Made by a program: the position numbers and the translations under genes
In this document: positions 1 to 64,000 of the stretch, in pieces
How the letters are laid out: each line of letters begins with the position of its first letter
Position numbering within the stretch: the first letter of the stretch is position 1
The notes under the pieces: model-generated
Told to the model about the DNA's origin: nothing
The model's input: the letters and a program-made list of their open reading frames with translations, nothing else
The model's database searches: none
NCBI GenBank assembly: GCA_027028145.1
Contig: JALVJV010000018.1
Coordinates: 1 to 64,000, forward strand
DNA length: 64,000 nt
From: Archaeoglobaceae archaeon
Lineage (GTDB): Archaea > Halobacteriota > Archaeoglobi > Archaeoglobales > Archaeoglobaceae
Direction of reading: 5' to 3'

Positions 1-274
1 CGATCTCTATTTCTCCCTTCTTTGCTTTCTCTCTGCAGGCTTCGCACATCTCAAGCTCGTTGTTCGGGTTGCAGTTGAACGGACAACCCTTCACCACCTC
101 TATCTCCGGCAGGACATCAGCTAATGCCCTAACCATAGTCGATTTACCCGTTCCCTTATCACCGCTGAGCAAAACACCACCTATCGCAGGATTCACAGCG
201 TTACATAGCAAAGCCAATTTGGCTTTCTCTTGCCCCACTATTGCAGTGAACGGGTAAATTGGTCGTTCGGACAT
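1..274 (-). CDS. Magnesium/cobalt-chelatase-type AAA+ ATPase (ChlI-like), N-terminal part only
   Basis: The gene runs off the left edge; only the first 91 codons are visible. They read [20 protein letters not shown], then a Walker A loop GDKGTGKST (about residues 38-46), and then a cysteine-rich insert with CPFNC, CEAC spacing that is common in ChlI/BchI-type subunits. Family members form AAA+ hexamers that insert a divalent metal into a tetrapyrrole or act with VWA-domain partners. The ATG at 272-274 is preceded by AGAGGTGA at a normal Shine-Dalgarno distance. The gene is divergent from the orphan membrane ORF at 359. Which metal or tetrapyrrole it serves cannot be told from this fragment. 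Confidence 0.85.
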
Positions 275-358
275 GACTTCACCTCTTCTCTAAGCATCAT
301 TCTCTGCATTTACGGGTTTCCATTTGCCAAACATCAATTTAATTAATAAATACACTCC

Positions 359-727
359 ATGATAGCCTCGGCCCTTCTTGCGTTGTCCGGATATCAACTC
401 ATATTCATCGGGCTGTTCTCAGCGATTTACGCGAGATCGATGGGGATGGTCGAATACGATAGGATAACGAAGCTCATTGCGAGGTTCATGAATTTGGATA
501 GGGGCCTTCTGCTCGGAATATTCCTGACATCTTTGGGCTTCTTCTACATACTACTGCTTATAAGACATTGGATAGACAGCGGATTCAGGAGTTTGCCTAT
601 GCTGAATCAGGACATATTCGGTTTCACGGTATTCATCTTGGGGTTGCAGACCATCTTCTTCTCCTTCTTCCTTAGCTTGGCTCTGGAATCCCAGAATAAA
701 ATGGCGGCAACTACTGCTGTGAAGTGA
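359..727 (+). CDS. Orphan membrane domain resembling the C-terminus of archaeal GT2 glycosyltransferases
   Basis: This 122-residue ORF has about four hydrophobic segments (residues 1-26, 48-68, 84-100 and 100-112). The pattern [19 protein letters not shown], then [16 protein letters not shown], then [19 protein letters not shown] is what I know from the C-terminal membrane part of family 2 glycosyltransferases such as dolichol-phosphate-sugar synthases. The catalytic GT-A domain is absent, and an in-frame TAA lies three codons before the ATG (347-349), so the gene does not continue upstream. It is either a free-standing membrane protein or the remnant of a deleted glycosyltransferase. Its last 17 bases overlap the tail of xpb on the other strand. 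An AT-rich TATA-like stretch lies at 339-352. Confidence 0.5.
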
Positions 728-2093
728 ACGAACACCCCGATTTAATCGTTTCAATTTTCCTCCTTCTTCTCGAAACCCTCACCTCACCCGTATTCTTCGA
801 AACTAACTCGTATAGAACAGCCAAATCCTTACCCTCAGCTGGTCTCAACAATCTACCCAACCGCTGAATGAACTCCCTCGATGAGCCCGTTCCACTTACT
901 ATTATTCCGACATTGGCATCCGGCACGTCTATTCCTTCATCAAGCACTTGACTACTCACGATAGCCTTGAACTTACCCTTCTTAAACCCGTCAAGTATCA
1001 TACGCCTTTCGTCCTTGTTGGTTTTATGTGTAATGGCCGGAATGAGGAATATCCTCGAAATCGTGTAAACCAAGTCGTTGTAACGTGTGAATATTATTAT
1101 CTTGTCACCTCTGTGAATTTCAAGCAGATTTTTCAAAATCTTGATCTTGTTCTTAGAGTTGAAAGCTATTTTTCTGGCATCTTCCCAAGACTTTAGAGCT
1201 TCATACGCTTCGGCATCCAAACCCGTCATCATAACGAGCTTTCTGAAATCCTCAACGTCCTTCAGCTTGATACCCTTCGACACGATGTATTCCCTAAACT
1301 TCTTAGCCTTCGTATCGTATTCTTCCTTTTCCTCTTCCGTAAGCGGAACGGAGATCCTCTTGACAACGTAATTTGCGAGGTGCTTTCCCGCCAAATCCTT
1401 GGGTTTGAGTTCGTAGACGATTCCACCTATTAAACTCGGCAACATTACGTGCAAGCCGTCTTCTCTTTCGTAAACTGCTGTTAAACCCAAGCGATAAGGG
1501 GCTACACTCATCTCGGCTATGTGTCTGTAGCTTTCGGCTGGTAAGTGATGACATTCGTCAAATACCAGCAGTAGAAACCTATCACCCAAAACTTCGGCGT
1601 TGATGTAGGCTGAGTCGTATGTAGTTACGGTTATGGGCTTTAGCTCTTTTCTCCTGCCGGAAAACTCTCCGACGTAATCTTTACCAAATATCGACAGCTT
1701 CTCCTTCCACTGATCCAATAGGGCTAAAGTTGGAACTACAACCAATGTCGAAACGCTCAAAGACCTTATTATCTCTAAAGCTACGTAAGTTTTACCGGCA
1801 CCAGTCGGTAATACTACCACACCTCTCTTATCAGCCATCCACCTTTCAACGGCTTGAGCTTGGTAATCCCTTAGGGAGATCTCCACATCACCGAAGTAGG
1901 GGCAGGGGATGACGTTATCCAAGACATGATCTTCGAATTCTATACCGGAATTTCTAAGATATTCGACTATATCCCTGTATTTGTAGGCTAAAGCACGATA
2001 ACACCTCGACCTGTCGTCCCACTTAGCCTGAGGAACGTGCACGTTTCCGTCTATCCTTACAGTTCCCCTCTCGTATTTCAACTCGACGAACAT
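711..2093 (-). CDS. xpb: XPB/Rad25-type DNA helicase
   Basis: A 460-residue superfamily 2 helicase of the XPB family, which opens DNA in nucleotide excision repair and, in archaea, works with the nuclease Bax1. The N-terminal damage-recognition domain (about 1-70) precedes helicase domain 1 with Walker A LPTGAGKT (95-102), a DECH box (179-182) and the XPB-specific RED motif in YEREDG (210-212). Helicase domain 2 has [23 protein letters not shown] and QRLGRLLRP. Order and length match the crystallised Archaeoglobus XPB as I remember it. Motif III reads LTAVYE where LTATFE is usual. It is divergent from bax1, 81 bases apart, which is the typical archaeal pairing. Confidence 0.95.
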
Positions 2094-2174
2094 GTCTTTT
2101 CTTTACGATTCGAATGGGCTTCATTTAAGGTTATCCCCCGCAAAACTCATTAAAGTCTAAGTTCAACGTATCCG

Positions 2175-3323
2175 GTGTTACCGAAGGAACTGTTGGAGAC
2201 TTACAGAAGCGGGGGGAAGATCTACCCGAAATTCGCTTGGAGTAACGGGGATTTGAAGTTAGCTGAGAGAGTTATAAAAGTCTTCAGGACGTGCATGGGA
2301 AAGAAATACGGGAAGATCTTAGAAAACCTTCGAAAGCTTGAAACGGCAAAAAATTACAAAAAAGTTAGAGGCTTTGCAAAGCTCATCGAAAGGGAGTGCG
2401 AATTTAAAACGCCCACCCATCTTGATCCTTTAGCGGTTAGGATGTTTCTGTTCGAAAGGGGTTACGTCACCAAGCTAAGCGAGAGGGAGAAGGTGCTGAA
2501 AGAAGCTTCGGAGCATTTCGGTGTATCTGTTGAAGAGATCGAGAAGGCTATTTTTGCGGACAGAGAAGAAGAGAGGATACTCGTTCGAATTCCGGAGATA
2601 ACGCCCGACGAACTTGTGAAAAGATACAACCTCTCTCTACTCCAGACTGCGATATTCAACTGCCTGAGACTTACGTTTTGGATTTCAACGAACCACAAAA
2701 ACGTCTTTCGCAAGATGAAGTGGCTCGGTCTGATGTATGAACTACACGATGAAGACGGGATGCTACTGACGAGCGTAACCGGAACGGCTTCGATACTGAA
2801 GATGACGCGTAAATACGGCACTTCAATGGCGAAACTCATTCCGGACATACTGAAGGCTGAAAAGTGGTGGATAAGAGCGGAAATCGTCGATGACTATAAG
2901 AAGAGGATATACATGCTTGAGTTAAGCGATAAAAAGCGAAATCTATTCCCTATCGACTACGTAGAAGCCGTTGAATACGATTCTTCGCTTGAAGAAGAGT
3001 TTTACAGAAGGATGAGGAATCTCGGCTTTGAAGTGATCAGAGAGCCGGGAATCGTCAAAGCGGGTAACTCAGCCTACATACCGGACTTCCTGATCAAAAA
3101 AGGTGAAAAATACGTGTATGTAGAAATTGCCGGATTTTGGACTGAAGAATACATAAGGAGAAAGCTTGAGAAGATCAAATCGGCTAACATACCTCTAATC
3201 TTGGTAGTTAGGGAGGAATTCGCCTTGGACAAGCCCAAAGGTGTGCTGGATGTCGTTACCATTAAAAAGGGTAAAATACCGTATAGAGATGTTTTGAAGA
3301 AGATTAAAGCGTTTTTGGATTAG
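2175..3323 (+). CDS. bax1: Bax1, XPB-associated nuclease (DUF790)
   Basis: A 382-residue protein of the Bax1/DUF790 family, structure-specific nucleases that bind XPB and cut at the junction it opens. The N-terminal half (MLPKELLETY...) is the helical DUF790 region. The C-terminal PD-(D/E)xK-like core shows YIPDFLIKKGEKYVYVEIAG (about residues 298-317), giving the catalytic Asp and Glu of this fold. The start is a GTG at 2175; the N-terminus MLPKELLETY fits the family. It is divergently paired with xpb, which supports the assignment. Confidence 0.9.
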   Translation: MLPKELLETYRSGGKIYPKFAWSNGDLKLAERVIKVFRTCMGKKYGKILENLRKLETAKNYKKVRGFAKLIERECEFKTPTHLDPLAVRMFLFERGYVTKLSEREKVLKEASEHFGVSVEEIEKAIFADREEERILVRIPEITPDELVKRYNLSLLQTAIFNCLRLTFWISTNHKNVFRKMKWLGLMYELHDEDGMLLTSVTGTASILKMTRKYGTSMAKLIPDILKAEKWWIRAEIVDDYKKRIYMLELSDKKRNLFPIDYVEAVEYDSSLEEEFYRRMRNLGFEVIREPGIVKAGNSAYIPDFLIKKGEKYVYVEIAGFWTEEYIRRKLEKIKSANIPLILVVREEFALDKPKGVLDVVTIKKGKIPYRDVLKKIKAFLD

Positions 3324-3393
3324 CGTGCAGTCTCTCCCTAAACAGTAGCTTGGAATGTGTATTCCGCATGACGGCATTCCTGCACTTCATCGG

Positions 3394-3993
3394 TTACTCG
3401 CAAGCATTGTATTCGAACAGACAGAACTCGTCACCTTTCGCTACGCACATCTTCTCTTCCCCGTTCAACTTGCAATCGAAAAGTCCTTCGAGGAGTCCCC
3501 AGATGTATCCCAAAAGCATCCAGCATACCGGAATATCGGAACTACCTTTTTTCAGCCTGATGTAGCCGTCGGCTTCAAAGGACTCTCTAACCTTAACTAC
3601 AATCTTCTTGTTGCGATCGTCGAATTCGAACTCGAACTTACCCCAGCCGAAGCACTTGTCCCAGACCGTGATCATGTTCTTCGCAATTTGAATAGCCTTA
3701 TCTCTTGTCAGTTCACCGAACCTCCTCTGATACCTTCTCCTTATTCCTCTCCCGGCCCTATAACCCCCGTTACGGGATGCCGTCAAAATTAGACCCTTCG
3801 CCGCCTTTCCTACGATCTTCATCAACTCGGAATATATCCCAGCCAAGAATGTAGCGTATAGCGATGCCACGGGTATTCTGCCCAAGAAAAGTATCCTTCC
3901 GTCTTCGCGCTTTAAAAATATACTTTCGAGTTCGTTTCTATCCTTCTTCGTCAAATCTTCGGTAACGAGATGATCGAACGGATCCACGATCAT
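3394..3993 (-). CDS. V4R-domain ligand-binding protein
   Basis: A 199-residue protein whose second half is a V4R (4-vinyl-reductase) domain: a long helical stretch, a WDKCFGWGKFEFEFDD strand region, and the signature ending CVAKGDEFCLFEYNACE with conserved cysteines. V4R domains bind small hydrophobic ligands or metals and often act as sensors. The ATG at 3993 shares its A with the TGA stop of the Roadblock gene, so translation is coupled. It is the last gene of a four-gene cassette (KaiC-like, GTPase fusion, Roadblock, V4R), which suggests it supplies the input signal to the GTPase. The ligand is unknown. Confidence 0.8.
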   Translation of the reverse strand: MIVDPFDHLVTEDLTKKDRNELESIFLKREDGRILFLGRIPVASLYATFLAGIYSELMKIVGKAAKGLILTASRNGGYRAGRGIRRRYQRRFGELTRDKAIQIAKNMITVWDKCFGWGKFEFEFDDRNKKIVVKVRESFEADGYIRLKKGSSDIPVCWMLLGYIWGLLEGLFDCKLNGEEKMCVAKGDEFCLFEYNACE

Positions 3994-4361
3994 CACCCCA
4001 ACAACTCCTTAATCTTATCGCTCGCCTTACTCATCTCAAGCAAAACCAAACCTAAATTAGCCCTCGGAGTTGTCATAACGACGAGCAGAGCCTTCGGACC
4101 GGCTCCAGTTGCGATGATCTTGCCCTCCTTCCCCTCGACTATAACCCTATCCGGAATACCTTTACCGAGCTCCGAAGTTGCTGTTTCAGCCGCTCCCAAC
4201 ATGGTTGCGGTCATCGCTGCAAATGCTTCGGCGTTCACGTTCTGGGATATATCGGCCGCGATGAGCAAGCCGTCTCTCGAAACAATTGCTGAGGCTTCTA
4301 TGTCTCCAGCGGCTTTCAAATCCTTCAAAATCTTTTCAAGTTGCTCCCTCAGACTTGGCAT
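3993..4361 (-). CDS. Roadblock/LC7 (MglB-like) GTPase-regulating protein
   Basis: A 122-residue Roadblock/LC7 domain: helix LREQLEKILKDLKAAGDIEA, strand SAIVSRDGLLIAADI, central helix with AFAAMTATMLGAAETATSELG, then the strands IIATGAGPKALLVVMTT and LGLVLLEM. Homologous proteins (bacterial MglB, archaeal LC7) form dimers that bind and regulate small Ras-like GTPases. The ATG at 4361 has GGTGAGG just upstream and lies 26 bases inside the end of the GTPase gene. The adjacent MglA/Arf-like GTPase is the obvious partner. Confidence 0.85.
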   Translation of the reverse strand: MPSLREQLEKILKDLKAAGDIEASAIVSRDGLLIAADISQNVNAEAFAAMTATMLGAAETATSELGKGIPDRVIVEGKEGKIIATGAGPKALLVVMTTPRANLGLVLLEMSKASDKIKELLG

Positions 4362-5502
4362 AACCCTCACCTATAAGCAACTTTATCAAAGCATCCAAAA
4401 CCTCATAAACACCGATCTTCTTCGTCGCCACAGTCGGAATTATCGGAACCTCTTCTGGAATATGCATTAGCTTTCTTATCTCCTCGGGCTTCAATGCATT
4501 CGGTAGATCTTGTTTGTTTGCGGCTATAACGTAAGGCAAACCGAAGTGGGTGGTCTTCTCGAGCAACTGCTTAGCCCTCGGAAAAGTTTCCGGCTTTGTC
4601 GAGTCGATGACCAAGATAACACCCAAAGCTTCACTACCGAGCACTTTCAAGATCGGATCGAACCTCTCTTGGCCGGGAGTTCCGAAGATGTCTATCGTGA
4701 ATCCCCTGTATTCAACCTTCCCGTGATCCAGAGCTACCGTGGTTCCGAGTCTATCGACCGATATAGCCTTGTTCGATATCGCATGGACAAACGTCGACTT
4801 TCCAGCGTTGTATGGGCCGGTGACGAGTATCTTCGGTATATACGCCTTAACGCCGCCGGGCTTTACGACCTTAAATAGGACCGCCTTTCCCTTAACCTGA
4901 GTCCAATCCACCTTCAGAATCCCGTAGTAGTGCCCCAGTATAACGCGGTGATGAATTCCCCCGATCGTCACCACAGCGTTCGAAAGCTCCTTAACCCTAC
5001 TAAGCACATCCTCCGAATACGGCCATGCGGTAAAATTCGAAACTATAACAGAATCTTCAGCTTGTTCTTTCCACCTCTCAAAATAATTTAGCGTTTCCTC
5101 TCCGCAGATGTCTATTACCGTCGAAAGAGAGCCGAACACTACGAGGTCGTTTTCATCTATAGCCTTCCTTATTACCTCATCGAACTCGTCCAAATTCGCG
5201 GGATCCTTAACCACATACCTCTCATCCGATGTAGCTCCTACGTATGCGGAATAAGCATCGACTACGGAGAAATTCTCAAATTCGTCGACATACCAGCCGA
5301 ACTCCTTGAACCTATTCCTCAAACTCGTCGGACTCATCGTTGATGTGACGTAAACGCATCTGTAACCTTCCTCAAGATTTCTGTAGAGAGTTTGCATGCC
5401 GAAGACATCTCCCTCAACTTCGGGATCGATGTAATACGTTAGAGTCTTGCCGCGAGGTATCTCCTTGAGCAGTTCATCCAGAACGGGGATTCCGATCTTC
5501 AT
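4336..5502 (-). CDS. Degenerate KaiC/RecA-like domain fused to a Ras/Arf-like small GTPase
   Basis: This 388-residue protein has two parts. Residues 1-200 follow the KaiC plan (GIPVLDELLKEIPRGKTL, ... RCVYVTSTMSPTSLRNRFKEFGW) but lack the GxxxxGK[ST] P-loop, so ATP binding there is unlikely. Residues 220-388 are a small GTPase: G1 GPYNAGKST (229-237), G3 DIFGTPGQE (271-279), G4 NKQD (329-332), and a threonine pair GTT at 253-255 as the probable switch I. The start ATG at 5502 follows GGAGGTG and overlaps the upstream KaiC-like stop by 4 bases. Sitting between a KaiC-like ATPase and a Roadblock protein, it is likely the switch of a signalling cassette. Confidence 0.85.
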   Translation of the reverse strand: MKIGIPVLDELLKEIPRGKTLTYYIDPEVEGDVFGMQTLYRNLEEGYRCVYVTSTMSPTSLRNRFKEFGWYVDEFENFSVVDAYSAYVGATSDERYVVKDPANLDEFDEVIRKAIDENDLVVFGSLSTVIDICGEETLNYFERWKEQAEDSVIVSNFTAWPYSEDVLSRVKELSNAVVTIGGIHHRVILGHYYGILKVDWTQVKGKAVLFKVVKPGGVKAYIPKILVTGPYNAGKSTFVHAISNKAISVDRLGTTVALDHGKVEYRGFTIDIFGTPGQERFDPILKVLGSEALGVILVIDSTKPETFPRAKQLLEKTTHFGLPYVIAANKQDLPNALKPEEIRKLMHIPEEVPIIPTVATKKIGVYEVLDALIKLLIGEGYAKSEGAT

Positions 5503-6146
5503 GACGACACCTCCAACCTGTCGTTAACTATGCTAAACTCCCTCCACTCTGTTCTTATCGAAGGGCTGATGTATCTGAAAATCCTGCGATTTCCTTCATC
5601 CTTAAGCTCTATTACGCCGTTGAAAAGCTGTTTCAGCATCGCGATCGTTCTCTCATCGTGCATGTCTTCGTCGACCGTATAAAATGCAAAAGCTCCGAAG
5701 CTCTTGATTCTGTTCGTTAAGACGTGCAGAAATCTAAACACGGTCTGGGGATTCAGATACATGAGAACCGTCGAGATCGAATCGAACGCTATTATGACAT
5801 CCCTCTTTCCGGACTTCCAGAATCTATCAAGAAACATGTTTATTCTAACGGAGATTCCGGTCAGATCCATAATCGAGACCCTCTTTATGTCTTCCGTATC
5901 CGGTGCATCTGAGAAGATAGTCTTAGAAACGCAGTCTATGATCTTGATATCGCTCAAGTTGAACCTCTGAAACCAATCCAAAACTGCTTCGGCGGTATCT
6001 TTGGTGGTAACGTATACTCCGCCGAAACCGTTGCTGACCTTCTCCCATACGATATTCCTTACGAATATCGATTTCCCAACCAACGGCGGGCCTATTACCA
6101 TGACGTTGTTACTGTCTACGTCGATGTTCAGAATTTCAATTCTCAT
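5499..6146 (-). CDS. KaiC/RecA-superfamily ATPase
   Basis: A 215-residue RecA-fold ATPase with Walker A GPPLVGKS (about residues 20-27) and Walker B DVIIAFDSIS, and with KaiC-like spacing (GGVYVTTKDTAEAVLDWFQRF). It is shorter than KaiC and has one ATPase domain. I place the start at the ATG at 6146 rather than eight codons upstream, because the TATA box TTTATATAT (complement of about 6170-6179) is centred about 27 bases before it, giving a leaderless transcript. It is the first gene of the KaiC/GTPase/Roadblock/V4R cassette, and all junctions overlap. Confidence 0.8.
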   Translation of the reverse strand: MRIEILNIDVDSNNVMVIGPPLVGKSIFVRNIVWEKVSNGFGGVYVTTKDTAEAVLDWFQRFNLSDIKIIDCVSKTIFSDAPDTEDIKRVSIMDLTGISVRINMFLDRFWKSGKRDVIIAFDSISTVLMYLNPQTVFRFLHVLTNRIKSFGAFAFYTVDEDMHDERTIAMLKQLFNGVIELKDEGNRRIFRYISPSIRTEWREFSIVNDRLEVSS

Positions 6147-6257
6147 TATGATAATCACAATACTCAACAATATATAAATCTTCCCGTCACAGAAACTTAT
6201 ATATAAATATAACCGTGAGGCAAAGTCTTATAAAAATCATGCTAAATGTCATAGGCT
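6147..6257. promoter_or_regulatory. Divergent leaderless promoters
   Basis: The 111-base gap holds back-to-back promoters. On the minus strand TATA-like TTTATATAT (6170-6179) is about 27 bases from the KaiC-like ATG at 6146. On the plus strand CTTATAAAA (6227-6235) is about 27 bases before the ATG at 6258; a second TATA-like run lies at 6196-6211. No Shine-Dalgarno sequence precedes either start codon. Confidence 0.65.
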
Positions 6258-7487
6258 ATGAGGGAGATTGTCGAGCTCAAAGGTCACATAATAGATTCGA
6301 TGATCCTGCCGAAGGTTCTGGACACGATCATAGAGATGGGCGGAGACTTCGAGATTTTGGAGCTCAGAGTGGGTAAGACGAAGGTGGACGAAAGCTACTG
6401 CAAGATGCTCGTCGAAGGAGATGAGAAGCTCTTCGAGGAGCTCGAAAAGTTGGGTGTAATTTTGCCGAAAAAGGAGGTTAAGGTTGCTCCGGCTCCAGCC
6501 GATAAGGTTCTGCCGGACGGATTCTACGCAACGACGCACCATCCGACTTACGTTTACATAAACGGGGAGTGGAAGAGGGTTAAGAACATCGAGATGGACT
6601 GCGTTATAGTCATAGAGAACGGCGAACCGGTTTGCAAGAGGCAGGGGTTGGTTAAGAAGGGCGATCTCGTGGTAATAGGGCACGAAGGCATAAGGGTTGA
6701 GGTTCCCCAACGTCCAAGAGAGCCGACGGACATCTTCGGCTTCATGACCTCCGATGTGAGCGCCGAGAAGCCCGTCAATTCTCTCATAAAGAAGCTTGCG
6801 AAGGAGATGAAGAGGGTTAAGGACGAAAACGGGTTCATAATACACGTCGTCGGAACGGCTGTAGCTCACACAGGTGCTGATGCCGCTTTAGCAGAATTGA
6901 TCAGGATGGGATATTGCCAAGCTTTGTTCACCGGAAACGGATTCGCTGTGATGGACATCGAAAAGCAACTGTTCGGAACAACGCTTGGGATGGACAAGAA
7001 CACTGGAAAGGTTTACAAGGGTGGATACAGAAACCACTTGGTCGCGATAAACGAGATGTGGAAAGCCGGTGGCATAAAGAAGGCTGTAGAGAAAGGTATT
7101 CTGAAGTCCGGTGTGCTTTACGAGTGCGTTAGGAACAACGTTCCCTTCGTCATCGCCGGTTCGATTAGAGACGACGGCCCTCTGCCGGATACGATTACCG
7201 ATGTCATGCAAGCGCAGGATGAGATGAGGAAGTACATATGGCAAGCAGATGCAACGGGCAACGGAATGTGCATAATATGGGCTTCGATGCTTCACGGCAT
7301 CGCAACCGGTAACATGCTTCCTTCTACCGTCAAAACCGTCATAGTCGATATGAATCCATACGTCGTCACCCGTTTGCTCGACAGAGGAACAACCCATGCC
7401 TTAGGAATCGTAAGCGATCCGGGAGTTGTTCTTCCGATGCTCGTCAACGAGATCAAGAAGCTTGAAGAAGAGGAAAAGGAAAAGTAA
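6258..7487 (+). CDS. LOR/SDH family protein (archaeal ornithine cyclodeaminase type, TIGR00300)
   Basis: A 409-residue protein of the LOR/SDH family. The N-terminal part (MREIVELKGHIIDSMILPKVLD...) is the conserved LOR/SDH domain, the middle (TTHHPTYVYINGEWKRVKNIEMDCVIV) is typical of TIGR00300, and the C-terminal half is an NAD-binding domain with VVGTAVAHTGADAALAELI and LFTGNGFAVMDIE. Methanogen homologues were shown to convert ornithine to proline and ammonia using NAD. Leaderless start at 6258 (TATA at 6227-6235). The highly charged tail KKLEEEEKEK is normal for thermophiles. Substrate in this organism is inferred; paaK follows after 37 bases and may be cotranscribed. Confidence 0.8.
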   Translation: MREIVELKGHIIDSMILPKVLDTIIEMGGDFEILELRVGKTKVDESYCKMLVEGDEKLFEELEKLGVILPKKEVKVAPAPADKVLPDGFYATTHHPTYVYINGEWKRVKNIEMDCVIVIENGEPVCKRQGLVKKGDLVVIGHEGIRVEVPQRPREPTDIFGFMTSDVSAEKPVNSLIKKLAKEMKRVKDENGFIIHVVGTAVAHTGADAALAELIRMGYCQALFTGNGFAVMDIEKQLFGTTLGMDKNTGKVYKGGYRNHLVAINEMWKAGGIKKAVEKGILKSGVLYECVRNNVPFVIAGSIRDDGPLPDTITDVMQAQDEMRKYIWQADATGNGMCIIWASMLHGIATGNMLPSTVKTVIVDMNPYVVTRLLDRGTTHALGIVSDPGVVLPMLVNEIKKLEEEEKEK

Positions 7488-7524
7488 TTAGGCATATACT
7501 TCAACAACCGCGTTGGTGGTTGAA

Positions 7525-8826
7525 ATGTTCTGGAATCCGAGCATCGAAAGGATGCCGCAAAAAGATCTGCAGGAGCTACAGGAAAGAAAGTTAAGAGCTT
7601 TGGTTTACTACACCTACGAATACTCTCCGTTTTACAGGAGAAAGTTCAAGGAGATGGATCTTCATCCTTGGGACGTAAGAGGTTTGAACGATCTTTCGAA
7701 GTTGCCGTTTACGTGCAAGCAAGATCTGAGAGATAACTATCCGTTTGGGATGTTTGCTGTCCCTCTTTCTCAGATCGTCAGATTCCATGCTTCAAGCGGA
7801 ACGACTGGGAAGCCGACGGTTGTAGGCTACACGGCGAACGACATAGATGTTTGGGTTGAATGCATGTGCAGAAGTCTTACAGCTTGCGGAGTTACAAACA
7901 ACGACATAGTTCAGATAGCATACGGCTACGGACTATTTACCGGTGGTTTGGGATTCCACTACGCGGTTGAAAGATTGGGCGCTACGGTTATTCCGATCTC
8001 AGCCGGAAACACTCAGAGACAGATCGAGCTCATGAAGGATCTGAAGACCACTGTGATCTGTTGCACGCCCTCATACATGCTATACCTGACCGAATACGCC
8101 GCGAAGATGGGTGTTGATATAGCAAACGACACAAAGCTGAGAATGGGGATATTCGGTGCGGAGCCTTGGAGCGAGGAAACGAGGAAGAGGATAGAGAAGA
8201 AGACCGGCATTACAGCTTACGACGTATACGGGACTTCGGAGCTAAGCGGACCGCTCTTTACGGAGTGCGTCGAGAGGCAAGGATTGCACATCTGGGCCGA
8301 CCACTTCTTGATCGAAGTCATAGATCCCGAAACGGGAGAACAGCTTGGAGAGGGAGAGAAAGGAGAGCTCGTGGTAACGACGCTGAGCAAGGAAGCATTA
8401 CCACTGATAAGGTGGAGGACTGGAGACATAACGATAATGGATGACGAAAAGTGCGCGTGCGGAAGGACACATCCGCGCATAATGAGAATTTTGGGCAGAG
8501 CGGACGACATGATCATCGTCAGAGGAGTTAACGTCTTCCCAAGCCAGATAGAGCACGTTCTCATGCAGATTCCGGAAGTAGGGGAGCACTACATGATCAT
8601 ACTCGACAGAAGGGAAGACGGGCTCGATGAGATGACCGTTCAGGTTGAATTGAGCGATAAGGCTAAGATCGACAGGACTACTGATATCCTCGAGCTTGAG
8701 AAGAAGATAGAAGAACGGTTAAAGTCCGTGCTCGGAATCCGAGCTAAGGTCGAAGTCGTGAATCCCGGCACTCTGCAGAGGTTCGAAGGAAAGGCGAAGA
8801 GAGTCATCGATAGAAGGAAGATTTAA
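7525..8826 (+). CDS. paaK: Phenylacetate-CoA ligase
   Basis: A 433-residue adenylate-forming enzyme of the PaaK family, which activates phenylacetate or related aryl acids to CoA thioesters. It shows the AMP-binding loop FHASSGTTGKPTVVGYT, the AYGYGLFTGGLGFHYA segment typical of PaaK, YGTSELSGPLF, and the C-terminal lid with GRADDMIIVRGVNVFPSQIEHVL. The ATG at 7525 follows GGTGGTTG at a normal distance, so I prefer it to the TTG four codons earlier. Archaeoglobales carry several such ligases; the true acid substrate (phenylacetate, indoleacetate or other) cannot be read from sequence. Confidence 0.9.
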   Translation: MFWNPSIERMPQKDLQELQERKLRALVYYTYEYSPFYRRKFKEMDLHPWDVRGLNDLSKLPFTCKQDLRDNYPFGMFAVPLSQIVRFHASSGTTGKPTVVGYTANDIDVWVECMCRSLTACGVTNNDIVQIAYGYGLFTGGLGFHYAVERLGATVIPISAGNTQRQIELMKDLKTTVICCTPSYMLYLTEYAAKMGVDIANDTKLRMGIFGAEPWSEETRKRIEKKTGITAYDVYGTSELSGPLFTECVERQGLHIWADHFLIEVIDPETGEQLGEGEKGELVVTTLSKEALPLIRWRTGDITIMDDEKCACGRTHPRIMRILGRADDMIIVRGVNVFPSQIEHVLMQIPEVGEHYMIILDRREDGLDEMTVQVELSDKAKIDRTTDILELEKKIEERLKSVLGIRAKVEVVNPGTLQRFEGKAKRVIDRRKI

Positions 8827-8964
8827 CTTTATTTTATAAAAATGTTACGGGATTTAGGTTGCTTCGCAAGTAGCTCATCGCGAACAGCGATTAAAAATAA
8901 AAATATAGACATAAAATTGTAACCGTTTGGTTTTTATCCAATCCTAAATAACACTTCGATAGTC

Positions 8965-10968
8965 ATGATTAGCAGTCCGGAAGTTTGGAGAGAGTTCTTC
9001 GAAACTTACTACTGGAACGAGATAAACAAGCTTGCGGAGAGCGTAGAGAACGGAAACAAGCCGACGCTTTACGTTGACGTTAGAAGGGATCTCGTATTCT
9101 TTAGAGAAATGAAGTTGATGGAGGAGTTGTTCAGCAATCCCGATAAGGTCATAAAAGATGCTCAAGAAGGTTTGAGTCTCGTTCACACTATTCACGATGT
9201 GGATTTAACGGGTTGTAAGGTTAGGTTCAAAAACGTTCCCTCTACGAGGAGATTTCTGGTTAAGCAGGTGGATTGTAGTGTTATAAATAAGTTCGTTGCC
9301 GTTGAAGGTATAGTCAGAAGGATCACCGAAATTCGACCCTACGTCGTTAAGGCCGTTTACGAATGTCAGACGTGCGGAAATATCTTGGAAGTCCCGGTAG
9401 GCGGAGGAAGAATGTATAAAAGTTTGAAGTGCGATTGTAAGGGAAAAATGGAGCTTCAGATAGATAAATGCGAACTTACCAATGTTCAGAGGGTCGAAAT
9501 TCAAGATCTGCCAGAAAATTTGGACAGCGGAGAGCCTCCGAGGCTTTTGAGAGTCGTTCTGATGGATGAATTGGCTGGGAAGATCCTTCCGGGTGATAAG
9601 GTTATAATAAACGGGATAGCAAGGGCGACGATCGACAAGAAATCTTCGGCGATCTTGGACGTTTACATAGAGGCGAACTCGTTGGAATACATCCAGCAGG
9701 ACGTCAGAAGCTTGCAGATCACGGAGAGCGATAAGCAGAAGATAAGAGAACTCGCTAAAAGACCGGACATATACGACATCCTCGTGAAATCCATAGCTCC
9801 TTCGATAAAGGGATACGAAACCGTAAAGCTCGCGATAGTCCTTCAGCTCTTCGGAGGTGTTTCGAGGGTAAATCCGGATGGAACGAGGGTTAGGGGAGAT
9901 ATCCATATTCTGCTTGTCGGCGATCCATCGGTTGCTAAGTCCCAGATTCTGAGGGCTGTGAAGCAGATAGCTCCGAGGGCTGTTCTGACTACCGGCTACT
10001 CTTCATCCGGTGCCGGATTGACCGTAACTGCTGTAAAGGGAGAGGACGGGAAGTGGACGATAGAAGCCGGAGCTCTGGTTTTGGCAGATAGAGGAATAGC
10101 GCTCATAGACGAACTTGAAAAGATGAACAAGAACGACAGAAGGTATATACTCGAAGCTTTGGAGCAACAAACGATTTCTATATCAAAGGCTGGAATAAAC
10201 GCCACTCTTAATTCAAGATGCTCCGTCTTAGCCGCTGCGAATCCGAAAAGGGGGAGGTTCAACAAGTTCGAGCCTCTCGTCGAGCAGATAGACATCGAAC
10301 CCCCTTTGCTGAGCAGGTTCGACCTCGTTTTCGTGATAATGGACGAACCGGATGAGAGGAAGGACGAGGAGCTTGCGGATTTCATCCTTTCCGATAACGT
10401 TGAGGAGAAGAAACCTGAGATCCCGGTTGATCTGCTCAGAAAATACATACTATACGTTAGAAGAACTATAAAGGACGTGAAGATAGATGAAGAGGCTAAA
10501 AATAGGCTAAAGGAGTTTTACAAGAAGCTGAGATCTATGAGCAAGGAGGATAACACGATAGCTATTACCGCGAGACAGCTTGAAGCTCTTAGAAGGCTTA
10601 CGGAAGCTTCAGCTAAGGCGAGGCTGAGCAACGTCGCTACGGTTGAAGATGCGGAGAGGGCGATAAGCATATTCAGAAAGTGCTTGGAGCAGATAGCAAT
10701 AGATCCGGAAACGGGCAAGATAGATATAGACTACGCCTTCACCGGTACATCCGCAACTCAGAGGGATAGGATCGCAATAATCAAGAGGATAGTGGAGGAA
10801 CTTGAAGATAAGCATGAAAAAGGAGCCCCTGAGGAGGAGATATTCAGGATCGCTGAGGAAAGGGGGATAAGCAGGGAGAAGGCTGAGGAGATTCTGATGA
10901 AGCTCAAGCAGAAGGGTGAGATTTATTCTCCGAGATACGGATACTATAGGGTTGTGAAGTATGAGTAG
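8965..10968 (+). CDS. mcm: MCM replicative DNA helicase
   Basis: A 667-residue MCM, the hexameric 3'-5' helicase of archaeal replication forks. The N-terminal OB/zinc region has C134xxC137 and C156xC158. The AAA+ core shows Walker A GDPSVAKS (319-326), Walker B LIDELEKM (about 380-387), sensor 1 AAANPKRGRF, and arginine finger LLSRFDL. A C-terminal winged-helix domain (EEIFRIAEERGISREKAEEILMKLKQKGEIYSPRYGYYRV) is complete. Length is normal. No intein or insertion is seen. The 138-base gap upstream holds TATA-like TTTTTATCC and no recognisable origin-binding box. Confidence 0.97.
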   Translation: MISSPEVWREFFETYYWNEINKLAESVENGNKPTLYVDVRRDLVFFREMKLMEELFSNPDKVIKDAQEGLSLVHTIHDVDLTGCKVRFKNVPSTRRFLVKQVDCSVINKFVAVEGIVRRITEIRPYVVKAVYECQTCGNILEVPVGGGRMYKSLKCDCKGKMELQIDKCELTNVQRVEIQDLPENLDSGEPPRLLRVVLMDELAGKILPGDKVIINGIARATIDKKSSAILDVYIEANSLEYIQQDVRSLQITESDKQKIRELAKRPDIYDILVKSIAPSIKGYETVKLAIVLQLFGGVSRVNPDGTRVRGDIHILLVGDPSVAKSQILRAVKQIAPRAVLTTGYSSSGAGLTVTAVKGEDGKWTIEAGALVLADRGIALIDELEKMNKNDRRYILEALEQQTISISKAGINATLNSRCSVLAAANPKRGRFNKFEPLVEQIDIEPPLLSRFDLVFVIMDEPDERKDEELADFILSDNVEEKKPEIPVDLLRKYILYVRRTIKDVKIDEEAKNRLKEFYKKLRSMSKEDNTIAITARQLEALRRLTEASAKARLSNVATVEDAERAISIFRKCLEQIAIDPETGKIDIDYAFTGTSATQRDRIAIIKRIVEELEDKHEKGAPEEEIFRIAEERGISREKAEEILMKLKQKGEIYSPRYGYYRVVKYE

Positions 10969-10997
10969 ACCTCAGACCAGGAACGCATCATCACAAC

Positions 10998-11921
10998 TCA
11001 GCGGTCCGACAGATCATCATCGGCAATAATTCTAAATCCCAATCTGCTCAAAATATTTACAGCCCATCTGTTAGGCTTTATAACGATTTTTTCACCTTCG
11101 TAGAAGAGATCGATGAGCTTGAGCATGTTGTTTACGAACTCTCTGCTGAACGGTTCACCAATATCCATTCCGTCGTCGCTCAAATGTGCGTTCATGTTCA
11201 GCAAGCGATCGCATCCGAATTCGTAGCCGGTGGATGCTAAAACCAATCCTTCCACATGTCCGAACCAGTAAACGACTGTTCCCCTTCCGAATCGCTTAAG
11301 ATATTCGTAATACTGCCTCCTCCAATACTGAGAGTGGACGCTCGGATCGCCGAACATGGCTTTGCTTTCTATCCATTTTACCTCGAATCCGTCTATCTTC
11401 AGCGGTTTCTCAAGCAAAAAGTCCGGGGTCTTCCCACCCCTTTTTCTAAGCTCATCTTCTGTTAGGTATTCCACTCCCAAGCTCTCGAGCCTGCTTTGGA
11501 CTATCTCCTCACCTATTCTTCCCTTTATATGATGGAATTTCGTCGCAATCGGTGAGTATATGAAGTCGGTAACGTTCGCCTTCCAAACCAATCTCCTGAG
11601 ATTTTCGTCTTCTATTAGATCCGGGTTGTTCGTATATCTCCTTATTTCGGATTTCGTGAATCCCAGAGCCTTCATGAGGAGCTTGGCTTTTATCGTAGGC
11701 GGTGCTACGAACCATCTCGGAAGTTTCCCCTTCTCCTTCCAATATTCCGCGATCTCGTTTAGCCTTTTAACGTAAATCGGATGCCTTGCCTTAACCCTTT
11801 CAACGATCTTCTGGGATAGAATGGATGACAACGTCGGCTTCGGATAGCTGAATCTGTCCAAGTTTCTCAAGTTTAGCATCCTCCTAAGTCTGATGAACTC
11901 CCTAAGCTCGATCTTGAGCAT
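10998..11921 (-). CDS. TPD-domain PD-(D/E)xK nuclease, archaeal homologue of CDIN1/C15orf41
   Basis: A 307-residue protein of the TPD family, whose human member CDIN1 (C15orf41) is mutated in congenital dyserythropoietic anaemia type I. The C-terminal restriction-endonuclease fold shows GRIGEE (about 134-139), the TPD signature (165-167, Asp167) and WIESKAMFGD (Glu185, Lys187), followed by HSQYWRRQYYEY and GRGTVVYWFGHVEG. The N-terminal 120 residues are helical and HTH-like. The start at 11921 is chosen because a TATA box (complement of about 11941-11953) is about 27 bases upstream; the 44 extra upstream codons look non-coding. It lies tail-to-tail with mcm. Natural substrate unknown. Confidence 0.8.
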   Translation of the reverse strand: MLKIELREFIRLRRMLNLRNLDRFSYPKPTLSSILSQKIVERVKARHPIYVKRLNEIAEYWKEKGKLPRWFVAPPTIKAKLLMKALGFTKSEIRRYTNNPDLIEDENLRRLVWKANVTDFIYSPIATKFHHIKGRIGEEIVQSRLESLGVEYLTEDELRKRGGKTPDFLLEKPLKIDGFEVKWIESKAMFGDPSVHSQYWRRQYYEYLKRFGRGTVVYWFGHVEGLVLASTGYEFGCDRLLNMNAHLSDDGMDIGEPFSREFVNNMLKLIDLFYEGEKIVIKPNRWAVNILSRLGFRIIADDDLSDR

Positions 11922-12088
11922 CCGAAATAATTGGAATTTCGGAAATATAAAATTAAGCTTGAAAAAGCTTAAAATCATAGACGTTTGACTTACCAATGCG
12001 ATGATGATAGGGCCCCGCTGATGTGTGATGAGGGTCTTGAGTTCTGAGCCCACACAACATTTAAATTCGAAAGTTTCAAATTGCTCCG

Positions 12089-12721
12089 ATGCTTCTTAAA
12101 GCCGATCTTCACATTCATTCTAACCACAGCGACGGAAAAAGCTCGGTTAGGGAAATCCTCAAAGTTGCCGTGGAGAGAAGGCTCGACATTATTTCCATCA
12201 CCGATCACAACACCGTGAACGGATCTCTCGAAGCTTTGGAGATAGTAAGGGAAGAAAACCTTCCGATTGTGATCTTACCGGGAATTGAAATTTCCACGGC
12301 TCAGGGACATCTGCTCGCGTTCGGCGTAACGAAGGATGTTGATGCCGGGATCGAAATGGGCGAAGCCGTTCGGATCGTTCGCGAATTGGGAGGCGTAACG
12401 TCACTCGCTCATCCCTTCCAGTTTTACAGGCATGGAGCGGTTAGACTAAGCTGTTTTGAGATGGTGGACTGCGTAGAAGTTTTCAACGCCAAGAGCTTGG
12501 GAATATTCAACAAGCTTTCGGATTTCTTCTGCAGAAGGTTTGGAAAAGGTAGAACGGCCGGTAGTGATGCTCATAAGGCGGAGTTCGTCGGCTACGGTAT
12601 AACATTGATAGACGTAAACGACGTATCGCTCGACGGAATTTTAAAAGCTCTTAAATTCGGTAAAAGCGAAGTTAAAGGGAAAACGGTTATGTTAGAGCAC
12701 ATTATGAGCAAACTGCGGTAG
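12089..12721 (+). CDS. PHP-domain metal-dependent phosphoesterase
   Basis: A 210-residue PHP domain protein. Metal ligands are visible in order: DLHIHSNHSDG (about 6-16), SITDHNT, GIEIST, LAHPFQF and GSDAHK. The family hydrolyses phosphate esters with a trinuclear metal site; some members act on 3',5'-bisnucleotides or histidinol phosphate. The stand-alone length fits the archaeal PHP phosphoesterases rather than HisK or DNA polymerase. TATA-like CATTTAAATT is about 27 bases before the ATG, so the mRNA is probably leaderless. Substrate not predictable. Confidence 0.85.
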   Translation: MLLKADLHIHSNHSDGKSSVREILKVAVERRLDIISITDHNTVNGSLEALEIVREENLPIVILPGIEISTAQGHLLAFGVTKDVDAGIEMGEAVRIVRELGGVTSLAHPFQFYRHGAVRLSCFEMVDCVEVFNAKSLGIFNKLSDFFCRRFGKGRTAGSDAHKAEFVGYGITLIDVNDVSLDGILKALKFGKSEVKGKTVMLEHIMSKLR

Positions 12722-12806
12722 TCTTCGGGCTCCGATTAATTTCGGGTTTTGTCGGAGGATAAACGTTTATGCGAGCTTGGAACGGGATTGGAAAACTATC
12801 TATCTA

Positions 12807-12891
12807 TGCGGGGGGTGGGATTTGAACCCACGAACCCCTTCGGGAGGGGATCTTGAGTCCCCCGCCTTTGGCCTGGCTCGGCAACCCCCGC
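12807..12891 (-). tRNA. tRNA-Leu (anticodon CAA)
   Basis: The minus strand gives a complete class II tRNA: acceptor stem GCGGGGG/CCCCCGC, D-arm TGCCGAGCCAGGCCAAAGGC, anticodon stem GGGGA/TCCCC with loop CTCAAGA (anticodon CAA), a long variable arm with CTCCCGAAGGGG, T-arm GTGGGTTCAAATCCCAC, and discriminator A. CCA is not encoded. TATA-like GGCTTAAATG lies about 34 bases upstream (complement of 12920-12930). It follows pncB on the same strand. Apart from the D-loop and anticodon arm it is almost identical to the tRNA-Leu at 23487. Confidence 0.95.
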
Positions 12892-12954
12892 TCGTATCTC
12901 TATACCATTCGGCATCATTTAAGCCTTATGGTTATGATACCGCAAATACACCGT

Positions 12955-14106
12955 TCATCCGTTCAGGAATCTGCCCTCAATACCGAGATTTCTAATAATC
13001 TCCATCTGCTTTAAAGCCAGACTCCTCGCAGATTCCAAATTAGACTCCTTCAAGATCCTTCCGTTCTCCATAACTTTTTGAAGCAGAGGTTCTCTGCCCT
13101 CTGGAGGTTCGTCCCTAAAGAGTCTGACGTCATCCTCAAGCGTATTCCAATCTCTATACACTTGCTTCATTCCTCCCCTCTTTCCCCTCTTAGCGACGAA
13201 TTTTCCTTCTCTCTCAACTATATCGAGCGCAAAGTCCATCGGCTTGGCTCCGGCAATGGAAGTTCCGACTCCGAAAGCGTCCACTATATCCCTCAGGTTA
13301 AGCACGTCTTCGATGCTTAAACCGCCGCTGACGAATATCTTAACGTCCTTACGACCCCTTATGTCGAGCTCCCACCGAACCTCCTCAACGATCTTCCTGA
13401 AGTTGCCCCTTCGTGATGAAGGCGTATCCAACCTTACTCCGTTTACCCTCCTAACGTTTTCTATTGCCAATATTGCTTCGGTCTTCTCGTCGAAATAGGT
13501 ATCGATGAGCATCGTTCTCGGCACCTCTTCATCCACAACCTCATCGAACGCTTTCCAAGCCTCAACCTGATCTCCAAAACATATTATCAATGCGTGGGGC
13601 ATCGTTCCCATGCTCTTTATTCCGACGTATTTCTCGGCTGAGAAGTTGCTGACACCATCCACTCCGCCTATGTAAGCCGATCTTTCGATCACAGCCGATA
13701 AAGCGGGATGCATCCTCCTCGTCCCGAACGAGAAAACCTTCTTATCTCCGGCCGCAAGCTTGAACTTAAAAGCCTGAGTTGCAACGGCGGAGGAGTGGCA
13801 TATGAATCCTAAAAGGGCCGTTTCGAATCTTGCGAAATCCAAATACCTTCCTACTATCGTTAGAACCGGCTCGTGCGGAAAGAACAGGCATCCTTCGGGC
13901 ATGGCGTAAATGTCAACCGGCTTACCTTCCATAAGCTTTAGGACGTCGTTCAAGCCGGCAAATATCCCCCAGCTTGAGGTTGTAACTTCCGCAACGACCC
14001 TCGGATTTACTCCCTTGCTTTTGAGCACCTTCTCAGTCCATATGAAGTATTTGTCGGTTACTATTCCGTTCTTTATGTCATCCTCGCTGACTATTAGGAA
14101 TCTCAT
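12955..14106 (-). CDS. pncB: Nicotinate phosphoribosyltransferase
   Basis: A 383-residue archaeal-type nicotinate phosphoribosyltransferase, which makes nicotinate mononucleotide in the NAD salvage route. Family features are the N-terminal YFIWTEKVL segment, MPEGCLFFPHEPVLTI, FSFGTRRMHPALS (with the phosphorylated-histidine region), GVDGVSNFSAEKY, and the phosphoribosyl-binding barrel ending DAFGVGTSIAGAKPMDFALDIVE. Its first four bases overlap the end of the MazG-like gene (ATGA), so both are translated from one message. nadE at 57849 supplies the last step of the same pathway. Confidence 0.92.
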   Translation of the reverse strand: MRFLIVSEDDIKNGIVTDKYFIWTEKVLKSKGVNPRVVAEVTTSSWGIFAGLNDVLKLMEGKPVDIYAMPEGCLFFPHEPVLTIVGRYLDFARFETALLGFICHSSAVATQAFKFKLAAGDKKVFSFGTRRMHPALSAVIERSAYIGGVDGVSNFSAEKYVGIKSMGTMPHALIICFGDQVEAWKAFDEVVDEEVPRTMLIDTYFDEKTEAILAIENVRRVNGVRLDTPSSRRGNFRKIVEEVRWELDIRGRKDVKIFVSGGLSIEDVLNLRDIVDAFGVGTSIAGAKPMDFALDIVEREGKFVAKRGKRGGMKQVYRDWNTLEDDVRLFRDEPPEGREPLLQKVMENGRILKESNLESARSLALKQMEIIRNLGIEGRFLNG

Positions 14107-14393
14107 GCCTCATCACACTCGCAAGGCTTTTTGCCACATCTAATGCAGTAGCCGGGGTATTTCTTTTTTGCCTCCTCCTCCAAATCTATTTCGTAGAGGT
14201 TTGCAAGCGAAACGAGCCATGCCAAAACGTCAGCCATTTCCTCGCCTATGGCTTTTACATCGTTCTTCCTTACCGCTTCGGCAAGCTCTCCGACCTCTTC
14301 GACTATCCAAAGCATGGTCTTATCTATTCCTCTTTTTGAATCCCGTTCGTAATACAATTCTCTGATCAGCCGTTGGAATTCTTTTATGTGCAT
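14103..14393 (-). CDS. MazG-like nucleotide pyrophosphohydrolase with cysteine tail
   Basis: A 96-residue MazG/dUTPase-type helical domain: WIVEEVGELAEAVRKND, then EEMADVLAWLVSLANLYEID, which supplies the EExxE and ExxD metal-binding motifs. Such proteins hydrolyse non-canonical or excess NTPs to NMP and pyrophosphate. After the domain comes a short tail YCIRCGKKPCECDEA with CxxC...CxC that could bind zinc. Its stop overlaps the pncB start by four bases. The upstream minus-strand region has TATA-like AAATAAACGTTTAAAAAC. Confidence 0.8.
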   Translation of the reverse strand: MHIKEFQRLIRELYYERDSKRGIDKTMLWIVEEVGELAEAVRKNDVKAIGEEMADVLAWLVSLANLYEIDLEEEAKKKYPGYCIRCGKKPCECDEA

Positions 14394-14484
14394 AAGGTCA
14401 GATAGAACGATTTGTTTTTAAACGTTTATTTGGCGGGATCGTGCCTTTGGGAATTCTCAAGAGTCCCTCGCTGGACCTCCATCA

Positions 14485-15300
14485 TCAAAGTCTAACGGGG
14501 ATTCCCCTTTCCTTGAGATACCTCTTTATCTCCTCGATCTCTATCTCTCTGTAATGGAATATCGACGCCGCTAAGCACGCATCCGCTTTTCCATCTACAA
14601 ATCCTTCGTAGAAGTGTTCAGGCTTTCCCGCTCCGCCTGAAGCTATAACTGGTATGTTCACGGCTTCGCTTATAGCCCTCGTAATCGGTATGTCGTATCC
14701 AAGCTTAGTTCCGTCTCTGTTCATCGATGTGAGCAGAATCTCACCGGCACCGAGCTCTTCAACCTTCTTAGCCCAGCTTACGGCATCGATGCCGGTCGGT
14801 TGCCTTCCTCCGTATATGACGACTTCATACCAAGCCTTCCTACCGTCTTCGAGCGTTATTATGTGCTCGCCCTTGCTCAGATCGAAGTTCCTCCTGCAGT
14901 CTATTGCAACGACGATGCACTGCCTTCCGAAGATGTCCGACGCTTCCCTTATAAATTCCGGATTCTTCACGGCGGCGGTGTTTATCGAAACCTTGTCCGC
15001 TCCGGCGGATAGAATTCTATTTATATGCTCGATCGTCTTTATACCTCCTCCAACCGTAAACGGGATGAAAACCTGCTCAGCAGTCCTTTCGACGACGTCG
15101 ATCATCAACTCTCTGCCGTGAGGGGAGGCGGTAATATCCAAAAACACGAGTTCATCCGCTCCTTCCTCATCATACCTCTTAGCCAACTCAACCGGGTCAC
15201 CAGCCCTTCTCAGATTTACGAACTCGACACCTTTAACAACCACCGCTCCGTCTTTATCTAAGGTAACGTCCAAGCAGGGAATTATCCTCTTTGCAAGCAT
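14485..15300 (-). CDS. hisF: Imidazole glycerol phosphate synthase cyclase subunit
   Basis: A 271-residue HisF beta/alpha barrel that, with HisH, makes imidazole glycerol phosphate and AICAR in histidine synthesis. It shows the first catalytic Asp in [13 protein letters not shown], phosphate site [11 protein letters not shown], the second catalytic Asp in VVAIDCRR, and [14 protein letters not shown]. The ATG at 15300 is chosen because the family begins [12 protein letters not shown] and a TATA-like AAATTTATC lies about 27 bases upstream. No other his genes are nearby. Confidence 0.95.
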
Positions 15301-15346
15301 GCTATGTGATGGCACAAAATGAAAGATAAATTTTCCCACATCAAGA

Positions 15347-15622
15347 TCAGTAAGCTATAACGAAGTCTTCGAACTCACCGGTTGCGGGCTTCTCAACAAC
15401 GCGAATATTTTTAACTATCGCAAGACGTGGTCCTCTCCTTATACTCGAAATAAACTTTTCGAGCTGGTTTTCGTCTCCTTCCGCAACTACGAACACCCTT
15501 CCGTCGGGTAGGTTCTTTACGTATCCCGTTACCCCCAACTCCTTCGCAACCTTCTTCGTGAAGTATCTGAATCCAACTCCTTGAACGACCCCTTCAACGT
15601 ATACTTCAATTCTCTTAATCAT
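15347..15622 (-). CDS. acyP: Acylphosphatase
   Basis: A 91-residue acylphosphatase, which hydrolyses carboxyl-phosphate mixed anhydrides. The phosphate-binding loop [14 protein letters not shown] (catalytic Arg) and the conserved [26 protein letters not shown] segment are complete. The promoter is clear: TATA-like TTTATATATTAC (complement of 15646-15657) about 27 bases before the ATG. A perfect 11-base direct repeat spans the start codon and the region just upstream (see 15615-15645). Confidence 0.93.
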
Positions 15623-15645
15623 CAGATGATAATGTTAATCATCAG
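15615..15645. repeat. 11-base direct repeat, 20-base period, at the acyP start
   Basis: TTAATCATCAG occurs at 15615-15625 and again at 15635-15645, exactly 20 bases apart (two helical turns). The first copy covers the acyP start codon and the second lies between it and the TATA box, where a bound repressor would block initiation. A regulator site is an inference. Confidence 0.5.
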
Positions 15646-16077
15646 TAATATATAAATTGTATCGTGACCTAACTTATCAGCATGTAATGAGGCGACATCA
15701 TTGGTAAAATATAAGTTTAAATACAAATATTCAGCATTTACCAATATTTTATTTTAATTAGTTGATATTTTATACAAATATGTATTAAATTTATCGCTTT
15801 TTCGAGTTGTTGTAGTTTTTCGCAAATGATGAAAAAATTAATATATCTCTAATGATGTAAACTATCCTGCGAGGATAACAATGTAGCTCTATATGTGGAT
15901 TTCATATAGCATATACTTGGTATAAAACAAACACGTATTATACTAACAAAATACGTAAATCGGAAAGCTAATCAATTTTATTTTAATTATTAATCCATCA
16001 AATTATTAAAAATTAACAGTTTGTCGAAGTCTAAACCTAAAGAAAGATTTATTAATTGTAACTTCCAAGATACGATT
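15646..16077. other. AT-rich non-coding stretch between acyP and the CARF regulator
   Basis: About 430 bases with no convincing gene on either strand. It carries the acyP TATA box at its left end, an inverted repeat at 15700-15745, and at its right end the TATA-like ATTTATTA (about 16048-16055) of the CARF gene. The low-complexity string TTTTATTTTAATTA occurs at 15747-15760 and 15976-15989, and once more just after the CARF gene at 16764-16777. No CRISPR repeats and no recognisable RNA gene were found. Confidence 0.6.
15700..15745. repeat. Inverted repeat ATTGGTAAA/TTTACCAAT
   Basis: Perfect 9-base arms at 15700-15708 and 15737-15745, with 28 bases between them that include the TATA-like GTTTAAATA. 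Arm centres are 37 bases apart. It lies in the non-coding stretch ahead of a CARF-wHTH regulator and could be a dimer binding site; this is inference. Confidence 0.45.
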
Positions 16078-16755
16078 ATGAACAAGGTCGTGCATGTATT
16101 GCCGGTCGGTTCAAATAAGGAAGTGTTACTTGAAAGCACGAAACTGAGCGGTAAGCCGATTCAGAAGGTTTACTTGGTGCTCGGGAAAGACGACAGGGAA
16201 GAAATATACAAGAACGCCGAAGAAATCGAAAAGACGTTGAGTGTGCTCGTAGAGGTTAAAAGGATACTGGTCGACAAAACGGAAATCTACGCAACGGCTT
16301 TGGATATCCTGAGGGTTATAAAGGAGGAGCTCAAGGACGGCAACGAAGTTCTGATAAACGCTTCGGATACGACAAGAGAGCTTTGCATCGCATGTTACAT
16401 CGCCGCTCAGCTTTCTGGAAGCAAATTATACATGGCTATAACCTCGAACGGCAAGATCGATAAAGTCATCGACATCCTAATTCCGCCGCTGAAGAAGATA
16501 AGTGATGACAAACTGACGATAATTAAGACGATTGACGAACAGGGTGGAGAGGTGGAGTCTATCAACAAACTCATCGAACTGTTGGAAGGAAAGACGGAGG
16601 ATCAGAAGAAGTATATGGCTCAGAGGGCGAGAATGAGCTATCACTTAAAGGGATTGGAAGACGACGGACTTGTAGTGATGAAGAGAGAAGGAAAGAACGT
16701 CAGAATTAAGCTGACGGAACTCGGCAAGGCTTACGCCTTGATGGCTAACGAATAA
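16078..16755 (+). CDS. CARF-wHTH transcriptional regulator (Csa3-like)
   Basis: A 225-residue protein. Residues 1-135 form a Rossmann-like CARF domain: HVLPVGSNKEVLLESTKLSG, KVYLVLGKDD, and a second conserved loop LINASDTTRELCIACYIAA in the position where Csa3 proteins bind cyclic oligoadenylate. Residues about 160-225 are a winged helix-turn-helix (MAQRARMSYHLKGLEDDGLVVMKREGKNVRIKLTELG). Csa3 proteins control CRISPR adaptation or interference genes in archaea. No cas gene is adjacent; the nearest is at 42291. The ATG at 16078 is about 27 bases after TATA-like ATTTATTA, so I prefer it to the TTG 19 codons earlier. Confidence 0.75.
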   Translation: MNKVVHVLPVGSNKEVLLESTKLSGKPIQKVYLVLGKDDREEIYKNAEEIEKTLSVLVEVKRILVDKTEIYATALDILRVIKEELKDGNEVLINASDTTRELCIACYIAAQLSGSKLYMAITSNGKIDKVIDILIPPLKKISDDKLTIIKTIDEQGGEVESINKLIELLEGKTEDQKKYMAQRARMSYHLKGLEDDGLVVMKREGKNVRIKLTELGKAYALMANE

Positions 16756-16793
16756 TTTTTGATTTTTATTTTAATTATTTATTTTTTAATGGC
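16751..16793 (+). terminator. T-rich terminator region after the CARF gene
   Basis: Several runs of four to six T on the plus strand (ATTTTTGATTTTTATTTT, then ATTTTTTAA) directly follow the CARF stop codon, as expected for archaeal intrinsic termination. No hairpin is needed or seen. Confidence 0.45.
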
Positions 16794-16844
16794 ATATTTT
16801 TGAATTGTGGCAACTATTTATATCGATCTGCGAAATCATGGGAC

Positions 16845-17690
16845 ATGCATCTCATAGTCTGTAGCACCGAGGATCTGGCTTCTCAGAACATAAAGTCGAA
16901 CTTAATCGACTTGCTCGATCCCGATGAGAGAAAGGTCGGAGATTACGCGTTCTACGAAGCCGATGATATCGGAATAATCGAGATCAACGAAAGGCTGATC
17001 TACGCCGATTACTTAGATGAGAGGTTAAGGAAGCTCGGATTGAGATTCGAAGAGATACTATTCGCATCTCGTCACAGTAGCAAGGACAAGAGAAAGATAT
17101 TTTCTGTTCACGTATCTGGAAACGTCGCTACCGCCGACTACGGCGGAAAACCTTACTCCTTAGCTAAACCCTCGCCGATTAGAATTAAAAACTACGTTCT
17201 TGCTTTGAAGGAAAAGCTCGATAGAAAACCTGAGTTTCAGTTTACACTGGAAGTCACTCACCACGGCCCATCGGAAATATCGACACCTTCGGCTTTCTAC
17301 GAGATCGGCTCGACAGAAGAGGAATGGAAGGATGAAGAAGCTGGAAGGATAGTTGCGGAAAGCATGATAGAGGCTGTAAGGGATCCTCGATCGGATTGGC
17401 AGATTGCGGTTGGCGTTGGAGGAACGCACTACGCTCCGAGGCAAACCGAGATAATTCTGACGACGACGTTCACGTTCGGACACAACTTCGCGAAGTATAC
17501 GTTCGAAGGATTAAACAAGGATATTCTGATGAAAGCCGTGGAGCTTAGCAATGCCGAATACATCGTAATAGACGAGAAATCTACGACTTCGGCGATCAAG
17601 TCTTTGGTCAGAGAAGTCGCCGATGAGTTGGGTATTCGGATGCTTAAATCGAAAGATGTTAAAAGAAAGTTTAAGCTTGCTGAAGGATGA
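16845..17690 (+). CDS. dtdA: D-aminoacyl-tRNA deacylase (archaeal DTD2 type)
   Basis: A 281-residue DTD2 protein, which removes D-amino acids wrongly attached to tRNA. Typical are FASRHSSKDKRKIFSVHVSGN, the metal-site segment LEVTHHGPSEISTPSAFYEIGSTEEEW, AVGVGGTHYAPRQTE and FGHNFAKYTF. The ATG at 16845 is about 27 bases after TATA-like CTATTTATATC and begins MHLIVCSTEDLAS as the family does; the 15 extra upstream codons are dropped. AMP phosphorylase follows after 52 bases with its own TATA-like element. Confidence 0.93.
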   Translation: MHLIVCSTEDLASQNIKSNLIDLLDPDERKVGDYAFYEADDIGIIEINERLIYADYLDERLRKLGLRFEEILFASRHSSKDKRKIFSVHVSGNVATADYGGKPYSLAKPSPIRIKNYVLALKEKLDRKPEFQFTLEVTHHGPSEISTPSAFYEIGSTEEEWKDEEAGRIVAESMIEAVRDPRSDWQIAVGVGGTHYAPRQTEIILTTTFTFGHNFAKYTFEGLNKDILMKAVELSNAEYIVIDEKSTTSAIKSLVREVADELGIRMLKSKDVKRKFKLAEG

Positions 17691-17742
17691 TCAACGAAGA
17701 TTAAAGAAAACGTTAAAAATCCTCAAAATTTCTCGTAAAGTT

Positions 17743-19257
17743 ATGATACTCAGAGCTAAAATAATTCCCATTAAAATCGGTAGAGATGCTGTTATAATGA
17801 ATCAGGCTGATGCTGATGAGTTGGGGTTGCTTGAGGGGGATAGGGTCAGGATCATAGCTAAAAAATCTACCGTTGCAACCGTTCAAATTGCGATGGGTTT
17901 GATCGAAAGGGGGGAGCTTGGAGTCTGCTACGAGCTTGCGGAAGCTTGCGATATCGAAGAGGGTAGCGAAGTTAAGATAGTTCCCGTTCCCAAACCGCCT
18001 TCGGTTGAATATATCAGAAAGAAGTTGGATGGGGGAAAGCTGACCAAGGACGAGATCTACAGGATAGTCAAGGACATCGTAAGCAACGCTCTTACAGAAG
18101 TAGAACTCACAGCTTTCGTTCTCTCCACATACATTCACGGTTTGGATTTCGATGAGATAGAGTGGCTCACGAGGGCTATGATCGAAACGGGAGAAACTTT
18201 AACGTTCGACGAAGGAACTGTCGTGGATAAGCACAGCATCGGGGGAGTTCCGGGTAACAAGATTTCCCTGATAATCGTTCCAACGGTTGCCGCTTCCGGC
18301 TTGTTAATTCCGAAAACTGCAAGTAGAGCGATAACTTCCGCAAGCGGGACGGCGGATACGATGGAAGTCCTAGCTAACGTAACGCTCAGCGTTGAAGAGA
18401 TCAAGGAGATAACCGAGAAGGTCGGAGGAGTCATAGCTTGGGGAGGAGCCACGAACATAGCTCCGGCTGATGACAAGATAATTAGAGTGGAATATTCGCT
18501 TGCCATAGATCCTCGCCCCCAGCTTCTTGCAAGCGTAATGGCTAAGAAGGGGGCTATCGGCGCTAAGAACATCGTTATAGACATTCCCGTCGGATCCGGA
18601 TCGAAGGTTCCGAACATAGAGCTCGGAAGACAGCTTGCAAACGACTTCGTGGAGTTAGGAAGAAGATTGGGCTTAAACGTTACATGCGCTTTGACTTACG
18701 GCGGACAGCCGGTTGGAAAGGCGATAGGGCCGGCTTTGGAAGCATGGGAAGCTCTAAAAACCATGGAGAACAAAAGCGGTCCCCGTAGTTTAATTGAGAA
18801 GGCTTTGGGGATAGCCGGAATTCTATTTGAGATGACTGGAAAAGCAGTGAACGGCTACGCTTACGCTGAGCAGATATTCAAATCCGGAAAAACCCTTGAG
18901 AAGTTTAAGCAGATAATAGAAGCTCAGGGTGGAGATCCGAACGTGAAGTCGGACGATATTCCGATAGGGGATAAAACTTACGATGTCGTTGCTCCTATTG
19001 ACGGTGCGGTTGCTACAGTTCACAATCACAGACTCGTTAAGATAGCAAGAGCGGCTGGAGCTCCGAAGGATAAGGGAGCGGGAATTCTGTTGCATAAGAA
19101 GGGTGGACAGCACGTTAAAGCCGGAGACAAACTTTTTACGATCTATGCAGAGAAGGAGTGGAAGTTGGATAAGGCTATTGAGATAGCCACGAGGGAGCCG
19201 CCGTTGATAGTTTCGGGTATGATCTTGGAAAGGTATCCTTCGTATAGAATCATCTGA
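17743..19257 (+). CDS. deoA: AMP phosphorylase
   Basis: A 504-residue archaeal AMP phosphorylase (thymidine-phosphorylase superfamily), which splits AMP or CMP with phosphate to ribose-1,5-bisphosphate; with R15P isomerase and type III RubisCO it forms the archaeal nucleotide-degradation route. It has an archaeal N-terminal beta domain (1-84), then EVELTAFVLSTYIHG, DKHSIGGVPGNKISLIIVP, KTASRAITSASGTADTMEV, and the C-terminal lid with KGGQHVKAGDKLFTIYAE. The ATG at 17743 is about 27 bases after TATA-like CGTTAAAAAT and fits the family N-terminus MILRAKIIPIKIG. The other two pathway genes are not in the window. Confidence 0.93.
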   Translation: MILRAKIIPIKIGRDAVIMNQADADELGLLEGDRVRIIAKKSTVATVQIAMGLIERGELGVCYELAEACDIEEGSEVKIVPVPKPPSVEYIRKKLDGGKLTKDEIYRIVKDIVSNALTEVELTAFVLSTYIHGLDFDEIEWLTRAMIETGETLTFDEGTVVDKHSIGGVPGNKISLIIVPTVAASGLLIPKTASRAITSASGTADTMEVLANVTLSVEEIKEITEKVGGVIAWGGATNIAPADDKIIRVEYSLAIDPRPQLLASVMAKKGAIGAKNIVIDIPVGSGSKVPNIELGRQLANDFVELGRRLGLNVTCALTYGGQPVGKAIGPALEAWEALKTMENKSGPRSLIEKALGIAGILFEMTGKAVNGYAYAEQIFKSGKTLEKFKQIIEAQGGDPNVKSDDIPIGDKTYDVVAPIDGAVATVHNHRLVKIARAAGAPKDKGAGILLHKKGGQHVKAGDKLFTIYAEKEWKLDKAIEIATREPPLIVSGMILERYPSYRII

Positions 19258-19266
19258 GGTGGTGTT

Positions 19267-20394
19267 ATGATCGTTAAAGAGGGTTTGGAGGATGTTATCG
19301 CGTGTAGAAGTAGCATAAGTAGGGTGGATGTTGAGGATGGGAAGGCGATCTTGGAGTATAGGGGATACAGCATTCACGACTTGGCGAAGCACTCGTGCTA
19401 CGAGGAGGTAGCCTACCTATTGCTATTCGGCGAGCTTCCGACGAAAAGCGAGCTCGAAGCATTTAAGGAGGAGCTCAAAGATCTGAGAGAACTTCCGCCT
19501 CAAATAATCGGTCTTCTTACTCATCTCCCGCCGTTCACGCATCCTATGGTAGTTTTGAGGACGGCGGTATCATACTTGGGTTCGATGGACAAGTATATCC
19601 ATTACAGAAGCTACGAGCACAGCATCGAGAAGGCTAAGAGTCTGATCGCGAAGTTTCCGACGATAGTTGCATACTACCATAGAATCAGAACCGGACAGAA
19701 CTTAGTCCATCCGAACGACGAGCTCGATCATGCGGAGAACTTCCTATACATGCTATACGGCGAAGAGCCGAGCGAATTGGAGGCTAAGTGCTTGGATTTG
19801 GACTTCATTCTGCATGCGGATCACGAGCTTAACGCATCGACGTTTGCGGCGAGGGTTGCCGCCTCAACGCTTGCAGATATGTATGCCTGCATAGTTGCCG
19901 CTACCGGAACTCTGATGGGTCCTTTGCATGGGGGAGCGGCGCAGAAGGTGATAGAGATGTTCAGGGAGATAGCCGTCCCTTGGAGGGCTGACGAATACGT
20001 CAAGGAGAAGCTCAAGAGGAAGGAAAGAATAATGGGTTTCGGTCACAGAGTCTACAAGAACGTAATGGATCCGAGAACGATCGAACTTAAAGCTTTGGCT
20101 AAGATGCTTGCCGAACAGAAGGATTCCAAGTGGTTCGAGATAGCTGAGGCTGTTGAGCAGGCGGCATACAAGTATAAGAAGCTTCTGCCGAACGTAGACT
20201 TCTACTCAGCCTGCGTATATGCAACCCTCGGCATTCCGGACGATCTCTTCATCCCGATATTCGCAATCGGAAGAATCGCCGGTTGGACGGCACACATCAT
20301 AGAGCAGTATGAGAACAACAGATTGCTCAGACCTAGAGCTCTCTACGTCGGTCCGAAGAGTAGAAAATACGTTCCTATCGAGGAGAGGGGCTAA
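19267..20394 (+). CDS. gltA: Citrate synthase
   Basis: A 375-residue archaeal/Gram-positive-type citrate synthase, condensing acetyl-CoA with oxaloacetate. It contains CRSSISRVDVEDGKAILEYRGYSI, the active-site histidine regions LHADHELNAST and GPLHGGAAQKVIEM, GFGHRVYK, and the Asp region NVDFYSACVYATLGIP, then IIEQYENNRLLRPRALY. It starts 9 bases after AMP phosphorylase with GAGGTGGTG just before the ATG, so the two are probably one operon. Confidence 0.96.
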   Translation: MIVKEGLEDVIACRSSISRVDVEDGKAILEYRGYSIHDLAKHSCYEEVAYLLLFGELPTKSELEAFKEELKDLRELPPQIIGLLTHLPPFTHPMVVLRTAVSYLGSMDKYIHYRSYEHSIEKAKSLIAKFPTIVAYYHRIRTGQNLVHPNDELDHAENFLYMLYGEEPSELEAKCLDLDFILHADHELNASTFAARVAASTLADMYACIVAATGTLMGPLHGGAAQKVIEMFREIAVPWRADEYVKEKLKRKERIMGFGHRVYKNVMDPRTIELKALAKMLAEQKDSKWFEIAEAVEQAAYKYKKLLPNVDFYSACVYATLGIPDDLFIPIFAIGRIAGWTAHIIEQYENNRLLRPRALYVGPKSRKYVPIEERG

Positions 20395-20486
20395 ATCCGG
20401 CGTATTCGTGTCATCGGTGAAACGGGCATTTTTCCGGAGTTGGTATCAATCGATGGAGATATATATGATTAATATAATCTTGCTCC

Positions 20487-21650
20487 ATGTTCGAACTCTC
20501 AGAGAGGCTTAAGAAGTTGCCACCATACCTCTTCGCAGAGATCGACGAGATGAAAAGACGGAAGGAGAGGGAAGGCGTTAAGGTTATAGACTTCGGTGTC
20601 GGCGATCCGGACATTCCTACGCCGAAGCACATCGTTGAGGCTATGCAGAAGGCGGTTGAGAAGCCGGAAAATCACAGATATCCGAGCTATGAAGGAATGA
20701 TTTCGTTCAGGCAGGCTGTTGCGGAGTTTTACAAGCGGAGGAAGGGTGTTGAGCTCGATCCGGAGAAGGAAGTCATATCGCTGATAGGGTCGAAGGAGGG
20801 AATCGCTCATCTCCCTCTCGGATTCGTGAACGACGGAGACTACGTGATAGTTCCGGATCCGGGATATCCGGTATACTTCGCCTCAACCCTGCTCGCTGAT
20901 GGCATTCCTTATAAGGTTCCCTTAAAGAAGGAGAACGGATTCCTACCTGATTTCGAATCTATTCCAGATGAGGTTGCGAGAAAGGCGAAGATAATGTTTC
21001 TGAATTATCCGAACAACCCAACCACGGCAGTTGCTGAAAAGGAGTTCATAAAGTCCGCCGTGGACTTCTGCAAAGATCACGGCATAATATTAGCCCACGA
21101 TTTTGCATACGGAGAGATAACATTTGATGGCTACCGTGCCAAGAGCTTCTTGGAGGTAGATGATGCATTTGAGGTATGCATAGAGTTCAACTCCCTCTCG
21201 AAGACATACAACATGACGGGATGGCGAATAGGCTTTGCAGTTGGGAACGAGGAAATTTTGAAGGGACTGCTTAAGGTTAAGACGAACGTCGACAGCGGAG
21301 TATTTCAAGCCGTGCAGGAAGCGGCTATAGCCGCCTTGACGGGAAGTGACGAGTGCATAGAGAGTAACTGCAGAATATATCAGGAGAGGAGGGACGTTTT
21401 AGTTAAAGGCTTAAGGGAGATCGGCTTAAACTTTGAGAAGCCCAAAGCGACGTTCTACGTTTGGTGCGAAGTTCCGGAAGGTTACACGAGCATAGAATTT
21501 ACGAAGAAGCTTTTGAACGAAGCCGGAATTCTTGTAACGCCGGGAGTCGGATTCGGAGAACATGGAGAGGGATTTGTTCGATTTGCACTGACGAGAGACG
21601 TTAAGATTATAGAGGAAGCCATAGAGAGACTTAAAAATATTAATCTTTAA
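20487..21650 (+). CDS. dapL: LL-diaminopimelate aminotransferase
   Basis: A 387-residue fold-type I PLP enzyme of the DapL group, converting tetrahydrodipicolinate to LL-diaminopimelate in lysine synthesis. It has IDFGVGDPDIPTPKHIV, YPSYEGMISFRQAVAEFY, ISLIGSKEGIAHLP, NYPNNPTTAVA, and the PLP lysine in SLSKTYNMTGWRIGF. The archaeal DapL2-type sequence is inferred; other class I aminotransferases are possible. TATA-like GATATATATG is about 27 bases before the ATG. Confidence 0.85.
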   Translation: MFELSERLKKLPPYLFAEIDEMKRRKEREGVKVIDFGVGDPDIPTPKHIVEAMQKAVEKPENHRYPSYEGMISFRQAVAEFYKRRKGVELDPEKEVISLIGSKEGIAHLPLGFVNDGDYVIVPDPGYPVYFASTLLADGIPYKVPLKKENGFLPDFESIPDEVARKAKIMFLNYPNNPTTAVAEKEFIKSAVDFCKDHGIILAHDFAYGEITFDGYRAKSFLEVDDAFEVCIEFNSLSKTYNMTGWRIGFAVGNEEILKGLLKVKTNVDSGVFQAVQEAAIAALTGSDECIESNCRIYQERRDVLVKGLREIGLNFEKPKATFYVWCEVPEGYTSIEFTKKLLNEAGILVTPGVGFGEHGEGFVRFALTRDVKIIEEAIERLKNINL

Positions 21651-21708
21651 AATTTTATAATTTTAAAAAATGAAAAGTTAATTAAAACCAGACGTTGATT
21701 TCGGCTTC

Positions 21709-22026
21709 ATGTTTATATTTGTGTATATCACATGCGAGGGTTTCGATGAGGCGAGAAATATCGCAAGGCATCTGCTTGAGAAGAGGCTGATCGCCTGTGC
21801 CAACATATTCCCCGTCAGATCCCTATTTTGGTGGGAGGGTAAGATCGAAGAGTGCAACGAGTTCGTGATAATTGCGAAGACGAAAGCGGAGAAGTTCAAA
21901 GAGCTAAGGGAAGAGGTCAAGAAGATCCACAGCTACTCTGTTCCTTGCATATGCGCGTTCGTAGTTGAAGAGGGAAATAAGGACTTTCTTGATTGGATAG
22001 AAAAGACGGTTGAGCATGAGGGGTAA
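21709..22026 (+). CDS. cutA: CutA1 divalent-cation tolerance protein
   Basis: A 105-residue CutA1, a very stable small trimeric protein linked to copper and other divalent cations. Conserved segments are IACANIFPVRSLFWWEGKIEE and KIHSYSVPCICAFVVEEGNKDFLDWIE. TATA-like TTAATTAAAACC is about 27 bases before the ATG. Its end overlaps the next gene by 11 bases. Confidence 0.93.
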   Translation: MFIFVYITCEGFDEARNIARHLLEKRLIACANIFPVRSLFWWEGKIEECNEFVIIAKTKAEKFKELREEVKKIHSYSVPCICAFVVEEGNKDFLDWIEKTVEHEG

Positions 22027-22720
22027 AACGGCAACGTATGGCGATAGGAGGGAGGTAGTATACAGCGAAGAGCATTGGAAAATTCTAAAACATAAGAGGG
22101 ACAGGGCGAGGGAGGTAATGGAGAGGTTGCACGAATTCGGACTGGAGCCGATTTTATACGGCTCGGTTGCGAGGGGAGACGTGACGAAGGATAGCGATGT
22201 CGATATCTTCATCCCCCTTCAGGTTCCATCTTACAAGATTGAACTCGCTTTGGACGGTTTCGATATCTTGGAAAAGAGGATAGTTCAGGCAACTCCGAAT
22301 TACGCGATAAAGGGCGAATTCGTGTTAGATGAGAACACAACTGTGAGTTTTCCTCTCGTCAAGATGAAGGAGAGAGAACTCGACTTCTACAGATTCGGGG
22401 GAGCCTTGAGTTACGGGGAGCTTTTACTCGATAAGAGGGTGCCGGGAGTTGATAAGAGGCTCGTATTGATTCTGCCGACCGGAAGGGGGCATATTGAGGT
22501 TCCGATCGATGAACTGCAGTCAGCAGAGGTTGCTAAGGTTTTGGGAGTCTGCATAGATATAGTCGAAGAAAGAAAGAGGGTTCTGGAGAGGAGGAGGGAG
22601 AAGGGAAGAACCGGCGTATTTTTATGCGAAACAATCCCGCTCGAATCGAACTTCGAAACCGTTCTTAAGGTCATAGCCGAGAGGAATCCAGCCGTTAGAA
22701 AAAGACTGTTGCAGGATTAA
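22016..22720 (+). CDS. Predicted nucleotidyltransferase (Pol-beta fold)
   Basis: A 234-residue archaeal nucleotidyltransferase-fold protein. The signature GSVARGDVTKDSDVDIFIPL (about residues 49-68) supplies the GS and the DxD metal ligands of the MNT/Pol-beta superfamily. The rest, with YAIKGEFVLDENTTVSFPL and RGHIEVPIDELQSAEVAKVLG, is a conserved archaeal extension. The ATG at 22016 lies within the end of cutA, giving coupled translation. The nucleotide acceptor is unknown. Confidence 0.75.
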   Translation: MRGKTATYGDRREVVYSEEHWKILKHKRDRAREVMERLHEFGLEPILYGSVARGDVTKDSDVDIFIPLQVPSYKIELALDGFDILEKRIVQATPNYAIKGEFVLDENTTVSFPLVKMKERELDFYRFGGALSYGELLLDKRVPGVDKRLVLILPTGRGHIEVPIDELQSAEVAKVLGVCIDIVEERKRVLERRREKGRTGVFLCETIPLESNFETVLKVIAERNPAVRKRLLQD

Positions 22721-23409
22721 GCGGAAGTTTTGCTAACGATTTTCCAAGTGAATGTCGCTATATACATGAAGGGCGTGTCGAGTAGGGCTATCAGCACCTT
22801 TATGATATACTGCCCCGTTATCATTTTGATCAGCATGTCGTTCGGCACAACGCCGTAGAAGGAGAGAGTTATGAACGTGCACGTATCTATTAGTTGGCTG
22901 ACTATGGTTGAGGCGTTGTTTCTTAGCCAAAGATGCTTACCCTTCGTCTTCTCCTTCCAGAAGTGGAACGCGTAAACGTCGTGGGTTAGGGATAGCAGGT
23001 AAGCTACCATCGAAGCTACTACGATCCTCGGAGTCAATCCGAAGACCTTTTCGAAATCCTTGGCGATTTCAATGCTTATCGGGGCGGGCTTCCATAGTAG
23101 AGCCGTGACTATTGCGAGCATTGCGAGGATGTTCGCAAAGAATCCCGTCACAACCGCTTTCTTTCCGTATTCCTTTCCGTAAATTTCCTCCAAGACGTCA
23201 GTAATCAGAAACGTAGCGGAATATACTATTACCCCCGCCGGAACGATTATGTCGCCTACCGTGACGAGCTTGGACGCTATTATGTTGGCTACAACGGTCA
23301 GAGTTGCAAAGATACCTACGGCTATCTCCACACCGTATTTCTCAGCCAAAGCCACTACGAGCGTTACAGCGCTGAGAGTTAGAATAACCCATGTAACGAA
23401 CTCGATCAC
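22717..23409 (-). CDS. Queuosine/archaeosine precursor transporter (YhhQ/DUF165 family)
   Basis: A roughly 230-residue integral membrane protein of the VUT/YhhQ family, with about six membrane segments. Conserved are ANIIASKLVTVG, GVIVYSATFLITDVLEEIYGKEYGKKAV, and FWKEKTKGKHLWLRNNASTIVSQLIDTCTFI. The family takes up deazapurine precursors of queuosine; in archaea a role in archaeosine supply is plausible. I choose the GTG at 23409 because TATA-like GCTTTAAATTTT is about 27 bases upstream; the longest frame begins with a TTG seven codons earlier. Its last four bases overlap the nucleotidyltransferase stop on the other strand. Confidence 0.82.
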   Translation of the reverse strand: MIEFVTWVILTLSAVTLVVALAEKYGVEIAVGIFATLTVVANIIASKLVTVGDIIVPAGVIVYSATFLITDVLEEIYGKEYGKKAVVTGFFANILAMLAIVTALLWKPAPISIEIAKDFEKVFGLTPRIVVASMVAYLLSLTHDVYAFHFWKEKTKGKHLWLRNNASTIVSQLIDTCTFITLSFYGVVPNDMLIKMITGQYIIKVLIALLDTPFMYIATFTWKIVSKTSA

Positions 23410-23486
23410 AAAAACACAGGGGTTTTTCAAAATTTAAAGCTTTGGACTCGAAAATGTAAAATACCTCAACGGCTAAAGGATAGCGA

Positions 23487-23571
23487 GCGGGGGTTGCCGA
23501 GTCAGGTCAAAGGCGCGGGATTTAGGGTCCCGTCCCGAAGGGGTTCGTGGGTTCAAATCCCACCCCCCGCA
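23487..23571 (+). tRNA. tRNA-Leu (anticodon UAG)
   Basis: A complete class II tRNA: acceptor GCGGGGG/CCCCCGC, D-arm TGCCGAGTCAGGTCAAAGGC, anticodon stem CGGGA/TCCCG with loop TTTAGGG (anticodon TAG), variable arm with CCCGAAGGGG, T-arm GTGGGTTCAAATCCCAC, discriminator A at 23571, no encoded CCA. TATA-like GTAAAATACC lies about 27 bases upstream. Only two bases separate its end from the tail of tldE. Confidence 0.95.
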
Positions 23572-23573
23572 TA

Positions 23574-24830
23574 TTAGCAACTTACGACGACATCATTAAA
23601 TCTAACGGAAGGGGTAATGGTGTTCTCGATCTGTCTGACATCCTTACCAAATACTTCTACATTTCTGAGCAACTCGTAGACGTTTCCGTAGATCATCGCA
23701 GACTTAACAGCCTTTCTATCGCCGTTCTTAACAAAGAAGGCGTTCATACACTCCAAACTGAAGTCTCCGCTTACCGGATTTGACGTGTGAGCACCTATGA
23801 GAGCATGAACGACTATCGCGCCGTCTTCGATGTCGTCGGAAACATCATCGAACTCCAAAACGACGTTCGTCGGAGATGTGACCGGGTAAAGGTCTTCACC
23901 CCTCAATCCGTTCCCCGTCGGCTCAATCCCAATTTCCAAAGCGTGTCTGAAATCGGTTATGTATGACTTCAGCACACCTCCCTCGAAAACTATCGTTTCC
24001 TTGGGATTTACACCTTCGTCGTCAAATGAAAAACTCATCAGCCCGTAGGGAATAGCTCCGTCGTCAACGATCGTTATCTCCCCGATGTATTGCCTACCCA
24101 ACTCGGTGAGCGGACTCCTCCCCTTAGCGACGTTCTCGGCAAAGAAAGCCGGATATAAGGCATTGCTCAGAAGTTCGTGGATGGCTATGGGCGAGAGAAC
24201 GATGTCATACCGACCTTTCTCTATTTTCTCCGCTTTAAGAGATTCCAACGCAAGTTCAGCCGATCTTCTTCCCACGAACTCCAAATCAAGCTTAGACGTT
24301 CTGCTCTGGTCGAATTCGAAGGCACTGCTATCTTCTATTACGCACTCCAAGAATGCCTCGCAAAACGTCAGCTTTTCCTCAAGGTCGGCTCCGCAGGAAT
24401 TTATCAGCTTTATTTCATCTATCGACGCTTCTACATAACCCTGAGCGGGATTGACGTTTCCAACTTCCCTCGCGGAGTTGATCAATACTTCGGCGGATTC
24501 TAAAAGCCAATCCGAATCGATCTTCTCAACTTTAGCATCGTAAATTCCCTCAACTTCAGCCTTTTTTCCTTCCGGTAGCTCTTTAAGTTTTTCCTCCGAA
24601 ATCTTTGCGATCTTTATCGCCCTCTCGCAAACATCGATCGAAAGATTTGAAGAGGTGGCGAAACCGACAGTTCCGTTCACTATAACCCTTACGGCATAAT
24701 CCACATCTTCCGAAGATTCGATCAGCTTTATTTCTCCCTTCTCTATCGATATCGATTTTGATTTCGATCTCTCGCAGTATATCTCCCATGCGTCGGCGTT
24801 TCTATCAAGATGCCTAATAATTTCGTTCAT
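23574..24830 (-). CDS. tldE: TldE/PmbA-type metalloprotease subunit
   Basis: A 418-residue member of the TldD/PmbA family lacking the HExxxH motif, hence the TldE (PmbA) subunit. Conserved parts are AWEIYCERSKSKSISIEKGEIK near the N-terminus, then GRYDIVLSPIAIHELLSNALYPAFFAENV, DDGAIPYGLMSFSFDDEGVNPKETIVFEGGVL and SNPVSGDFSLECMNAFFV. TldD-TldE heterodimers process peptides, for example in microcin maturation. The tldD gene lies 53 bases upstream on the same strand. The physiological substrate in this archaeon is unknown. Confidence 0.9.
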   Translation of the reverse strand: MNEIIRHLDRNADAWEIYCERSKSKSISIEKGEIKLIESSEDVDYAVRVIVNGTVGFATSSNLSIDVCERAIKIAKISEEKLKELPEGKKAEVEGIYDAKVEKIDSDWLLESAEVLINSAREVGNVNPAQGYVEASIDEIKLINSCGADLEEKLTFCEAFLECVIEDSSAFEFDQSRTSKLDLEFVGRRSAELALESLKAEKIEKGRYDIVLSPIAIHELLSNALYPAFFAENVAKGRSPLTELGRQYIGEITIVDDGAIPYGLMSFSFDDEGVNPKETIVFEGGVLKSYITDFRHALEIGIEPTGNGLRGEDLYPVTSPTNVVLEFDDVSDDIEDGAIVVHALIGAHTSNPVSGDFSLECMNAFFVKNGDRKAVKSAMIYGNVYELLRNVEVFGKDVRQIENTITPSVRFNDVVVSC

Positions 24831-24883
24831 AACATCACCTCTGTGCTCCGTGTCTGGAAACCTTCAAGGAGGGGAAAGGTCAA

Positions 24884-26173
24884 TTAGGCACCTCCGACCA
24901 AAGCTTTAATAAGGGCCGGAGGGGATCCGTCGGCTACCGGCACGAGCTGTCCGCTTTTACCGCAGAAGCCGGGATCGAACTCCAAACCCTTCCCGAGTTT
25001 TATATCCTTAAGAATTTCGAGGGTATTTCCGCTGAGCGATACGTCCCTTATCATTTCCGCAAGCTCGCCGTTCCTTACGATGTAGCCGAATTGGGCGTTA
25101 AACTGGAAGTAGCCCGTGGCGGGATTCGTTTCTCCTCCCCTCGAACCTACCAAATAAACGCCGTTTTTAGCCTCTTCGAGTAGCTCCTCGAAACTCAGAT
25201 CGCCTTCTCCGATGAACGTGTTGCTCATTCTTACGATCGGAAAATCCAAACCCTGTGCCCTCGCATTTCCCGGCTTACCGTTAAGCATTGCTGAAGTTTC
25301 TCGGGAATGCAGAAAACTCTTGAGCACTCCCTTTTCTATTATCACCTTCTTTTCAGCCTTAACGCCTTCATCATCGAAAGGATAAAAGCCGAACTCCTTA
25401 AGCGTAGGATCATCGTAAACGTTTACGCTTTCGTTCGCAACCTTCTTTCCTATCTTATCAGCTACAACGCTCGAACCCTGCAGAACGTGATCCGCCTCAA
25501 CGGCATGTCCAAAAGCTTCGTGGATGAAAACCCCTCCAAGCGAGGGATCGACGACAACGTTCATCTTGCCGGAAGGTGGAGACTTAGCCTTTATCAAACC
25601 TCCGAGAACGTTCCTCACCTCTTCGGCTATCTCGAACACGTTGTCTCCGAAAATCTCGTAGCCGGCGGGTTTTAAAATTCTCTTCGAATAAAATTGAAGA
25701 GTCTCGCCTTTCGCCACAGCCTGAACGATCATACCCGTGCGCGGGACTTCGTAGAAAACTTCAACTCCAGAGGAATCTCTATACTCGAATATTCTGACGT
25801 TCTCGATGTAAACAACTCTCGTGCTTACTATGAAATCATCCCTAAGAGCTTTTTCAACGTCCCTCATCAACCGAACCTTCTCCTCTATTGAAACATCAGC
25901 AGGATCGATCTTGGGCTTCAAAACGAACCTTCCGCTCCTAACTTCAACCTCAGATATTCTACTTCTTCCTTTGCCTCTGGCATTCTCCTCAGCCATCCTC
26001 ACACCTTCATCATCACTTATCTCAGCGGAAGTGCTGTAAAAGCCCCAGAAACCGTTCTTAAGAACCCTAAATGCTTTTCCACTCGATTCGTCGCACTTGA
26101 CCTTTTCCACCCTCCCGTTCTCCAACGAGATCGTTAGAGACCTCGTTTTGACGTATCTTACGTCGTAAAACAT
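24884..26173 (-). CDS. tldD: TldD-type zinc metalloprotease subunit
   Basis: A 429-residue TldD, the catalytic partner of TldE. The zinc site is IHEAFGHAVEADHV (His218 and His223 from this start), with the C-terminal GFCGKSGQLVPVADGSPPALIKALVGG typical of the family. I choose the ATG at 26173, which follows AAGGTGAT at a proper distance; the frame opens three codons earlier with a GTG. It begins just after the stop of the flavoprotein gene, so flavoprotein, tldD and tldE probably form one transcript. Confidence 0.92.
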   Translation of the reverse strand: MFYDVRYVKTRSLTISLENGRVEKVKCDESSGKAFRVLKNGFWGFYSTSAEISDDEGVRMAEENARGKGRSRISEVEVRSGRFVLKPKIDPADVSIEEKVRLMRDVEKALRDDFIVSTRVVYIENVRIFEYRDSSGVEVFYEVPRTGMIVQAVAKGETLQFYSKRILKPAGYEIFGDNVFEIAEEVRNVLGGLIKAKSPPSGKMNVVVDPSLGGVFIHEAFGHAVEADHVLQGSSVVADKIGKKVANESVNVYDDPTLKEFGFYPFDDEGVKAEKKVIIEKGVLKSFLHSRETSAMLNGKPGNARAQGLDFPIVRMSNTFIGEGDLSFEELLEEAKNGVYLVGSRGGETNPATGYFQFNAQFGYIVRNGELAEMIRDVSLSGNTLEILKDIKLGKGLEFDPGFCGKSGQLVPVADGSPPALIKALVGGA

Positions 26174-26178
26174 TGCGA

Positions 26179-27129
26179 TCACCTTAAAAGGTTGAGAAGG
26201 TTCTTTATATCCCTTATCGACTGACTGACGCTCCTCTTGGATTCGATCGAAACGACCTTAGGCAAAAGCCTCAAAGCCGTGAACTTCTTACCGCTCTGAA
26301 CGGCCGTTACGAATTTGTGCTCCTCCTCTATCCACCAAAATTCCTCCAAAACTCTGTTTTCGTATTCTTCGAGGGCGTTGCTGGTTAAACATTCGTAGAA
26401 TATCAGAGCGCACTTTAGGGATGGTGCGTTTCCCTCTCCGCCACCGCTGACGCATCCGATAGCTTCACCGACACCGTAGATGTTGCCGTGAACGATCGGC
26501 TTGCATTTTGAAGGGGGAAGCATCCTTATCTTAGCTTTGCAGTAGCATTCGTTTCCCCTGTCTTCAATCCCGTATACCTCTCTAAGTTTACGAACGAGCT
26601 CGATGGCTCTCTCGTAGCTCCGGTCTCCGGCACCTATATGCCAGCGATCGCCCAAAGGGAAAGCCCATGCGTATCCGGTTTTACGCATCTGAACGTATAT
26701 ATTCTCATCCAAATCGTGCCTTTCGATCGATTGAACCGTGCAATATATGACATCGTTTTCGATCTTAGGAAGAACAGCTCGACTGCATCCGGTCGCATCC
26801 ACGACAACGTCCGCTTCGGACTTCTCGAACTTAAAATTTCTCCAGAGATCCTCTAGAAGCTTTTTCCTGTCAAATATGTAAACGTTCCTATTTTTCAACA
26901 CTATCTTACCGTTGATTACAACTTCTTTCGGCTTCGAAAGTATGTAATCGTCCAAATTTATTCCTATTCGTTTATACAATTCCTTAGCCTCGCTGTAAGC
27001 TATTCCCCAAGCGCATCTGCAATCTGGCTTCGATCTCAAATCGTAAATTCTGACATCGAATCCGTTTTGAGATAGAAGTTCGTGCAGATAACTACCAGCG
27101 ATTCCAGCGCCGTAAATCTGAATCCGCAT
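26179..27129 (-). CDS. FAD-dependent oxidoreductase, geranylgeranyl-reductase-like
   Basis: A 316-residue flavoprotein with the N-terminal dinucleotide fold IQIYGAGIAGSYLHELLSQNG, the second FAD segment VVVDATGCSR, and YAWAFPLGDRWHIGAGD and IYGVGEAIGCVSGGGEGNAPSLKCA, which is the GD-type motif of geranylgeranyl reductases. Archaeal relatives saturate isoprenoid lipid chains or act on quinones. It is shorter than the main archaeal lipid reductases (about 390-450 residues), so a different substrate is likely. First gene of the probable operon with tldD and tldE. Confidence 0.75.
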   Translation of the reverse strand: MRIQIYGAGIAGSYLHELLSQNGFDVRIYDLRSKPDCRCAWGIAYSEAKELYKRIGINLDDYILSKPKEVVINGKIVLKNRNVYIFDRKKLLEDLWRNFKFEKSEADVVVDATGCSRAVLPKIENDVIYCTVQSIERHDLDENIYVQMRKTGYAWAFPLGDRWHIGAGDRSYERAIELVRKLREVYGIEDRGNECYCKAKIRMLPPSKCKPIVHGNIYGVGEAIGCVSGGGEGNAPSLKCALIFYECLTSNALEEYENRVLEEFWWIEEEHKFVTAVQSGKKFTALRLLPKVVSIESKRSVSQSIRDIKNLLNLLR

Positions 27130-27364
27130 TGTAGAGTTGGTAATCTAAACCGAATTTTAAGCTTTACTAACTGACAACCTAAATTATATCTGTATTATCT
27201 ACCAAATGAATATATTCTAATTTTAAAATTATAAAAATTATCAATATAATATTCTGAAAGTTAATAATTATTTTGCAACCTTCGTTCATCGTTTTAAGGA
27301 ACGGTCTTCGACAAAATTTATATAGTCGCTCGCAAGAAATTTTACTTCACTCGGAGGTGAAATC

Positions 27365-29068
27365 GTGTTCTTAAAGAGAAGACACTTGGAAATTTTGAAG
27401 GAGATCAGAAAAACGGACATCCAAGAGGGGATCGAGAAAGGAGACTTCAAAATTAGAGTTCTCGAATTGTATATCCTCGGATTCGTCAAGCTGGAAGACG
27501 GAAGGATCAAGCTAACGAAGGCTGGACAGAAACTTGCGAAATTGATCGATAAACTCAAAATCGAAGATCTGCCGGATGTTTTCGTCGACACGGAAATTCT
27601 GAAAATACTACAGCTTGCAGACGAAACCGGTTACGTTCCAGAAAGCTGGAAGACCCTTCTCAGGGAGAGACAGATGTTCGATGAAAAACTCAACGAAATC
27701 GGGAGGGGGATCTTAAGGATCTACAGGGAGACGCATCCCCTTCTCTATCTGACTCAGGAGATTCTGGACTTCGTTGCGGGAATGCCCAAGATAGGAACTC
27801 TGGGTGAGCTGATAGCATACAAGGATGTTACCAACGGTGAAAACATAGTAAACGCTTTGCAGGCTATGAGGATGCTCTACATATCTCCGATGACCGAAGG
27901 TGGGAAGGCCTTTGCAACTACAAAGGCTATCGACGTTGTGTTGAAGATAGCATCCATGACGAAGCTCGAAAAACCGATCATACTGAAATCTCAAGACGTT
28001 AGGTTACTTAAATCGGGTAAGAGCACGAAAGAACTCGACGAAATGGGACTGCACGATGAAGGGGGTGTTACGGAACTCGGAGAGACTGCAATCGATGCGT
28101 ATGAAGCTATTGGTGCTTTCGAGGAGAAGGTCTTCCCCATATACCTGCTCGAAGATGAGATCAGGGTTATCAAGGCTATAACGGAGATCGAGGAAATAAA
28201 TAAGAGAAATCCGGATATACTGCCGACCTACGATGAAATTCGAAAGAGGAGTAGAGTTGAAGACTTGGGAGAGATACTGCACATACTCGAATCGAAGGAA
28301 CTCGTTGAAAGGAGACTGGTTAGGAATAAGGACTGCTACTGGACTACGGATTGGGCTAAAAACGTCGTAAACTACGGAACGGTAAGTAGCGACGGAATGA
28401 AGGCGATAACGTATCCGATAAGCGGTGACGTTCCTATCGCCGAATGGGTTCTGAAGGCAAAGGAGGAGGGGCTTATAAAAGCCGGAATAACTCAGAAAGG
28501 ATGGATCATGCTCGAATTCTCGAAGAGTATTAGAAGAAAACCATACCTAACGAGATACGATGTCGCGATACTGTCCAAGACTCCGAGGGGTAGATACATT
28601 CACAGAGACGAATTGGTCAAACTCGTCGGCGATTTGATTGGTGGAGACGAAACGGCAATCGTAAGAGCTTTGGGAGAGGCCGAAGCTAAGGGATTCGTAG
28701 TTGAGCTTCAAAACAGGATGGTAAAGCTAACCAAACTTGGAAGAGAGGTTAAGAGCGCGATAGAATCGGCTAAAGTTAAGGAGCTCTTGGCAACGAAGTT
28801 CGGAATTACGCCAACGACGTTCAACGTCCTGAGAGTTATCTACGAGAACGTCGATACGTTTAACAAGATATGGAAGGAGAAACTCGAAAACAGAGGATAC
28901 AGGACGGACGAAGTCGAATTCCTTAAAAAGAAGTTGAGTTTGAGCGAAGAAGAAATCAAGAAATCGTTGGTGATTCTGAGAGCTTTGGGATTCTTGGGCA
29001 AGAAGAGCATAACGCAGGCTGGTAAAACTTTGGTTCGCGCGTATTCGAAGCTTTGGAAAACTATTTAA
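27365..29068 (+). CDS. DUF505 family protein
   Basis: A 567-residue soluble protein that I recognise as DUF505, found in Archaeoglobales and some methanogens; function unknown. It consists of repeated winged-helix-like units: ILKEIRKTDIQEGIEKG...LYILGFVKLEDGRIKLTKAGQKLAKL at the N-terminus, a similar unit near residues 435-485 (MVKLTKLGREVKSAI), and a last one ending LGFLGKKSITQAGKTLVRAY. This suggests nucleic-acid or protein binding. The GTG at 27365 follows CGGAGGTGAAATC, and TATA-like AATTTATATAG lies at about 27317-27327. Confidence 0.7.
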   Translation: MFLKRRHLEILKEIRKTDIQEGIEKGDFKIRVLELYILGFVKLEDGRIKLTKAGQKLAKLIDKLKIEDLPDVFVDTEILKILQLADETGYVPESWKTLLRERQMFDEKLNEIGRGILRIYRETHPLLYLTQEILDFVAGMPKIGTLGELIAYKDVTNGENIVNALQAMRMLYISPMTEGGKAFATTKAIDVVLKIASMTKLEKPIILKSQDVRLLKSGKSTKELDEMGLHDEGGVTELGETAIDAYEAIGAFEEKVFPIYLLEDEIRVIKAITEIEEINKRNPDILPTYDEIRKRSRVEDLGEILHILESKELVERRLVRNKDCYWTTDWAKNVVNYGTVSSDGMKAITYPISGDVPIAEWVLKAKEEGLIKAGITQKGWIMLEFSKSIRRKPYLTRYDVAILSKTPRGRYIHRDELVKLVGDLIGGDETAIVRALGEAEAKGFVVELQNRMVKLTKLGREVKSAIESAKVKELLATKFGITPTTFNVLRVIYENVDTFNKIWKEKLENRGYRTDEVEFLKKKLSLSEEEIKKSLVILRALGFLGKKSITQAGKTLVRAYSKLWKTI

Positions 29069-29079
29069 AAATATAAATT

Positions 29080-29316
29080 TTATTTTTCCTCTTTATGTAT
29101 TTTCTCAGCCAACCTCTTGAGCATAGATTTCGGCAGACAGTTCTCGCAAACGGGTATTACGGTTACGTAGTTCTTGTATAACCCCCTAACCCACGTTCCG
29201 ATGTATCTGATATCGTTCAAACAGACCGGATTCTTGCAGATCGAGCACCTTCTCCAAGAGATCCCTTCCTCGTCTTCCCTAAGCTCCTTACCGCATGTAA
29301 CACACTTCAGAACCAT
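29080..29316 (-). CDS. Small zinc-ribbon protein
   Basis: A 78-residue protein with three CxxC pairs: CVTCGKE at 5-8, CSICKNPVC at about 24-32, and CENC at about 57-60. The spacing fits two zinc sites. I do not recognise a named family. It lies 10 bases before the CBS protein gene's end on the same strand, so it is downstream in the same transcript and may have a related role. Confidence 0.65.
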   Translation of the reverse strand: MVLKCVTCGKELREDEEGISWRRCSICKNPVCLNDIRYIGTWVRGLYKNYVTVIPVCENCLPKSMLKRLAEKIHKEEK

Positions 29317-29326
29317 TTACATCACC

Positions 29327-29710
29327 TCAGAAGTCCAAAGGAGCCTTAGCAATTGCCTTGGCTAAATCTGCGGCTGTAAAAATACCTACAACCTTATCGT
29401 TCTCGATCACTATGAGCCTCTTTATCTTCATGTCGGTCATTATTCTCGCGGCTTCTCTCAAGCTGTAATCGGGAGAAACCGTTATGAGCGGTGAGGACGT
29501 GTATTTTCCGACTTCATCATCCAAGTTACCCTCAAGCAGAACCTTCGAAACTAAATCTCTTTCGGTAAATATTCCGTATGGTTTTCCTTCTTTAGTTACT
29601 AAAACGCTACCGATCTTCTTTTCACCCATAATTCTACAAACTTCCTTAACTGGAGTTCGGTAATCTACGCTGACGATATCTCTAACCATCGCGTCGCCGA
29701 CTTTCATCAT
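29327..29710 (-). CDS. Tandem CBS-domain protein
   Basis: A 127-residue protein of two CBS motifs: VKEVCRIMGEKKIGSVLVTKEGKPYGIFTERDLV (about 20-54) and REAARIMTDMKIKRLIVIENDKVVGIFTAADLAKAI (about 84-119). CBS pairs bind adenine nucleotides and regulate partner proteins. The partner is not evident; the zinc-ribbon gene follows. TATA-like CTTAAATATT is about 27 bases upstream of the ATG. Confidence 0.88.
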   Translation of the reverse strand: MMKVGDAMVRDIVSVDYRTPVKEVCRIMGEKKIGSVLVTKEGKPYGIFTERDLVSKVLLEGNLDDEVGKYTSSPLITVSPDYSLREAARIMTDMKIKRLIVIENDKVVGIFTAADLAKAIAKAPLDF

Positions 29711-29813
29711 ATTTTTTTGTTTCGATACACCTAATATTTAAGCCTTACCAAAATTTTATGTTAAAGTTTAATACAAATTTTTTATTTATATAAAGAGTTC
29801 GCGACGTTGCTTA

Positions 29814-30620
29814 GTGACAACTTATTTTTTAAAGGGAGTTCGATTAGATCGTGTGAAGGTTATACGAGCCAAAGCCAGAAATCCGTTTGGAAAAACGAAG
29901 ATCCCCGGAGCTAAGTTCGTTATAAATCAATACATAGGTTGCGAACACGGTTGCAGATACTGCTACGCCAAATTCACGTGTAAATGGTATGATTACGGAG
30001 AATGGGGTAAATGGGTGGTCGTGAGAGAAAATTTGCCCGAATTGGTGAGGGGAAGATTCGTAAATGGCTGGGTTTACATGTCGAGCGTCAGCGATGCTTA
30101 CCAGCCCATCGAAGCCGAAATCGAACTTACAAGAAGGATACTGCGGAATATAAACAAGAACGTCAGGTTGAGAATTCTAACGAAGTCCGATTTGGTTTTG
30201 AGGGACATAGATCTGCTTAGGGAGTTTAAGTGCGTCGAGGTTGGATTGACCGTAAACTCGTTCGATGAGGATTTAAGAAAGGAGATTGAACCAAACGCTC
30301 CAAATATGGAGAGGAGGTTTAGGGCTTTGGAGAGGTTACACGACGCCGGAATAAGGAACTACGGATTCGTTTCGCCGGTGATTCCAAATTTAACCGATTT
30401 GGATTACGTCATCGAACAGACAAAAGATTTCGTCGAATATTACATCATAGAACTTCTAAATCTTAAGGCGAGCGGGGAATTCAGATATTGGCTTAAGGAG
30501 AACTATCCCTCAAGCTACGGTGTAATGGTGAACGAACTCGAAAGATACGTCAGCAAAATTCACAGAGTATTGGCAAAGCATAGGGTCAAAGTCGAGGCAT
30601 TCGTGATCCACTCGCGGTAG
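29814..30620 (+). CDS. Radical SAM protein (SPL/Rv2578c-like)
   Basis: A 268-residue radical SAM enzyme with the 4Fe-4S motif GCEHGCRYCYA (CxxxCxxC, about residues 42-50), then the second-strand region VYMSSVSDAYQPIEAEIELTRRIL and TKSDLVLRDIDLL. This pattern is the DNA-repair-photolyase-like (SplB-related) group of archaea and actinobacteria, whose function is mostly unknown. The GTG at 29814 is about 27 bases after TATA-like TTTATATAA and gives a leaderless message; a GTG 13 codons later is an alternative. Confidence 0.8.
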   Translation: MTTYFLKGVRLDRVKVIRAKARNPFGKTKIPGAKFVINQYIGCEHGCRYCYAKFTCKWYDYGEWGKWVVVRENLPELVRGRFVNGWVYMSSVSDAYQPIEAEIELTRRILRNINKNVRLRILTKSDLVLRDIDLLREFKCVEVGLTVNSFDEDLRKEIEPNAPNMERRFRALERLHDAGIRNYGFVSPVIPNLTDLDYVIEQTKDFVEYYIIELLNLKASGEFRYWLKENYPSSYGVMVNELERYVSKIHRVLAKHRVKVEAFVIHSR

Positions 30621-30628
30621 AGAATTTA

Positions 30629-32278
30629 CTAAATTAGCTCGCCGCAGTCGAATATATCGGTTAGATCTATCTCGAATCCCGCAACCGGATTCACGAGCTC
30701 GAAGTTCTCGAGGACTTCGGGATGAACTTCTCCGAAAACGCCCACCTTCTTTCCTTTCACGATTATGTCCGCTCTTCTTCCTTCGATAAACGCCGGATCG
30801 TCGCTTTCCTCTACGCTCCAATCCAAATCGAGTTCCTTCATAACTGCTTGAACCACGCTCCTTATCTCGGCGAAGTTGGCTTTCGAATGAGTTACGCATG
30901 CCGCAAGCCTCAGCCTGTTTTTCATTGCAACGACTACGTCTCCGACTTCGAATATCTTCTGAGGCATTGGATGGTGCTTGTTTAGAGAAAGAACCTCCAA
31001 GAGCTTCGGCAGTATATCGGTTCTAACTATGGTATGCTCCTCAGTTAGGGGATGCATGACCGGAACGAATCCCTCCCAAGGCTTGGGTCTTTCACGACGC
31101 ATGTAATCGTATTGAACCTTTTCGCTCGTCAGAGTGAATGTTATTACTTCGAGGAATCCCAGTCCTATCATAACCTCCCTCGCGATCTCTCTGATCTCGT
31201 TCCAAGGATGCGTCGCTCCGATAGCGTTGGTCTGGGGATACTCCGGCTTTATCCTGTCGTAACCGTAGCCTATCGCTATATCCTCTATTACATCCCATTC
31301 GTGCATTATGTCGGCTCTGTAAGGCGGAATTAGAACTTCAACAGCCTCATCTTCTATCTTTTCAACACCGAATCTCATTCTCTCCAAAGCAAGCTTTATT
31401 TCTTCATCTCTCAGCTTAAAACCTAAAAGTCCTTCGATTTCAGACTTTGAAACCCTCATCCTCTTCGGACTCAAATCTGGAGTGACGTAGGTTTTGTCGG
31501 GATATATCACTTCAACCGACTCGATCGTTCCACCTCTATCCGCAAGCATCGTTGCGAGGATGTTTAAAGCCTTATCTACGTTCTCGTCAAAGCCCGTTAC
31601 ATCGATGAAGAGATCCGTTGTGGATTCGGTTACCCTCGTCTTCTCGGCATTTATTATGGGTGGAAAGGATATCGCTTCATTTTTGGCATCGACTATCATC
31701 GGATATCTGTCCTTCCCGGCTAAGATGAAAGCGAACTGCCTGCCCTTCGGATGCTCTCTCAGGATCTCTTCAACGCTCATAACCCTATCGAAATCGAGCG
31801 GAACGAATGAGAAGGATGAATCGACAGCTTTATACGTAAGCGGAAAGTTGACCTTACTTAGATCGTGCACGCCTATAGCCATCTTCCTCCTGTTCCTTCC
31901 GATCGTCCAGTGCAGATCTTCCTGCAATTCCATCAGCGATCTTATCAATTCGTCGCTCATCTTCAGGCCTTTAACAACACAGCCCGCTATCTTCGGTCTG
32001 ACCTCCAAAACGGACGGATCCACGTATATCTTCCAGTTACCCTTCTTAACCTCGTAGTTCTTGTAGCCAAGCTCTATATCGAGAAATCCCCTTAAAGCCC
32101 TCGCTACACCCTCAACGCTGTATAGATCGGGACGATTCGGGAAGAATTCAACATCCAAGTGATCCTCCTCAACCCTTTCTATGTCGCAACCGAGCATCGG
32201 CAGTCTTTCGAGGATGGTTTTCCTATCGACTCCTACGAGTCTTTCGAGCTCGTCCCAGTAGAGCGTTACTACGGGCAT
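30629..32278 (-). CDS. pheT: Phenylalanyl-tRNA synthetase beta subunit
   Basis: A 549-residue archaeal PheT. It begins with MPVVTLYWDELERLVGVD, contains DVEFFPNRPDLYSVEGVARAL, the B5 domain (RVSKSEIEGLLGFKLRDEEI), and the core IPPYRADIMHEWDVIEDIAIGYGYDRI, then FLEVITFTLTSE, HPLTEEHTIVRTDILPKLLEVL and a C-terminal GVFGEVHPEVLENFEL. It forms the (alpha-beta)2 enzyme with PheS at 32758. Unusually, a plus-strand membrane gene lies between the two. Confidence 0.97.
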   Translation of the reverse strand: MPVVTLYWDELERLVGVDRKTILERLPMLGCDIERVEEDHLDVEFFPNRPDLYSVEGVARALRGFLDIELGYKNYEVKKGNWKIYVDPSVLEVRPKIAGCVVKGLKMSDELIRSLMELQEDLHWTIGRNRRKMAIGVHDLSKVNFPLTYKAVDSSFSFVPLDFDRVMSVEEILREHPKGRQFAFILAGKDRYPMIVDAKNEAISFPPIINAEKTRVTESTTDLFIDVTGFDENVDKALNILATMLADRGGTIESVEVIYPDKTYVTPDLSPKRMRVSKSEIEGLLGFKLRDEEIKLALERMRFGVEKIEDEAVEVLIPPYRADIMHEWDVIEDIAIGYGYDRIKPEYPQTNAIGATHPWNEIREIAREVMIGLGFLEVITFTLTSEKVQYDYMRRERPKPWEGFVPVMHPLTEEHTIVRTDILPKLLEVLSLNKHHPMPQKIFEVGDVVVAMKNRLRLAACVTHSKANFAEIRSVVQAVMKELDLDWSVEESDDPAFIEGRRADIIVKGKKVGVFGEVHPEVLENFELVNPVAGFEIDLTDIFDCGELI

Positions 32279-32336
32279 CGCACTCCGTTCGAGCTTGGAG
32301 AATAAAAGTTTTTACTTCCGCATCCAAAGCTTGAGC

Positions 32337-32756
32337 ATGTATCCTTTAGCCCACATAGGCGTAGCTTTATTCGTAGCAAAACTGCTTGAGAGAAGGCTCA
32401 AGCTGAAGAATTACAAGCTCGTTGCCTTAGGCTCGATTCTGCCGGATCTTATCGACAAACCTTTAACGATCGTCGGAATTGGTTCCGGGAGATTCATCGC
32501 CCATTCACTGATATTTACGGTTGTTGCAACTTTGATAAGCAGAGAATTGGGATTCGGCTGTGCAATGCACCTGATTTTAGACAGAATTTGGGAAGAACCA
32601 GATGTTCTGTTCATGCCGATATTCGGTATTCCTTGGGGAGTTCACCACACCATCTACGACTTCATTCGAATTCTGCTTACTGACAGAACAGTTCAGGCGG
32701 GGGAGATCGTAGGTCTGATCTGCATCGCAAGTTATAGAAAGGTAAAACCGATTTAA
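32337..32756 (+). CDS. YdjM/DUF457-like membrane protein
   Basis: A 139-residue membrane protein with the N-terminal MYPLAHIGVALFVAKLLE and GSILPDLIDKPL, followed by a conserved AHSLIFTVVATL and MHLILDRIWE. These His/Asp positions are those of the YdjM/DUF457 metal-dependent hydrolase-like membrane family. About four hydrophobic segments. The ATG at 32337 lies about 27 bases after TATA-like AATAAAAG. It sits on the opposite strand between pheS and pheT, its stop only one base from the pheS stop. Function unknown. Confidence 0.7.
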   Translation: MYPLAHIGVALFVAKLLERRLKLKNYKLVALGSILPDLIDKPLTIVGIGSGRFIAHSLIFTVVATLISRELGFGCAMHLILDRIWEEPDVLFMPIFGIPWGVHHTIYDFIRILLTDRTVQAGEIVGLICIASYRKVKPI

Positions 32757-32757
32757 T

Positions 32758-34197
32758 TTATCTCCTTATAGCCGGACAATCTCTGAGCCAGCCTAAGTCG
32801 GGCTGGTAGAGCTTCCTGAGATCTTTCATTCCCAAACGAAGCATTGCAAGCCTTCCGATTCCCAAACCCCAAGCTAAAACTCTTCCCTTTATCCCCAAGG
32901 GTTCTGTAACCTCTTTTCTGAATATTCCCGCACCTCCGAGCTCTACCCAGCCCAAGCCCTCGACGTAAACTTCGGGCTCAACGCTCGGCTCTGTGTATGG
33001 GAAGTATCCCGGTCTGAATCTGACGTCTTCGAATCCCATCTTCAGGAAGAATTCCCTAAGCAAGCCGAGCAGATCCTTGAAACCCACGTTTTCGTCCAAA
33101 ACTACACCTTCAAGCTGATCGAACTCCGGCAGATGTGTTGGGTCTATGGCTTCCCTTCTGTAAACCCTATCTATGCAGAAGGCTTTAACCGGCGGTTCTG
33201 GATGCTTTGCGAGGTAATGGATCGTAATCGCAGTTGTATGCGTTCTCAACACAAGCTGTTTAGCCTTTTTTATGTCCCATTTCCCTCCCCAGCCGGTAGA
33301 GCCGGTTATCCATCCGTTCTCGTGCGTCTGTTTAACCTTTTCGGCTAAATCCTCCGGAATTTCAACGTATCTGTCGAGATAGAAAGTATCCTGCATATCC
33401 CTTGCCGGATGATCCTGAGGCTGGAAAAGGGCGTCGAAGTTCCAGAAGGAAGGCTGAACGTAGTGTCCCTTTATTTCGGTGAATCCCATCTCCAAGAATA
33501 TCTTCCTACATTCCCTTATTATCCTCTCATACGGATGAGTTTTGCCGACGAATAAATCTTTGGATGGAATCCGGACGTCGTATTTCAGAAACTCCTTCTC
33601 CCTCCATCTGCCGGAGATTATCAGATCGGGAGTTAGATCCGCTATCGTCTCCTTAAGCTCCACTTCGGGTTTCCGCTTGATTATTATGTAGATCTCCTTC
33701 TCTTCCTCCTCCTCTACCAGCTTCCTCTTGAGCAAAGTTTTTAGAATATCCTTCGGAACGCTATCCCACTTGCCTTCGGCTATCTGCCTTAAAGCTTCTC
33801 TTTCCTTAAATCTGACGTTATCGTTGATTAAAACTATCTTACCATCCCTAATTTCGACCGCCCCTTTTCTCCTAAGCCAGCCCAAGGATATTCCCAAAAA
33901 CGACTTGCCAAACTCTTTCTCAAGCTCCGATATCTCAGCCTTTCTTCGCTCCTTCAAAATATTGAACAACCGCTCTTCCGGCAAACCATTTTTAAGATAT
34001 TCCTCCCCTTCCCTCGTTAATCTGTAAATCTTTTTAACTACCTCCTTAACTTCGGCGAATCCCTTCTCTTGCAGAAGGTATCCAGCTTTAAGAACGGCGT
34101 CTTTGCTTATTCCAGCCACCTTCGAAGCTTCCTCAACCGAATACTCTCTCCCGACTTCGAGAGATTTGATTAGTGTAATTTCGAAGGGTGATAACAT
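32758..34197 (-). CDS. pheS: Phenylalanyl-tRNA synthetase alpha subunit
   Basis: A 479-residue archaeal PheS. Residues 1-190 are winged-helix tRNA-binding modules (FEITLIKSLEVGREYSVEEASKVAGISKDAVLKA). The class II core has HPARDMQDTFY, LRTHTTAITIHYLA, FCIDRVYRREAIDPTHLPEFDQLEG and GRLAMLRLGMKDLR. TATA-like CGTTTTATTT is about 27 bases before the ATG, so the message is leaderless. pheT is 479 bases downstream on the same strand, beyond an opposite-strand gene. Confidence 0.97.
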   Translation of the reverse strand: MLSPFEITLIKSLEVGREYSVEEASKVAGISKDAVLKAGYLLQEKGFAEVKEVVKKIYRLTREGEEYLKNGLPEERLFNILKERRKAEISELEKEFGKSFLGISLGWLRRKGAVEIRDGKIVLINDNVRFKEREALRQIAEGKWDSVPKDILKTLLKRKLVEEEEEKEIYIIIKRKPEVELKETIADLTPDLIISGRWREKEFLKYDVRIPSKDLFVGKTHPYERIIRECRKIFLEMGFTEIKGHYVQPSFWNFDALFQPQDHPARDMQDTFYLDRYVEIPEDLAEKVKQTHENGWITGSTGWGGKWDIKKAKQLVLRTHTTAITIHYLAKHPEPPVKAFCIDRVYRREAIDPTHLPEFDQLEGVVLDENVGFKDLLGLLREFFLKMGFEDVRFRPGYFPYTEPSVEPEVYVEGLGWVELGGAGIFRKEVTEPLGIKGRVLAWGLGIGRLAMLRLGMKDLRKLYQPDLGWLRDCPAIRR

Positions 34198-34246
34198 CGA
34201 ACTGCGGTTGTGGGTTGGAAATAAAACGTTAACGTTTTTGCAGATA

Positions 34247-34600
34247 TTAGGTCATCGATCCAAGGTAAAAGAGATGACTAACGCATTTGCAATCCGAACA
34301 TCCGAAACCTTCGATGCAATCGAAATTTGCGCCGAACATCTTTGCGATTTCGCATTCGATCTTGACATCCGTGGGAATTATCAATGCATGGATTTCGTCC
34401 GCCCGAACTGTTAGGTAGTCTATGTGCCATCTGAGTTTCTTGTCCCGTCTAAAATGCCTTTCAACCCTCTTCAGGACGTTGTTCATACCACTTCCCACGT
34501 ATGCGTAGTATCCTGCTTTGAACTCAATTTCTCCCAAACTTCCAACTTTTATCGTCTTAGGCTCTTCGAGTTTGATTAAAAGGATGTAGCAACCCTTCAT
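34247..34600 (-). CDS. GIY-YIG nuclease-fold protein (DUF123)
   Basis: A 117-residue DUF123-type GIY-YIG protein: GCYILLIKLEEP (first GIY-like strand), AGYYAYVGSGMNNVLKRVERHFRRDKKLRWHIDYL, and a C-terminal cysteine group CIEGFGCSDCKCVSHLFYL. In some archaea this domain is fused to endonuclease III-type proteins, suggesting DNA repair. Here it stands alone just after aglB on the same strand (15-base gap). Confidence 0.82.
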   Translation of the reverse strand: MKGCYILLIKLEEPKTIKVGSLGEIEFKAGYYAYVGSGMNNVLKRVERHFRRDKKLRWHIDYLTVRADEIHALIIPTDVKIECEIAKMFGANFDCIEGFGCSDCKCVSHLFYLGSMT

Positions 34601-34615
34601 TTGAGATCTCGCTTT

Positions 34616-37096
34616 TTAAATTAAATCGATTCTGATGGTTCTTCCGTTTTCTACATCTTTGTCGCTTACGGAGAACGTTTTCACCACGTTACCCGCCCTA
34701 ATCTTGTAGTCTCCTATCGGCTTAACGGGATACGTCGTGTTTTGTGCATACGGCACCACCACCTCATATGTTCCGTTTACGACGGGAACGGTCTTCTGCC
34801 ATACGAAAGTCCTGTTCTGATTCGTTCTAACAACGACGCTTACGGTCACGTTATCGGCGTTCGCCCTACCCGTTATCTTAGCGCCCTTCACGTATTCGAA
34901 GATCTTCACGTATCCCGTTGGGGTTATATCGACTTTCGGCATCCCGAACTTTTTGGCATACTCTCTGTTGAATATCATCTTGTAGATCAGTTCCTCGAGG
35001 GCAAAGCCACCGTAGCTCGGCGAGCTTTCGTAGATCATTCTGTAGTGCGATAAACCGCATCCGTCGAGTAGGTGCAACCTCGCCTCCATCGTCTCGAAAT
35101 ACTTCTCACTCGGAATCGAAACTATCATCGTCTTTGAGCCGGGTGGCACTCTTAAGTAGTCCGTCGTTAACCCGATCATTCCGTTGGGCGTTATATACGC
35201 TATAGCAGATCCCGCGTAGTATATTCTGCTCGCTTTCTCTAAACTACCTTCAGCCCAGACTGCCATTGCATAGAACTTTCCGGTAGCCATCTCGATGTCG
35301 CTTATAACGTATTTAACGTTCAGCTTGTTGGCAATTGCGTCGGCGTAGCTTTCGTTGAATGCCGTGAAGAACGGAGCCGCTCCGGGAACGTTGTTGTATT
35401 TATTTCCGATTCCCTGCTGGAACGGATTGGCTATCGGCATCCTGTGTGCTATCGCCTCAATCCAGTGCCCGTAATCCCACCAACTCATAACTCCGTAAGT
35501 TTTAAACGGGTAGGGATACGGTTGATTTGGATTCTTCGGAGGCTTGTAGAGTTCGTAGTAGTATTCGTCGTATTGAACTTTGTTGGGTGTGTTGTTCCTC
35601 ATCCAAACCAACGCATCCCACCAAGGTTTCGGTATCGTTCCGGCATACTTGCTCTGCTCGAATGCAAGCGAGAACGTCGGTATGAAGAGTAGAAGGATCA
35701 GGAGAACGGCAACTCCGACCCTCGTGTAGTTAACCTTACTCTCAAGTATTGCCGAGTAAAATTTCAGCCAGTTCAGGAGTCTATCCATTATGAATCCAGC
35801 CATAACAGCACATACCACTCCAAAGTAATACGCGAACCTGTTTTGTCCGCACAGAGCGATAAACATCATCACGGACCAAAGCAAAATTAGAACGTGAACA
35901 TCCCTTCTCTCCCTATAAACAAGTAGGGCAAGATAAAGGAATCCGAAGAATCCGAAGAAGAAGGTTGTTCCGAAGTTTAGATATGCCGGAGCCAAGCTGA
36001 ATTGACCGCCCATGGTAAAGAACGGCTGAACTTCGGCGATCGTCAACGCTCCGCCCTTCGGTTGAACGACGCCGATAACTCCAAGCAACAACCTAAAGAA
36101 ATCCGGCGAAATCAACAGTATCGCTCCGACGATTACCGCTACTATAACTACGATCGTCGCTGGGAAAGCGTAATCCTCTTTTATTCCGATTCTTGCGTAG
36201 TATCCCCTCTCCTTCAAAAGTTCAATTGCCCTAAACAGTCCCAAGATTACCAAACACGAAATCAAAACCGCCAGCTGGAAGGGCGAATAATGAGTCGTGT
36301 TGAATCCCGGATATTTGAAAGCGAATGGTAGATACATTAAAGCCGCAACGGCGATAGTAATTAAACTCACGTAAATCAAACTAACTACATCCGTTTTTAC
36401 GAATTTATTGAACAGCATTACAACGAAAACGTAAATGACTATGAACAGAGCCAAGTAGAAGCTCGGAGCCCAAGTTAGAAGATACATCCCGTAGGCTATT
36501 CCAGCTAAAACGGCAAGAACGAGCTTTCTCTTATCCCTCAATGCGTTCGGATCGTTTCTCCACCTGTTAACGGAGTAAACGTATAGGGCAAGAGTGGACG
36601 ACATCCAGAATACTTCCCAGATATGGTGGTCGTTGAACCCTAAGATGCTCCTCGCGAGCAGTTGTCCGGGTATTATAACAACGAGAAAAGCCGAAATTAT
36701 TCCGGCATACTTGTTAAAAGCCTCCTTCGTAAGGAGATACACCGGCAAAGCTAAGAGCGCACCGCCTATGGTTGGAACAAAGACCACTACCCTTCTGATC
36801 GATTCGGAATTCACAGCACCAGCAATTTTGGCTAAAATCGCGCTGAAATACACCAAGAAGGGTCCAAAGTGCGTGTAAGTTCCGAAGGGGTAGTGGGTGA
36901 AGGGATCGAACCAGATCCTGTTCGGAAAGTTGTGCAGACAGTTCTCTATAAGCCTCAGGTAATACCAAGGATCGTTTCCGCCCAGTAAGACTGTCCAAGC
37001 AAAAACGCCGTTCCAAGGATTGACAATTCTGATGTATAGACCCAAAATTACCGCTAAGGCTAAGAGTATGAAGTGCCAGAACTTTCGAAGTTTCAT
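34616..37096 (-). CDS. aglB: Oligosaccharyltransferase AglB (STT3 family)
   Basis: An 826-residue archaeal oligosaccharyltransferase, which transfers lipid-linked glycan to Asn of surface proteins at the outer membrane face. About 13 membrane segments fill residues 1-480. The first DxD-like motif GGNDPWYYLR (Asp42) and the hallmark WWDYGHW (residues 539-545) are present. The C-terminal soluble part has DGCGLSHYRMIYES and a beta domain. Length matches the long AglB form of Archaeoglobus. TATA-like GCTTAAAATAA is about 27 bases upstream. Likely clients include the Asn-rich surface proteins at 50801 and 52617. Confidence 0.95.
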   Translation of the reverse strand: MKLRKFWHFILLALAVILGLYIRIVNPWNGVFAWTVLLGGNDPWYYLRLIENCLHNFPNRIWFDPFTHYPFGTYTHFGPFLVYFSAILAKIAGAVNSESIRRVVVFVPTIGGALLALPVYLLTKEAFNKYAGIISAFLVVIIPGQLLARSILGFNDHHIWEVFWMSSTLALYVYSVNRWRNDPNALRDKRKLVLAVLAGIAYGMYLLTWAPSFYLALFIVIYVFVVMLFNKFVKTDVVSLIYVSLITIAVAALMYLPFAFKYPGFNTTHYSPFQLAVLISCLVILGLFRAIELLKERGYYARIGIKEDYAFPATIVVIVAVIVGAILLISPDFFRLLLGVIGVVQPKGGALTIAEVQPFFTMGGQFSLAPAYLNFGTTFFFGFFGFLYLALLVYRERRDVHVLILLWSVMMFIALCGQNRFAYYFGVVCAVMAGFIMDRLLNWLKFYSAILESKVNYTRVGVAVLLILLLFIPTFSLAFEQSKYAGTIPKPWWDALVWMRNNTPNKVQYDEYYYELYKPPKNPNQPYPYPFKTYGVMSWWDYGHWIEAIAHRMPIANPFQQGIGNKYNNVPGAAPFFTAFNESYADAIANKLNVKYVISDIEMATGKFYAMAVWAEGSLEKASRIYYAGSAIAYITPNGMIGLTTDYLRVPPGSKTMIVSIPSEKYFETMEARLHLLDGCGLSHYRMIYESSPSYGGFALEELIYKMIFNREYAKKFGMPKVDITPTGYVKIFEYVKGAKITGRANADNVTVSVVVRTNQNRTFVWQKTVPVVNGTYEVVVPYAQNTTYPVKPIGDYKIRAGNVVKTFSVSDKDVENGRTIRIDLI

Positions 37097-37318
37097 GAGC
37101 TAACGCTAAACGGACGTTATTTTAAGCTTTTTCGTACGATATTCGATCCAAGATACGTAGTAGATTTAGTCGAATCGTCGTCTGATCATTTAAAATTTGT
37201 CGGACGATCGGTGCATCGGTCAATTAAAGCTCGCTTGAGTAGGTGTTGAATAAGATCGCGAACTTACGATCGTTTTACATAGCGCTAAACTTTTTTATTC
37301 TGAAGCAGACATAACATT

Positions 37319-37594
37319 ATGGCAAAGGCTCCTTACGTTAGGGAGTATAAGCAGAGCAAAGCAAGAGGAAAGGACTATATGGTTAGATGCGACGGTTGCG
37401 GTAGAAAGGTTCCCCGCTTCAAGACGTTCGTAGCCTATAAGGGTTTGAGACTCGATTACGATATCATCAGGATGGTCGGTAGAAAGAACGTCTCCGTTAT
37501 GAGGGTTAAAGCTTACTACTGTCCTAAGTGCGCGAGGAATTTGGGCATCGTTCAGCCGGGTAAGCTCGGAAGAAGAAAGACCGAGTTGTTCTGA
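37319..37594 (+). CDS. S26e-like zinc-ribbon ribosomal protein
   Basis: A 91-residue basic protein with CDGCGRKVPRFKTFVAYKG (CxxC at about 24-27) and YYCPKCARNLGIVQPGKLG (CxxC). The layout closely parallels archaeal/eukaryotic ribosomal protein S26e, where CxxCxRxVPxDKA is followed by a second CVxCA pair. It could instead be an uncharacterised zinc-ribbon protein, since S26e is mainly reported from other archaeal phyla. TATA-like CTTTTTTATTC is about 27 bases before the ATG. Confidence 0.55.
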   Translation: MAKAPYVREYKQSKARGKDYMVRCDGCGRKVPRFKTFVAYKGLRLDYDIIRMVGRKNVSVMRVKAYYCPKCARNLGIVQPGKLGRRKTELF

Positions 37595-37608
37595 TCTTAT
37601 CGGTTAAA

Positions 37609-37618
37609 ATTTTTTTTA
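37609..37618 (+). terminator. Poly-T terminator after the S26e-like gene
   Basis: A run of eight T follows the plus-strand gene by about 15 bases, between two converging genes, as expected for archaeal factor-independent termination. Confidence 0.5.
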
Positions 37619-37619
37619 A

Positions 37620-38387
37620 TTATCCATCGAGTTTTACGATCTCGCATTCGCCCTCGTAGTTTTCCGGGTATATGTTTCTGAGTTTTCCACTGCAAACGGG
37701 ACAGTCCGGATTCGTAGATATTTCTATTTCGAAGAACTCCATCGTTCGCAGATCGCATCTAAGCATTCTGCCCTTCAGAACATCCATGCCGAGTATCAAT
37801 TTAATAGCCTCGGAAGCTTGAATGCATCCGAAGAAGCCGGCTGTAACACCCACTACTGCTATTGCGGTCTTATCCACCTTGGGAAACGTCGTGTAAAGAC
37901 ATCTGTAGCAAGGAGTGTCGACGATGGTCGTAGCCTCTCCTTCGAATCCTAAGATAGCGGCGTGAACCATAGGCTTTCCCAGTATCCTGCAAGCATCGTT
38001 TAGCACAAGCCTCGCTTTGAAGGTATCGGGGCATGAAACGACGACATCGTATTCCTTAACTATTTCGAGGACGTTGCTGGGATCTATATCGAACGGATAC
38101 GCTACGACTTCAACTTCAGGATTAAGCCTCTCAACGAACTTCTTTGCGGATTCAGCCTTGTTCATTCCGACGTTTCCGGCATGAATTATCTGCCTTTGTA
38201 GGTTGTGCTCTTCAACTGTATCGCCATCCACAATTCCAAGCTTTCCGATACCGGCGGCTGCTAAATAGGCAATGACCGGACTGCCGAGTCCTCCGGCTCC
38301 GACGACGAGCACTTTAGCCTTCATCAGTTTCTCCTGCCCTTCTTCACCAATTATTGGTATCTGACGGACGTATCTACTCAGATCCAT
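37620..38387 (-). CDS. E1-like adenylyltransferase (MoeB/ThiF/HesA)
   Basis: A 255-residue E1-like enzyme that adenylates the C-terminus of a ubiquitin-like sulfur carrier (ThiS, MoaD or SAMP). It has the ATP site VLVVGAGGLGSPVIAYLAAAGIGKLGIVDGD, the conserved NLQRQ, and two zinc CxxC pairs (CYRC and CPVC). The usual catalytic cysteine region contains VVVSCPDTFKAR rather than a clear TTP loop. TATA-like GATAAAAG is about 27 bases before the ATG. The partner carrier is not adjacent. Confidence 0.9.
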   Translation of the reverse strand: MDLSRYVRQIPIIGEEGQEKLMKAKVLVVGAGGLGSPVIAYLAAAGIGKLGIVDGDTVEEHNLQRQIIHAGNVGMNKAESAKKFVERLNPEVEVVAYPFDIDPSNVLEIVKEYDVVVSCPDTFKARLVLNDACRILGKPMVHAAILGFEGEATTIVDTPCYRCLYTTFPKVDKTAIAVVGVTAGFFGCIQASEAIKLILGMDVLKGRMLRCDLRTMEFFEIEISTNPDCPVCSGKLRNIYPENYEGECEIVKLDG

Positions 38388-38510
38388 GCACGATTAATTT
38401 AACTCCGGACTTTTATCATTTTTGTCAAAACATTTAAAAATTTAATCAAAATAAAATAATAAAAATTAGTTACAGAAACTATTTTTAATGATTAGTTGTA
38501 TAAGATTGGT

Positions 38511-38702
38511 ATGTGTGAATCGAAAGTTATAGCAATAAAAAATGGAAAAGAAAAAATACTTATGGAAGATGTTGTTCGAATAGAGGTTGAAAACGGAATT
38601 CTGAAGCTTTACGGTCTTTTGGGTGATGTAAAAGAAGTTAAGGGTAGGATTGTCCTCATGGATTTGGTTGGTCATAAGATATTTGTGGAGGAGGTAGAAT
38701 GA
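38511..38702 (+). CDS. cooT: CooT-family nickel-binding protein
   Basis: A 63-residue protein beginning MCESKVIAI and containing KILMEDVVRIEVENG and [19 protein letters not shown], the CooT pattern. In characterised CooT the N-terminal Met1-Cys2 binds nickel for carbon monoxide dehydrogenase, so the start matters: the ATG at 38511 gives Met-Cys and is about 27 bases after TATA-like CTATTTTTAA. Its TGA overlaps the gap ATG by four bases, so the two are cotranslated. Confidence 0.8.
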   Translation: MCESKVIAIKNGKEKILMEDVVRIEVENGILKLYGLLGDVKEVKGRIVLMDLVGHKIFVEEVE

Positions 38703-39724
38703 AGGTTCGTGTAGCCATAAACGGGTTCGGAACGATCGGGAAGAGGGTTGCCGATGCTGTAAGCTTGCAGAAGGATATGGAGGTCGTAGGTGTAACAAAA
38801 ACGAAGCCCGACTTCGAGGCGAAGTTGGCGATTAAAAAGGGATACAAACTGTATGCCGCAATTCCGGAAAGGGCTGAAGTTTTCGAAAAAGCCGGGTTGC
38901 CCATCGAGGGGACAATAGATGATCTGCTCGACAAAGCGGATGTAGTCGTAGACTGCTCTCCCGGGAAGGTCGGTGCGGAAAACAAGGCTAAGTATTATGA
39001 GATGAAGGGGATAAAGGCGATATTTCAAGGCGGTGAAAAATCCAACGTTGCTGAAGTTTCGTTCAACGCCTTAGCGAACTACGATCTTGCAAGAGGTAAG
39101 CAGTTCGTTAGGGTTGTCAGTTGCAACACGACAGGCTTGGTTAGGCTGATATACCTCATTAAAGAGAACTTCGGAGTTAAAAAGGTCAGAGCTGTGATGA
39201 TCAGAAGGGTAGTCGATCCGAAGGAGGATAAGAAAGGATTGGTTAACGGAATAGCCCCTAATCCCGTTGCTGTTCCTTCTCACCACGGGCCAGACGTTCA
39301 GACAGTTCTGCCGGACGTTAACATCGTCACGACGGCTTTCAAAGTTCCTACGACACTCATGCACGTCCACTCGATAATGATCGAGCTTGAAAGCGATGCT
39401 AAGGCTGATGACGTCATAGATGTCCTTGAGAAGGAGCCGAGGATTATGCTCGTTTCCGAGGAGGACGGATTCACATCGACTGCTAAGATCATCGAATTTG
39501 CGAGGGAGCTCAGGCTGAGATACGATCTGTTTGAGAACATCGTTTGGAGAGACAGCATAGCGGTGGTTGATGGAGAGCTATACGTTACCCAAGCCATCCA
39601 TCAGGAAGCTATAGTCGTTCCGGAGAACATCGATGCAATAAGGGCCATGCTTGAGCTGGCTGACAAAGAGGAGAGCATGAAGATTACGAACGAAACCCTT
39701 CAAATCGGAAAGCTCGGAATTTAA
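38699..39724 (+). CDS. gap: Type II glyceraldehyde-3-phosphate dehydrogenase (archaeal)
   Basis: A 341-residue archaeal GAPDH, phosphorylating, NAD(P)-dependent. It shows the Rossmann start [33 protein letters not shown], the catalytic cysteine in [12 protein letters not shown], and [12 protein letters not shown]. The start overlaps the cooT stop (ATGA), so it has no promoter of its own and its expression is tied to cooT. Confidence 0.95.
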
Positions 39725-39818
39725 TTTTTTATTTACACCGTTCTGTGAATCTTCGCCCTTTGAGGATTGGAGGAGGCAGGACACAACATTTATTAATCCA
39801 AGTCGAAACGCTCAAAAG

Positions 39819-40406
39819 ATGGCATCGTCGATGTATGCTTACATCAAACAGGCTTGGAAGAGACCCTGGGAAGGTTACGTTGGTCAACTGATGTGGGAAA
39901 GGTTGCAGAAATGGCGAAGAGAGCCGGCTGTGGTCAGAATTGACCGCCCTACGAGGTTAGATAGAGCGAGGGCTTTGGGATACAAGGCTAAGCAAGGAAT
40001 CATAGTTGTCAGGGTTAGAGTGAGAAGGGGCGGAAGGAGGGCGACGAGACCGAACAAGGGGAGAAAAAGCAAGAACCTCATGGTGAACAGAAGAACTCCG
40101 AAGAAGAACCTTCAGTGGATAGCCGAAGAGAGGGCCGCGAGGAGATATCCGAACATGGAAGTTCTCAACTCGTATTGGGTTGGAGAAGACGGCAGATACA
40201 AATGGTTCGAAGTGATTCTGGTTGATAGGGATCATCCGGCTATACAGTCCGATCCTCAGCTCAACTGGATCTGCAACAAGAGGGGTAGGGTATTCAGAGG
40301 ACTTACATCGGCTGGAAGAAGGGCGAGAGGTCTCAGGAGAAAGGGAAGAGGTGCCGAGAAAGTTAGACCTTCGCTGAGAGCGAACTTCAGAAGAAAAGAA
40401 GATTGA
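39819..40406 (+). CDS. rpl15e: 50S ribosomal protein L15e
   Basis: A 195-residue, very basic L15e: [63 protein letters not shown], and the tail [29 protein letters not shown]-like CATTTATTAA is about 27 bases before the ATG; leaderless. Full length. Confidence 0.97.
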
Positions 40407-40463
40407 ACGTATCGCTATTTTGTTAACATTTATTTATAAAAATTTAATTTTGATAAAATAATT

Positions 40464-41129
40464 TTACAAACCTCCGACGAATTCCGGGGACTCCTCAATG
40501 CTGAAGAACGCCACAGCAGAAAGGATGTTTGACACTATACTGAGCAAACCTCCGATCGCTATCAGTCCAAACGCGGGTCCGAATATTTTTAGGAGTAGCT
40601 CTGGATTCGGTTGCATGGCTTGCGTTTGAAGTAACGGAACTATAGCCGCTATGTTTCCGAACATCCAGATAAACGCCAGCACTATTAGAATGAACGAAAT
40701 TATCTGACAATACGCCGAATATCTAAACATGCTTATACCCAAAGCGTTTCCGGCCCTCAGGTGCGATAACACTTGCAGAACCCAGCAGACTATACCGACG
40801 ATCAATGCTATGGCAATTACGGACATAAGAGTCTGAATTACAACGGCTGGATTTTTAGGAGCCATCGGCGAATTTGCAGTCGGAAGCATCGACATCAAAA
40901 TTCCGAACATCGCGACAAACGTTATTATGGGGCCGACTATCATCATGATTCCGTTAGCCAGCATAACTTTGTCGCCCAAGTTTTTACCCAGAAGTATCCA
41001 AGCTACCGCCGCTAAAATAACCCCTATTACGGCCAAAACTCCCGCGGCACTGGCACCGAAGGATAGTAGTGGTCCCACCAGCAGAAGTATATATCCAATT
41101 CCGCCCAAATATTTAACCGTTTTATCCAT
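40464..41129 (-). CDS. Archaeal membrane protein (DUF996/DUF973-like)
   Basis: A 221-residue membrane protein with about five hydrophobic segments: KYLGGIGYILLLVGPLLSFG, LAVIGVILAAVAWILLG, MLANGIMMIVGPIITFVAMFGILM, a central VIAIALIVGIVCWVLQVL and two later ones. The N-terminal LGGIGYILLLVGP pattern is that of archaeal DUF996/DUF973 proteins; function unknown. Transcribed away from the Nif3 gene. Confidence 0.6.
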   Translation of the reverse strand: MDKTVKYLGGIGYILLLVGPLLSFGASAAGVLAVIGVILAAVAWILLGKNLGDKVMLANGIMMIVGPIITFVAMFGILMSMLPTANSPMAPKNPAVVIQTLMSVIAIALIVGIVCWVLQVLSHLRAGNALGISMFRYSAYCQIISFILIVLAFIWMFGNIAAIVPLLQTQAMQPNPELLLKIFGPAFGLIAIGGLLSIVSNILSAVAFFSIEESPEFVGGL

Positions 41130-41272
41130 ACTACAAAATCCAAGCTTGGATATTAATAAGTTTCTCCGATGTGTTGAAGTCTATATTTTTAGTTTTATAT
41201 AAAACATATCTTTTTATGTTGGGTTGCATGAGGGGCAATACAGAAATAAATCGTATACCGACTGCAGATGTT

Positions 41273-42031
41273 ATGAAGCTTGAGGAGATAGTTCAATTCT
41301 TGGACGATTTCTTGGCTGTAAAGGATTGGGAGGACAAGTCGAACAACGGACTGCAGGTTGAAGGCGGGAAAGACGTTCAAAAGATAGTTTTCGCGGTGGA
41401 TGCATGCATGGACGTTTTCGTTGAGGCGAAGAAGAGAAACGCGGATATGGTAGTAGTTCATCATGGGTTGATCTGGGGAGGGATTGATTACGTTAGGGGA
41501 ATCGTTAAGAGAAGGCTCAAGTTTCTGATTGAAAACGATATTTCTCTTTACGCCGTCCATTTGCCGTTGGATGCGCATCCGAGAATAGGTAACAACGTTC
41601 AACTGCTTAGGTTGCTTGAAATTGAACCGGAAGGTCAGTTCGGGATTTACAAGGGCAGGCCAATCGGATTCTATGGTAGACTTGAAAATCCTATGAAGCT
41701 TGAGGAGATAGCCGAAATTTTAAGGAGAAAGTTGAACAAGCATCTGGTCACTCTAAATTTCGGAAACGAGAAGATTGAGAGTGTCGGGGCGGTTTCGGGA
41801 AAGGGAGCTTTTGCATTGGTTGAGGCAATCGATATCGGTTTGGATCTGTTCATAACGGGTGAAGCCGAACACAGCGCTTACCACTTAGCTAAGGAGAGTG
41901 GGATCAACGTTATCTTCGCCGGACATTACGCTACCGAAACTTTGGGAATAAAAGCGCTCATGAACGTTGTTGGGGAGGAGTTCGCCGGAGAAATTGAGGT
42001 GGAATTCGTCGACGTCCCGACGGGACTATAA
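41273..42031 (+). CDS. Nif3-like dinuclear metal protein
   Basis: A 252-residue Nif3/YbgI family protein, a toroidal hexamer with a two-metal site; some members have GTP cyclohydrolase activity but the function is unsettled. Conserved are DKSNNGLQVEG, VVHHGLIWGG (metal histidines), YAVHLPLDAHPRIGNN and ITGEAEHSAYHLAKESGINVIFAGHYATETLG. I chose the ATG at 41273, which fits the family start MKLEEIVQFLDDFL and has TATA-like AAATAAATC about 27 bases upstream. A stronger TATA box at 41195-41203 would suit the ATG at 41228, so the start is not settled. Confidence 0.88.
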   Translation: MKLEEIVQFLDDFLAVKDWEDKSNNGLQVEGGKDVQKIVFAVDACMDVFVEAKKRNADMVVVHHGLIWGGIDYVRGIVKRRLKFLIENDISLYAVHLPLDAHPRIGNNVQLLRLLEIEPEGQFGIYKGRPIGFYGRLENPMKLEEIAEILRRKLNKHLVTLNFGNEKIESVGAVSGKGAFALVEAIDIGLDLFITGEAEHSAYHLAKESGINVIFAGHYATETLGIKALMNVVGEEFAGEIEVEFVDVPTGL

Positions 42032-42253
42032 AAGACATCTGACGATCCCAACGCTCGCCAGACACTCACTGCACGATGGTTCTTTTCCATAGCAGTCTCT
42101 GTTCTCTTCAACGAACCAGCAGACGTCTGCAAACTGGCAGTCACCACACCACGGGAAGTTTTTAACCAAATTCCTTCTCTTTTTGGCAATGACTGCCCTA
42201 ACCGTTTTATGCCTTATGATATTTTTAGTAAAAAAAATGAATATAGTAGTCAA
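42026..42253 (-). CDS. Cysteine-rich small ORF resembling a SPASM-type C-terminus
   Basis: Up to 75 codons, no ATG start. The C-terminal 45 residues contain WCGDCQFADVC, a DCYGKEPSC element, SEC and end GIVRCLL: seven cysteines in a pattern I know from the auxiliary iron-sulfur (SPASM-like) ends of archaeal radical SAM enzymes. No radical SAM domain is attached. It could be a small metal-binding protein (a TTG at 42169 with AGAAGGA close by is a possible start) or the remnant of a deleted gene at the border of the CRISPR-like island. It overlaps the Nif3 tail by 6 bases. Confidence 0.35.
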   Translation of the reverse strand: MTTIFIFFTKNIIRHKTVRAVIAKKRRNLVKNFPWCGDCQFADVCWFVEENRDCYGKEPSCSECLASVGIVRCLL

Positions 42254-42290
42254 AAGATTAAAATATTACTAGAAACCAGTAATAGATGCA
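42254..42290 (+). promoter_or_regulatory. Promoter and palindrome of the CRISPR-like operon
   Basis: TATA-like GATTAAAATA (42257-42266) is about 27 bases before the ATG at 42291, giving a leaderless transcript. A perfect palindrome with 7-base arms TATTACT (42264-42270) and AGTAATA (42278-42284) and a 7-base spacer sits between TATA and start codon, where a bound repressor would block RNA polymerase. Operator function is inferred. Confidence 0.55.
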
Positions 42291-44000
42291 ATGAAACAAA
42301 CGTTCCTCGATGACTTTATATTCAACACAAGTAATTTTACTCATAAATCGGACAAATATAAAGTTGCAACTAAAGAAAATGCTGTAAACAACTATTTGTT
42401 CATGGGTGTATTAGCTAGAACACATAGAGAGACACAGATACCATATTTTGATGATCTCGCACATCACATGCTCGTAGTAGCTACTGCAAGTTTGAAATAT
42501 AGCAACAAAGAGCTAACGACAGCTTGTTTGATACATGATATGCTGAAAGGACTGCTTGATTTCAGACTGTCTGCTGACAGATATTTTTGGTTGCATTACA
42601 CGTCATGCCAACAAGTTTACGAAAATATATTGTATAATCTTAGAAATAATACAAATATAGATAAAATTTTTGAATATGTTGTGAACCACCATAGTAAGCA
42701 CAAACCAAATAAAATTTGGATGATAGAAAATCGCAGTAATTTAATTTCAGCATTTGAGACACTTCTATTTTGGAACAGAAGACATGATGAATACCTAAAA
42801 ACGCAAAACGTAATCGTATCAGGCAAATATAGAACGTTTTTACTGACTTTTCTATATAATAAACTTGTTGAGAATTTAAGTAGAAAATACTCAGACAGAT
42901 TTAAAGAAGTAATAGGTGTTCGTAGAATACGTTTTCTTTACGTTCCAACAGAACTTCAAACGATTGATGATTTTGTGAATGAAGTTTTAAACAATCCCGA
43001 GAATTGGAGAATTGAAATTGTCAATGATACACTTGAAATAAAACTTCCAGCTAGAGGTTTACCTCGAAAATATTATATTGAATTTAATGAGTGTGCGGAT
43101 ATCCAAATAGATGTGCGGAATGGAATAATAAGCGGTGTAAAAATCCCATTTGGATTAGCGTTGTCTACAGTCTATCTAACAACATATGAATTGGCTACAA
43201 TCGTTTACATTGATGCTGGATTTCAAAGTGTAGACTTATCTAAAATAATCAAAGAAATACGGGATGAATTCGAACTAAAGGAAGAAGATTTTAACGAGAA
43301 GGATATCTTAGCATCTTTAGTAGGTAACTACGTAGGACAAGGATCATGCATTTTTTGTGGTAACTATGGTCAACGGATAGACAAAAACGATAGTGCAGTA
43401 AAGAGTCTATTAGAAAAATCCTTTACCGATGGTCATACATGGCTATCCGTTCAACCATACATTTGTCCAATGTGCAGATTCGGTTATTCAATTGAAGAGA
43501 AATTAAGAAGAATGAAAGGTAAATGGACATACTTACCAGAAAAAGCATACATTGACGAAGTTACACAGCTAATTTCACTGATAATTCAACTTGAATCCTA
43601 TTTTGCGGAAAGTGTAGCATCTGATATTTGGTTAAAAGTCTTGAGTAAGATATATTATCATTTAAGTCAGATTATTACAAAGCTAAAAAAGAACGATAAA
43701 AGTTTAGCAGAATATTTTTTGGATCCTAAGATTTTGTTGTTGCCCTACGAAGTGTCAATTATTCCCTTGGCGACATACATACCATATAAGCAAAAGAAAA
43801 AGTTTATTCTTCAAGGTGGTTTGCACAGTTCAGTAGTGTTACTTGGTGAATATAAAGATGTATCTCTAGAAGAGTTCAGAGTTATTAGAAAAGTTTGCAA
43901 AACTGAGTTTATAGACCCTGTTGTGCTCATAGGTCGTCTTAGGAAAGTTTACGGTGTTTCTTTTGGGTTACCTAATGTTAATATTGGTAAAAAGTCGTAG
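42291..44000 (+). CDS. HD-domain large subunit of a type IV-C-like CRISPR effector
   Basis: A 569-residue protein. Residues about 50-170 hold a Cas10-type HD nuclease domain: H58/H59, the HDMLKG motif (H82, D83, K86), H102, and H133/H134. After a mixed region comes a four-cysteine zinc finger C353xxC356 ... C392xxC395. The C-terminal 170 residues are mainly helical. No palm/GGDD motif of true Cas10 is seen. HD plus zinc finger in front of a small helical gene, Cas7 and Cas5 is the layout I recall for subtype IV-C, where this protein replaces Csf1. It may cut DNA or RNA through the HD site. The region is A/T-rich (20 G/C in bases 42781-42840). Confidence 0.75.
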   Translation: MKQTFLDDFIFNTSNFTHKSDKYKVATKENAVNNYLFMGVLARTHRETQIPYFDDLAHHMLVVATASLKYSNKELTTACLIHDMLKGLLDFRLSADRYFWLHYTSCQQVYENILYNLRNNTNIDKIFEYVVNHHSKHKPNKIWMIENRSNLISAFETLLFWNRRHDEYLKTQNVIVSGKYRTFLLTFLYNKLVENLSRKYSDRFKEVIGVRRIRFLYVPTELQTIDDFVNEVLNNPENWRIEIVNDTLEIKLPARGLPRKYYIEFNECADIQIDVRNGIISGVKIPFGLALSTVYLTTYELATIVYIDAGFQSVDLSKIIKEIRDEFELKEEDFNEKDILASLVGNYVGQGSCIFCGNYGQRIDKNDSAVKSLLEKSFTDGHTWLSVQPYICPMCRFGYSIEEKLRRMKGKWTYLPEKAYIDEVTQLISLIIQLESYFAESVASDIWLKVLSKIYYHLSQIITKLKKNDKSLAEYFLDPKILLLPYEVSIIPLATYIPYKQKKKFILQGGLHSSVVLLGEYKDVSLEEFRVIRKVCKTEFIDPVVLIGRLRKVYGVSFGLPNVNIGKKS

Positions 44001-44014
44001 GGGGTGAGAAAAGC

Positions 44015-44392
44015 TTGAGTAAAGAAAATTCAGATCATAAAGTTGAGGAAATTGTTGTCGAATTATTGGATGGCATCTATGGTCTTATAGACTGGAGCAC
44101 AATTGGTAGTGAAGTTAGAAAAAAGAAATATTCGATCCTTGCTAAGAGACTTTCAGTAGTTGCACGAACTTCGAAGAGTATAGAGGAACTCGTAGAAAAT
44201 CTAATAAAGCAAATAGCTGGAGATACACTCTTTATTTCCAAAGAAAAAAGCAAAAAATTAAAAGATGCCTATGAAAAAGCAAAATCAATTGAAAATGATG
44301 TTCTTGAATTTTTGAAGAACTACCCATATCTAAGCACTGTCCTATATGCCTCCTACGTTGAATCCGGACAGAATGGAGGGGATAGTAAATGA
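44015..44392 (+). CDS. Small helical subunit, Cas11-like
   Basis: A 125-residue, lysine-rich, almost wholly helical protein (VEEIVVELLDGIYGLIDW, KYSILAKRLSVVARTSKSIEELVENLIKQI, then a long charged helix). Length, fold type and position between the large subunit and Cas7 match Cas11 small subunits, which line the belly of Class 1 complexes. Small subunits diverge strongly, so this rests on context. The start is a TTG at 44015 with GGGGGTGA eight bases upstream. Its end overlaps the Cas7-like ATG by four bases. Confidence 0.6.
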   Translation: MSKENSDHKVEEIVVELLDGIYGLIDWSTIGSEVRKKKYSILAKRLSVVARTSKSIEELVENLIKQIAGDTLFISKEKSKKLKDAYEKAKSIENDVLEFLKNYPYLSTVLYASYVESGQNGGDSK

Positions 44393-45300
44393 AAATAGTC
44401 CTAAAAATGACCGCTTTAGAACCGATTAGTGTAGGATTCGAATCAATCGGAATTGAGACGCTAATCTACAAAATACCAATTGTCAAAGAAAATGGGGAAG
44501 TTTTAGATGTCCCAATAATTCCGGGGAACTCATTAAGGGGTATCCTTAGAGATGAAATGACCATGCAATTCATTGAAGACGTTTTAGCCCAAAAATCAGA
44601 CATACAATTCCACATAGGATCCTTAATTTCGATGTTTAGCGGTGGTGTGCTAGGTAAAGAAAAGCAATCAGAGATTACGGGCACAAATATTAAGAATATA
44701 ATGGACAACTACGTGAAATACCTACTCCCGCTTTCGATAATGGGTGTTGCACTGAAGAAGATAATGATTCCAAGCAAGATAAAGGTTGGTATAGCTTACC
44801 CACTTACGGAGGAAACCAAAGAGTTGATAGAAGACCTGATTGATCGTAAAGAAGATAACAGCGAGTTACCTAAGTTAAAAGACATTGAAAGCTCTATGCT
44901 AATGACTAGAAAAAATGATGAAACTAAAATTAGGCAACTTGATATCGATATTGTAGGAGAAACTGAAGAATTCACCGGGGAAGATACTAAGGTTCAACAG
45001 AGGTTTTTTAGGCAAGTTGTAATTCCTGGAACGATATTCTATAGCTATGTTGAGGAGATTATACCACTGACAGACTATGAAAAAGGCTTGTTGATTAAAA
45101 GTATAGAACGATTGACTAAGGTCGGTGGCTCATCTGTAAGAGGATTAGGAAAAGTTAAAGTTGAAATCATAGGTATAGATAACAATAGCAAAGAGGGTTA
45201 TATCCAAAAGTATAAGGAATTCATACAGGATAATATAGACAATATTGCAAAAGCACTACAGAAAGACCCCGTAAAAGATGATATTTCCAGTCCAAAGTAA
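44389..45300 (+). CDS. Cas7-like (Csf2-type) RAMP protein
   Basis: A 303-residue RAMP-superfamily protein, the probable backbone that would coat guide RNA. It has the Cas7 signature VPIIPGNSLRGILRDE (about 41-56) and a glycine-rich loop GGSSVRGLGKVKVEI (about 243-257), with FRQVVIPGTIFYSYVE between them. The loop where type III Cas7 proteins carry the target-cutting Asp (before the IPG motif) shows no obvious equivalent, so target RNA slicing is unlikely. The ATG overlaps the preceding stop. The nearest alternatives are Cmr4/Csm3-type Cas7. Confidence 0.75.
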   Translation: MKIVLKMTALEPISVGFESIGIETLIYKIPIVKENGEVLDVPIIPGNSLRGILRDEMTMQFIEDVLAQKSDIQFHIGSLISMFSGGVLGKEKQSEITGTNIKNIMDNYVKYLLPLSIMGVALKKIMIPSKIKVGIAYPLTEETKELIEDLIDRKEDNSELPKLKDIESSMLMTRKNDETKIRQLDIDIVGETEEFTGEDTKVQQRFFRQVVIPGTIFYSYVEEIIPLTDYEKGLLIKSIERLTKVGGSSVRGLGKVKVEIIGIDNNSKEGYIQKYKEFIQDNIDNIAKALQKDPVKDDISSPK

Positions 45301-45320
45301 AAAAACAGTGAGGTGTTTAA

Positions 45321-46208
45321 ATGAATTACCTTGTGCTTTTATATTTTAGATTTCCACCGCTACATCTTTCATATTCCCATCCAAATGTTTTGGTTCAAGA
45401 TTATATAATATTGGATAGTGCTTTTGCTTTTGCAAAATATTATGAAACTAAATTAAAAAATGAGGTAGACTGGAGAAAGAAATATTTAGAAGATTCTCTA
45501 ACTAAAACATTTGATGAATTCATGGATGACTTAAACATTTCTTTTAGAACCTCATATTTACTGCCAGCTTACAGAATTGGAAACAAGCTTGTTGTGATAA
45601 CACCTTTTGAATATAGGGTTACTTTTAAAATAAATGAGGATTCAGCGGAATACGTTAAATCTGTTGAGGGTTATACCAGGGAGAACCACATAGAGATAAT
45701 CTTATCAAAACGTGACGACATAATCAAAGTATTCTCAATTTATAGAAACTTAAAATCTGTTAAGTGGAGAACTCTAAGCGATATAGATCCAAGTAGAAGA
45801 GCATACAAATCAATACAGTATACAGTTAGGCTGAAATATACAAACCTTCTTTGGGTATCAATTGTTGAAGGAGTAGCTATTGAATGCCTAAACGATTACT
45901 TGAATCTCTTGCAGAAATTTGGGATTGGCAAAAAGCGGAACATGGGTTGGGGTGATTTGATTCGCTATGAAATTTTAAAAATTAATAATGAAAACATATC
46001 TACTCAAAAAGTCATACATAAATTAAATGGTAAGCGAATTTTGGAAATTATACGTCCTATTAGTCCATATACAATATCAGACCAAATTTTAAGACAAAAT
46101 AAAAGTATTATCCCTTTGCAAATTGAGCTTGGATTTGGTTCTGATGAACCACCATATTGGCAAAGAAAAATTATTATCAAACGTGCAAAATTCATTGTTA
46201 ATTATTGA
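45321..46208 (+). CDS. Cas5-like (Csf3-type) RAMP protein
   Basis: A 295-residue RAMP protein. The N-terminal strand YLVLLYFRFPPLHLSYSHP is ferredoxin-like, and the C-terminal half carries the glycine-rich RAMP loop FGIGKKRNMGWGDLIRYEI (about 204-222). The large insert between them is unusual for Cas5 proper. By order it is the Cas5/Csf3 subunit that caps the complex at the 5' end of the guide. A Cas6-like RNA-processing role is a weaker alternative, since Cas6 has a similar loop; no clear catalytic histidine is seen. It starts 20 bases after cas7 with GTGAGGTG upstream, and ends 9 bases before the tail of the opposing gene. Confidence 0.65.
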   Translation: MNYLVLLYFRFPPLHLSYSHPNVLVQDYIILDSAFAFAKYYETKLKNEVDWRKKYLEDSLTKTFDEFMDDLNISFRTSYLLPAYRIGNKLVVITPFEYRVTFKINEDSAEYVKSVEGYTRENHIEIILSKRDDIIKVFSIYRNLKSVKWRTLSDIDPSRRAYKSIQYTVRLKYTNLLWVSIVEGVAIECLNDYLNLLQKFGIGKKRNMGWGDLIRYEILKINNENISTQKVIHKLNGKRILEIIRPISPYTISDQILRQNKSIIPLQIELGFGSDEPPYWQRKIIIKRAKFIVNY

Positions 46209-46217
46209 TCTGCTCAA

Positions 46218-46778
46218 TTATTTATCTCCACTCCTACAATATGCATGAACGATTCTGTGGATGGCGGTGATGTGGGAAAGAAAGGCTATCAAAACCACAG
46301 CCTGCCAAACGAATCCTGTAAGAAGCCCCAAGACGAGTATAATCATTCTCTCCCCCCTTTCGGCAATTCCAACGTCGCATCTATCTATTATATTCTCAGC
46401 CCTCGCCCTCGTATAGCTAACCATCAGAGCTCCGCTTAAGGCTAAGATTACCAAAAACCAATCGACGCCGTAAAAGCCTAAAGATGTAAATATAGCAATG
46501 TCGACGTATCTGTCAAAGACTGAATCCAAAAATCCGCCGAATTTCGTCACCAACCCCTTGTTTCTCGCCAAAGCGCCGTCGAGGGCATCCATTAACCCAC
46601 TTAGCAGAATTATCAGCGCCCCAAGCTTGGCGTATCCTTTGGCTATTGCGACTGCGGATAAAAAACCGACGAATAACCCCAAAAAGGTAAGATGATTAGG
46701 CTTTACACCAATCTTAACGAGCCAATCGGTCAAAGGCTCCAGAAGTTCGGTTGTTTTGTGCTTTATTTTGCTCAACAT
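46218..46778 (-). CDS. CDP-alcohol phosphatidyltransferase (archaeal phospholipid synthesis)
   Basis: A 186-residue integral membrane enzyme with the CDP-alcohol phosphotransferase signature DALDGALARNKGLVTKFGGF, then LDSVFDRYVD (about residues 66-95) and about five membrane segments. It joins an alcohol, probably myo-inositol phosphate, glycerol phosphate or serine, to CDP-archaeol. The sequence start MLSKIKHKTTELLEPLTDWLVK recalls archaetidylinositol phosphate synthase. The ATG at 46778 shares its A with the Lrp stop TAA. Confidence 0.85.
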   Translation of the reverse strand: MLSKIKHKTTELLEPLTDWLVKIGVKPNHLTFLGLFVGFLSAVAIAKGYAKLGALIILLSGLMDALDGALARNKGLVTKFGGFLDSVFDRYVDIAIFTSLGFYGVDWFLVILALSGALMVSYTRARAENIIDRCDVGIAERGERMIILVLGLLTGFVWQAVVLIAFLSHITAIHRIVHAYCRSGDK

Positions 46779-47350
46779 TACTTCCAGATCCTTCCTCTGT
46801 AGTATCCGGTTATCGGACAGCCCAAGCAGAGTTCGTAATTCCAGTAATCGCATTCTTTGCAATTAGAACCGCACGGAGCCTTGCTCCTCCTTTCAACTCT
46901 TATGTTAATCGGTATTATCGTATCCTTCTCAGCCCTAACGATTATTCCTACGTCGACGTCGTAAACGTCCGGATTCGGTCTTATGTGCTGATCGACGATA
47001 GCCTCAAGCGTCGGAAGATCTTCCCCGACGAACATCATCACCAAGTTCTTATTTCCGGCGACTATGAAACCGTTCAAGAAGAAAGGGCAATCTTTGAACA
47101 GCTTGAGCAGTTCCTTCGGCTGTTTGCATTTTACATCCGCCTTGAGTATATACAAACCGGCGTTTTTTATGTTTATTCCGTATGCGTGGCTTATTATGCC
47201 GAGTTCCTTCATCTTCTTTATCCTACTCCCAACCGAAGGCTGAGATAAGCCGACGATCTTTGCAATCTCATTTTGAGATATCTCGGGATTTTTTTCGAGA
47301 ATCTCCAGTATCATCCTATCCTTTTCATCGAGTTCGAAGATTCCAACCAT
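46778..47350 (-). CDS. Lrp/AsnC-family regulator with cysteine-rich tail
   Basis: A 190-residue Lrp-type protein: helix-turn-helix DEKDRMILEILEKNPEISQNEIAKIVGLSQPSVGSRIKKMKELGII (about 7-53), an effector-binding alpha/beta domain to about residue 150, and an unusual tail with CGSNCKECDYWNYELCLGCP, five cysteines that could bind a metal or iron-sulfur cluster. Translation is coupled to the lipid enzyme behind it (TAATG). TATA-like TTTTTTATAAG lies about 35 bases upstream of the ATG. Confidence 0.85.
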   Translation of the reverse strand: MVGIFELDEKDRMILEILEKNPEISQNEIAKIVGLSQPSVGSRIKKMKELGIISHAYGINIKNAGLYILKADVKCKQPKELLKLFKDCPFFLNGFIVAGNKNLVMMFVGEDLPTLEAIVDQHIRPNPDVYDVDVGIIVRAEKDTIIPINIRVERRSKAPCGSNCKECDYWNYELCLGCPITGYYRGRIWK

Positions 47351-47405
47351 AAAAGACCCCCGTGATGATGACCACCTTAACTTATAAAAAATTAGCGAAA
47401 TGCCT

Positions 47406-48233
47406 TTAATCTAACAACCTAACCCCGCAGTGATCCACCTTGACTTTAAGATATCTACCCTTAAAATCTTTGAGGACTTCACCGTTTACGGCGAATACGG
47501 CTTTACCGAGCATAACCATCGAAGCCAAACCTCCCGAACTTTCTACCGCTTCGACTGCATCCTTTACAGCCGAATCCAAATCGATCAAACCGGTTTTGAG
47601 AGCAAACGATTTGGACTGCCTAAAAAGAGATTCCACCGTAGGCTTCCTTAAAAATTCTTTGAGACTTTCCCTACCAATTTTTGCAATTTTGTTCAATGAA
47701 AAATCCGATAGTATCTGCTCCGTAGGTAGCTCACCCATTATGAGAACGTCGAGATCGATATTCCAGAGAAATCTGTCGACAACGCATTTGGATGGGCATG
47801 AGGCGGATTTTCTAACAACGACACCGCCGAAGGATTGCGTAACCACATCTCCCAAGCCTGTTCTGTTGATAACTTCAGCCTTGTGAGCCAAGTCAGAGAG
47901 CTCGAAGAATGATCTGTTTAAGTTTAGGACTTCGTTTATTTCGAAAGCGGAAGCCAAAGCCGAAGCTCCGCTCATTCCGAAACCGCATCCAGCCGGAAAA
48001 TCCATCTCAATTCGAATTTCACCCTCAAAACCCATTTGTTGAGCAATCGTTCGAACGGTCGGAAAATTCCAGTCTTCACCGTTTACGATTACGGAAAGCT
48101 CGCTCGAAGGTTTGGCGGACACTCTAACGCCCCTGTTCAAAGCTAAGCTTACGCCCAAGGATCCCGATTCTAAGGGATCGTTCTCAATTGAAGGAGAGAA
48201 GAAACATGTAAGGCTTGCCGGCGAGAAGAACAT
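47406..48233 (-). CDS. Pantoate kinase (GHMP superfamily)
   Basis: A 275-residue GHMP kinase with the ATP loop FPAGCGFGMSGASALASAFEI (about 79-99) and an N-terminal FFSPASLTCFFSP, the layout of archaeal pantoate kinase, which phosphorylates pantoate in archaeal coenzyme A synthesis. The ATG at 48233 is four bases after the coaBC stop, so both are in one operon, which supports the role. Phosphopantothenate synthetase, the next enzyme, is not in the window. Confidence 0.85.
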   Translation of the reverse strand: MFFSPASLTCFFSPSIENDPLESGSLGVSLALNRGVRVSAKPSSELSVIVNGEDWNFPTVRTIAQQMGFEGEIRIEMDFPAGCGFGMSGASALASAFEINEVLNLNRSFFELSDLAHKAEVINRTGLGDVVTQSFGGVVVRKSASCPSKCVVDRFLWNIDLDVLIMGELPTEQILSDFSLNKIAKIGRESLKEFLRKPTVESLFRQSKSFALKTGLIDLDSAVKDAVEAVESSGGLASMVMLGKAVFAVNGEVLKDFKGRYLKVKVDHCGVRLLD

Positions 48234-48234
48234 G

Positions 48235-49395
48235 CTACAAACAATCCTCAACGTATATTTGAATTATTCTCTCCGCAACCTCGCTCTTCAAACCTTCTAT
48301 CCACTCCTTCCGCTTTTCCGTTATCGCCACAACCCTCGTATCCGAAGTTCCCATTCCCTTCTCCTTAACATCGTTCGCAACCACCATTTCGAGCTTATCC
48401 TCTTCCATCTTATCCTCAGCAACCCTTACAAGTTCCTCATCACTCAGCCCGGTTTCGGCTTTAAATCCTATTATATGCCCATCGTAGACCTTCCTAACTT
48501 CCTTTATGATCTTAGGTGCCATCTTAAGCTTAATCGTAAGTTCCTGGGTGGTCTTAATCTTGCTTTCAGCCATATCAACTGTGAAGTCGGAAGGTGCCGC
48601 GGCGGAAACGAACAAATCCGCATCCCTGACTTCATCAAGAACAGCTTTGAGCATATCCATGACGGATCTAACGGTTATTTGCCTAAAATTCGGCAGATCG
48701 TAGCTTAGGGGTTTCGATGTTATTAAAACGACTTCAGCTCCCCTTCTCCAGCATTCCAAAGCTATTTCGTTTCCCATCCTTCCCGAACTCCTGTTGCTTA
48801 TAAATCTTATCGGATCTATGTGCTCGTAAGTGGAGCCGGAAGTAACTACAACCTTTTTTCCAACCAATTCTTTGGAATATAGCGATCTTTCAACGAACAG
48901 ACATATTTCATCCACACTCGCAAGCTTAGCCTTCCCATCCTCAATCCTCGGCGGCACTATCTCGACACCCAAATCTCTCAGCTTAGCTAGATTATCCGCT
49001 ATTGCATCGAACATAGCCTTGTGCATTGCCGGAGCAACCACTATCTTCTTTCCCGAACCCAAAGCGGTTAAAGCCATCAGGGTTGGAGGTGTATCGGCTA
49101 TGCCGTTTGCTATCTTCGAAATCGTGTTGGCAGTGGCTGGAGCAATCAGCAAGAGATCTGCGATTCCGTTTAAGCCCAGAAGCTTGACATGTTCGGCTCT
49201 CCTGATTTCCGTTATAACTTCGTTATCCGTGGCGAATTCCAAAGCGTTCGGATGAATTATCTTGGTTGCATCGTTGCTCATCACAGCTATTACTTCAGCT
49301 CCTCTCCTCCTAAGTTCTCTCGCAAGCTTTACGGTCTCAACAGCCGCTATGCTTCCGGTAACTGCTAAAACGATCTTTTTACCTTTCAGCTTCAT
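48235..49395 (-). CDS. coaBC: Bifunctional phosphopantothenoylcysteine synthetase/decarboxylase
   Basis: A 386-residue CoaBC. The N-terminal flavoprotein (CoaC) has VLAVTGSIAAVETVKLARELRRRGAEV, the FMN site APATANTISKIANGIADT and PAMHKAMFD. The C-terminal CoaB domain has TSGSTYEHIDPIRFISNRSSGRMG and AAAPSDFTVDMAESKIK. It makes 4'-phosphopantetheine from 4'-phosphopantothenate and cysteine with a nucleotide. It follows the HIT gene by one base and precedes pantoate kinase. Confidence 0.95.
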   Translation of the reverse strand: MKLKGKKIVLAVTGSIAAVETVKLARELRRRGAEVIAVMSNDATKIIHPNALEFATDNEVITEIRRAEHVKLLGLNGIADLLLIAPATANTISKIANGIADTPPTLMALTALGSGKKIVVAPAMHKAMFDAIADNLAKLRDLGVEIVPPRIEDGKAKLASVDEICLFVERSLYSKELVGKKVVVTSGSTYEHIDPIRFISNRSSGRMGNEIALECWRRGAEVVLITSKPLSYDLPNFRQITVRSVMDMLKAVLDEVRDADLFVSAAAPSDFTVDMAESKIKTTQELTIKLKMAPKIIKEVRKVYDGHIIGFKAETGLSDEELVRVAEDKMEEDKLEMVVANDVKEKGMGTSDTRVVAITEKRKEWIEGLKSEVAERIIQIYVEDCL

Positions 49396-49396
49396 G

Positions 49397-49789
49397 TCAA
49401 TCCTTCAGAACCTTATGAACTTCCTCCAAATCGCATTCGATCGGCTTTCCGAAGCTTATCGGCTTCGATTCCTCTTCGGAGTATCTTGGAATTACGTGGA
49501 TATGGGCGTGCATAATTTCCTGTCCGGCAACCTTGTTTACGTTCGTTATGATGTTGAATCCCTCCGCACCGAGCTTCTTAAGCTTCTCGCAGACGATCTT
49601 AACGGCATTCGTTAAATCCTTTGCGATATCGCTCGGCATTTCCAATACGTTTTCGTAGTGCTCCTTCGGAATTACGAGCGTGTGCCCCTTGCTCAGCGGA
49701 CGGATATCCAAGAACGCCATAACCTTTTCATCCTCATATACGACGAACGATTCGATCTCCTTGTTTGCGATCTTGCAGAATATGCACAT
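49397..49789 (-). CDS. HIT-family nucleotide hydrolase
   Basis: A 130-residue HIT protein: CIFCKIANKEIESFVVYEDEKVMAFLDIRPLSKGHTLVIPKEHYEN and the catalytic histidine triad HAHIHVIPRY (about 94-103). Such proteins hydrolyse AMP-linked nucleotides. CIFC...H supplies a probable zinc site. TATA-like GCTTTTAAAC is about 27 bases before the ATG. First gene of an operon with coaBC and pantoate kinase. Confidence 0.93.
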   Translation of the reverse strand: MCIFCKIANKEIESFVVYEDEKVMAFLDIRPLSKGHTLVIPKEHYENVLEMPSDIAKDLTNAVKIVCEKLKKLGAEGFNIITNVNKVAGQEIMHAHIHVIPRYSEEESKPISFGKPIECDLEEVHKVLKD

Positions 49790-49821
49790 GCTCGATCATG
49801 ATATATCTGAGTTTAAAAGCG

Positions 49822-50706
49822 TTAGCACTTGTGAGCTTGCCCGATCAAACTTCGAATATCTTCACCGTAAATCCTTAAATAGGACTCTAAACTCTCGATC
49901 AAACTCTTGAAGATGTGTCTGCTATAAAAAAGCGCCGAACCTATCTGGACAGCGGTAGCTCCAGCCAGTATAAATTCCACGACATCCCTCCAGTTCGTTA
50001 TTCCCCCGCAACCTATTATAGGAATGCTCAGCTCTTCGAACAGATCCCAGACGCATTTTAAGGCAATCGGTTTTATCGCTTCCCCGCTGACGCCACCGCT
50101 TACGTTACTCAGAACGGGCTTTCTGCTAATTATATCGATAGCCATCCCTTTAATCGTATTTATTGCAACGACTCCATCAGCTTTGGCTTCCTCGCAAACC
50201 TTACCGATTTCAACGATATCCATATGGAAAGACAGCTTCGCAAAAACCGGCTTATCTGTCGAAGCTTTCACCGTCCTTACGATTTCCTCAACCAATTCCG
50301 GATCCCTTCCAACTTCCAAGCCGAGCCTTTCCGCATGTGGACAACTTAGATTCAATTCGAATGCGTCGGCGATGGGAAAGTAATCCACGAGCTTTGCAAA
50401 ATCTTCGGGCTTCGAACCATACAAACTAACGATGAGCGGGCAATCCCTCTTAAAATTTAACAGTTCCTTGGCGAAATCTTTGGCGGAAGGAGAAGCCAGA
50501 CCTACAGCATTGATGATCCCGTAACGCCAGTTTAAAACGCAGGGATTTCTGTAACCTTCTCTAAATTCTAAACCAACGGATTTCGCCACTACTGCTCCGG
50601 CATGCTTCGCTATTCTGTTTAGAGAGGATGCATAGCTTCCCAAAATTCCGCTTGCTAAGATGAGCGGATTTCTAAGCTTTAAGTCAGCCAACTCTATCTC
50701 CAGCAT
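49822..50706 (-). CDS. pyrD: Dihydroorotate dehydrogenase (class 1)
   Basis: A 294-residue FMN beta/alpha barrel: LRNPLILASGILGSYASSLNRI, NPCVLNWRYGIINAVGLASPSA, ELNLSCPHAERLGLEVG (catalytic Cys), INTIKGMAIDI, LSNVSGGVSGEAIKPIALK and IGCGGITNWRDVVEFILAGATAVQIGSAL. It oxidises dihydroorotate in pyrimidine synthesis; class 1B enzymes pair with an iron-sulfur PyrK, not seen here. TATA-like GCTTAAAACAG is about 27 bases before the ATG. Confidence 0.95.
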   Translation of the reverse strand: MLEIELADLKLRNPLILASGILGSYASSLNRIAKHAGAVVAKSVGLEFREGYRNPCVLNWRYGIINAVGLASPSAKDFAKELLNFKRDCPLIVSLYGSKPEDFAKLVDYFPIADAFELNLSCPHAERLGLEVGRDPELVEEIVRTVKASTDKPVFAKLSFHMDIVEIGKVCEEAKADGVVAINTIKGMAIDIISRKPVLSNVSGGVSGEAIKPIALKCVWDLFEELSIPIIGCGGITNWRDVVEFILAGATAVQIGSALFYSRHIFKSLIESLESYLRIYGEDIRSLIGQAHKC

Positions 50707-50800
50707 CGAATTGAGTAGTCCGAGACTGTTTTAAGCTTTTGTCGAACGGAAAAATTATTAACTCAAACTATTTTTATTCTAAGTCAAGCGAGGTGGTCTA

Positions 50801-52612
50801 ATGAGGAGATCGCTGATGCTGATTCTGATGCTGATGCTGGCAATTCAGACTGCTCAAGCTTGGACTTTTCACGGAAACGCGCAAAGAACCGGGAATTTCA
50901 GCGATATTGCCCCGATGACGGATCAGCTCGTTTATAAGGTTAAGATCGGCGGACTTGTGGATAGCTCGCCTATGGTTTACGACGGAAACGTTTACGTGAT
51001 AAGCTGGTATGGGCAGTGGTATGGCGAATCCTCGCATTTGGCATGCATAAACGCCACCAACGGCAGTGTGATCTGGGAAATAAAAGCGGAAGGTGCTTCA
51101 ACGCCTTGCGGTTACGACGGAAAGGTCTTCGTCGGGCTTTTGAACGGATCGCTCATGTGCGTCGATGCGAACAACGGAAGGATTATTTGGATTGAAAAGC
51201 TTGAAAGCAATCCGCAATACTGGGGTATTGCTTCATCGCCATTGGTTTATAACGATACGCTTTACGTAACGACGTTCTCAAACGGAACGCTCTGGGCTTT
51301 GAATTTAAACGGTAGCGTCAAGTGGAAGGTAACCACGGGAGGCGAGATAAGTCATTACACATCGCCTTCGGCATATAACGGTTTGATCTTCTTCGCCGGA
51401 AACGAATCCGTAAACGGAACATACGTAAACGAGCTTATATGCGCAAATGAAAGCGGTGGTATCGTTTGGAAATTCCCAGTTGATAGCCTGATTCTGAGTT
51501 CACCAGCCGTAGGATACGGAAAAGTCTTCTTTACGACGATGCACAGAATTTATGCAGTAAACATCTCAACGGGAAAAGAAGTTTGGAACGTTTCGATAAA
51601 CGGAACGATTTCAACTCCCGCTTTGGCATTCGGAGCCGTATTCGTAGGAAGTAGGGATGGGAAATTGTATTGCATAGATGCAAACAACGGAACGATCCTG
51701 TGGACCTTCCAAGCGAACGGAAAGATAGATTCATCGCCGGCAGTTGCGAACGGCGTAATATACTTCGCCACAAACACGCCCAACGGAACTATATACGCCT
51801 TATATCCGAACGGGACGTTGCTCTGGAAATACACTCTTATTCCGCCTGAGGGCAAATACTACAACATAATGTCCTCCCCATTCGTCTGGAACGGAAAGCT
51901 GTTCATAGGAGCGGACGATGGCAACCTCTACATATTCGGAATATGGAAAGGCGACGTAACGCTCGCACCGGGCAACTTTACTGTTGTTGCGGATAACGGA
52001 AAGACATACGTCGTTCCCAACATGACCGCTTTGGGAGCTTTGAACGAGGCTTCAAAGCTCGGTGGTTTCAGCTACACGGTGAACGAGACTTGGGGCGGAG
52101 GAAACCTCTACCCCACTTCGATCGGCGGGATAAGGGGAGTTTGGCGCTACGATGTAAACGGAATAACGCAAACCACGGGAACGAACAAGTATAATGTAAG
52201 CGATGGCGATACGGTAGTGTTCTGGCTCTTGACTAAGAGCGGGGATAATCCGAAAAACGCTCCGAATGAGGTGATAATTCACGTTCATGCGAAGAAGATC
52301 GTGATAAATAATCTCAGAGTTAGCGATGGGAGAAGGGGTGGGAATGCGACGGCATACGTTAACGTAACAGCTTTAAAGTCCGGCTGGTTCGTGATAGTAG
52401 TCAGCGGGACAAATGCGAACGGGGACAGCATCGCTGGGATCTCGACGGTTAAACTGAACTTCGGAGAAACGGTCAACGTTCCCGTTATAATCCCGATCCC
52501 GCAACTCGTCCAAACCGGAACATACAGACTTTACGCCGGAGTTTACGAACTCAACAATTATCCAAACGAACTTCTAACTTGGTTCGGAAGTGCGAACTGC
52601 AACGTGGGGTGA
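50801..52612 (+). CDS. Secreted PQQ-type beta-propeller with DUF4430 (transcobalamin-like) domain
   Basis: A 603-residue secreted protein. Residues 1-20 are a signal peptide ending AQA. Residues about 22-390 are repeated propeller blades with motifs such as KLYCIDANNGTILWTF and SSPAVANGVIYFAT. Residues about 395-508 form a DUF4430 domain (ALGALNEASKLGGFSYTVNET, YDVNGITQTTGTNKYNVSDGDTVVFW), a fold related to the cobalamin-binding beta domain of intrinsic factor. The rest is Ig-like. Many NGT/NGS sequons suggest N-glycosylation. No C-terminal anchor. GAGGTGG precedes the ATG. First gene of an operon ending in btuF/btuC, which points to a cobalamin or metal-cofactor capture role. Confidence 0.8.
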   Translation: MRRSLMLILMLMLAIQTAQAWTFHGNAQRTGNFSDIAPMTDQLVYKVKIGGLVDSSPMVYDGNVYVISWYGQWYGESSHLACINATNGSVIWEIKAEGASTPCGYDGKVFVGLLNGSLMCVDANNGRIIWIEKLESNPQYWGIASSPLVYNDTLYVTTFSNGTLWALNLNGSVKWKVTTGGEISHYTSPSAYNGLIFFAGNESVNGTYVNELICANESGGIVWKFPVDSLILSSPAVGYGKVFFTTMHRIYAVNISTGKEVWNVSINGTISTPALAFGAVFVGSRDGKLYCIDANNGTILWTFQANGKIDSSPAVANGVIYFATNTPNGTIYALYPNGTLLWKYTLIPPEGKYYNIMSSPFVWNGKLFIGADDGNLYIFGIWKGDVTLAPGNFTVVADNGKTYVVPNMTALGALNEASKLGGFSYTVNETWGGGNLYPTSIGGIRGVWRYDVNGITQTTGTNKYNVSDGDTVVFWLLTKSGDNPKNAPNEVIIHVHAKKIVINNLRVSDGRRGGNATAYVNVTALKSGWFVIVVSGTNANGDSIAGISTVKLNFGETVNVPVIIPIPQLVQTGTYRLYAGVYELNNYPNELLTWFGSANCNVG

Positions 52613-52616
52613 TCGC

Positions 52617-54896
52617 ATGAGAAGGCTTTTGGTTTTTCTCGTATTTTTAATCGCAATTCAGCAAGCAAATGCTCTAACTCTGAACGTTCAGGGAAACGTC
52701 GTTAATAAGCCGGTGACGGTAACAACTGATAAGCCGGCTCTTATAATATTTAGAATGAACAACGGAACTCCTATTTACGCTTACGGAACTTCGGCGAAGT
52801 TCATACCTCATATCACCGGCAAGTTGCTGATAGAAGCCATAGCCGGTGGCGAGAAGGCTGTTAAAATCGTGGAGATACGACAGCCCCCGAGTAGCGGTAG
52901 CTCAAGTGGCGGAGTTAGCTCGAACATCTATTGGCAGGGAACCGTCTATCTGCCGAACGGAACGTTCACGAAAACTGCAACCAACGGCAAGGTTTACACC
53001 ATAAGGTGGAGAACGGCTTTGGGAGCTTTGGAAAAAGCTTCCGAGATCGGAGGCTTCAGTTACACGATAAAGGAAACTCAGTGGGGGCCATTCGTAAGCT
53101 GTATAGCCGGAAAGTGCGAAGGGAGTGAAGGATCGACGTCGGGCTGGATGTATTGGGTGAACTATCCGAACGAACCCCTGCCGGGAGTTTCCGCTGATAA
53201 ATACGAGGTTCACGACGGAGATGTCGTTTACTGGTTCTTCTCGAAGAGCATGAGCGACACGCCGGATACATCGGATATGGTTATCAAGATATACGTTCAC
53301 TACACCAGCAGTAGCGCCACATCCGGTGAGAGTGGAGGCTCCATCACATCTGGCGGCAAAGAAACATTCGAGAAAACTGTGACCGTCGAAATCGGAAAGC
53401 CAAAAGAGATAGATGTAGAGAAAGCTAACGTCGTGAAAATTATTTTAAAGCCGAAGGAGAGCGGATCTTACACGGTTAAGGTTCAGAAAGCCGAACCGAA
53501 GGTTAAGCCGAGAGCCATAGCGACCTACGCCTTTTTCAACGTGACGGTAGATAAGCCGTGCGTTGCGACGATAGAGTTCGAAGTTTCGAGGAGTTGGATG
53601 GAAGATCACGGCTTCAAGCCGAACCAGATTTCTCTGCTGAAATTTGACAAGTATTGGATAGAACTTCCGACGAAGTTCTTGAAAAACGACAGCGAATACT
53701 ACTACTTCGAGTCGAACGTTAGTTCATTCAGCACTTTCGCGATCGCGGTAACGAGGTGGAGCAACTTCCCGCTGAACGTTACGGATAAGCCGATTATAAA
53801 GGCTCTTCAGTATCTCAAATCCGTCCAGCACAGCGACGGAGGATTCGGAGAGAACGAAAGCAACTTCGCCAAAACATGCTGGGTGATAATGGCTCTCGTT
53901 TCCGCAAAACAAAATCCATACAAGTGGGTTAAAGACGGAAACTCATCAGTCGATTATCTGAAGCACGAAATAAGGAAGGAGATCGACAAGATGGGAACGG
54001 CAGATCTCGCAAGAACCATACTAACGGTTATTGCTGTAGGAAAGGATCCGAGGAACTTCACCGGAATAGACCTCGTTTCGAAACTTGAGAAGAAGGTTAA
54101 GCCGAACGGACAGATCGGAGACTACATTTACACTACGATCTGGGGAATCATAGCTTTGAAAGCCTGCGGTGTGGATGTTTCGAAATCGGTTGAATGGCTC
54201 AAGATTCATCAAAATGCAGATGGCGGCTTCGGTTGGACGATAGGAGCTAAAAGCGATTACGATGATACCGCAGCGGCAATAGTCGCCTTAATTGAAGGAG
54301 GAGTTCCGAGGAACTCGAGTGTGATAAAGAGGGCGCTCGATTATCTCAAAACAGGGCAGAATGAAGACGGCGGGTTCAGATACTTCGGAAATTCGGCAAG
54401 CAACTCGGCAAGCGATTCTTGGGCTATATGGGGAATCCTCGCGAGCGGTCAGAATCCGACCGAATGGAAGAAGAACAACGTCAGCGTCGTCGATCATCTG
54501 CTAAGTCTTCAGGCTGAGGAGGGATACTTCAAGTATACGAAGTATCAGGTTTCGAATCCTTGCTACATGACGGCTTGCGCAATCATGGCTTTGCTCGGCA
54601 AGTATCCGCCGATCTATCCTTCAGGCTACGTGAACTTAACGATTCCGACTCCCAAACCCGTCCCAACGCCCACAGCCGTTCCAACACCGACTAAACCCAA
54701 GCCAACTGCCGTAACACCGACGGCAACTCCGACCGCCACAGCCACACCAAACGCCACACTATCTGTAACCCCGGTTGCCGCACCAACCAAAACGCCGACA
54801 AAGGTTACGACTAAACCGACGTTCAGGATCGACGGATTCACCGCTGTAATCGGAGTTATAGGAATAGCGATAGCTCTGGCGGTGAGGAGAACATGA
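52617..54896 (+). CDS. Membrane-anchored intrinsic-factor-like surface protein (DUF4430 plus alpha/alpha toroid)
   Basis: A 759-residue surface protein. In order: signal peptide (1-19, ending ANA); DUF4430 (about 130-228: ALGALEKASEIGGFSYTI, WMYWVNYPNEPLPGVSADKY, DGDVVYWFF); a PGF-pre-PGF-like domain (about 250-380); an alpha/alpha toroid (about 390-665) with the repeated QxxDGGF signature (HSDGGF, NADGGF, NEDGGF); a Pro/Thr stalk (676-735); one membrane helix and RRT. Toroid plus DUF4430-type domain is the makeup of intrinsic factor and transcobalamin, here in reverse order. The ATG at 52617 follows GGGGTGA. Followed by btuF, so cobalamin capture at the surface is a strong inference, not proven. 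Confidence 0.8.
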   Translation: MRRLLVFLVFLIAIQQANALTLNVQGNVVNKPVTVTTDKPALIIFRMNNGTPIYAYGTSAKFIPHITGKLLIEAIAGGEKAVKIVEIRQPPSSGSSSGGVSSNIYWQGTVYLPNGTFTKTATNGKVYTIRWRTALGALEKASEIGGFSYTIKETQWGPFVSCIAGKCEGSEGSTSGWMYWVNYPNEPLPGVSADKYEVHDGDVVYWFFSKSMSDTPDTSDMVIKIYVHYTSSSATSGESGGSITSGGKETFEKTVTVEIGKPKEIDVEKANVVKIILKPKESGSYTVKVQKAEPKVKPRAIATYAFFNVTVDKPCVATIEFEVSRSWMEDHGFKPNQISLLKFDKYWIELPTKFLKNDSEYYYFESNVSSFSTFAIAVTRWSNFPLNVTDKPIIKALQYLKSVQHSDGGFGENESNFAKTCWVIMALVSAKQNPYKWVKDGNSSVDYLKHEIRKEIDKMGTADLARTILTVIAVGKDPRNFTGIDLVSKLEKKVKPNGQIGDYIYTTIWGIIALKACGVDVSKSVEWLKIHQNADGGFGWTIGAKSDYDDTAAAIVALIEGGVPRNSSVIKRALDYLKTGQNEDGGFRYFGNSASNSASDSWAIWGILASGQNPTEWKKNNVSVVDHLLSLQAEEGYFKYTKYQVSNPCYMTACAIMALLGKYPPIYPSGYVNLTIPTPKPVPTPTAVPTPTKPKPTAVTPTATPTATATPNATLSVTPVAAPTKTPTKVTTKPTFRIDGFTAVIGVIGIAIALAVRRT

Positions 54897-55984
54897 AGAA
54901 GATACTTCTACTACTATTTTTATCGATTCTCGTAATCGGCTGTTCCGCTGTAAACCATAAAGTCCAATTCCATGCGAAAAGCGGAATCAACTACACATAC
55001 GTCAATTACTCGTATTTGAATAGGGGGATAATCGAAAAAGCCAACGAAGTGATAGTAACGGACGACTTCGGATTTAAGGTGGTCGTAAAGAAGTATCCCA
55101 AAAGAATAGTTTCGCTGGCTCCTTCGAACACAGAAATCCTCTTCGCCTTGGGCTTGGGCAATAGAGTCGTGGGAGTCACAGACTACTGCGACTATCCGCC
55201 GGAAGCCGTGAAGCTCAAAGAAGAAGGAAAGATCGAGTCGGTGGGCGGTTTCTCCACCATAAACGTTGAGAAGGTAATAGCTCTGAAACCGGATTTGGTT
55301 GTCGGAGCTTACGGAAACGGATTGGGCAACATAGAGGCGATAAAGAGATTCGGAATTCCGGTGATATGCTTCAATCCTAAAAGCTTAAGGGATGTGATGA
55401 GGGACATATGGATACTCGGAGTCGTAACCGGAACGAAAAGGAACGCTACGAGGCTCATCAGATTCATGGAGGAGAAAATCGAACACGTTGAGGAGATCGT
55501 AAGCCACGCGAAAACGAGACCGAGAGTAGTTCACATACTCTGGAACGATCCAATCTGGGTCAGCGGAAGGGGGACGTTTGTGGACGAACTCATAAGATTG
55601 GCTGGAGGAGAGAACGCGGTGAGGAAGAAGGGATGGACTGTAATAAGCAAGGAAGAGCTTCTGAGACTGAATCCGGACGTCATAATCGTGAACAGCGGAA
55701 ACGGTATGAGTCCGAAGGGTAAAAACATTTTATACGATTGGATAACGCACGACGAAGTTCTCAGACAACTCAAAGCCGTTAAGAACGGAAGGGTTTATGT
55801 TGTCGATGCGGATATAGTTTCAAGACCCTCATACAGGTTGGTATATGCGCTCGAAGAGTTTGCCAAATTCATACATCCGGAGCTATTCGAAGGTAATAAT
55901 TCCGCTGTCGATCTTAGCTCTGCTCACGCTTGCAATCTCACCGGCACTGGGCTCGGTAACGATACCACCAAAGTTTGTGGCTAA
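54893..55984 (+). CDS. btuF: Cobalamin ABC-transporter substrate-binding lipoprotein (BtuF-like)
   Basis: A 363-residue periplasmic-binding-protein (type III) with signal and lipobox LVIGC (Cys17), then the BtuF/FepB domain from about residue 50: RIVSLAPSNTEILFALGLGNRVVGVTDYCDYPPEA, ALKPDLVVG, and RPSYRLVYALEEFAKFIHPELF near the normal end. The last 29 residues (after PELFE) are read out of frame through the start of btuC and look non-native. The ATG overlaps the previous stop by four bases. Iron-siderophore binding is an alternative, but the DUF4430 neighbours favour cobalamin. Confidence 0.85.
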   Translation: MKKILLLLFLSILVIGCSAVNHKVQFHAKSGINYTYVNYSYLNRGIIEKANEVIVTDDFGFKVVVKKYPKRIVSLAPSNTEILFALGLGNRVVGVTDYCDYPPEAVKLKEEGKIESVGGFSTINVEKVIALKPDLVVGAYGNGLGNIEAIKRFGIPVICFNPKSLRDVMRDIWILGVVTGTKRNATRLIRFMEEKIEHVEEIVSHAKTRPRVVHILWNDPIWVSGRGTFVDELIRLAGGENAVRKKGWTVISKEELLRLNPDVIIVNSGNGMSPKGKNILYDWITHDEVLRQLKAVKNGRVYVVDADIVSRPSYRLVYALEEFAKFIHPELFEGNNSAVDLSSAHACNLTGTGLGNDTTKVCG

Positions 55985-56864
55985 GGCTTTCATAGATGCA
56001 ATAACAGGAAAGCGGTTAAGCTTGGACGAGAAAATAATAGTGGATCTCAGGGTTCCGAGGGTTCTCATGGCTTTCATAACGGGAATGGCTTTATCCACTG
56101 CCGGAGTTGTTATGCAGGCTATATTCAGAAATCCTTTAGCCGAACCGTTCATCTTGGGTGTCTCAGCCGGAGCGGCTGTGGGGGCGATATTGGGGATGCT
56201 GATGTTCTTCAGCGTATACGCCATCTCAATTTCGGCCTTCCTTTCATCACTGCTCGCCGTCTTTGCTGTCTACAACTTGGCAAGGGTTAAAGGCAGAATA
56301 ACTACAGAATCCCTTCTCTTAGCCGGAATAGCTGTGAACTTCTTTCTCTACGCCTTGGAGTGGCTGATGCTCATAAGGTTCAACAGGGCTCATCTCATCC
56401 TAACTTGGCTCGTCGGCTTTTTGGGAAACGTCGAATGGTTGGACGTCAAGGTAAGCATAATTCCCGTGCTCGCCGGAGTGGTTTCGATTTGGGTTTTCGC
56501 GAGGGATCTGAACGCCATGAGTTTCGGGGAGGAAACAGCCCACTACTTGGGCGTAGACGTTGCGACCGTTAGAAAGATTCTGCTCGCTGTTGCATCGCTG
56601 ATTACAGCGGTTTGCACGTCGTTTGTGGGAGTAATAGGATTCGTCGGTCTCATGATACCGCACATGCTAAGAATGCTGGTGGGAGCGGATCATCGGATCT
56701 TAATTCCGTCTTCAGCCCTCTTCGGCGGTATATTTTTGGTTTGGACGGATACCTTTGCCAGAACAATCATGAACGATTCCGTTCCGGTCGGAATAATCAC
56801 TATGCTCTGCGGAGCTCCATTCTTTATATATCTGCTTAGAAGTCGCTCGTCCTTATTTTCATAA
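55845..56864 (+). CDS. btuC: Cobalamin-type ABC transporter permease (BtuC/FecCD family)
   Basis: A 339-residue FecCD-family permease with about ten membrane helices. It shows LRVPRVLMAFITGMALSTAGVVMQAIFRNPLAEPFILGVSAGAAVGAI, and GVIGFVGLMIPHMLRMLVGADHRILIPSSALFGGIFLVWTDTFART, all typical. The ATG at 55845 lies 140 bases inside btuF, in another frame; no better start exists later except a TTG at 55860. No ATPase gene (btuD) follows: argF begins 83 bases on, under its own TATA box. Confidence 0.9.
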   Translation: MRSKSLPNSYIRSYSKVIIPLSILALLTLAISPALGSVTIPPKFVAKAFIDAITGKRLSLDEKIIVDLRVPRVLMAFITGMALSTAGVVMQAIFRNPLAEPFILGVSAGAAVGAILGMLMFFSVYAISISAFLSSLLAVFAVYNLARVKGRITTESLLLAGIAVNFFLYALEWLMLIRFNRAHLILTWLVGFLGNVEWLDVKVSIIPVLAGVVSIWVFARDLNAMSFGEETAHYLGVDVATVRKILLAVASLITAVCTSFVGVIGFVGLMIPHMLRMLVGADHRILIPSSALFGGIFLVWTDTFARTIMNDSVPVGIITMLCGAPFFIYLLRSRSSLFS

Positions 56865-56947
56865 TAAGCCATATCTCTCGGGGGATTACCGCGGTTTTCA
56901 TAGTGAAAAACAAAAAATTTAATTAACTTCCGTTATATTTCTTAGGG

Positions 56948-57868
56948 ATGAAGCATCTAATCTCAATGGCTGATTTAACTCCAGAGGAGCTTGAGGAGAT
57001 TCTCGAACTTGCGGAAAAGCTCAAGGAGGAGAGATACAAGGGAAGGGTCACGGACTACTTGAAGAACAAGAGTCTCGCGATGATATTCGAACTCCCTTCG
57101 ACCCGAACCCGAATCTCTTTCGAGGTTGCCATGACTGACTTGGGCGGGCACGCTTTGTATTTAAGCTGGAACGACCTCCAGCTTGGCAGAGGTGAGCCGA
57201 TAAAGGATACAGCCCGTGTCTTAAGCAGATACGTTCATGCGGTGATGATGAGGGTTCGAAATCACGAGACGATAGTTGAATTCGCGAAATATTCAAGCGT
57301 TCCGGTGATAAACGGTTTGAGCAACTTAGAGCACCCCTGCCAGATAATCGCAGATCTGCTCACGATAAAAGAATACAAAGGAAATCTTAAGAACGTCAGG
57401 TTGGCTTGGGTTGGAGACGGAAACAACGTCTGTAACTCGCTCATTTTGGCTTCGGCTCTAACGGGAATGAAGATGGTTGTTTCAACTCCTAAGGGATACG
57501 AGCCGAATGAGGAGATCGTTAAGAAGGCTATTGAGATGGGAGCAGATCTAACATTCGAGCCGGATCCGGCTAAAGCCGTGCAAGATGCAGATGTAATTTA
57601 TACGGACGTCTGGATTTCGATGGGGCAGGAGGCTGAAAGGGAGAAGAGGCTCAGGGATTTCGCCAAGCATCAGGTCAGCGAAGCCTTAGTTAGCATGGCT
57701 AAGGACGATGTAATAGTCATGCACTGCTTGCCAGCTCACAGAGGTGAGGAGATAACCGAAGAGGTCTTGGAAGGAGAACACTCGATCGTTTTCGACCAAG
57801 CCGAAAACCGTTTGCACGCTCAGAAGGCCATCCTTCTAAAGCTAATAGGTGGTGAGGAGGTTGACTGA
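56948..57868 (+). CDS. argF: Ornithine carbamoyltransferase
   Basis: A 306-residue OTCase forming citrulline from ornithine and carbamoyl phosphate. It has the carbamoyl-phosphate loop [24 protein letters not shown], the ligand segment [21 protein letters not shown], the ornithine site [11 protein letters not shown] and [15 protein letters not shown]-like AATTTAATTAA is about 27 bases before the ATG. Its end overlaps nadE. Confidence 0.97.
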
Positions 57869-58637
57869 CTGGAATGCCGTTGTCGATAGGATTACGAACT
57901 TCATAAGGAAGGTAGTTGAGGATGCAAACGCTGAAGGGGTTGTGGTCGGCTTGAGCGGGGGTGTCGATAGCTCTACAACCGCATTTCTATGCGTTAAAGC
58001 CCTCGGAAGCGACAGGGTTTTGGGAATTATAATGCCGGAAAGGGGGGTTACGAGGGAGGAGGATATAGACGATGCCCTCAAAATTTGCGAGATACTTGGA
58101 ATAGATTACAAGTTCGTTGAGATAAATCCGATGGTTGAAGTTTTTCTTAACGAGCTCGGCGAGGGGGGCAAGATTGCAGTTGCAAACCTTAAGCCTCGAA
58201 TTAGGATGATCATCAACTACTACTTCGCAAACAATCTGAACAGGCTTGTAGCCGGAACAGGAAACAAAAGCGAGCTTTTAACGGGCTATTACACCAAATA
58301 CGGAGATGGAGGAGTAGATTTCCTTCCGATAGGTGATTTATACAAGACCGAGGTTTTTGAGCTCGCAAGATTTTTGGGAGTTCCCGATAGGATAATTCGC
58401 AAGAAGCCATCAGCCGGACTTTGGATCGGGCAGACGGATGAAGGCGAGCTCGGAATAACGTATGCAAAACTCGATACGATTCTGAAAGCTTTGGAGAAGG
58501 GGATGAAGCCGGAAGAAATTCCGAAGGAGTTCGATGTAAGCGAGGATGACGTTAGAAAGGTCGTGGAGATGGTCGAGAGGAGCAAGCACAAAAGGGAGCC
58601 TCCGCCGATCGTAAGGGTTAGGGATTTGATCGACTGA
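57849..58637 (+). CDS. nadE: NAD synthetase (ammonia-dependent)
   Basis: A 262-residue NadE, which amidates nicotinate adenine dinucleotide. The PP-loop [17 protein letters not shown] (about 34-50) and [39 protein letters not shown] are complete. There is no glutaminase domain, so ammonia is the direct donor. The start is a GTG within the argF end (57849; GTG at 57852 and TTG at 57861 also possible). It converges on cysC with no gap. Confidence 0.95.
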
Positions 58638-59159
58638 TCATTTTAGATATCCTAATTCCCTAACCTTCCTTATAACAGCCTCCACCTCCTCATCAACGCT
58701 CATCCTGTCGGTATCTAAAATAAGTTCGGGGTTTTCCGGCTCTTCGTATTCGCCATCGAATCCCGTTAATCCCTTTATCTCCCCCCTCAAGGCTTTGGCA
58801 TACAAGCCTTTTGGATCCCTCTTCATTCTAACTTCGAGCGGGCATCTGAGATAAACCTCGACGAACCTCCCTATTTCTTTCCTCGCATACTCCCTCCACT
58901 CCCTGTATGGTGCGATAACCGAGACGATCGTAATTATTCCGTTTCTTGCCAACAGCTTAGCCATCTCAACGACAACGCGGTTGTGCATCTCCCTCTCTTC
59001 CCTGCTAAATCCCAAATCCGGATAGAGCTTGCTTCTGATTCCGTCTCCATCGAGCGTTTCAACGCTGTATCCCATTTCCTCCAACCTCTTCGCCAAAGCT
59101 CTTGCGAGCGTTGTTTTACCCGCTCCGCTCGGCCCAGTAAGCCAGATCACGAAGGACAT
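58638..59159 (-). CDS. cysC: Adenylylsulfate kinase
   Basis: A 173-residue APS kinase, making PAPS from APS and ATP. It has Walker A GPSGAGKTTLARALAKRL, the substrate segment LDGDGIRSKLYPDLGFSREEREMHNRV, and VYLRCPLEVRMKRDPKGLYAKALRGEIKGLTGFDGEYEEPENPEL. The last residues read VRELGYLK. It begins 13 bases inside the phosphodiesterase gene. In a dissimilatory sulfate reducer PAPS is not needed for respiration, so a sulfation role, perhaps with the neighbouring AlkP-superfamily enzyme, is inferred. Confidence 0.93.
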   Translation of the reverse strand: MSFVIWLTGPSGAGKTTLARALAKRLEEMGYSVETLDGDGIRSKLYPDLGFSREEREMHNRVVVEMAKLLARNGIITIVSVIAPYREWREYARKEIGRFVEVYLRCPLEVRMKRDPKGLYAKALRGEIKGLTGFDGEYEEPENPELILDTDRMSVDEEVEAVIRKVRELGYLK

Positions 59160-60526
59160 ACGACGTTCCCCCTAAGCGTTTTTGCAACGTCGCTCAAGCC
59201 TAAGAGTGTTAAAACCGTGGGAGCGAAATCGTAAATCGTGCACTGAATTTGCTTGCTTTCGTTCATCTCCGGCAAATGCATAGCGAATACACCGTATTCG
59301 GAATGAACGGCATCATCCGGCCCCGTATCGTTTTCAAGCAAATAGTTCGTTTCCCAGCCCAGAGTTCCGGCGGAACGCCAGTAGAGGTCGTCGAAGTAAA
59401 CCATCATATCCGGCTTATCCCCCTTCGAAACCGGATAGATTTCTTCAGGATAGAACACCTTAGTGTCCCACTTCTCCCCGTTCGGTCCCCTTATCGATCT
59501 GATCATATCCGCAATCTCATCTCTGACTCTATCGTATTCCGAAATCCTTATCACACCCTTAGGCTCCCTTCCCTTTACATTCAGAAATATTCTGGCGTAA
59601 TATCCTCCCCAAGCCCATGCAATCGTGTTGCTCCAATCTACATCTATCTGTTCGAACTTCGTCCCCGGCTTCAGATCGCTTGCATTTGCCTTTAGCAACC
59701 CTTCCTCTATAAGCCACTGATTTACCGCAAAGCAACCCTTCATCCTCTTTATTCCGTGATCGGAAACTATCAGAACAGCTGTATCGTCATCTAGCAACTT
59801 TAGGGTCTTTCCGATTTCCCTATCGAGCAGTTTGTAGTAATCCGGGATGACATTCCTGTATAGACTATTGGGCTCGTGCAGATGGTGGTTCTCGTCGAAA
59901 TACTTCCAGAACGCGTGGTGAATTCTATCGAGCCCGATCTCCACGAATTCGAAGTAATCCCAATCCTTCGTCTCAATCAGATATCTAATCAGCTCGAACC
60001 TCTTCTGCGTCATCTCCCATATCTTTTCCTTAACCTCATCCCTCTCCTCCCTTCTGAAAACCACATCGAATATGTAATCTCCCACTACTCGCTCGATCTC
60101 CCTCTTTAATTCCGGCGGATAGGTGTAATTCGTGCTCGAATCCGGAGTTATGAAGCAACCGATCATCCAGCCGTTAATCTTTTTGGGCGGGTAAGAAGGG
60201 GGAACGCCCAAAACTACCGACTTTAACCCCCTTTCTCCGGCGTAATCCCAAACGGCTTTCTCTTTAACCATGAGACTGTGCGCTATCCATATGTCTTTGT
60301 AGCTGTTTCCCTTTCTATGTCTGAATCCGTATAATCCCAATTCTCCGGGAGTTTTGCCGGTAGCCATGACCATCCATGCCGGAATAGTTATAGCGGGAAT
60401 ACAGCTTTTCATGGGCCCGTAAATCGATCTCTCCAACAACCTTCGGATGTTCGGTAGATCTTCCAAGAACTCGTTGAACAGAAGCTCCGGCGGAGCAGAA
60501 TCCAAACCTATCACGAAAACCCTCAT
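59147..60526 (-). CDS. Alkaline-phosphatase-superfamily phosphodiesterase/nucleotide pyrophosphatase
   Basis: A 459-residue enzyme of the type I phosphodiesterase group: N-terminal VIGLDSAPPELLF (metal Asp), the nucleophile threonine region CIPAITIPAWMVMATGKTPGELGLYGFRHRK, GLDRIHHAFWKYFDENH, VSDHGIKRMKGCF (metal Asp-His) and the final His site HSEYGVFAM. Substrates in this family are nucleotides, sulfate or phosphate diesters; not predictable. It overlaps DHH and cysC genes at both ends. Confidence 0.85.
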   Translation of the reverse strand: MRVFVIGLDSAPPELLFNEFLEDLPNIRRLLERSIYGPMKSCIPAITIPAWMVMATGKTPGELGLYGFRHRKGNSYKDIWIAHSLMVKEKAVWDYAGERGLKSVVLGVPPSYPPKKINGWMIGCFITPDSSTNYTYPPELKREIERVVGDYIFDVVFRREERDEVKEKIWEMTQKRFELIRYLIETKDWDYFEFVEIGLDRIHHAFWKYFDENHHLHEPNSLYRNVIPDYYKLLDREIGKTLKLLDDDTAVLIVSDHGIKRMKGCFAVNQWLIEEGLLKANASDLKPGTKFEQIDVDWSNTIAWAWGGYYARIFLNVKGREPKGVIRISEYDRVRDEIADMIRSIRGPNGEKWDTKVFYPEEIYPVSKGDKPDMMVYFDDLYWRSAGTLGWETNYLLENDTGPDDAVHSEYGVFAMHLPEMNESKQIQCTIYDFAPTVLTLLGLSDVAKTLRGNVVCPS

Positions 60527-61482
60527 AACATCCCCTCTATAACGCCCAAAGCCTCATCTATCCTATCCTTCGGGCAGATTAGCCCCAAAACATCCCTCTT
60601 TCCTCCGGCGTTAAAACCTTTAAGCTTGAGCTTTTCTATGATGGCTGGAACGTTTATCGAATCAGCGAGTTCGGGCTTTATCCTCAAGTAAACCTGACCC
60701 TTCTCACCGAATCCCCTATTCACGGCAACGACAACTTCGTAACCCATAACCCAAACGGCTTTTCTAACCACCTTCGATATTATGTTAAACCTACTTTCGA
60801 ATTCGATTTTCGTGAATTTTCCGACGTTTTCGACGTTGTCCAAAGCTTTCCAGACTTCTTTCTCGATGATGCTGAGATTCCTCAGCCATCTTTCGTTCTC
60901 AAGCAAATCCTTTGGCTCGGATTCTACGACCGTTCTAACGGCATCCTCGACACAATTCCTGTCCATGATTACGTAGTTCGAATCGAGCATTGAAACGAGC
61001 TTCATCGCATCCCTTCTCTGCAATCCGAATTCGGCGAGCAGTTGCATCGCCTTCTTACCTATCTTCCAATCGAAAACCCTTCTTCCGACGTCGCCCAAAG
61101 CACCTAAAGCTGAAAGGTAGCTCCAGACTGAAAAGTATTCCGAAGCTACCCAGCTCGCCGAAGGATATTCTTCTTCGCCCCTCCCTTCGATTATCGGATT
61201 CACGTGCTCGACGTTTGGCTTCTCAATCTTTGGCTGAACGTGATGATCGATGAACGTGACCTTTCTGTCGATTCTTTCGACCAACTCCGGAACGTTTAGA
61301 TCGACTACGAATACATCCGTTGCTTTCTCAATTTTTTTCCAAATTCGATCATCGAAGTCGAACAGTCCTATGGGCGGTGTGACGTTTTCCCAAGATTCGC
61401 CCAAGTAGTCCAGAACCAAGGCTACGAGCGAAGCCGAGCATATCCCGTCGGTGTCCCAGTGGTGAATAATTAGCGACGTCAT
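60523..61482 (-). CDS. DHH-family phosphoesterase
   Basis: A 319-residue DHH protein: HHWDTDGICSASLVALVL (first metal motif), VVDLN, the DHH motif FIDHHVQPKI, and SASWVASEYF with GALGDVGR. A C-terminal part with RFNIISKVVRKAVWVMGYEVVVAVNRGFGEKGQVYLRIKP and GGKRDVLGLIC is DHHA1-like. Related archaeal proteins degrade nano-RNA or act as RecJ-like partners (GAN or others). Start and stop overlap both neighbours, so the cluster is one operon. Confidence 0.85.
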   Translation of the reverse strand: MTSLIIHHWDTDGICSASLVALVLDYLGESWENVTPPIGLFDFDDRIWKKIEKATDVFVVDLNVPELVERIDRKVTFIDHHVQPKIEKPNVEHVNPIIEGRGEEEYPSASWVASEYFSVWSYLSALGALGDVGRRVFDWKIGKKAMQLLAEFGLQRRDAMKLVSMLDSNYVIMDRNCVEDAVRTVVESEPKDLLENERWLRNLSIIEKEVWKALDNVENVGKFTKIEFESRFNIISKVVRKAVWVMGYEVVVAVNRGFGEKGQVYLRIKPELADSINVPAIIEKLKLKGFNAGGKRDVLGLICPKDRIDEALGVIEGML

Positions 61483-61694
61483 CAGTCCAAGTAGCCCAAA
61501 GCTCTAAGTCTCTCCTTAACCTTCTCCTCCTCTTCCTCACTGAAGACCTGCTCCTCCTCTTCCTCCAAGCTTGCGAGGACTTCCCTCAGAACGTATGTTA
61601 CGTATTCATCCACAGACTCGAATTCCGTTTCCTTAATCCTCTCTTCGATCTTCTCGTAGATTTCGGCCGGGATTTTAACTTCTCTTAGCTCCAT
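61482..61694 (-). CDS. Small RHH-like protein ending in a LRALGYL motif
   Basis: A 70-residue protein. The N-terminal half (MELREVKIPAEIYEKIEERIKETEFESVDEYVTYVLREVL) is ribbon-helix-helix-like. A run of Glu follows, then the C-terminus KVKERLRALGYLD. This short tail resembles the end of CysC in the same operon (VRELGYLK) and tails I recall in archaeal sulfatase/phosphodiesterase-type enzymes. It leads the RHH-DHH-phosphodiesterase-cysC operon, so it may regulate or tether those enzymes. The ATG at 61694 follows GGTGG. Confidence 0.65.
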   Translation of the reverse strand: MELREVKIPAEIYEKIEERIKETEFESVDEYVTYVLREVLASLEEEEEQVFSEEEEEKVKERLRALGYLD

Positions 61695-61768
61695 AGAAAC
61701 CACCGAAACAAAATTGAATATTTAGCATATAAAGTTTATCCTAAACAGCGCATCGCTATCGAATTCGA

Positions 61769-63013
61769 TCATCTGCCGATCCTTTTCATGTAACTCCTAA
61801 CGAAGAACCTCTTCAGATCGAGAGGATCGGCAAAGAACAGTATGTGGGACTTCCCACTTGCCTTAGCCATTCTGTTGCAGAGTTCCAAGAACTTCCTATC
61901 CTTTCCAAGCATTATTATCGTCAGATGGGCGTCAACGCTCCTGAGATTTTCAGCCTCCTTAATTGCGCATCTCCAAGGGGTTAGATAGGGATTGTAACTC
62001 GACGTCGGCTCACCGTCTGTTATTAGGAAGACTATCCTACTACCCCTCTTCCCCTTCAAAATCTCCCTCGCCTTCCTTAGGGCTAAGCCTATATCGGTTC
62101 TACCTCTCGCATCCAAGTTTAGGATCTCGTTTTCCCTTATCTTCCTGACGTTGTGGTTGAAAGCGACAACGTGAAGCTCATCGAAACTGTTCCTTCTTAT
62201 AGCACTCTTCAAAGCCAACGCCGCTTCGATCGCTCCGATTATCTTCTTGCCCCTCATGGAGTCGCTGACGTCTATTAGCATCACGTAAACGCACTTCTCA
62301 GCGTGCTTCGGCATCCTCGCCACCAAATCCTTCTCATCCAAATTGATCTCCGGATCTCTCAAAGCGGATTTGACCAAAGTTTCCTGAATGTCGACCATAT
62401 CGAACGTGTGAACGAAGGGATCAAATTCGACGATTTCGTAACCCAGAAATATCGACATCCCTTCCTTTTCCGTCTCGTGCTCACCGAAATCCTTCTTTCC
62501 CAAATCCCGAAGGGAAAGCTGAAGAACCTTTTCACCCAATAGCTTCTCCGCTTGACTGCTGAAAAGCAGAACTCTCCTGTGGATCCTCTCGATGACTCCT
62601 TCGATGTAACCTTCCTTCATTAGATCCTGAACGATTTCTTCGTAGAAGTAGTTCACGAGATCACTCGCGCTGACATCTTCCCTGCTTATCTCTCCTCTTT
62701 TCAGCATATCTTTGATCTCCTCCCATGCTTTCTGCCTCGCCTTTCTGTAGTCTTCGATCTTGTCCATCCAAAACGTGTTCACGTAGCTGAAGTTCTTCAG
62801 AATTTCGTTGAAGAGGCTCGAAAACATCTCAAAAGATTGTTTTAACTCTTCGTTGCTCAGATGCTTTTTTATGAACTCAGATAGATCAATGTTTCCCTTT
62901 TCCCGATAGTATGGATTGAATATGGAGTAGAGTAAATCCTTCGCGAGATTTTGATCTATTCCAACTTCCTCCTTACACAATCCACATTCAGGCTTCCCAG
63001 TCATAGCCCGCAT
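61769..63013 (-). CDS. VWA-domain protein, partner of MoxR/ChlI-like ATPase
   Basis: About 414 residues. The N-terminus is helical, with CxxC near the start (PECGLCKEE). The C-terminal von Willebrand A domain shows a complete MIDAS: DVSDSM (DxSxS), the Thr in ARGRTDIGLAL, and ITDGEPTSSYNP. VWA proteins next to AAA+ ATPases act in metal insertion or enzyme maturation. Its start overlaps the end of the ATPase gene; of several in-frame starts I prefer the ATG at 63013, which has GGAAGG seven bases upstream. Confidence 0.85.
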   Translation of the reverse strand: MRAMTGKPECGLCKEEVGIDQNLAKDLLYSIFNPYYREKGNIDLSEFIKKHLSNEELKQSFEMFSSLFNEILKNFSYVNTFWMDKIEDYRKARQKAWEEIKDMLKRGEISREDVSASDLVNYFYEEIVQDLMKEGYIEGVIERIHRRVLLFSSQAEKLLGEKVLQLSLRDLGKKDFGEHETEKEGMSIFLGYEIVEFDPFVHTFDMVDIQETLVKSALRDPEINLDEKDLVARMPKHAEKCVYVMLIDVSDSMRGKKIIGAIEAALALKSAIRRNSFDELHVVAFNHNVRKIRENEILNLDARGRTDIGLALRKAREILKGKRGSRIVFLITDGEPTSSYNPYLTPWRCAIKEAENLRSVDAHLTIIMLGKDRKFLELCNRMAKASGKSHILFFADPLDLKRFFVRSYMKRIGR

Positions 63014-64000
63014 AGACATACCTTCCAAAATCTACCTTATCTATCAAGCCTGTGCAACGCTTTATAGCTTCCAGTAAGATTTCAAAAGCCGAATTGAGCT
63101 CTTCTGGGGACTTAGCAAAGAGGACGAGGATCTTGTATAAGTTTTCGTATCTTCTGAAATCTATATTATCCTCAACGCTTATCGGTTCTCCACAAAGATC
63201 CGAGAGGTCTTCCATGAGCTTACCGAACGAATCACGGGGAATTAGGCTGTAGATCTCGGTGCATGTCTTGTTTATCGCCTCTTCGGTCAGCTTGACTATC
63301 ACGTCATCCTTACTCATTTCGTCTTCGTAATCGAGCTCGATTCTGCTCCTCAATCCCAACTTTACGATTTCGTAGTTTCTTCCGTAATCTATCAGCATCG
63401 CGCATTTATGCCCCTTACGAGTTGCGGAAGCTCTAAGATGATCAAAGAGCTTTATCGTTGCCCTGCATGACGGCTCAAGCTCTATTCTGCTTGCGATTCT
63501 ACATTCGTTCTTGTTTCTCGCAAGCCTAACTATTCTGGCTAAGATTCTTAGATGCCAGCTCGGCAGAATCGCGCCATCCTTTAAACTCATGTTTCTCAGT
63601 CCTATCTCGATCTCCTCCTCAAGAGTTTCTGGAGGGCCGATAGGTATCTCTTCAACTCTGTCCATCAGAGGTTCCTTTATATCGGCAACACCCTTGTAGT
63701 TTGCAGGATTCGTCGACGCTATGAAGATCGTATCTATCTTCATCGGAACTATGTCACCTTCGGGCGTTGTGATCTGCTTCTCCTCCAGAAGTTCGTGCAA
63801 AAGCGTTTGCAAAGCTGAAGGAATCGCACCGAGCTCGTCGAAATATGCTATTCCCCTATGTGCCTTCAAAACCCTACCGGGAGTGAAGACCTCGGGATGA
63901 TCCAAATCGTAACCTTCCCTAATCTTCTGAATGCTTATACCGCCTATAAGCTGTCTCGTCGTCATCATCGGATCTCCGGGGATTCTGATCCACTTCCTCG
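62988..64000 (-). CDS. MoxR/ChlI-like AAA+ ATPase (5' end outside window)
   Basis: The gene runs off the right edge; the reading frame stays open to base 64000, with RKWIRIPGDPMMTTRQLIGGIS at the edge, so the first Met in view is probably internal. It shows pre-sensor DHPEVFTPGRVLKAHRG, Walker B IAYFDELGAIPSALQTLLHELLEEKQI, sensor 1 TIFIASTNPANYKG and the arginine region KEPLMDRVEEIPIG; the Walker A part is beyond the edge. The C-terminal 150 residues are helical. With the VWA protein downstream it forms an ATPase-VWA pair whose client is unknown. Confidence 0.85.
   Translation of the reverse strand, partial: RKWIRIPGDPMMTTRQLIGGISIQKIREGYDLDHPEVFTPGRVLKAHRGIAYFDELGAIPSALQTLLHELLEEKQITTPEGDIVPMKIDTIFIASTNPANYKGVADIKEPLMDRVEEIPIGPPETLEEEIEIGLRNMSLKDGAILPSWHLRILARIVRLARNKNECRIASRIELEPSCRATIKLFDHLRASATRKGHKCAMLIDYGRNYEIVKLGLRSRIELDYEDEMSKDDVIVKLTEEAINKTCTEIYSLIPRDSFGKLMEDLSDLCGEPISVEDNIDFRRYENLYKILVLFAKSPEELNSAFEILLEAIKRCTGLIDKVDFGRYVYAGYDWEA

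Follow-up and report, generated by a model that had tools for sequence, protein, structure and literature searches.

Human intrinsic factor, transcobalamin and haptocorrin are secreted proteins that each combine a 12-helix alpha/alpha toroid with a DUF4430-type beta-grasp domain. The beta domain of transcobalamin is the first to take up cobalamin, and the alpha toroid closes afterwards (PMC11107200). A protein class of this kind, including an Archaeoglobus member, was predicted in 2007 by Burroughs, Balaji, Iyer and Aravind, who left the archaeal ligand open, as many archaea make B12 (PMC1796856). E. coli BtuFCD is built from solute-binding protein, FecCD permease and ATPase families, and in Bacteroides the surface proteins BtuG and BtuH, one of them a beta-propeller, are encoded with a B12 transporter and feed it (PMC6143338, PMC8941943). 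Here we describe four consecutive plus-strand genes of a heat-loving Archaeoglobaceae archaeon that, judged from sequence, probably form an operon for scavenging corrinoids (B12-type compounds), with capture at the cell surface and hand-over to BtuF and BtuCD. Open reading frame and domain analysis of the window (the whole stretch of 64,000 nucleotides analyzed) placed the genes as follows.

50801..52612, + strand: P0001, secreted protein with signal peptide, PQQ/BamB-like beta-propeller, DUF4430 and C-terminal domain
52617..54896, + strand: P0002, surface-anchored putative capture protein, from signal peptide to transmembrane helix
54893..55984, + strand: P0003, BtuF-type solute-binding lipoprotein (Peripla_BP_2, lipobox)
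55845..56864, + strand: P0004, BtuC-type FecCD permease

The spacings between successive genes (+4, -4 and -140 nt), all on the plus strand, indicate a single transcription unit, in agreement with the preliminary description of this DNA. The 140-nt overlap of the P0003 and P0004 genes is also present in sister genomes. P0001 and P0002 are the only DUF4430 proteins encoded in the 1.52-Mb genome, and Rfam detected no riboswitch in the window. The secreted propeller protein with DUF4430 was likewise recovered, with the following domains.

Residues ~20 to 385 of P0001: beta-propeller, PQQ/BamB-like (Pfam PQQ-type, E 9e-38)
52025..52228, + strand: DUF4430 of P0001, transcobalamin beta-domain-like, residues 409 to 476 (Pfam, 2e-7)
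Residues 490 to 603 of P0001: C-terminal domain, beta-sandwich-like

The AlphaFold model of P0001 (pLDDT 90) gave BamB/YxaL propellers as its best Foldseek matches. The DUF4430 of P0001 lacks the two cysteines found in the copy in P0002. P0002 itself consists, in order, of a signal peptide, a beta-rich N-domain, DUF4430, PGF-pre-PGF, the toroid, a Thr/Pro stalk and a C-terminal transmembrane helix. The longest open reading frame for P0002 starts further upstream, at a GTG at 52590.

53013..53243, + strand: DUF4430 of P0002 (Pfam PF14478, 8e-9), with the motif WGPFVSCIAGKC...GWMYWVN
53418..53747, + strand: PGF-pre-PGF domain (TIGR04213), known from archaeal surface proteins
53754..54611, + strand: alpha/alpha toroid, 12 predicted helices (Pfam SQHop/prenyltransferase, 7e-17)
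54255..54269, + strand: DYDDT motif, residues 547 to 551, aligning with the DxDD that is catalytic in class II terpene cyclases
54618..54893, + strand: Thr/Pro-rich stalk and C-terminal transmembrane segment

The DUF4430 of P0002 had been likened to the C-terminal domain of transcobalamin, and this likeness was confirmed. Used by itself as the query for all PDB sequences, the domain returned only five matches, all of them transcobalamins (E 5e-5 to 6e-4). The PDB alignment pairs WGPFVSCIAGKC with WGPYITCIQGLC of haptocorrin, so that the Cys pair of P0002, invariant in 31 homologs, matches that of human transcobalamin-1 (haptocorrin). The expected anchoring and the DGGF repeats of the toroid, three of them exact, were also found. 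PGF-pre-PGF is present in 27/31 members of the P0002 family. Relatives of P0002 end in PGF, a hydrophobic helix and RR, resembling a PGF-CTERM sorting signal; P0002 has DGF.

P0003 and P0004 belong to the proposed BtuF- and BtuC-type families at the family level. P0003 has the lipobox LVIGC (Cys17) and matches Peripla_BP_2 (E 1e-39), and P0004 matches FecCD (E 6e-90), its best NCBIfam model being a BtuC. A PF01497 binding protein and a FecCD permease thus share one operon, as expected of a BtuFCD-type importer. B12-binding proteins are among the top annotated solved relatives of P0003, and its CDYPPEA aligns with SDYPPQA of E. coli BtuF. Two results speak against a corrinoid role: both proteins fall below the cut-offs of the curated models (110 bits against 234 for BtuF; 304 against 461 for BtuC), models that seem to have been calibrated on other lineages, and the single best PDB match of P0003 is labelled an iron-binding protein. 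No btuD lies in the operon of the window, and an unlinked full-length ortholog is encoded at G000:C21:127887-129062 (47% identity over 395 aa). On its contig C24, the same genome carries another FecCD system with no evident substrate.

Comparison with relatives supported corrinoid uptake. Conservation of the four-gene order had been suggested as a check; the order propeller-toroid-BtuF is kept in 31/32 Archaeoglobales loci uninterrupted by a contig end. In 13 genomes from five genera, the arrangement is btuC-btuD-cbiZ-propeller(-toroid-btuF), the CbiZ neighbor being identified at E 2e-42. CbiZ is an archaeal cobinamide-salvage amidohydrolase (PMC3541065). A CbiB gene immediately precedes the propeller gene in one genus (g4) and lies near the locus in a Methanosarcinales metagenome-assembled genome, and a corrinoid adenosyltransferase gene (CobA/BtuR; PF02572, E 3e-64) follows the operon at one locus (L139). 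A single polypeptide comprises both toroid and BtuF in 14 genomes from four other archaeal families, a fusion confirmed by Pfam in five, and at two loci (L152 and L157) BtuF, propeller and DUF4430 form one protein. In ANME-type archaea, DUF4430 and the toroid are encoded by separate adjacent genes preceding BtuF. No earlier description was found, in the literature searched, of linkage of such loci to CbiZ and BtuCD or of fusion between toroid and BtuF; both argue for a corrinoid ligand.

The families involved would also suit import of another large metal chelate, such as haem or an iron siderophore, with DUF4430 and the toroid as a general ligand-capture platform. PF01497 and FecCD proteins also serve siderophores and haem, some binders of these compounds score on P0003, and the second FecCD system resides in the same genome. 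Against this, the neighbors are CbiZ, CbiB and corrinoid adenosyltransferase genes, with no iron or haem genes recognized in the neighborhoods inspected; the PDB matches of DUF4430 are confined to transcobalamins; and P0003 counts named B12-binding proteins among its best solved relatives. The preliminary description had held that homologs consistently adjoining non-cobalamin transporters would speak against cobalamin; none were seen. We consider the chelate explanation very unlikely.

For corrinoid capture, the following sequence of events is proposed. P0002 would stand on the cell surface by means of its stalk and C-terminal anchor. Its DUF4430 beta-grasp would bind the corrinoid first, via the Trp-Gly-x-Phe/Cys-x-x-x-x-Cys hairpin, and the toroid would then close over the other face, as in transcobalamin. 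Secreted P0001 may act as a second receptor module within the same complex. The ligand would pass from the toroid to BtuF-like P0003, P0004 together with the unlinked BtuD would pump it inward, and the imported corrinoid would be salvaged intracellularly through CbiB.

Among solved structures, the toroid is nearest to squalene-hopene cyclase and drimenyl diphosphate synthase, in sequence as well as in fold, and P0002 contains the DxDD motif within an alpha/alpha toroid that characterizes class II terpene cyclases. Across 49 toroids, the three Asp columns of DYDDT are 98-100% conserved and the Thr 100%. Asp549 of P0002 aligns with the Asp mutated as D303 in PDB 8zg0 and 8zg1. These observations are what one would expect if the toroid were not a ligand clamp but an enzyme of the class II terpene cyclase type, with a surface or membrane lipid as its substrate. 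However, the signal peptide and anchor put the toroid outside the cell, whereas known class II terpene cyclases are generally intracellular. No isoprenoid genes were recognized near the toroid genes, which are linked to corrinoid-salvage genes and in 14 genomes form fusions with BtuF; together this makes an enzymatic role very unlikely. It is a long shot that the toroid derives from a class II terpene cyclase that was taken over as a corrinoid clamp separately from the animal proteins, and that its conserved DxDDT acid modifies the state of the ligand held there (e.g., protonating the lower base to give the base-off form), so that capture would be chemically coupled to release toward BtuF, whether fused or adjacent.

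The description of P0002 as intrinsic-factor-like with reversed domain order thus held for the overall design and the beta domain but not for the toroid, which is unlike the transcobalamin alpha-domain family by sequence. The Pfam scan gave SQHop/Prenyltrans in P0002 and no match to the transcobalamin alpha domain (PF01122), and no transcobalamin was among the 57 PDB matches of the toroid profile up to E 10. Homology of the toroid to that alpha domain, at the level of sequence, was rejected for want of any match in these searches. The best 50 Foldseek matches of the whole P0002 model were cyclases and complement-type proteins, with no transcobalamin or intrinsic factor, although a sequential structural alignment cannot fit both domains if their order is reversed. 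Since the toroid has no sequence match to the alpha family, P0002 may have been assembled independently rather than being a permuted homolog of transcobalamin.

The genome of the window encodes CbiB and the subunits of the corrinoid iron-sulfur protein (CFeSP). CbiD and CbiC were not found in it; CbiZ was not found either, which counts against the corrinoid reading. PF02310 corrinoid enzymes gave only a sub-threshold match. The presence of CFeSP and CbiB without detectable CbiD or CbiC suggests that the host may depend on external corrinoid. Across genomes, and again on the opposing side, the operon did not go with loss of CbiD, and the operon and CbiD were not anti-correlated: CbiD occurs in 24/35 genomes with the operon and 12/22 without it (Fisher p 0.40). 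A corrinoid-like but distinct metabolite, such as F420-0 or a precursor, would accord with CbiD in many operon-bearing genomes, with the caveat of Burroughs et al. on the archaeal ligand (PMC1796856) and with the score of an F420-0 permease model on P0004, but it is very unlikely, given that this model scores 224 bits to the 304 of BtuC, that CbiZ acts on cobinamide, and that CbiZ, CbiB and the adenosyltransferase, in or beside the operon, all process corrinoids.

The protein class has been known since 2007, and like its members P0002 is a secreted DUF4430 protein joined to a toroid and paired with a second DUF4430 protein. The SLBB/DUF4430 class of Burroughs et al. has the toroid on either side, propeller fusions and paired paralogous surface proteins per operon; its reported neighbors were of CbiO/CbiQ type and B12 was doubted in archaea, whereas here BtuF, BtuC and BtuD occur with CbiZ and toroid-BtuF fusions (PMC1796856). 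That linkage and these fusions are what is added here; they make a corrinoid the clear first hypothesis for the ligand and name BtuF as a likely physical partner. Compared with E. coli BtuFCD, the operon belongs to a single-membrane archaeon in which a dedicated putative surface capture complex replaces BtuB, and BtuD is unlinked. Bacteroides BtuG is likened to P0001 by analogy only, being a seven-bladed propeller that serves an outer-membrane TonB transporter, while the propeller in the archaeon is of BamB/PQQ-like type with a DUF4430 in the same protein. The human carriers share with P0002 a beta domain significantly similar in sequence, including the Cys pair of haptocorrin. In P0002, however, DUF4430 is N-terminal to the toroid, a beta-rich domain, a PGF-pre-PGF domain and a membrane anchor are added, and the toroid is of the squalene-cyclase family. 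The operon bears on whether the clamp of toroid and beta-grasp arose once or several times, and it supplies thermophilic proteins for studying a two-domain B12 clamp. If the predicted binding is true, Archaea possess a receptor for B12 at the cell surface that plays a part similar to that of Bacteroides BtuG and is built of parts like those of the human carriers.

The propeller, toroid, BtuF and BtuC genes form a tight cluster at 50801-56864, in which four + strand genes are spaced by a gap of 4 nt, an overlap of 4 nt and an overlap of 140 nt. This spacing agrees with the preliminary description of a single operon. By our reading of the flanking open reading frames, the upstream divergent gene is presumably pyrD and the downstream gene argF, so the operon is probably bounded at four genes and ends before argF.

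P0001, + strand: propeller protein with signal peptide, PQQ/BamB-type propeller, DUF4430 and beta-rich C-terminal domain
P0002, + strand: surface protein with signal peptide, beta-rich N-domain, DUF4430, PGF-pre-PGF, toroid (SQHop/Prenyltrans), Thr/Pro stalk and C-terminal TM helix
54255-54269, + strand: DxDDT motif, P0002 residues 547-551
P0003, + strand: BtuF-type lipoprotein (PF01497) with lipobox LVIGC
P0004, + strand: BtuC-type FecCD permease

The predicted structure of P0001 (mean pLDDT 90) best matched the BamB and YxaL propellers. The PGF-pre-PGF domain of P0002 was called at 61 bits (model cut-off 28). Most P0002 relatives have tails resembling a PGF-CTERM sorting signal (PGF, a hydrophobic segment and RR); the window protein has D in place of the P of PGF, and the PGF-CTERM model TIGR04126 matched just 2 of 31 family members.

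When residues 115-233 of P0002 were queried alone, all five PDB sequences matched were transcobalamins (E 5e-5 to 6e-4), which upholds the noted likeness of DUF4430 to the transcobalamin beta domain. In the alignment with human haptocorrin, P0002 WGPFVSCIAGKC lies opposite WGPYITCIQGLC. Both Cys residues of the DUF4430 pair, and the GW of GWMYWVN downstream of them, are invariant in 31 Archaeoglobales homologs. The transcobalamin-like clade carries a ligand-contacting insert, a hairpin inserted after the helix (Burroughs et al., PMC1796856), and as we read the alignment the Cys motif of P0002 would sit in this hairpin.

The P0002 toroid is predicted with high confidence to have twelve helices. 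It is closest in sequence and fold to squalene-hopene cyclase and drimenyl diphosphate synthase, and the transcobalamin alpha domain gave no match to it in a PDB profile search, even at E 10. The suggested intrinsic factor architecture is thus the same in layout but not in the family membership of the toroid; common origin with intrinsic factor and separate assembly are both possible. The class II terpene cyclase catalytic motif DxDDT is nearly invariant in 49 archaeal toroids (Asp and Thr columns 98-100% conserved), though P0002 is extracellular. PDB alignments place Asp549 opposite the Asp that is Glu in D303E mutants.

DUF4430 is present in 35 of 57 Archaeoglobales genomes. The expected conservation of four-gene order holds for propeller-toroid-BtuF, kept in 31 of the 32 loci that lie whole within a contig (all but that of genome G054), but not for btuC, which comes first rather than last in 13 genomes. 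These 13 span five genera and share the arrangement btuC-btuD-cbiZ-propeller(-toroid-btuF), with one copy truncated by the end of its contig; CbiZ was recognised by its PF01955 match (E 2e-42). The order propeller-toroid-btuF-btuC is found in the window genus and in genus g4, where CbiB lies immediately upstream and a deacetylase-like gene in opposite orientation separates toroid from BtuF. CbiZ tracks the DUF4430 operon, occurring in 32 of 35 genomes with it versus 11 of 22 without (Fisher p 0.001, overstated because the genomes are related).

Outside the order, toroid and BtuF domain form a single protein in 14 genomes from four other families of the phylum, Pfam-confirmed in five.

Toroid-BtuF fusion loci: L125, L126, L127, L129, L131-L133, L135, L137-L140, L154, L155

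Two genomes join BtuF, propeller and DUF4430 in a single protein, and ANME-1/Methanosarcinales MAGs encode DUF4430 and the toroid in two neighboring genes, with the BtuF and BtuC genes after them. Since fusions occur in several pairings of propeller, DUF4430, toroid and BtuF, the sequences provide good evidence that the four would act in a single complex. Association with BtuF is not common to all DUF4430 proteins: a family resembling Methanosarcinaceae has one to five copies among propeller proteins without BtuF or toroid (L142, L144, L153), and at L124 (genome G180) propeller and toroid genes are present but the stretch read contains no BtuF. At L139, a corrinoid adenosyltransferase gene follows the cluster. 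A cluster of all four parts lies at L121, on a contig titled Candidatus Nitrosotalea that is possibly misbinned. Three or more families have a xylose-isomerase-like TIM-barrel gene (PF01261) next to a toroid-BtuF cluster.

L125:2578-3306: PF01261 gene
L129:14280-15032: PF01261 gene
L138:3202-3927: PF01261 gene

The window genome encodes CbiB and the subunits of CFeSP, a corrinoid user. CbiD, CbiC and CbiZ were looked for there and none was found; because the close sister genome G035 (four operon proteins 92-98% identical) has all three, this may be a gap in the window assembly. BtuD is present, unlinked to the operon. The ortholog (L089:8870-10063) is a solitary gene, with genes resembling uroporphyrinogen-III methyltransferase and dsrAB about 2.7 kb away. 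A putative second FecCD-type importer (G000:C24:13766-16970; L070) comprises binding protein, permease and an ATPase with a C-terminal extension like that of BtuD proteins.

Burroughs et al. 2007 (PMC1796856) described SLBB and toroid in either order, propeller fusions and paired operons. Their set included a protein from Archaeoglobus, and they expressed doubt that the ligand in archaea is B12. Literature searches, largely of open-access papers, found no later functional work on DUF4430 with cobalamin or on archaeal transcobalamin-like proteins. The CbiZ/BtuCD linkage and toroid-BtuF fusion are the additions of the present analysis.

From the parts, order, linkage and fusion observed, we infer a route in which the DUF4430 of P0002 would capture a corrinoid, the toroid would clamp it, and it would be handed to BtuF and then imported. 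The proposed order of binding is modelled on transcobalamin, whose beta domain is first to bind and whose alpha domain then closes (PMC11107200). The role of P0001 is the least certain; it may be a second receptor, a spacer or a docking partner. Its likeness to Bacteroides BtuG (PMC6143338) is one of function, by analogy only.
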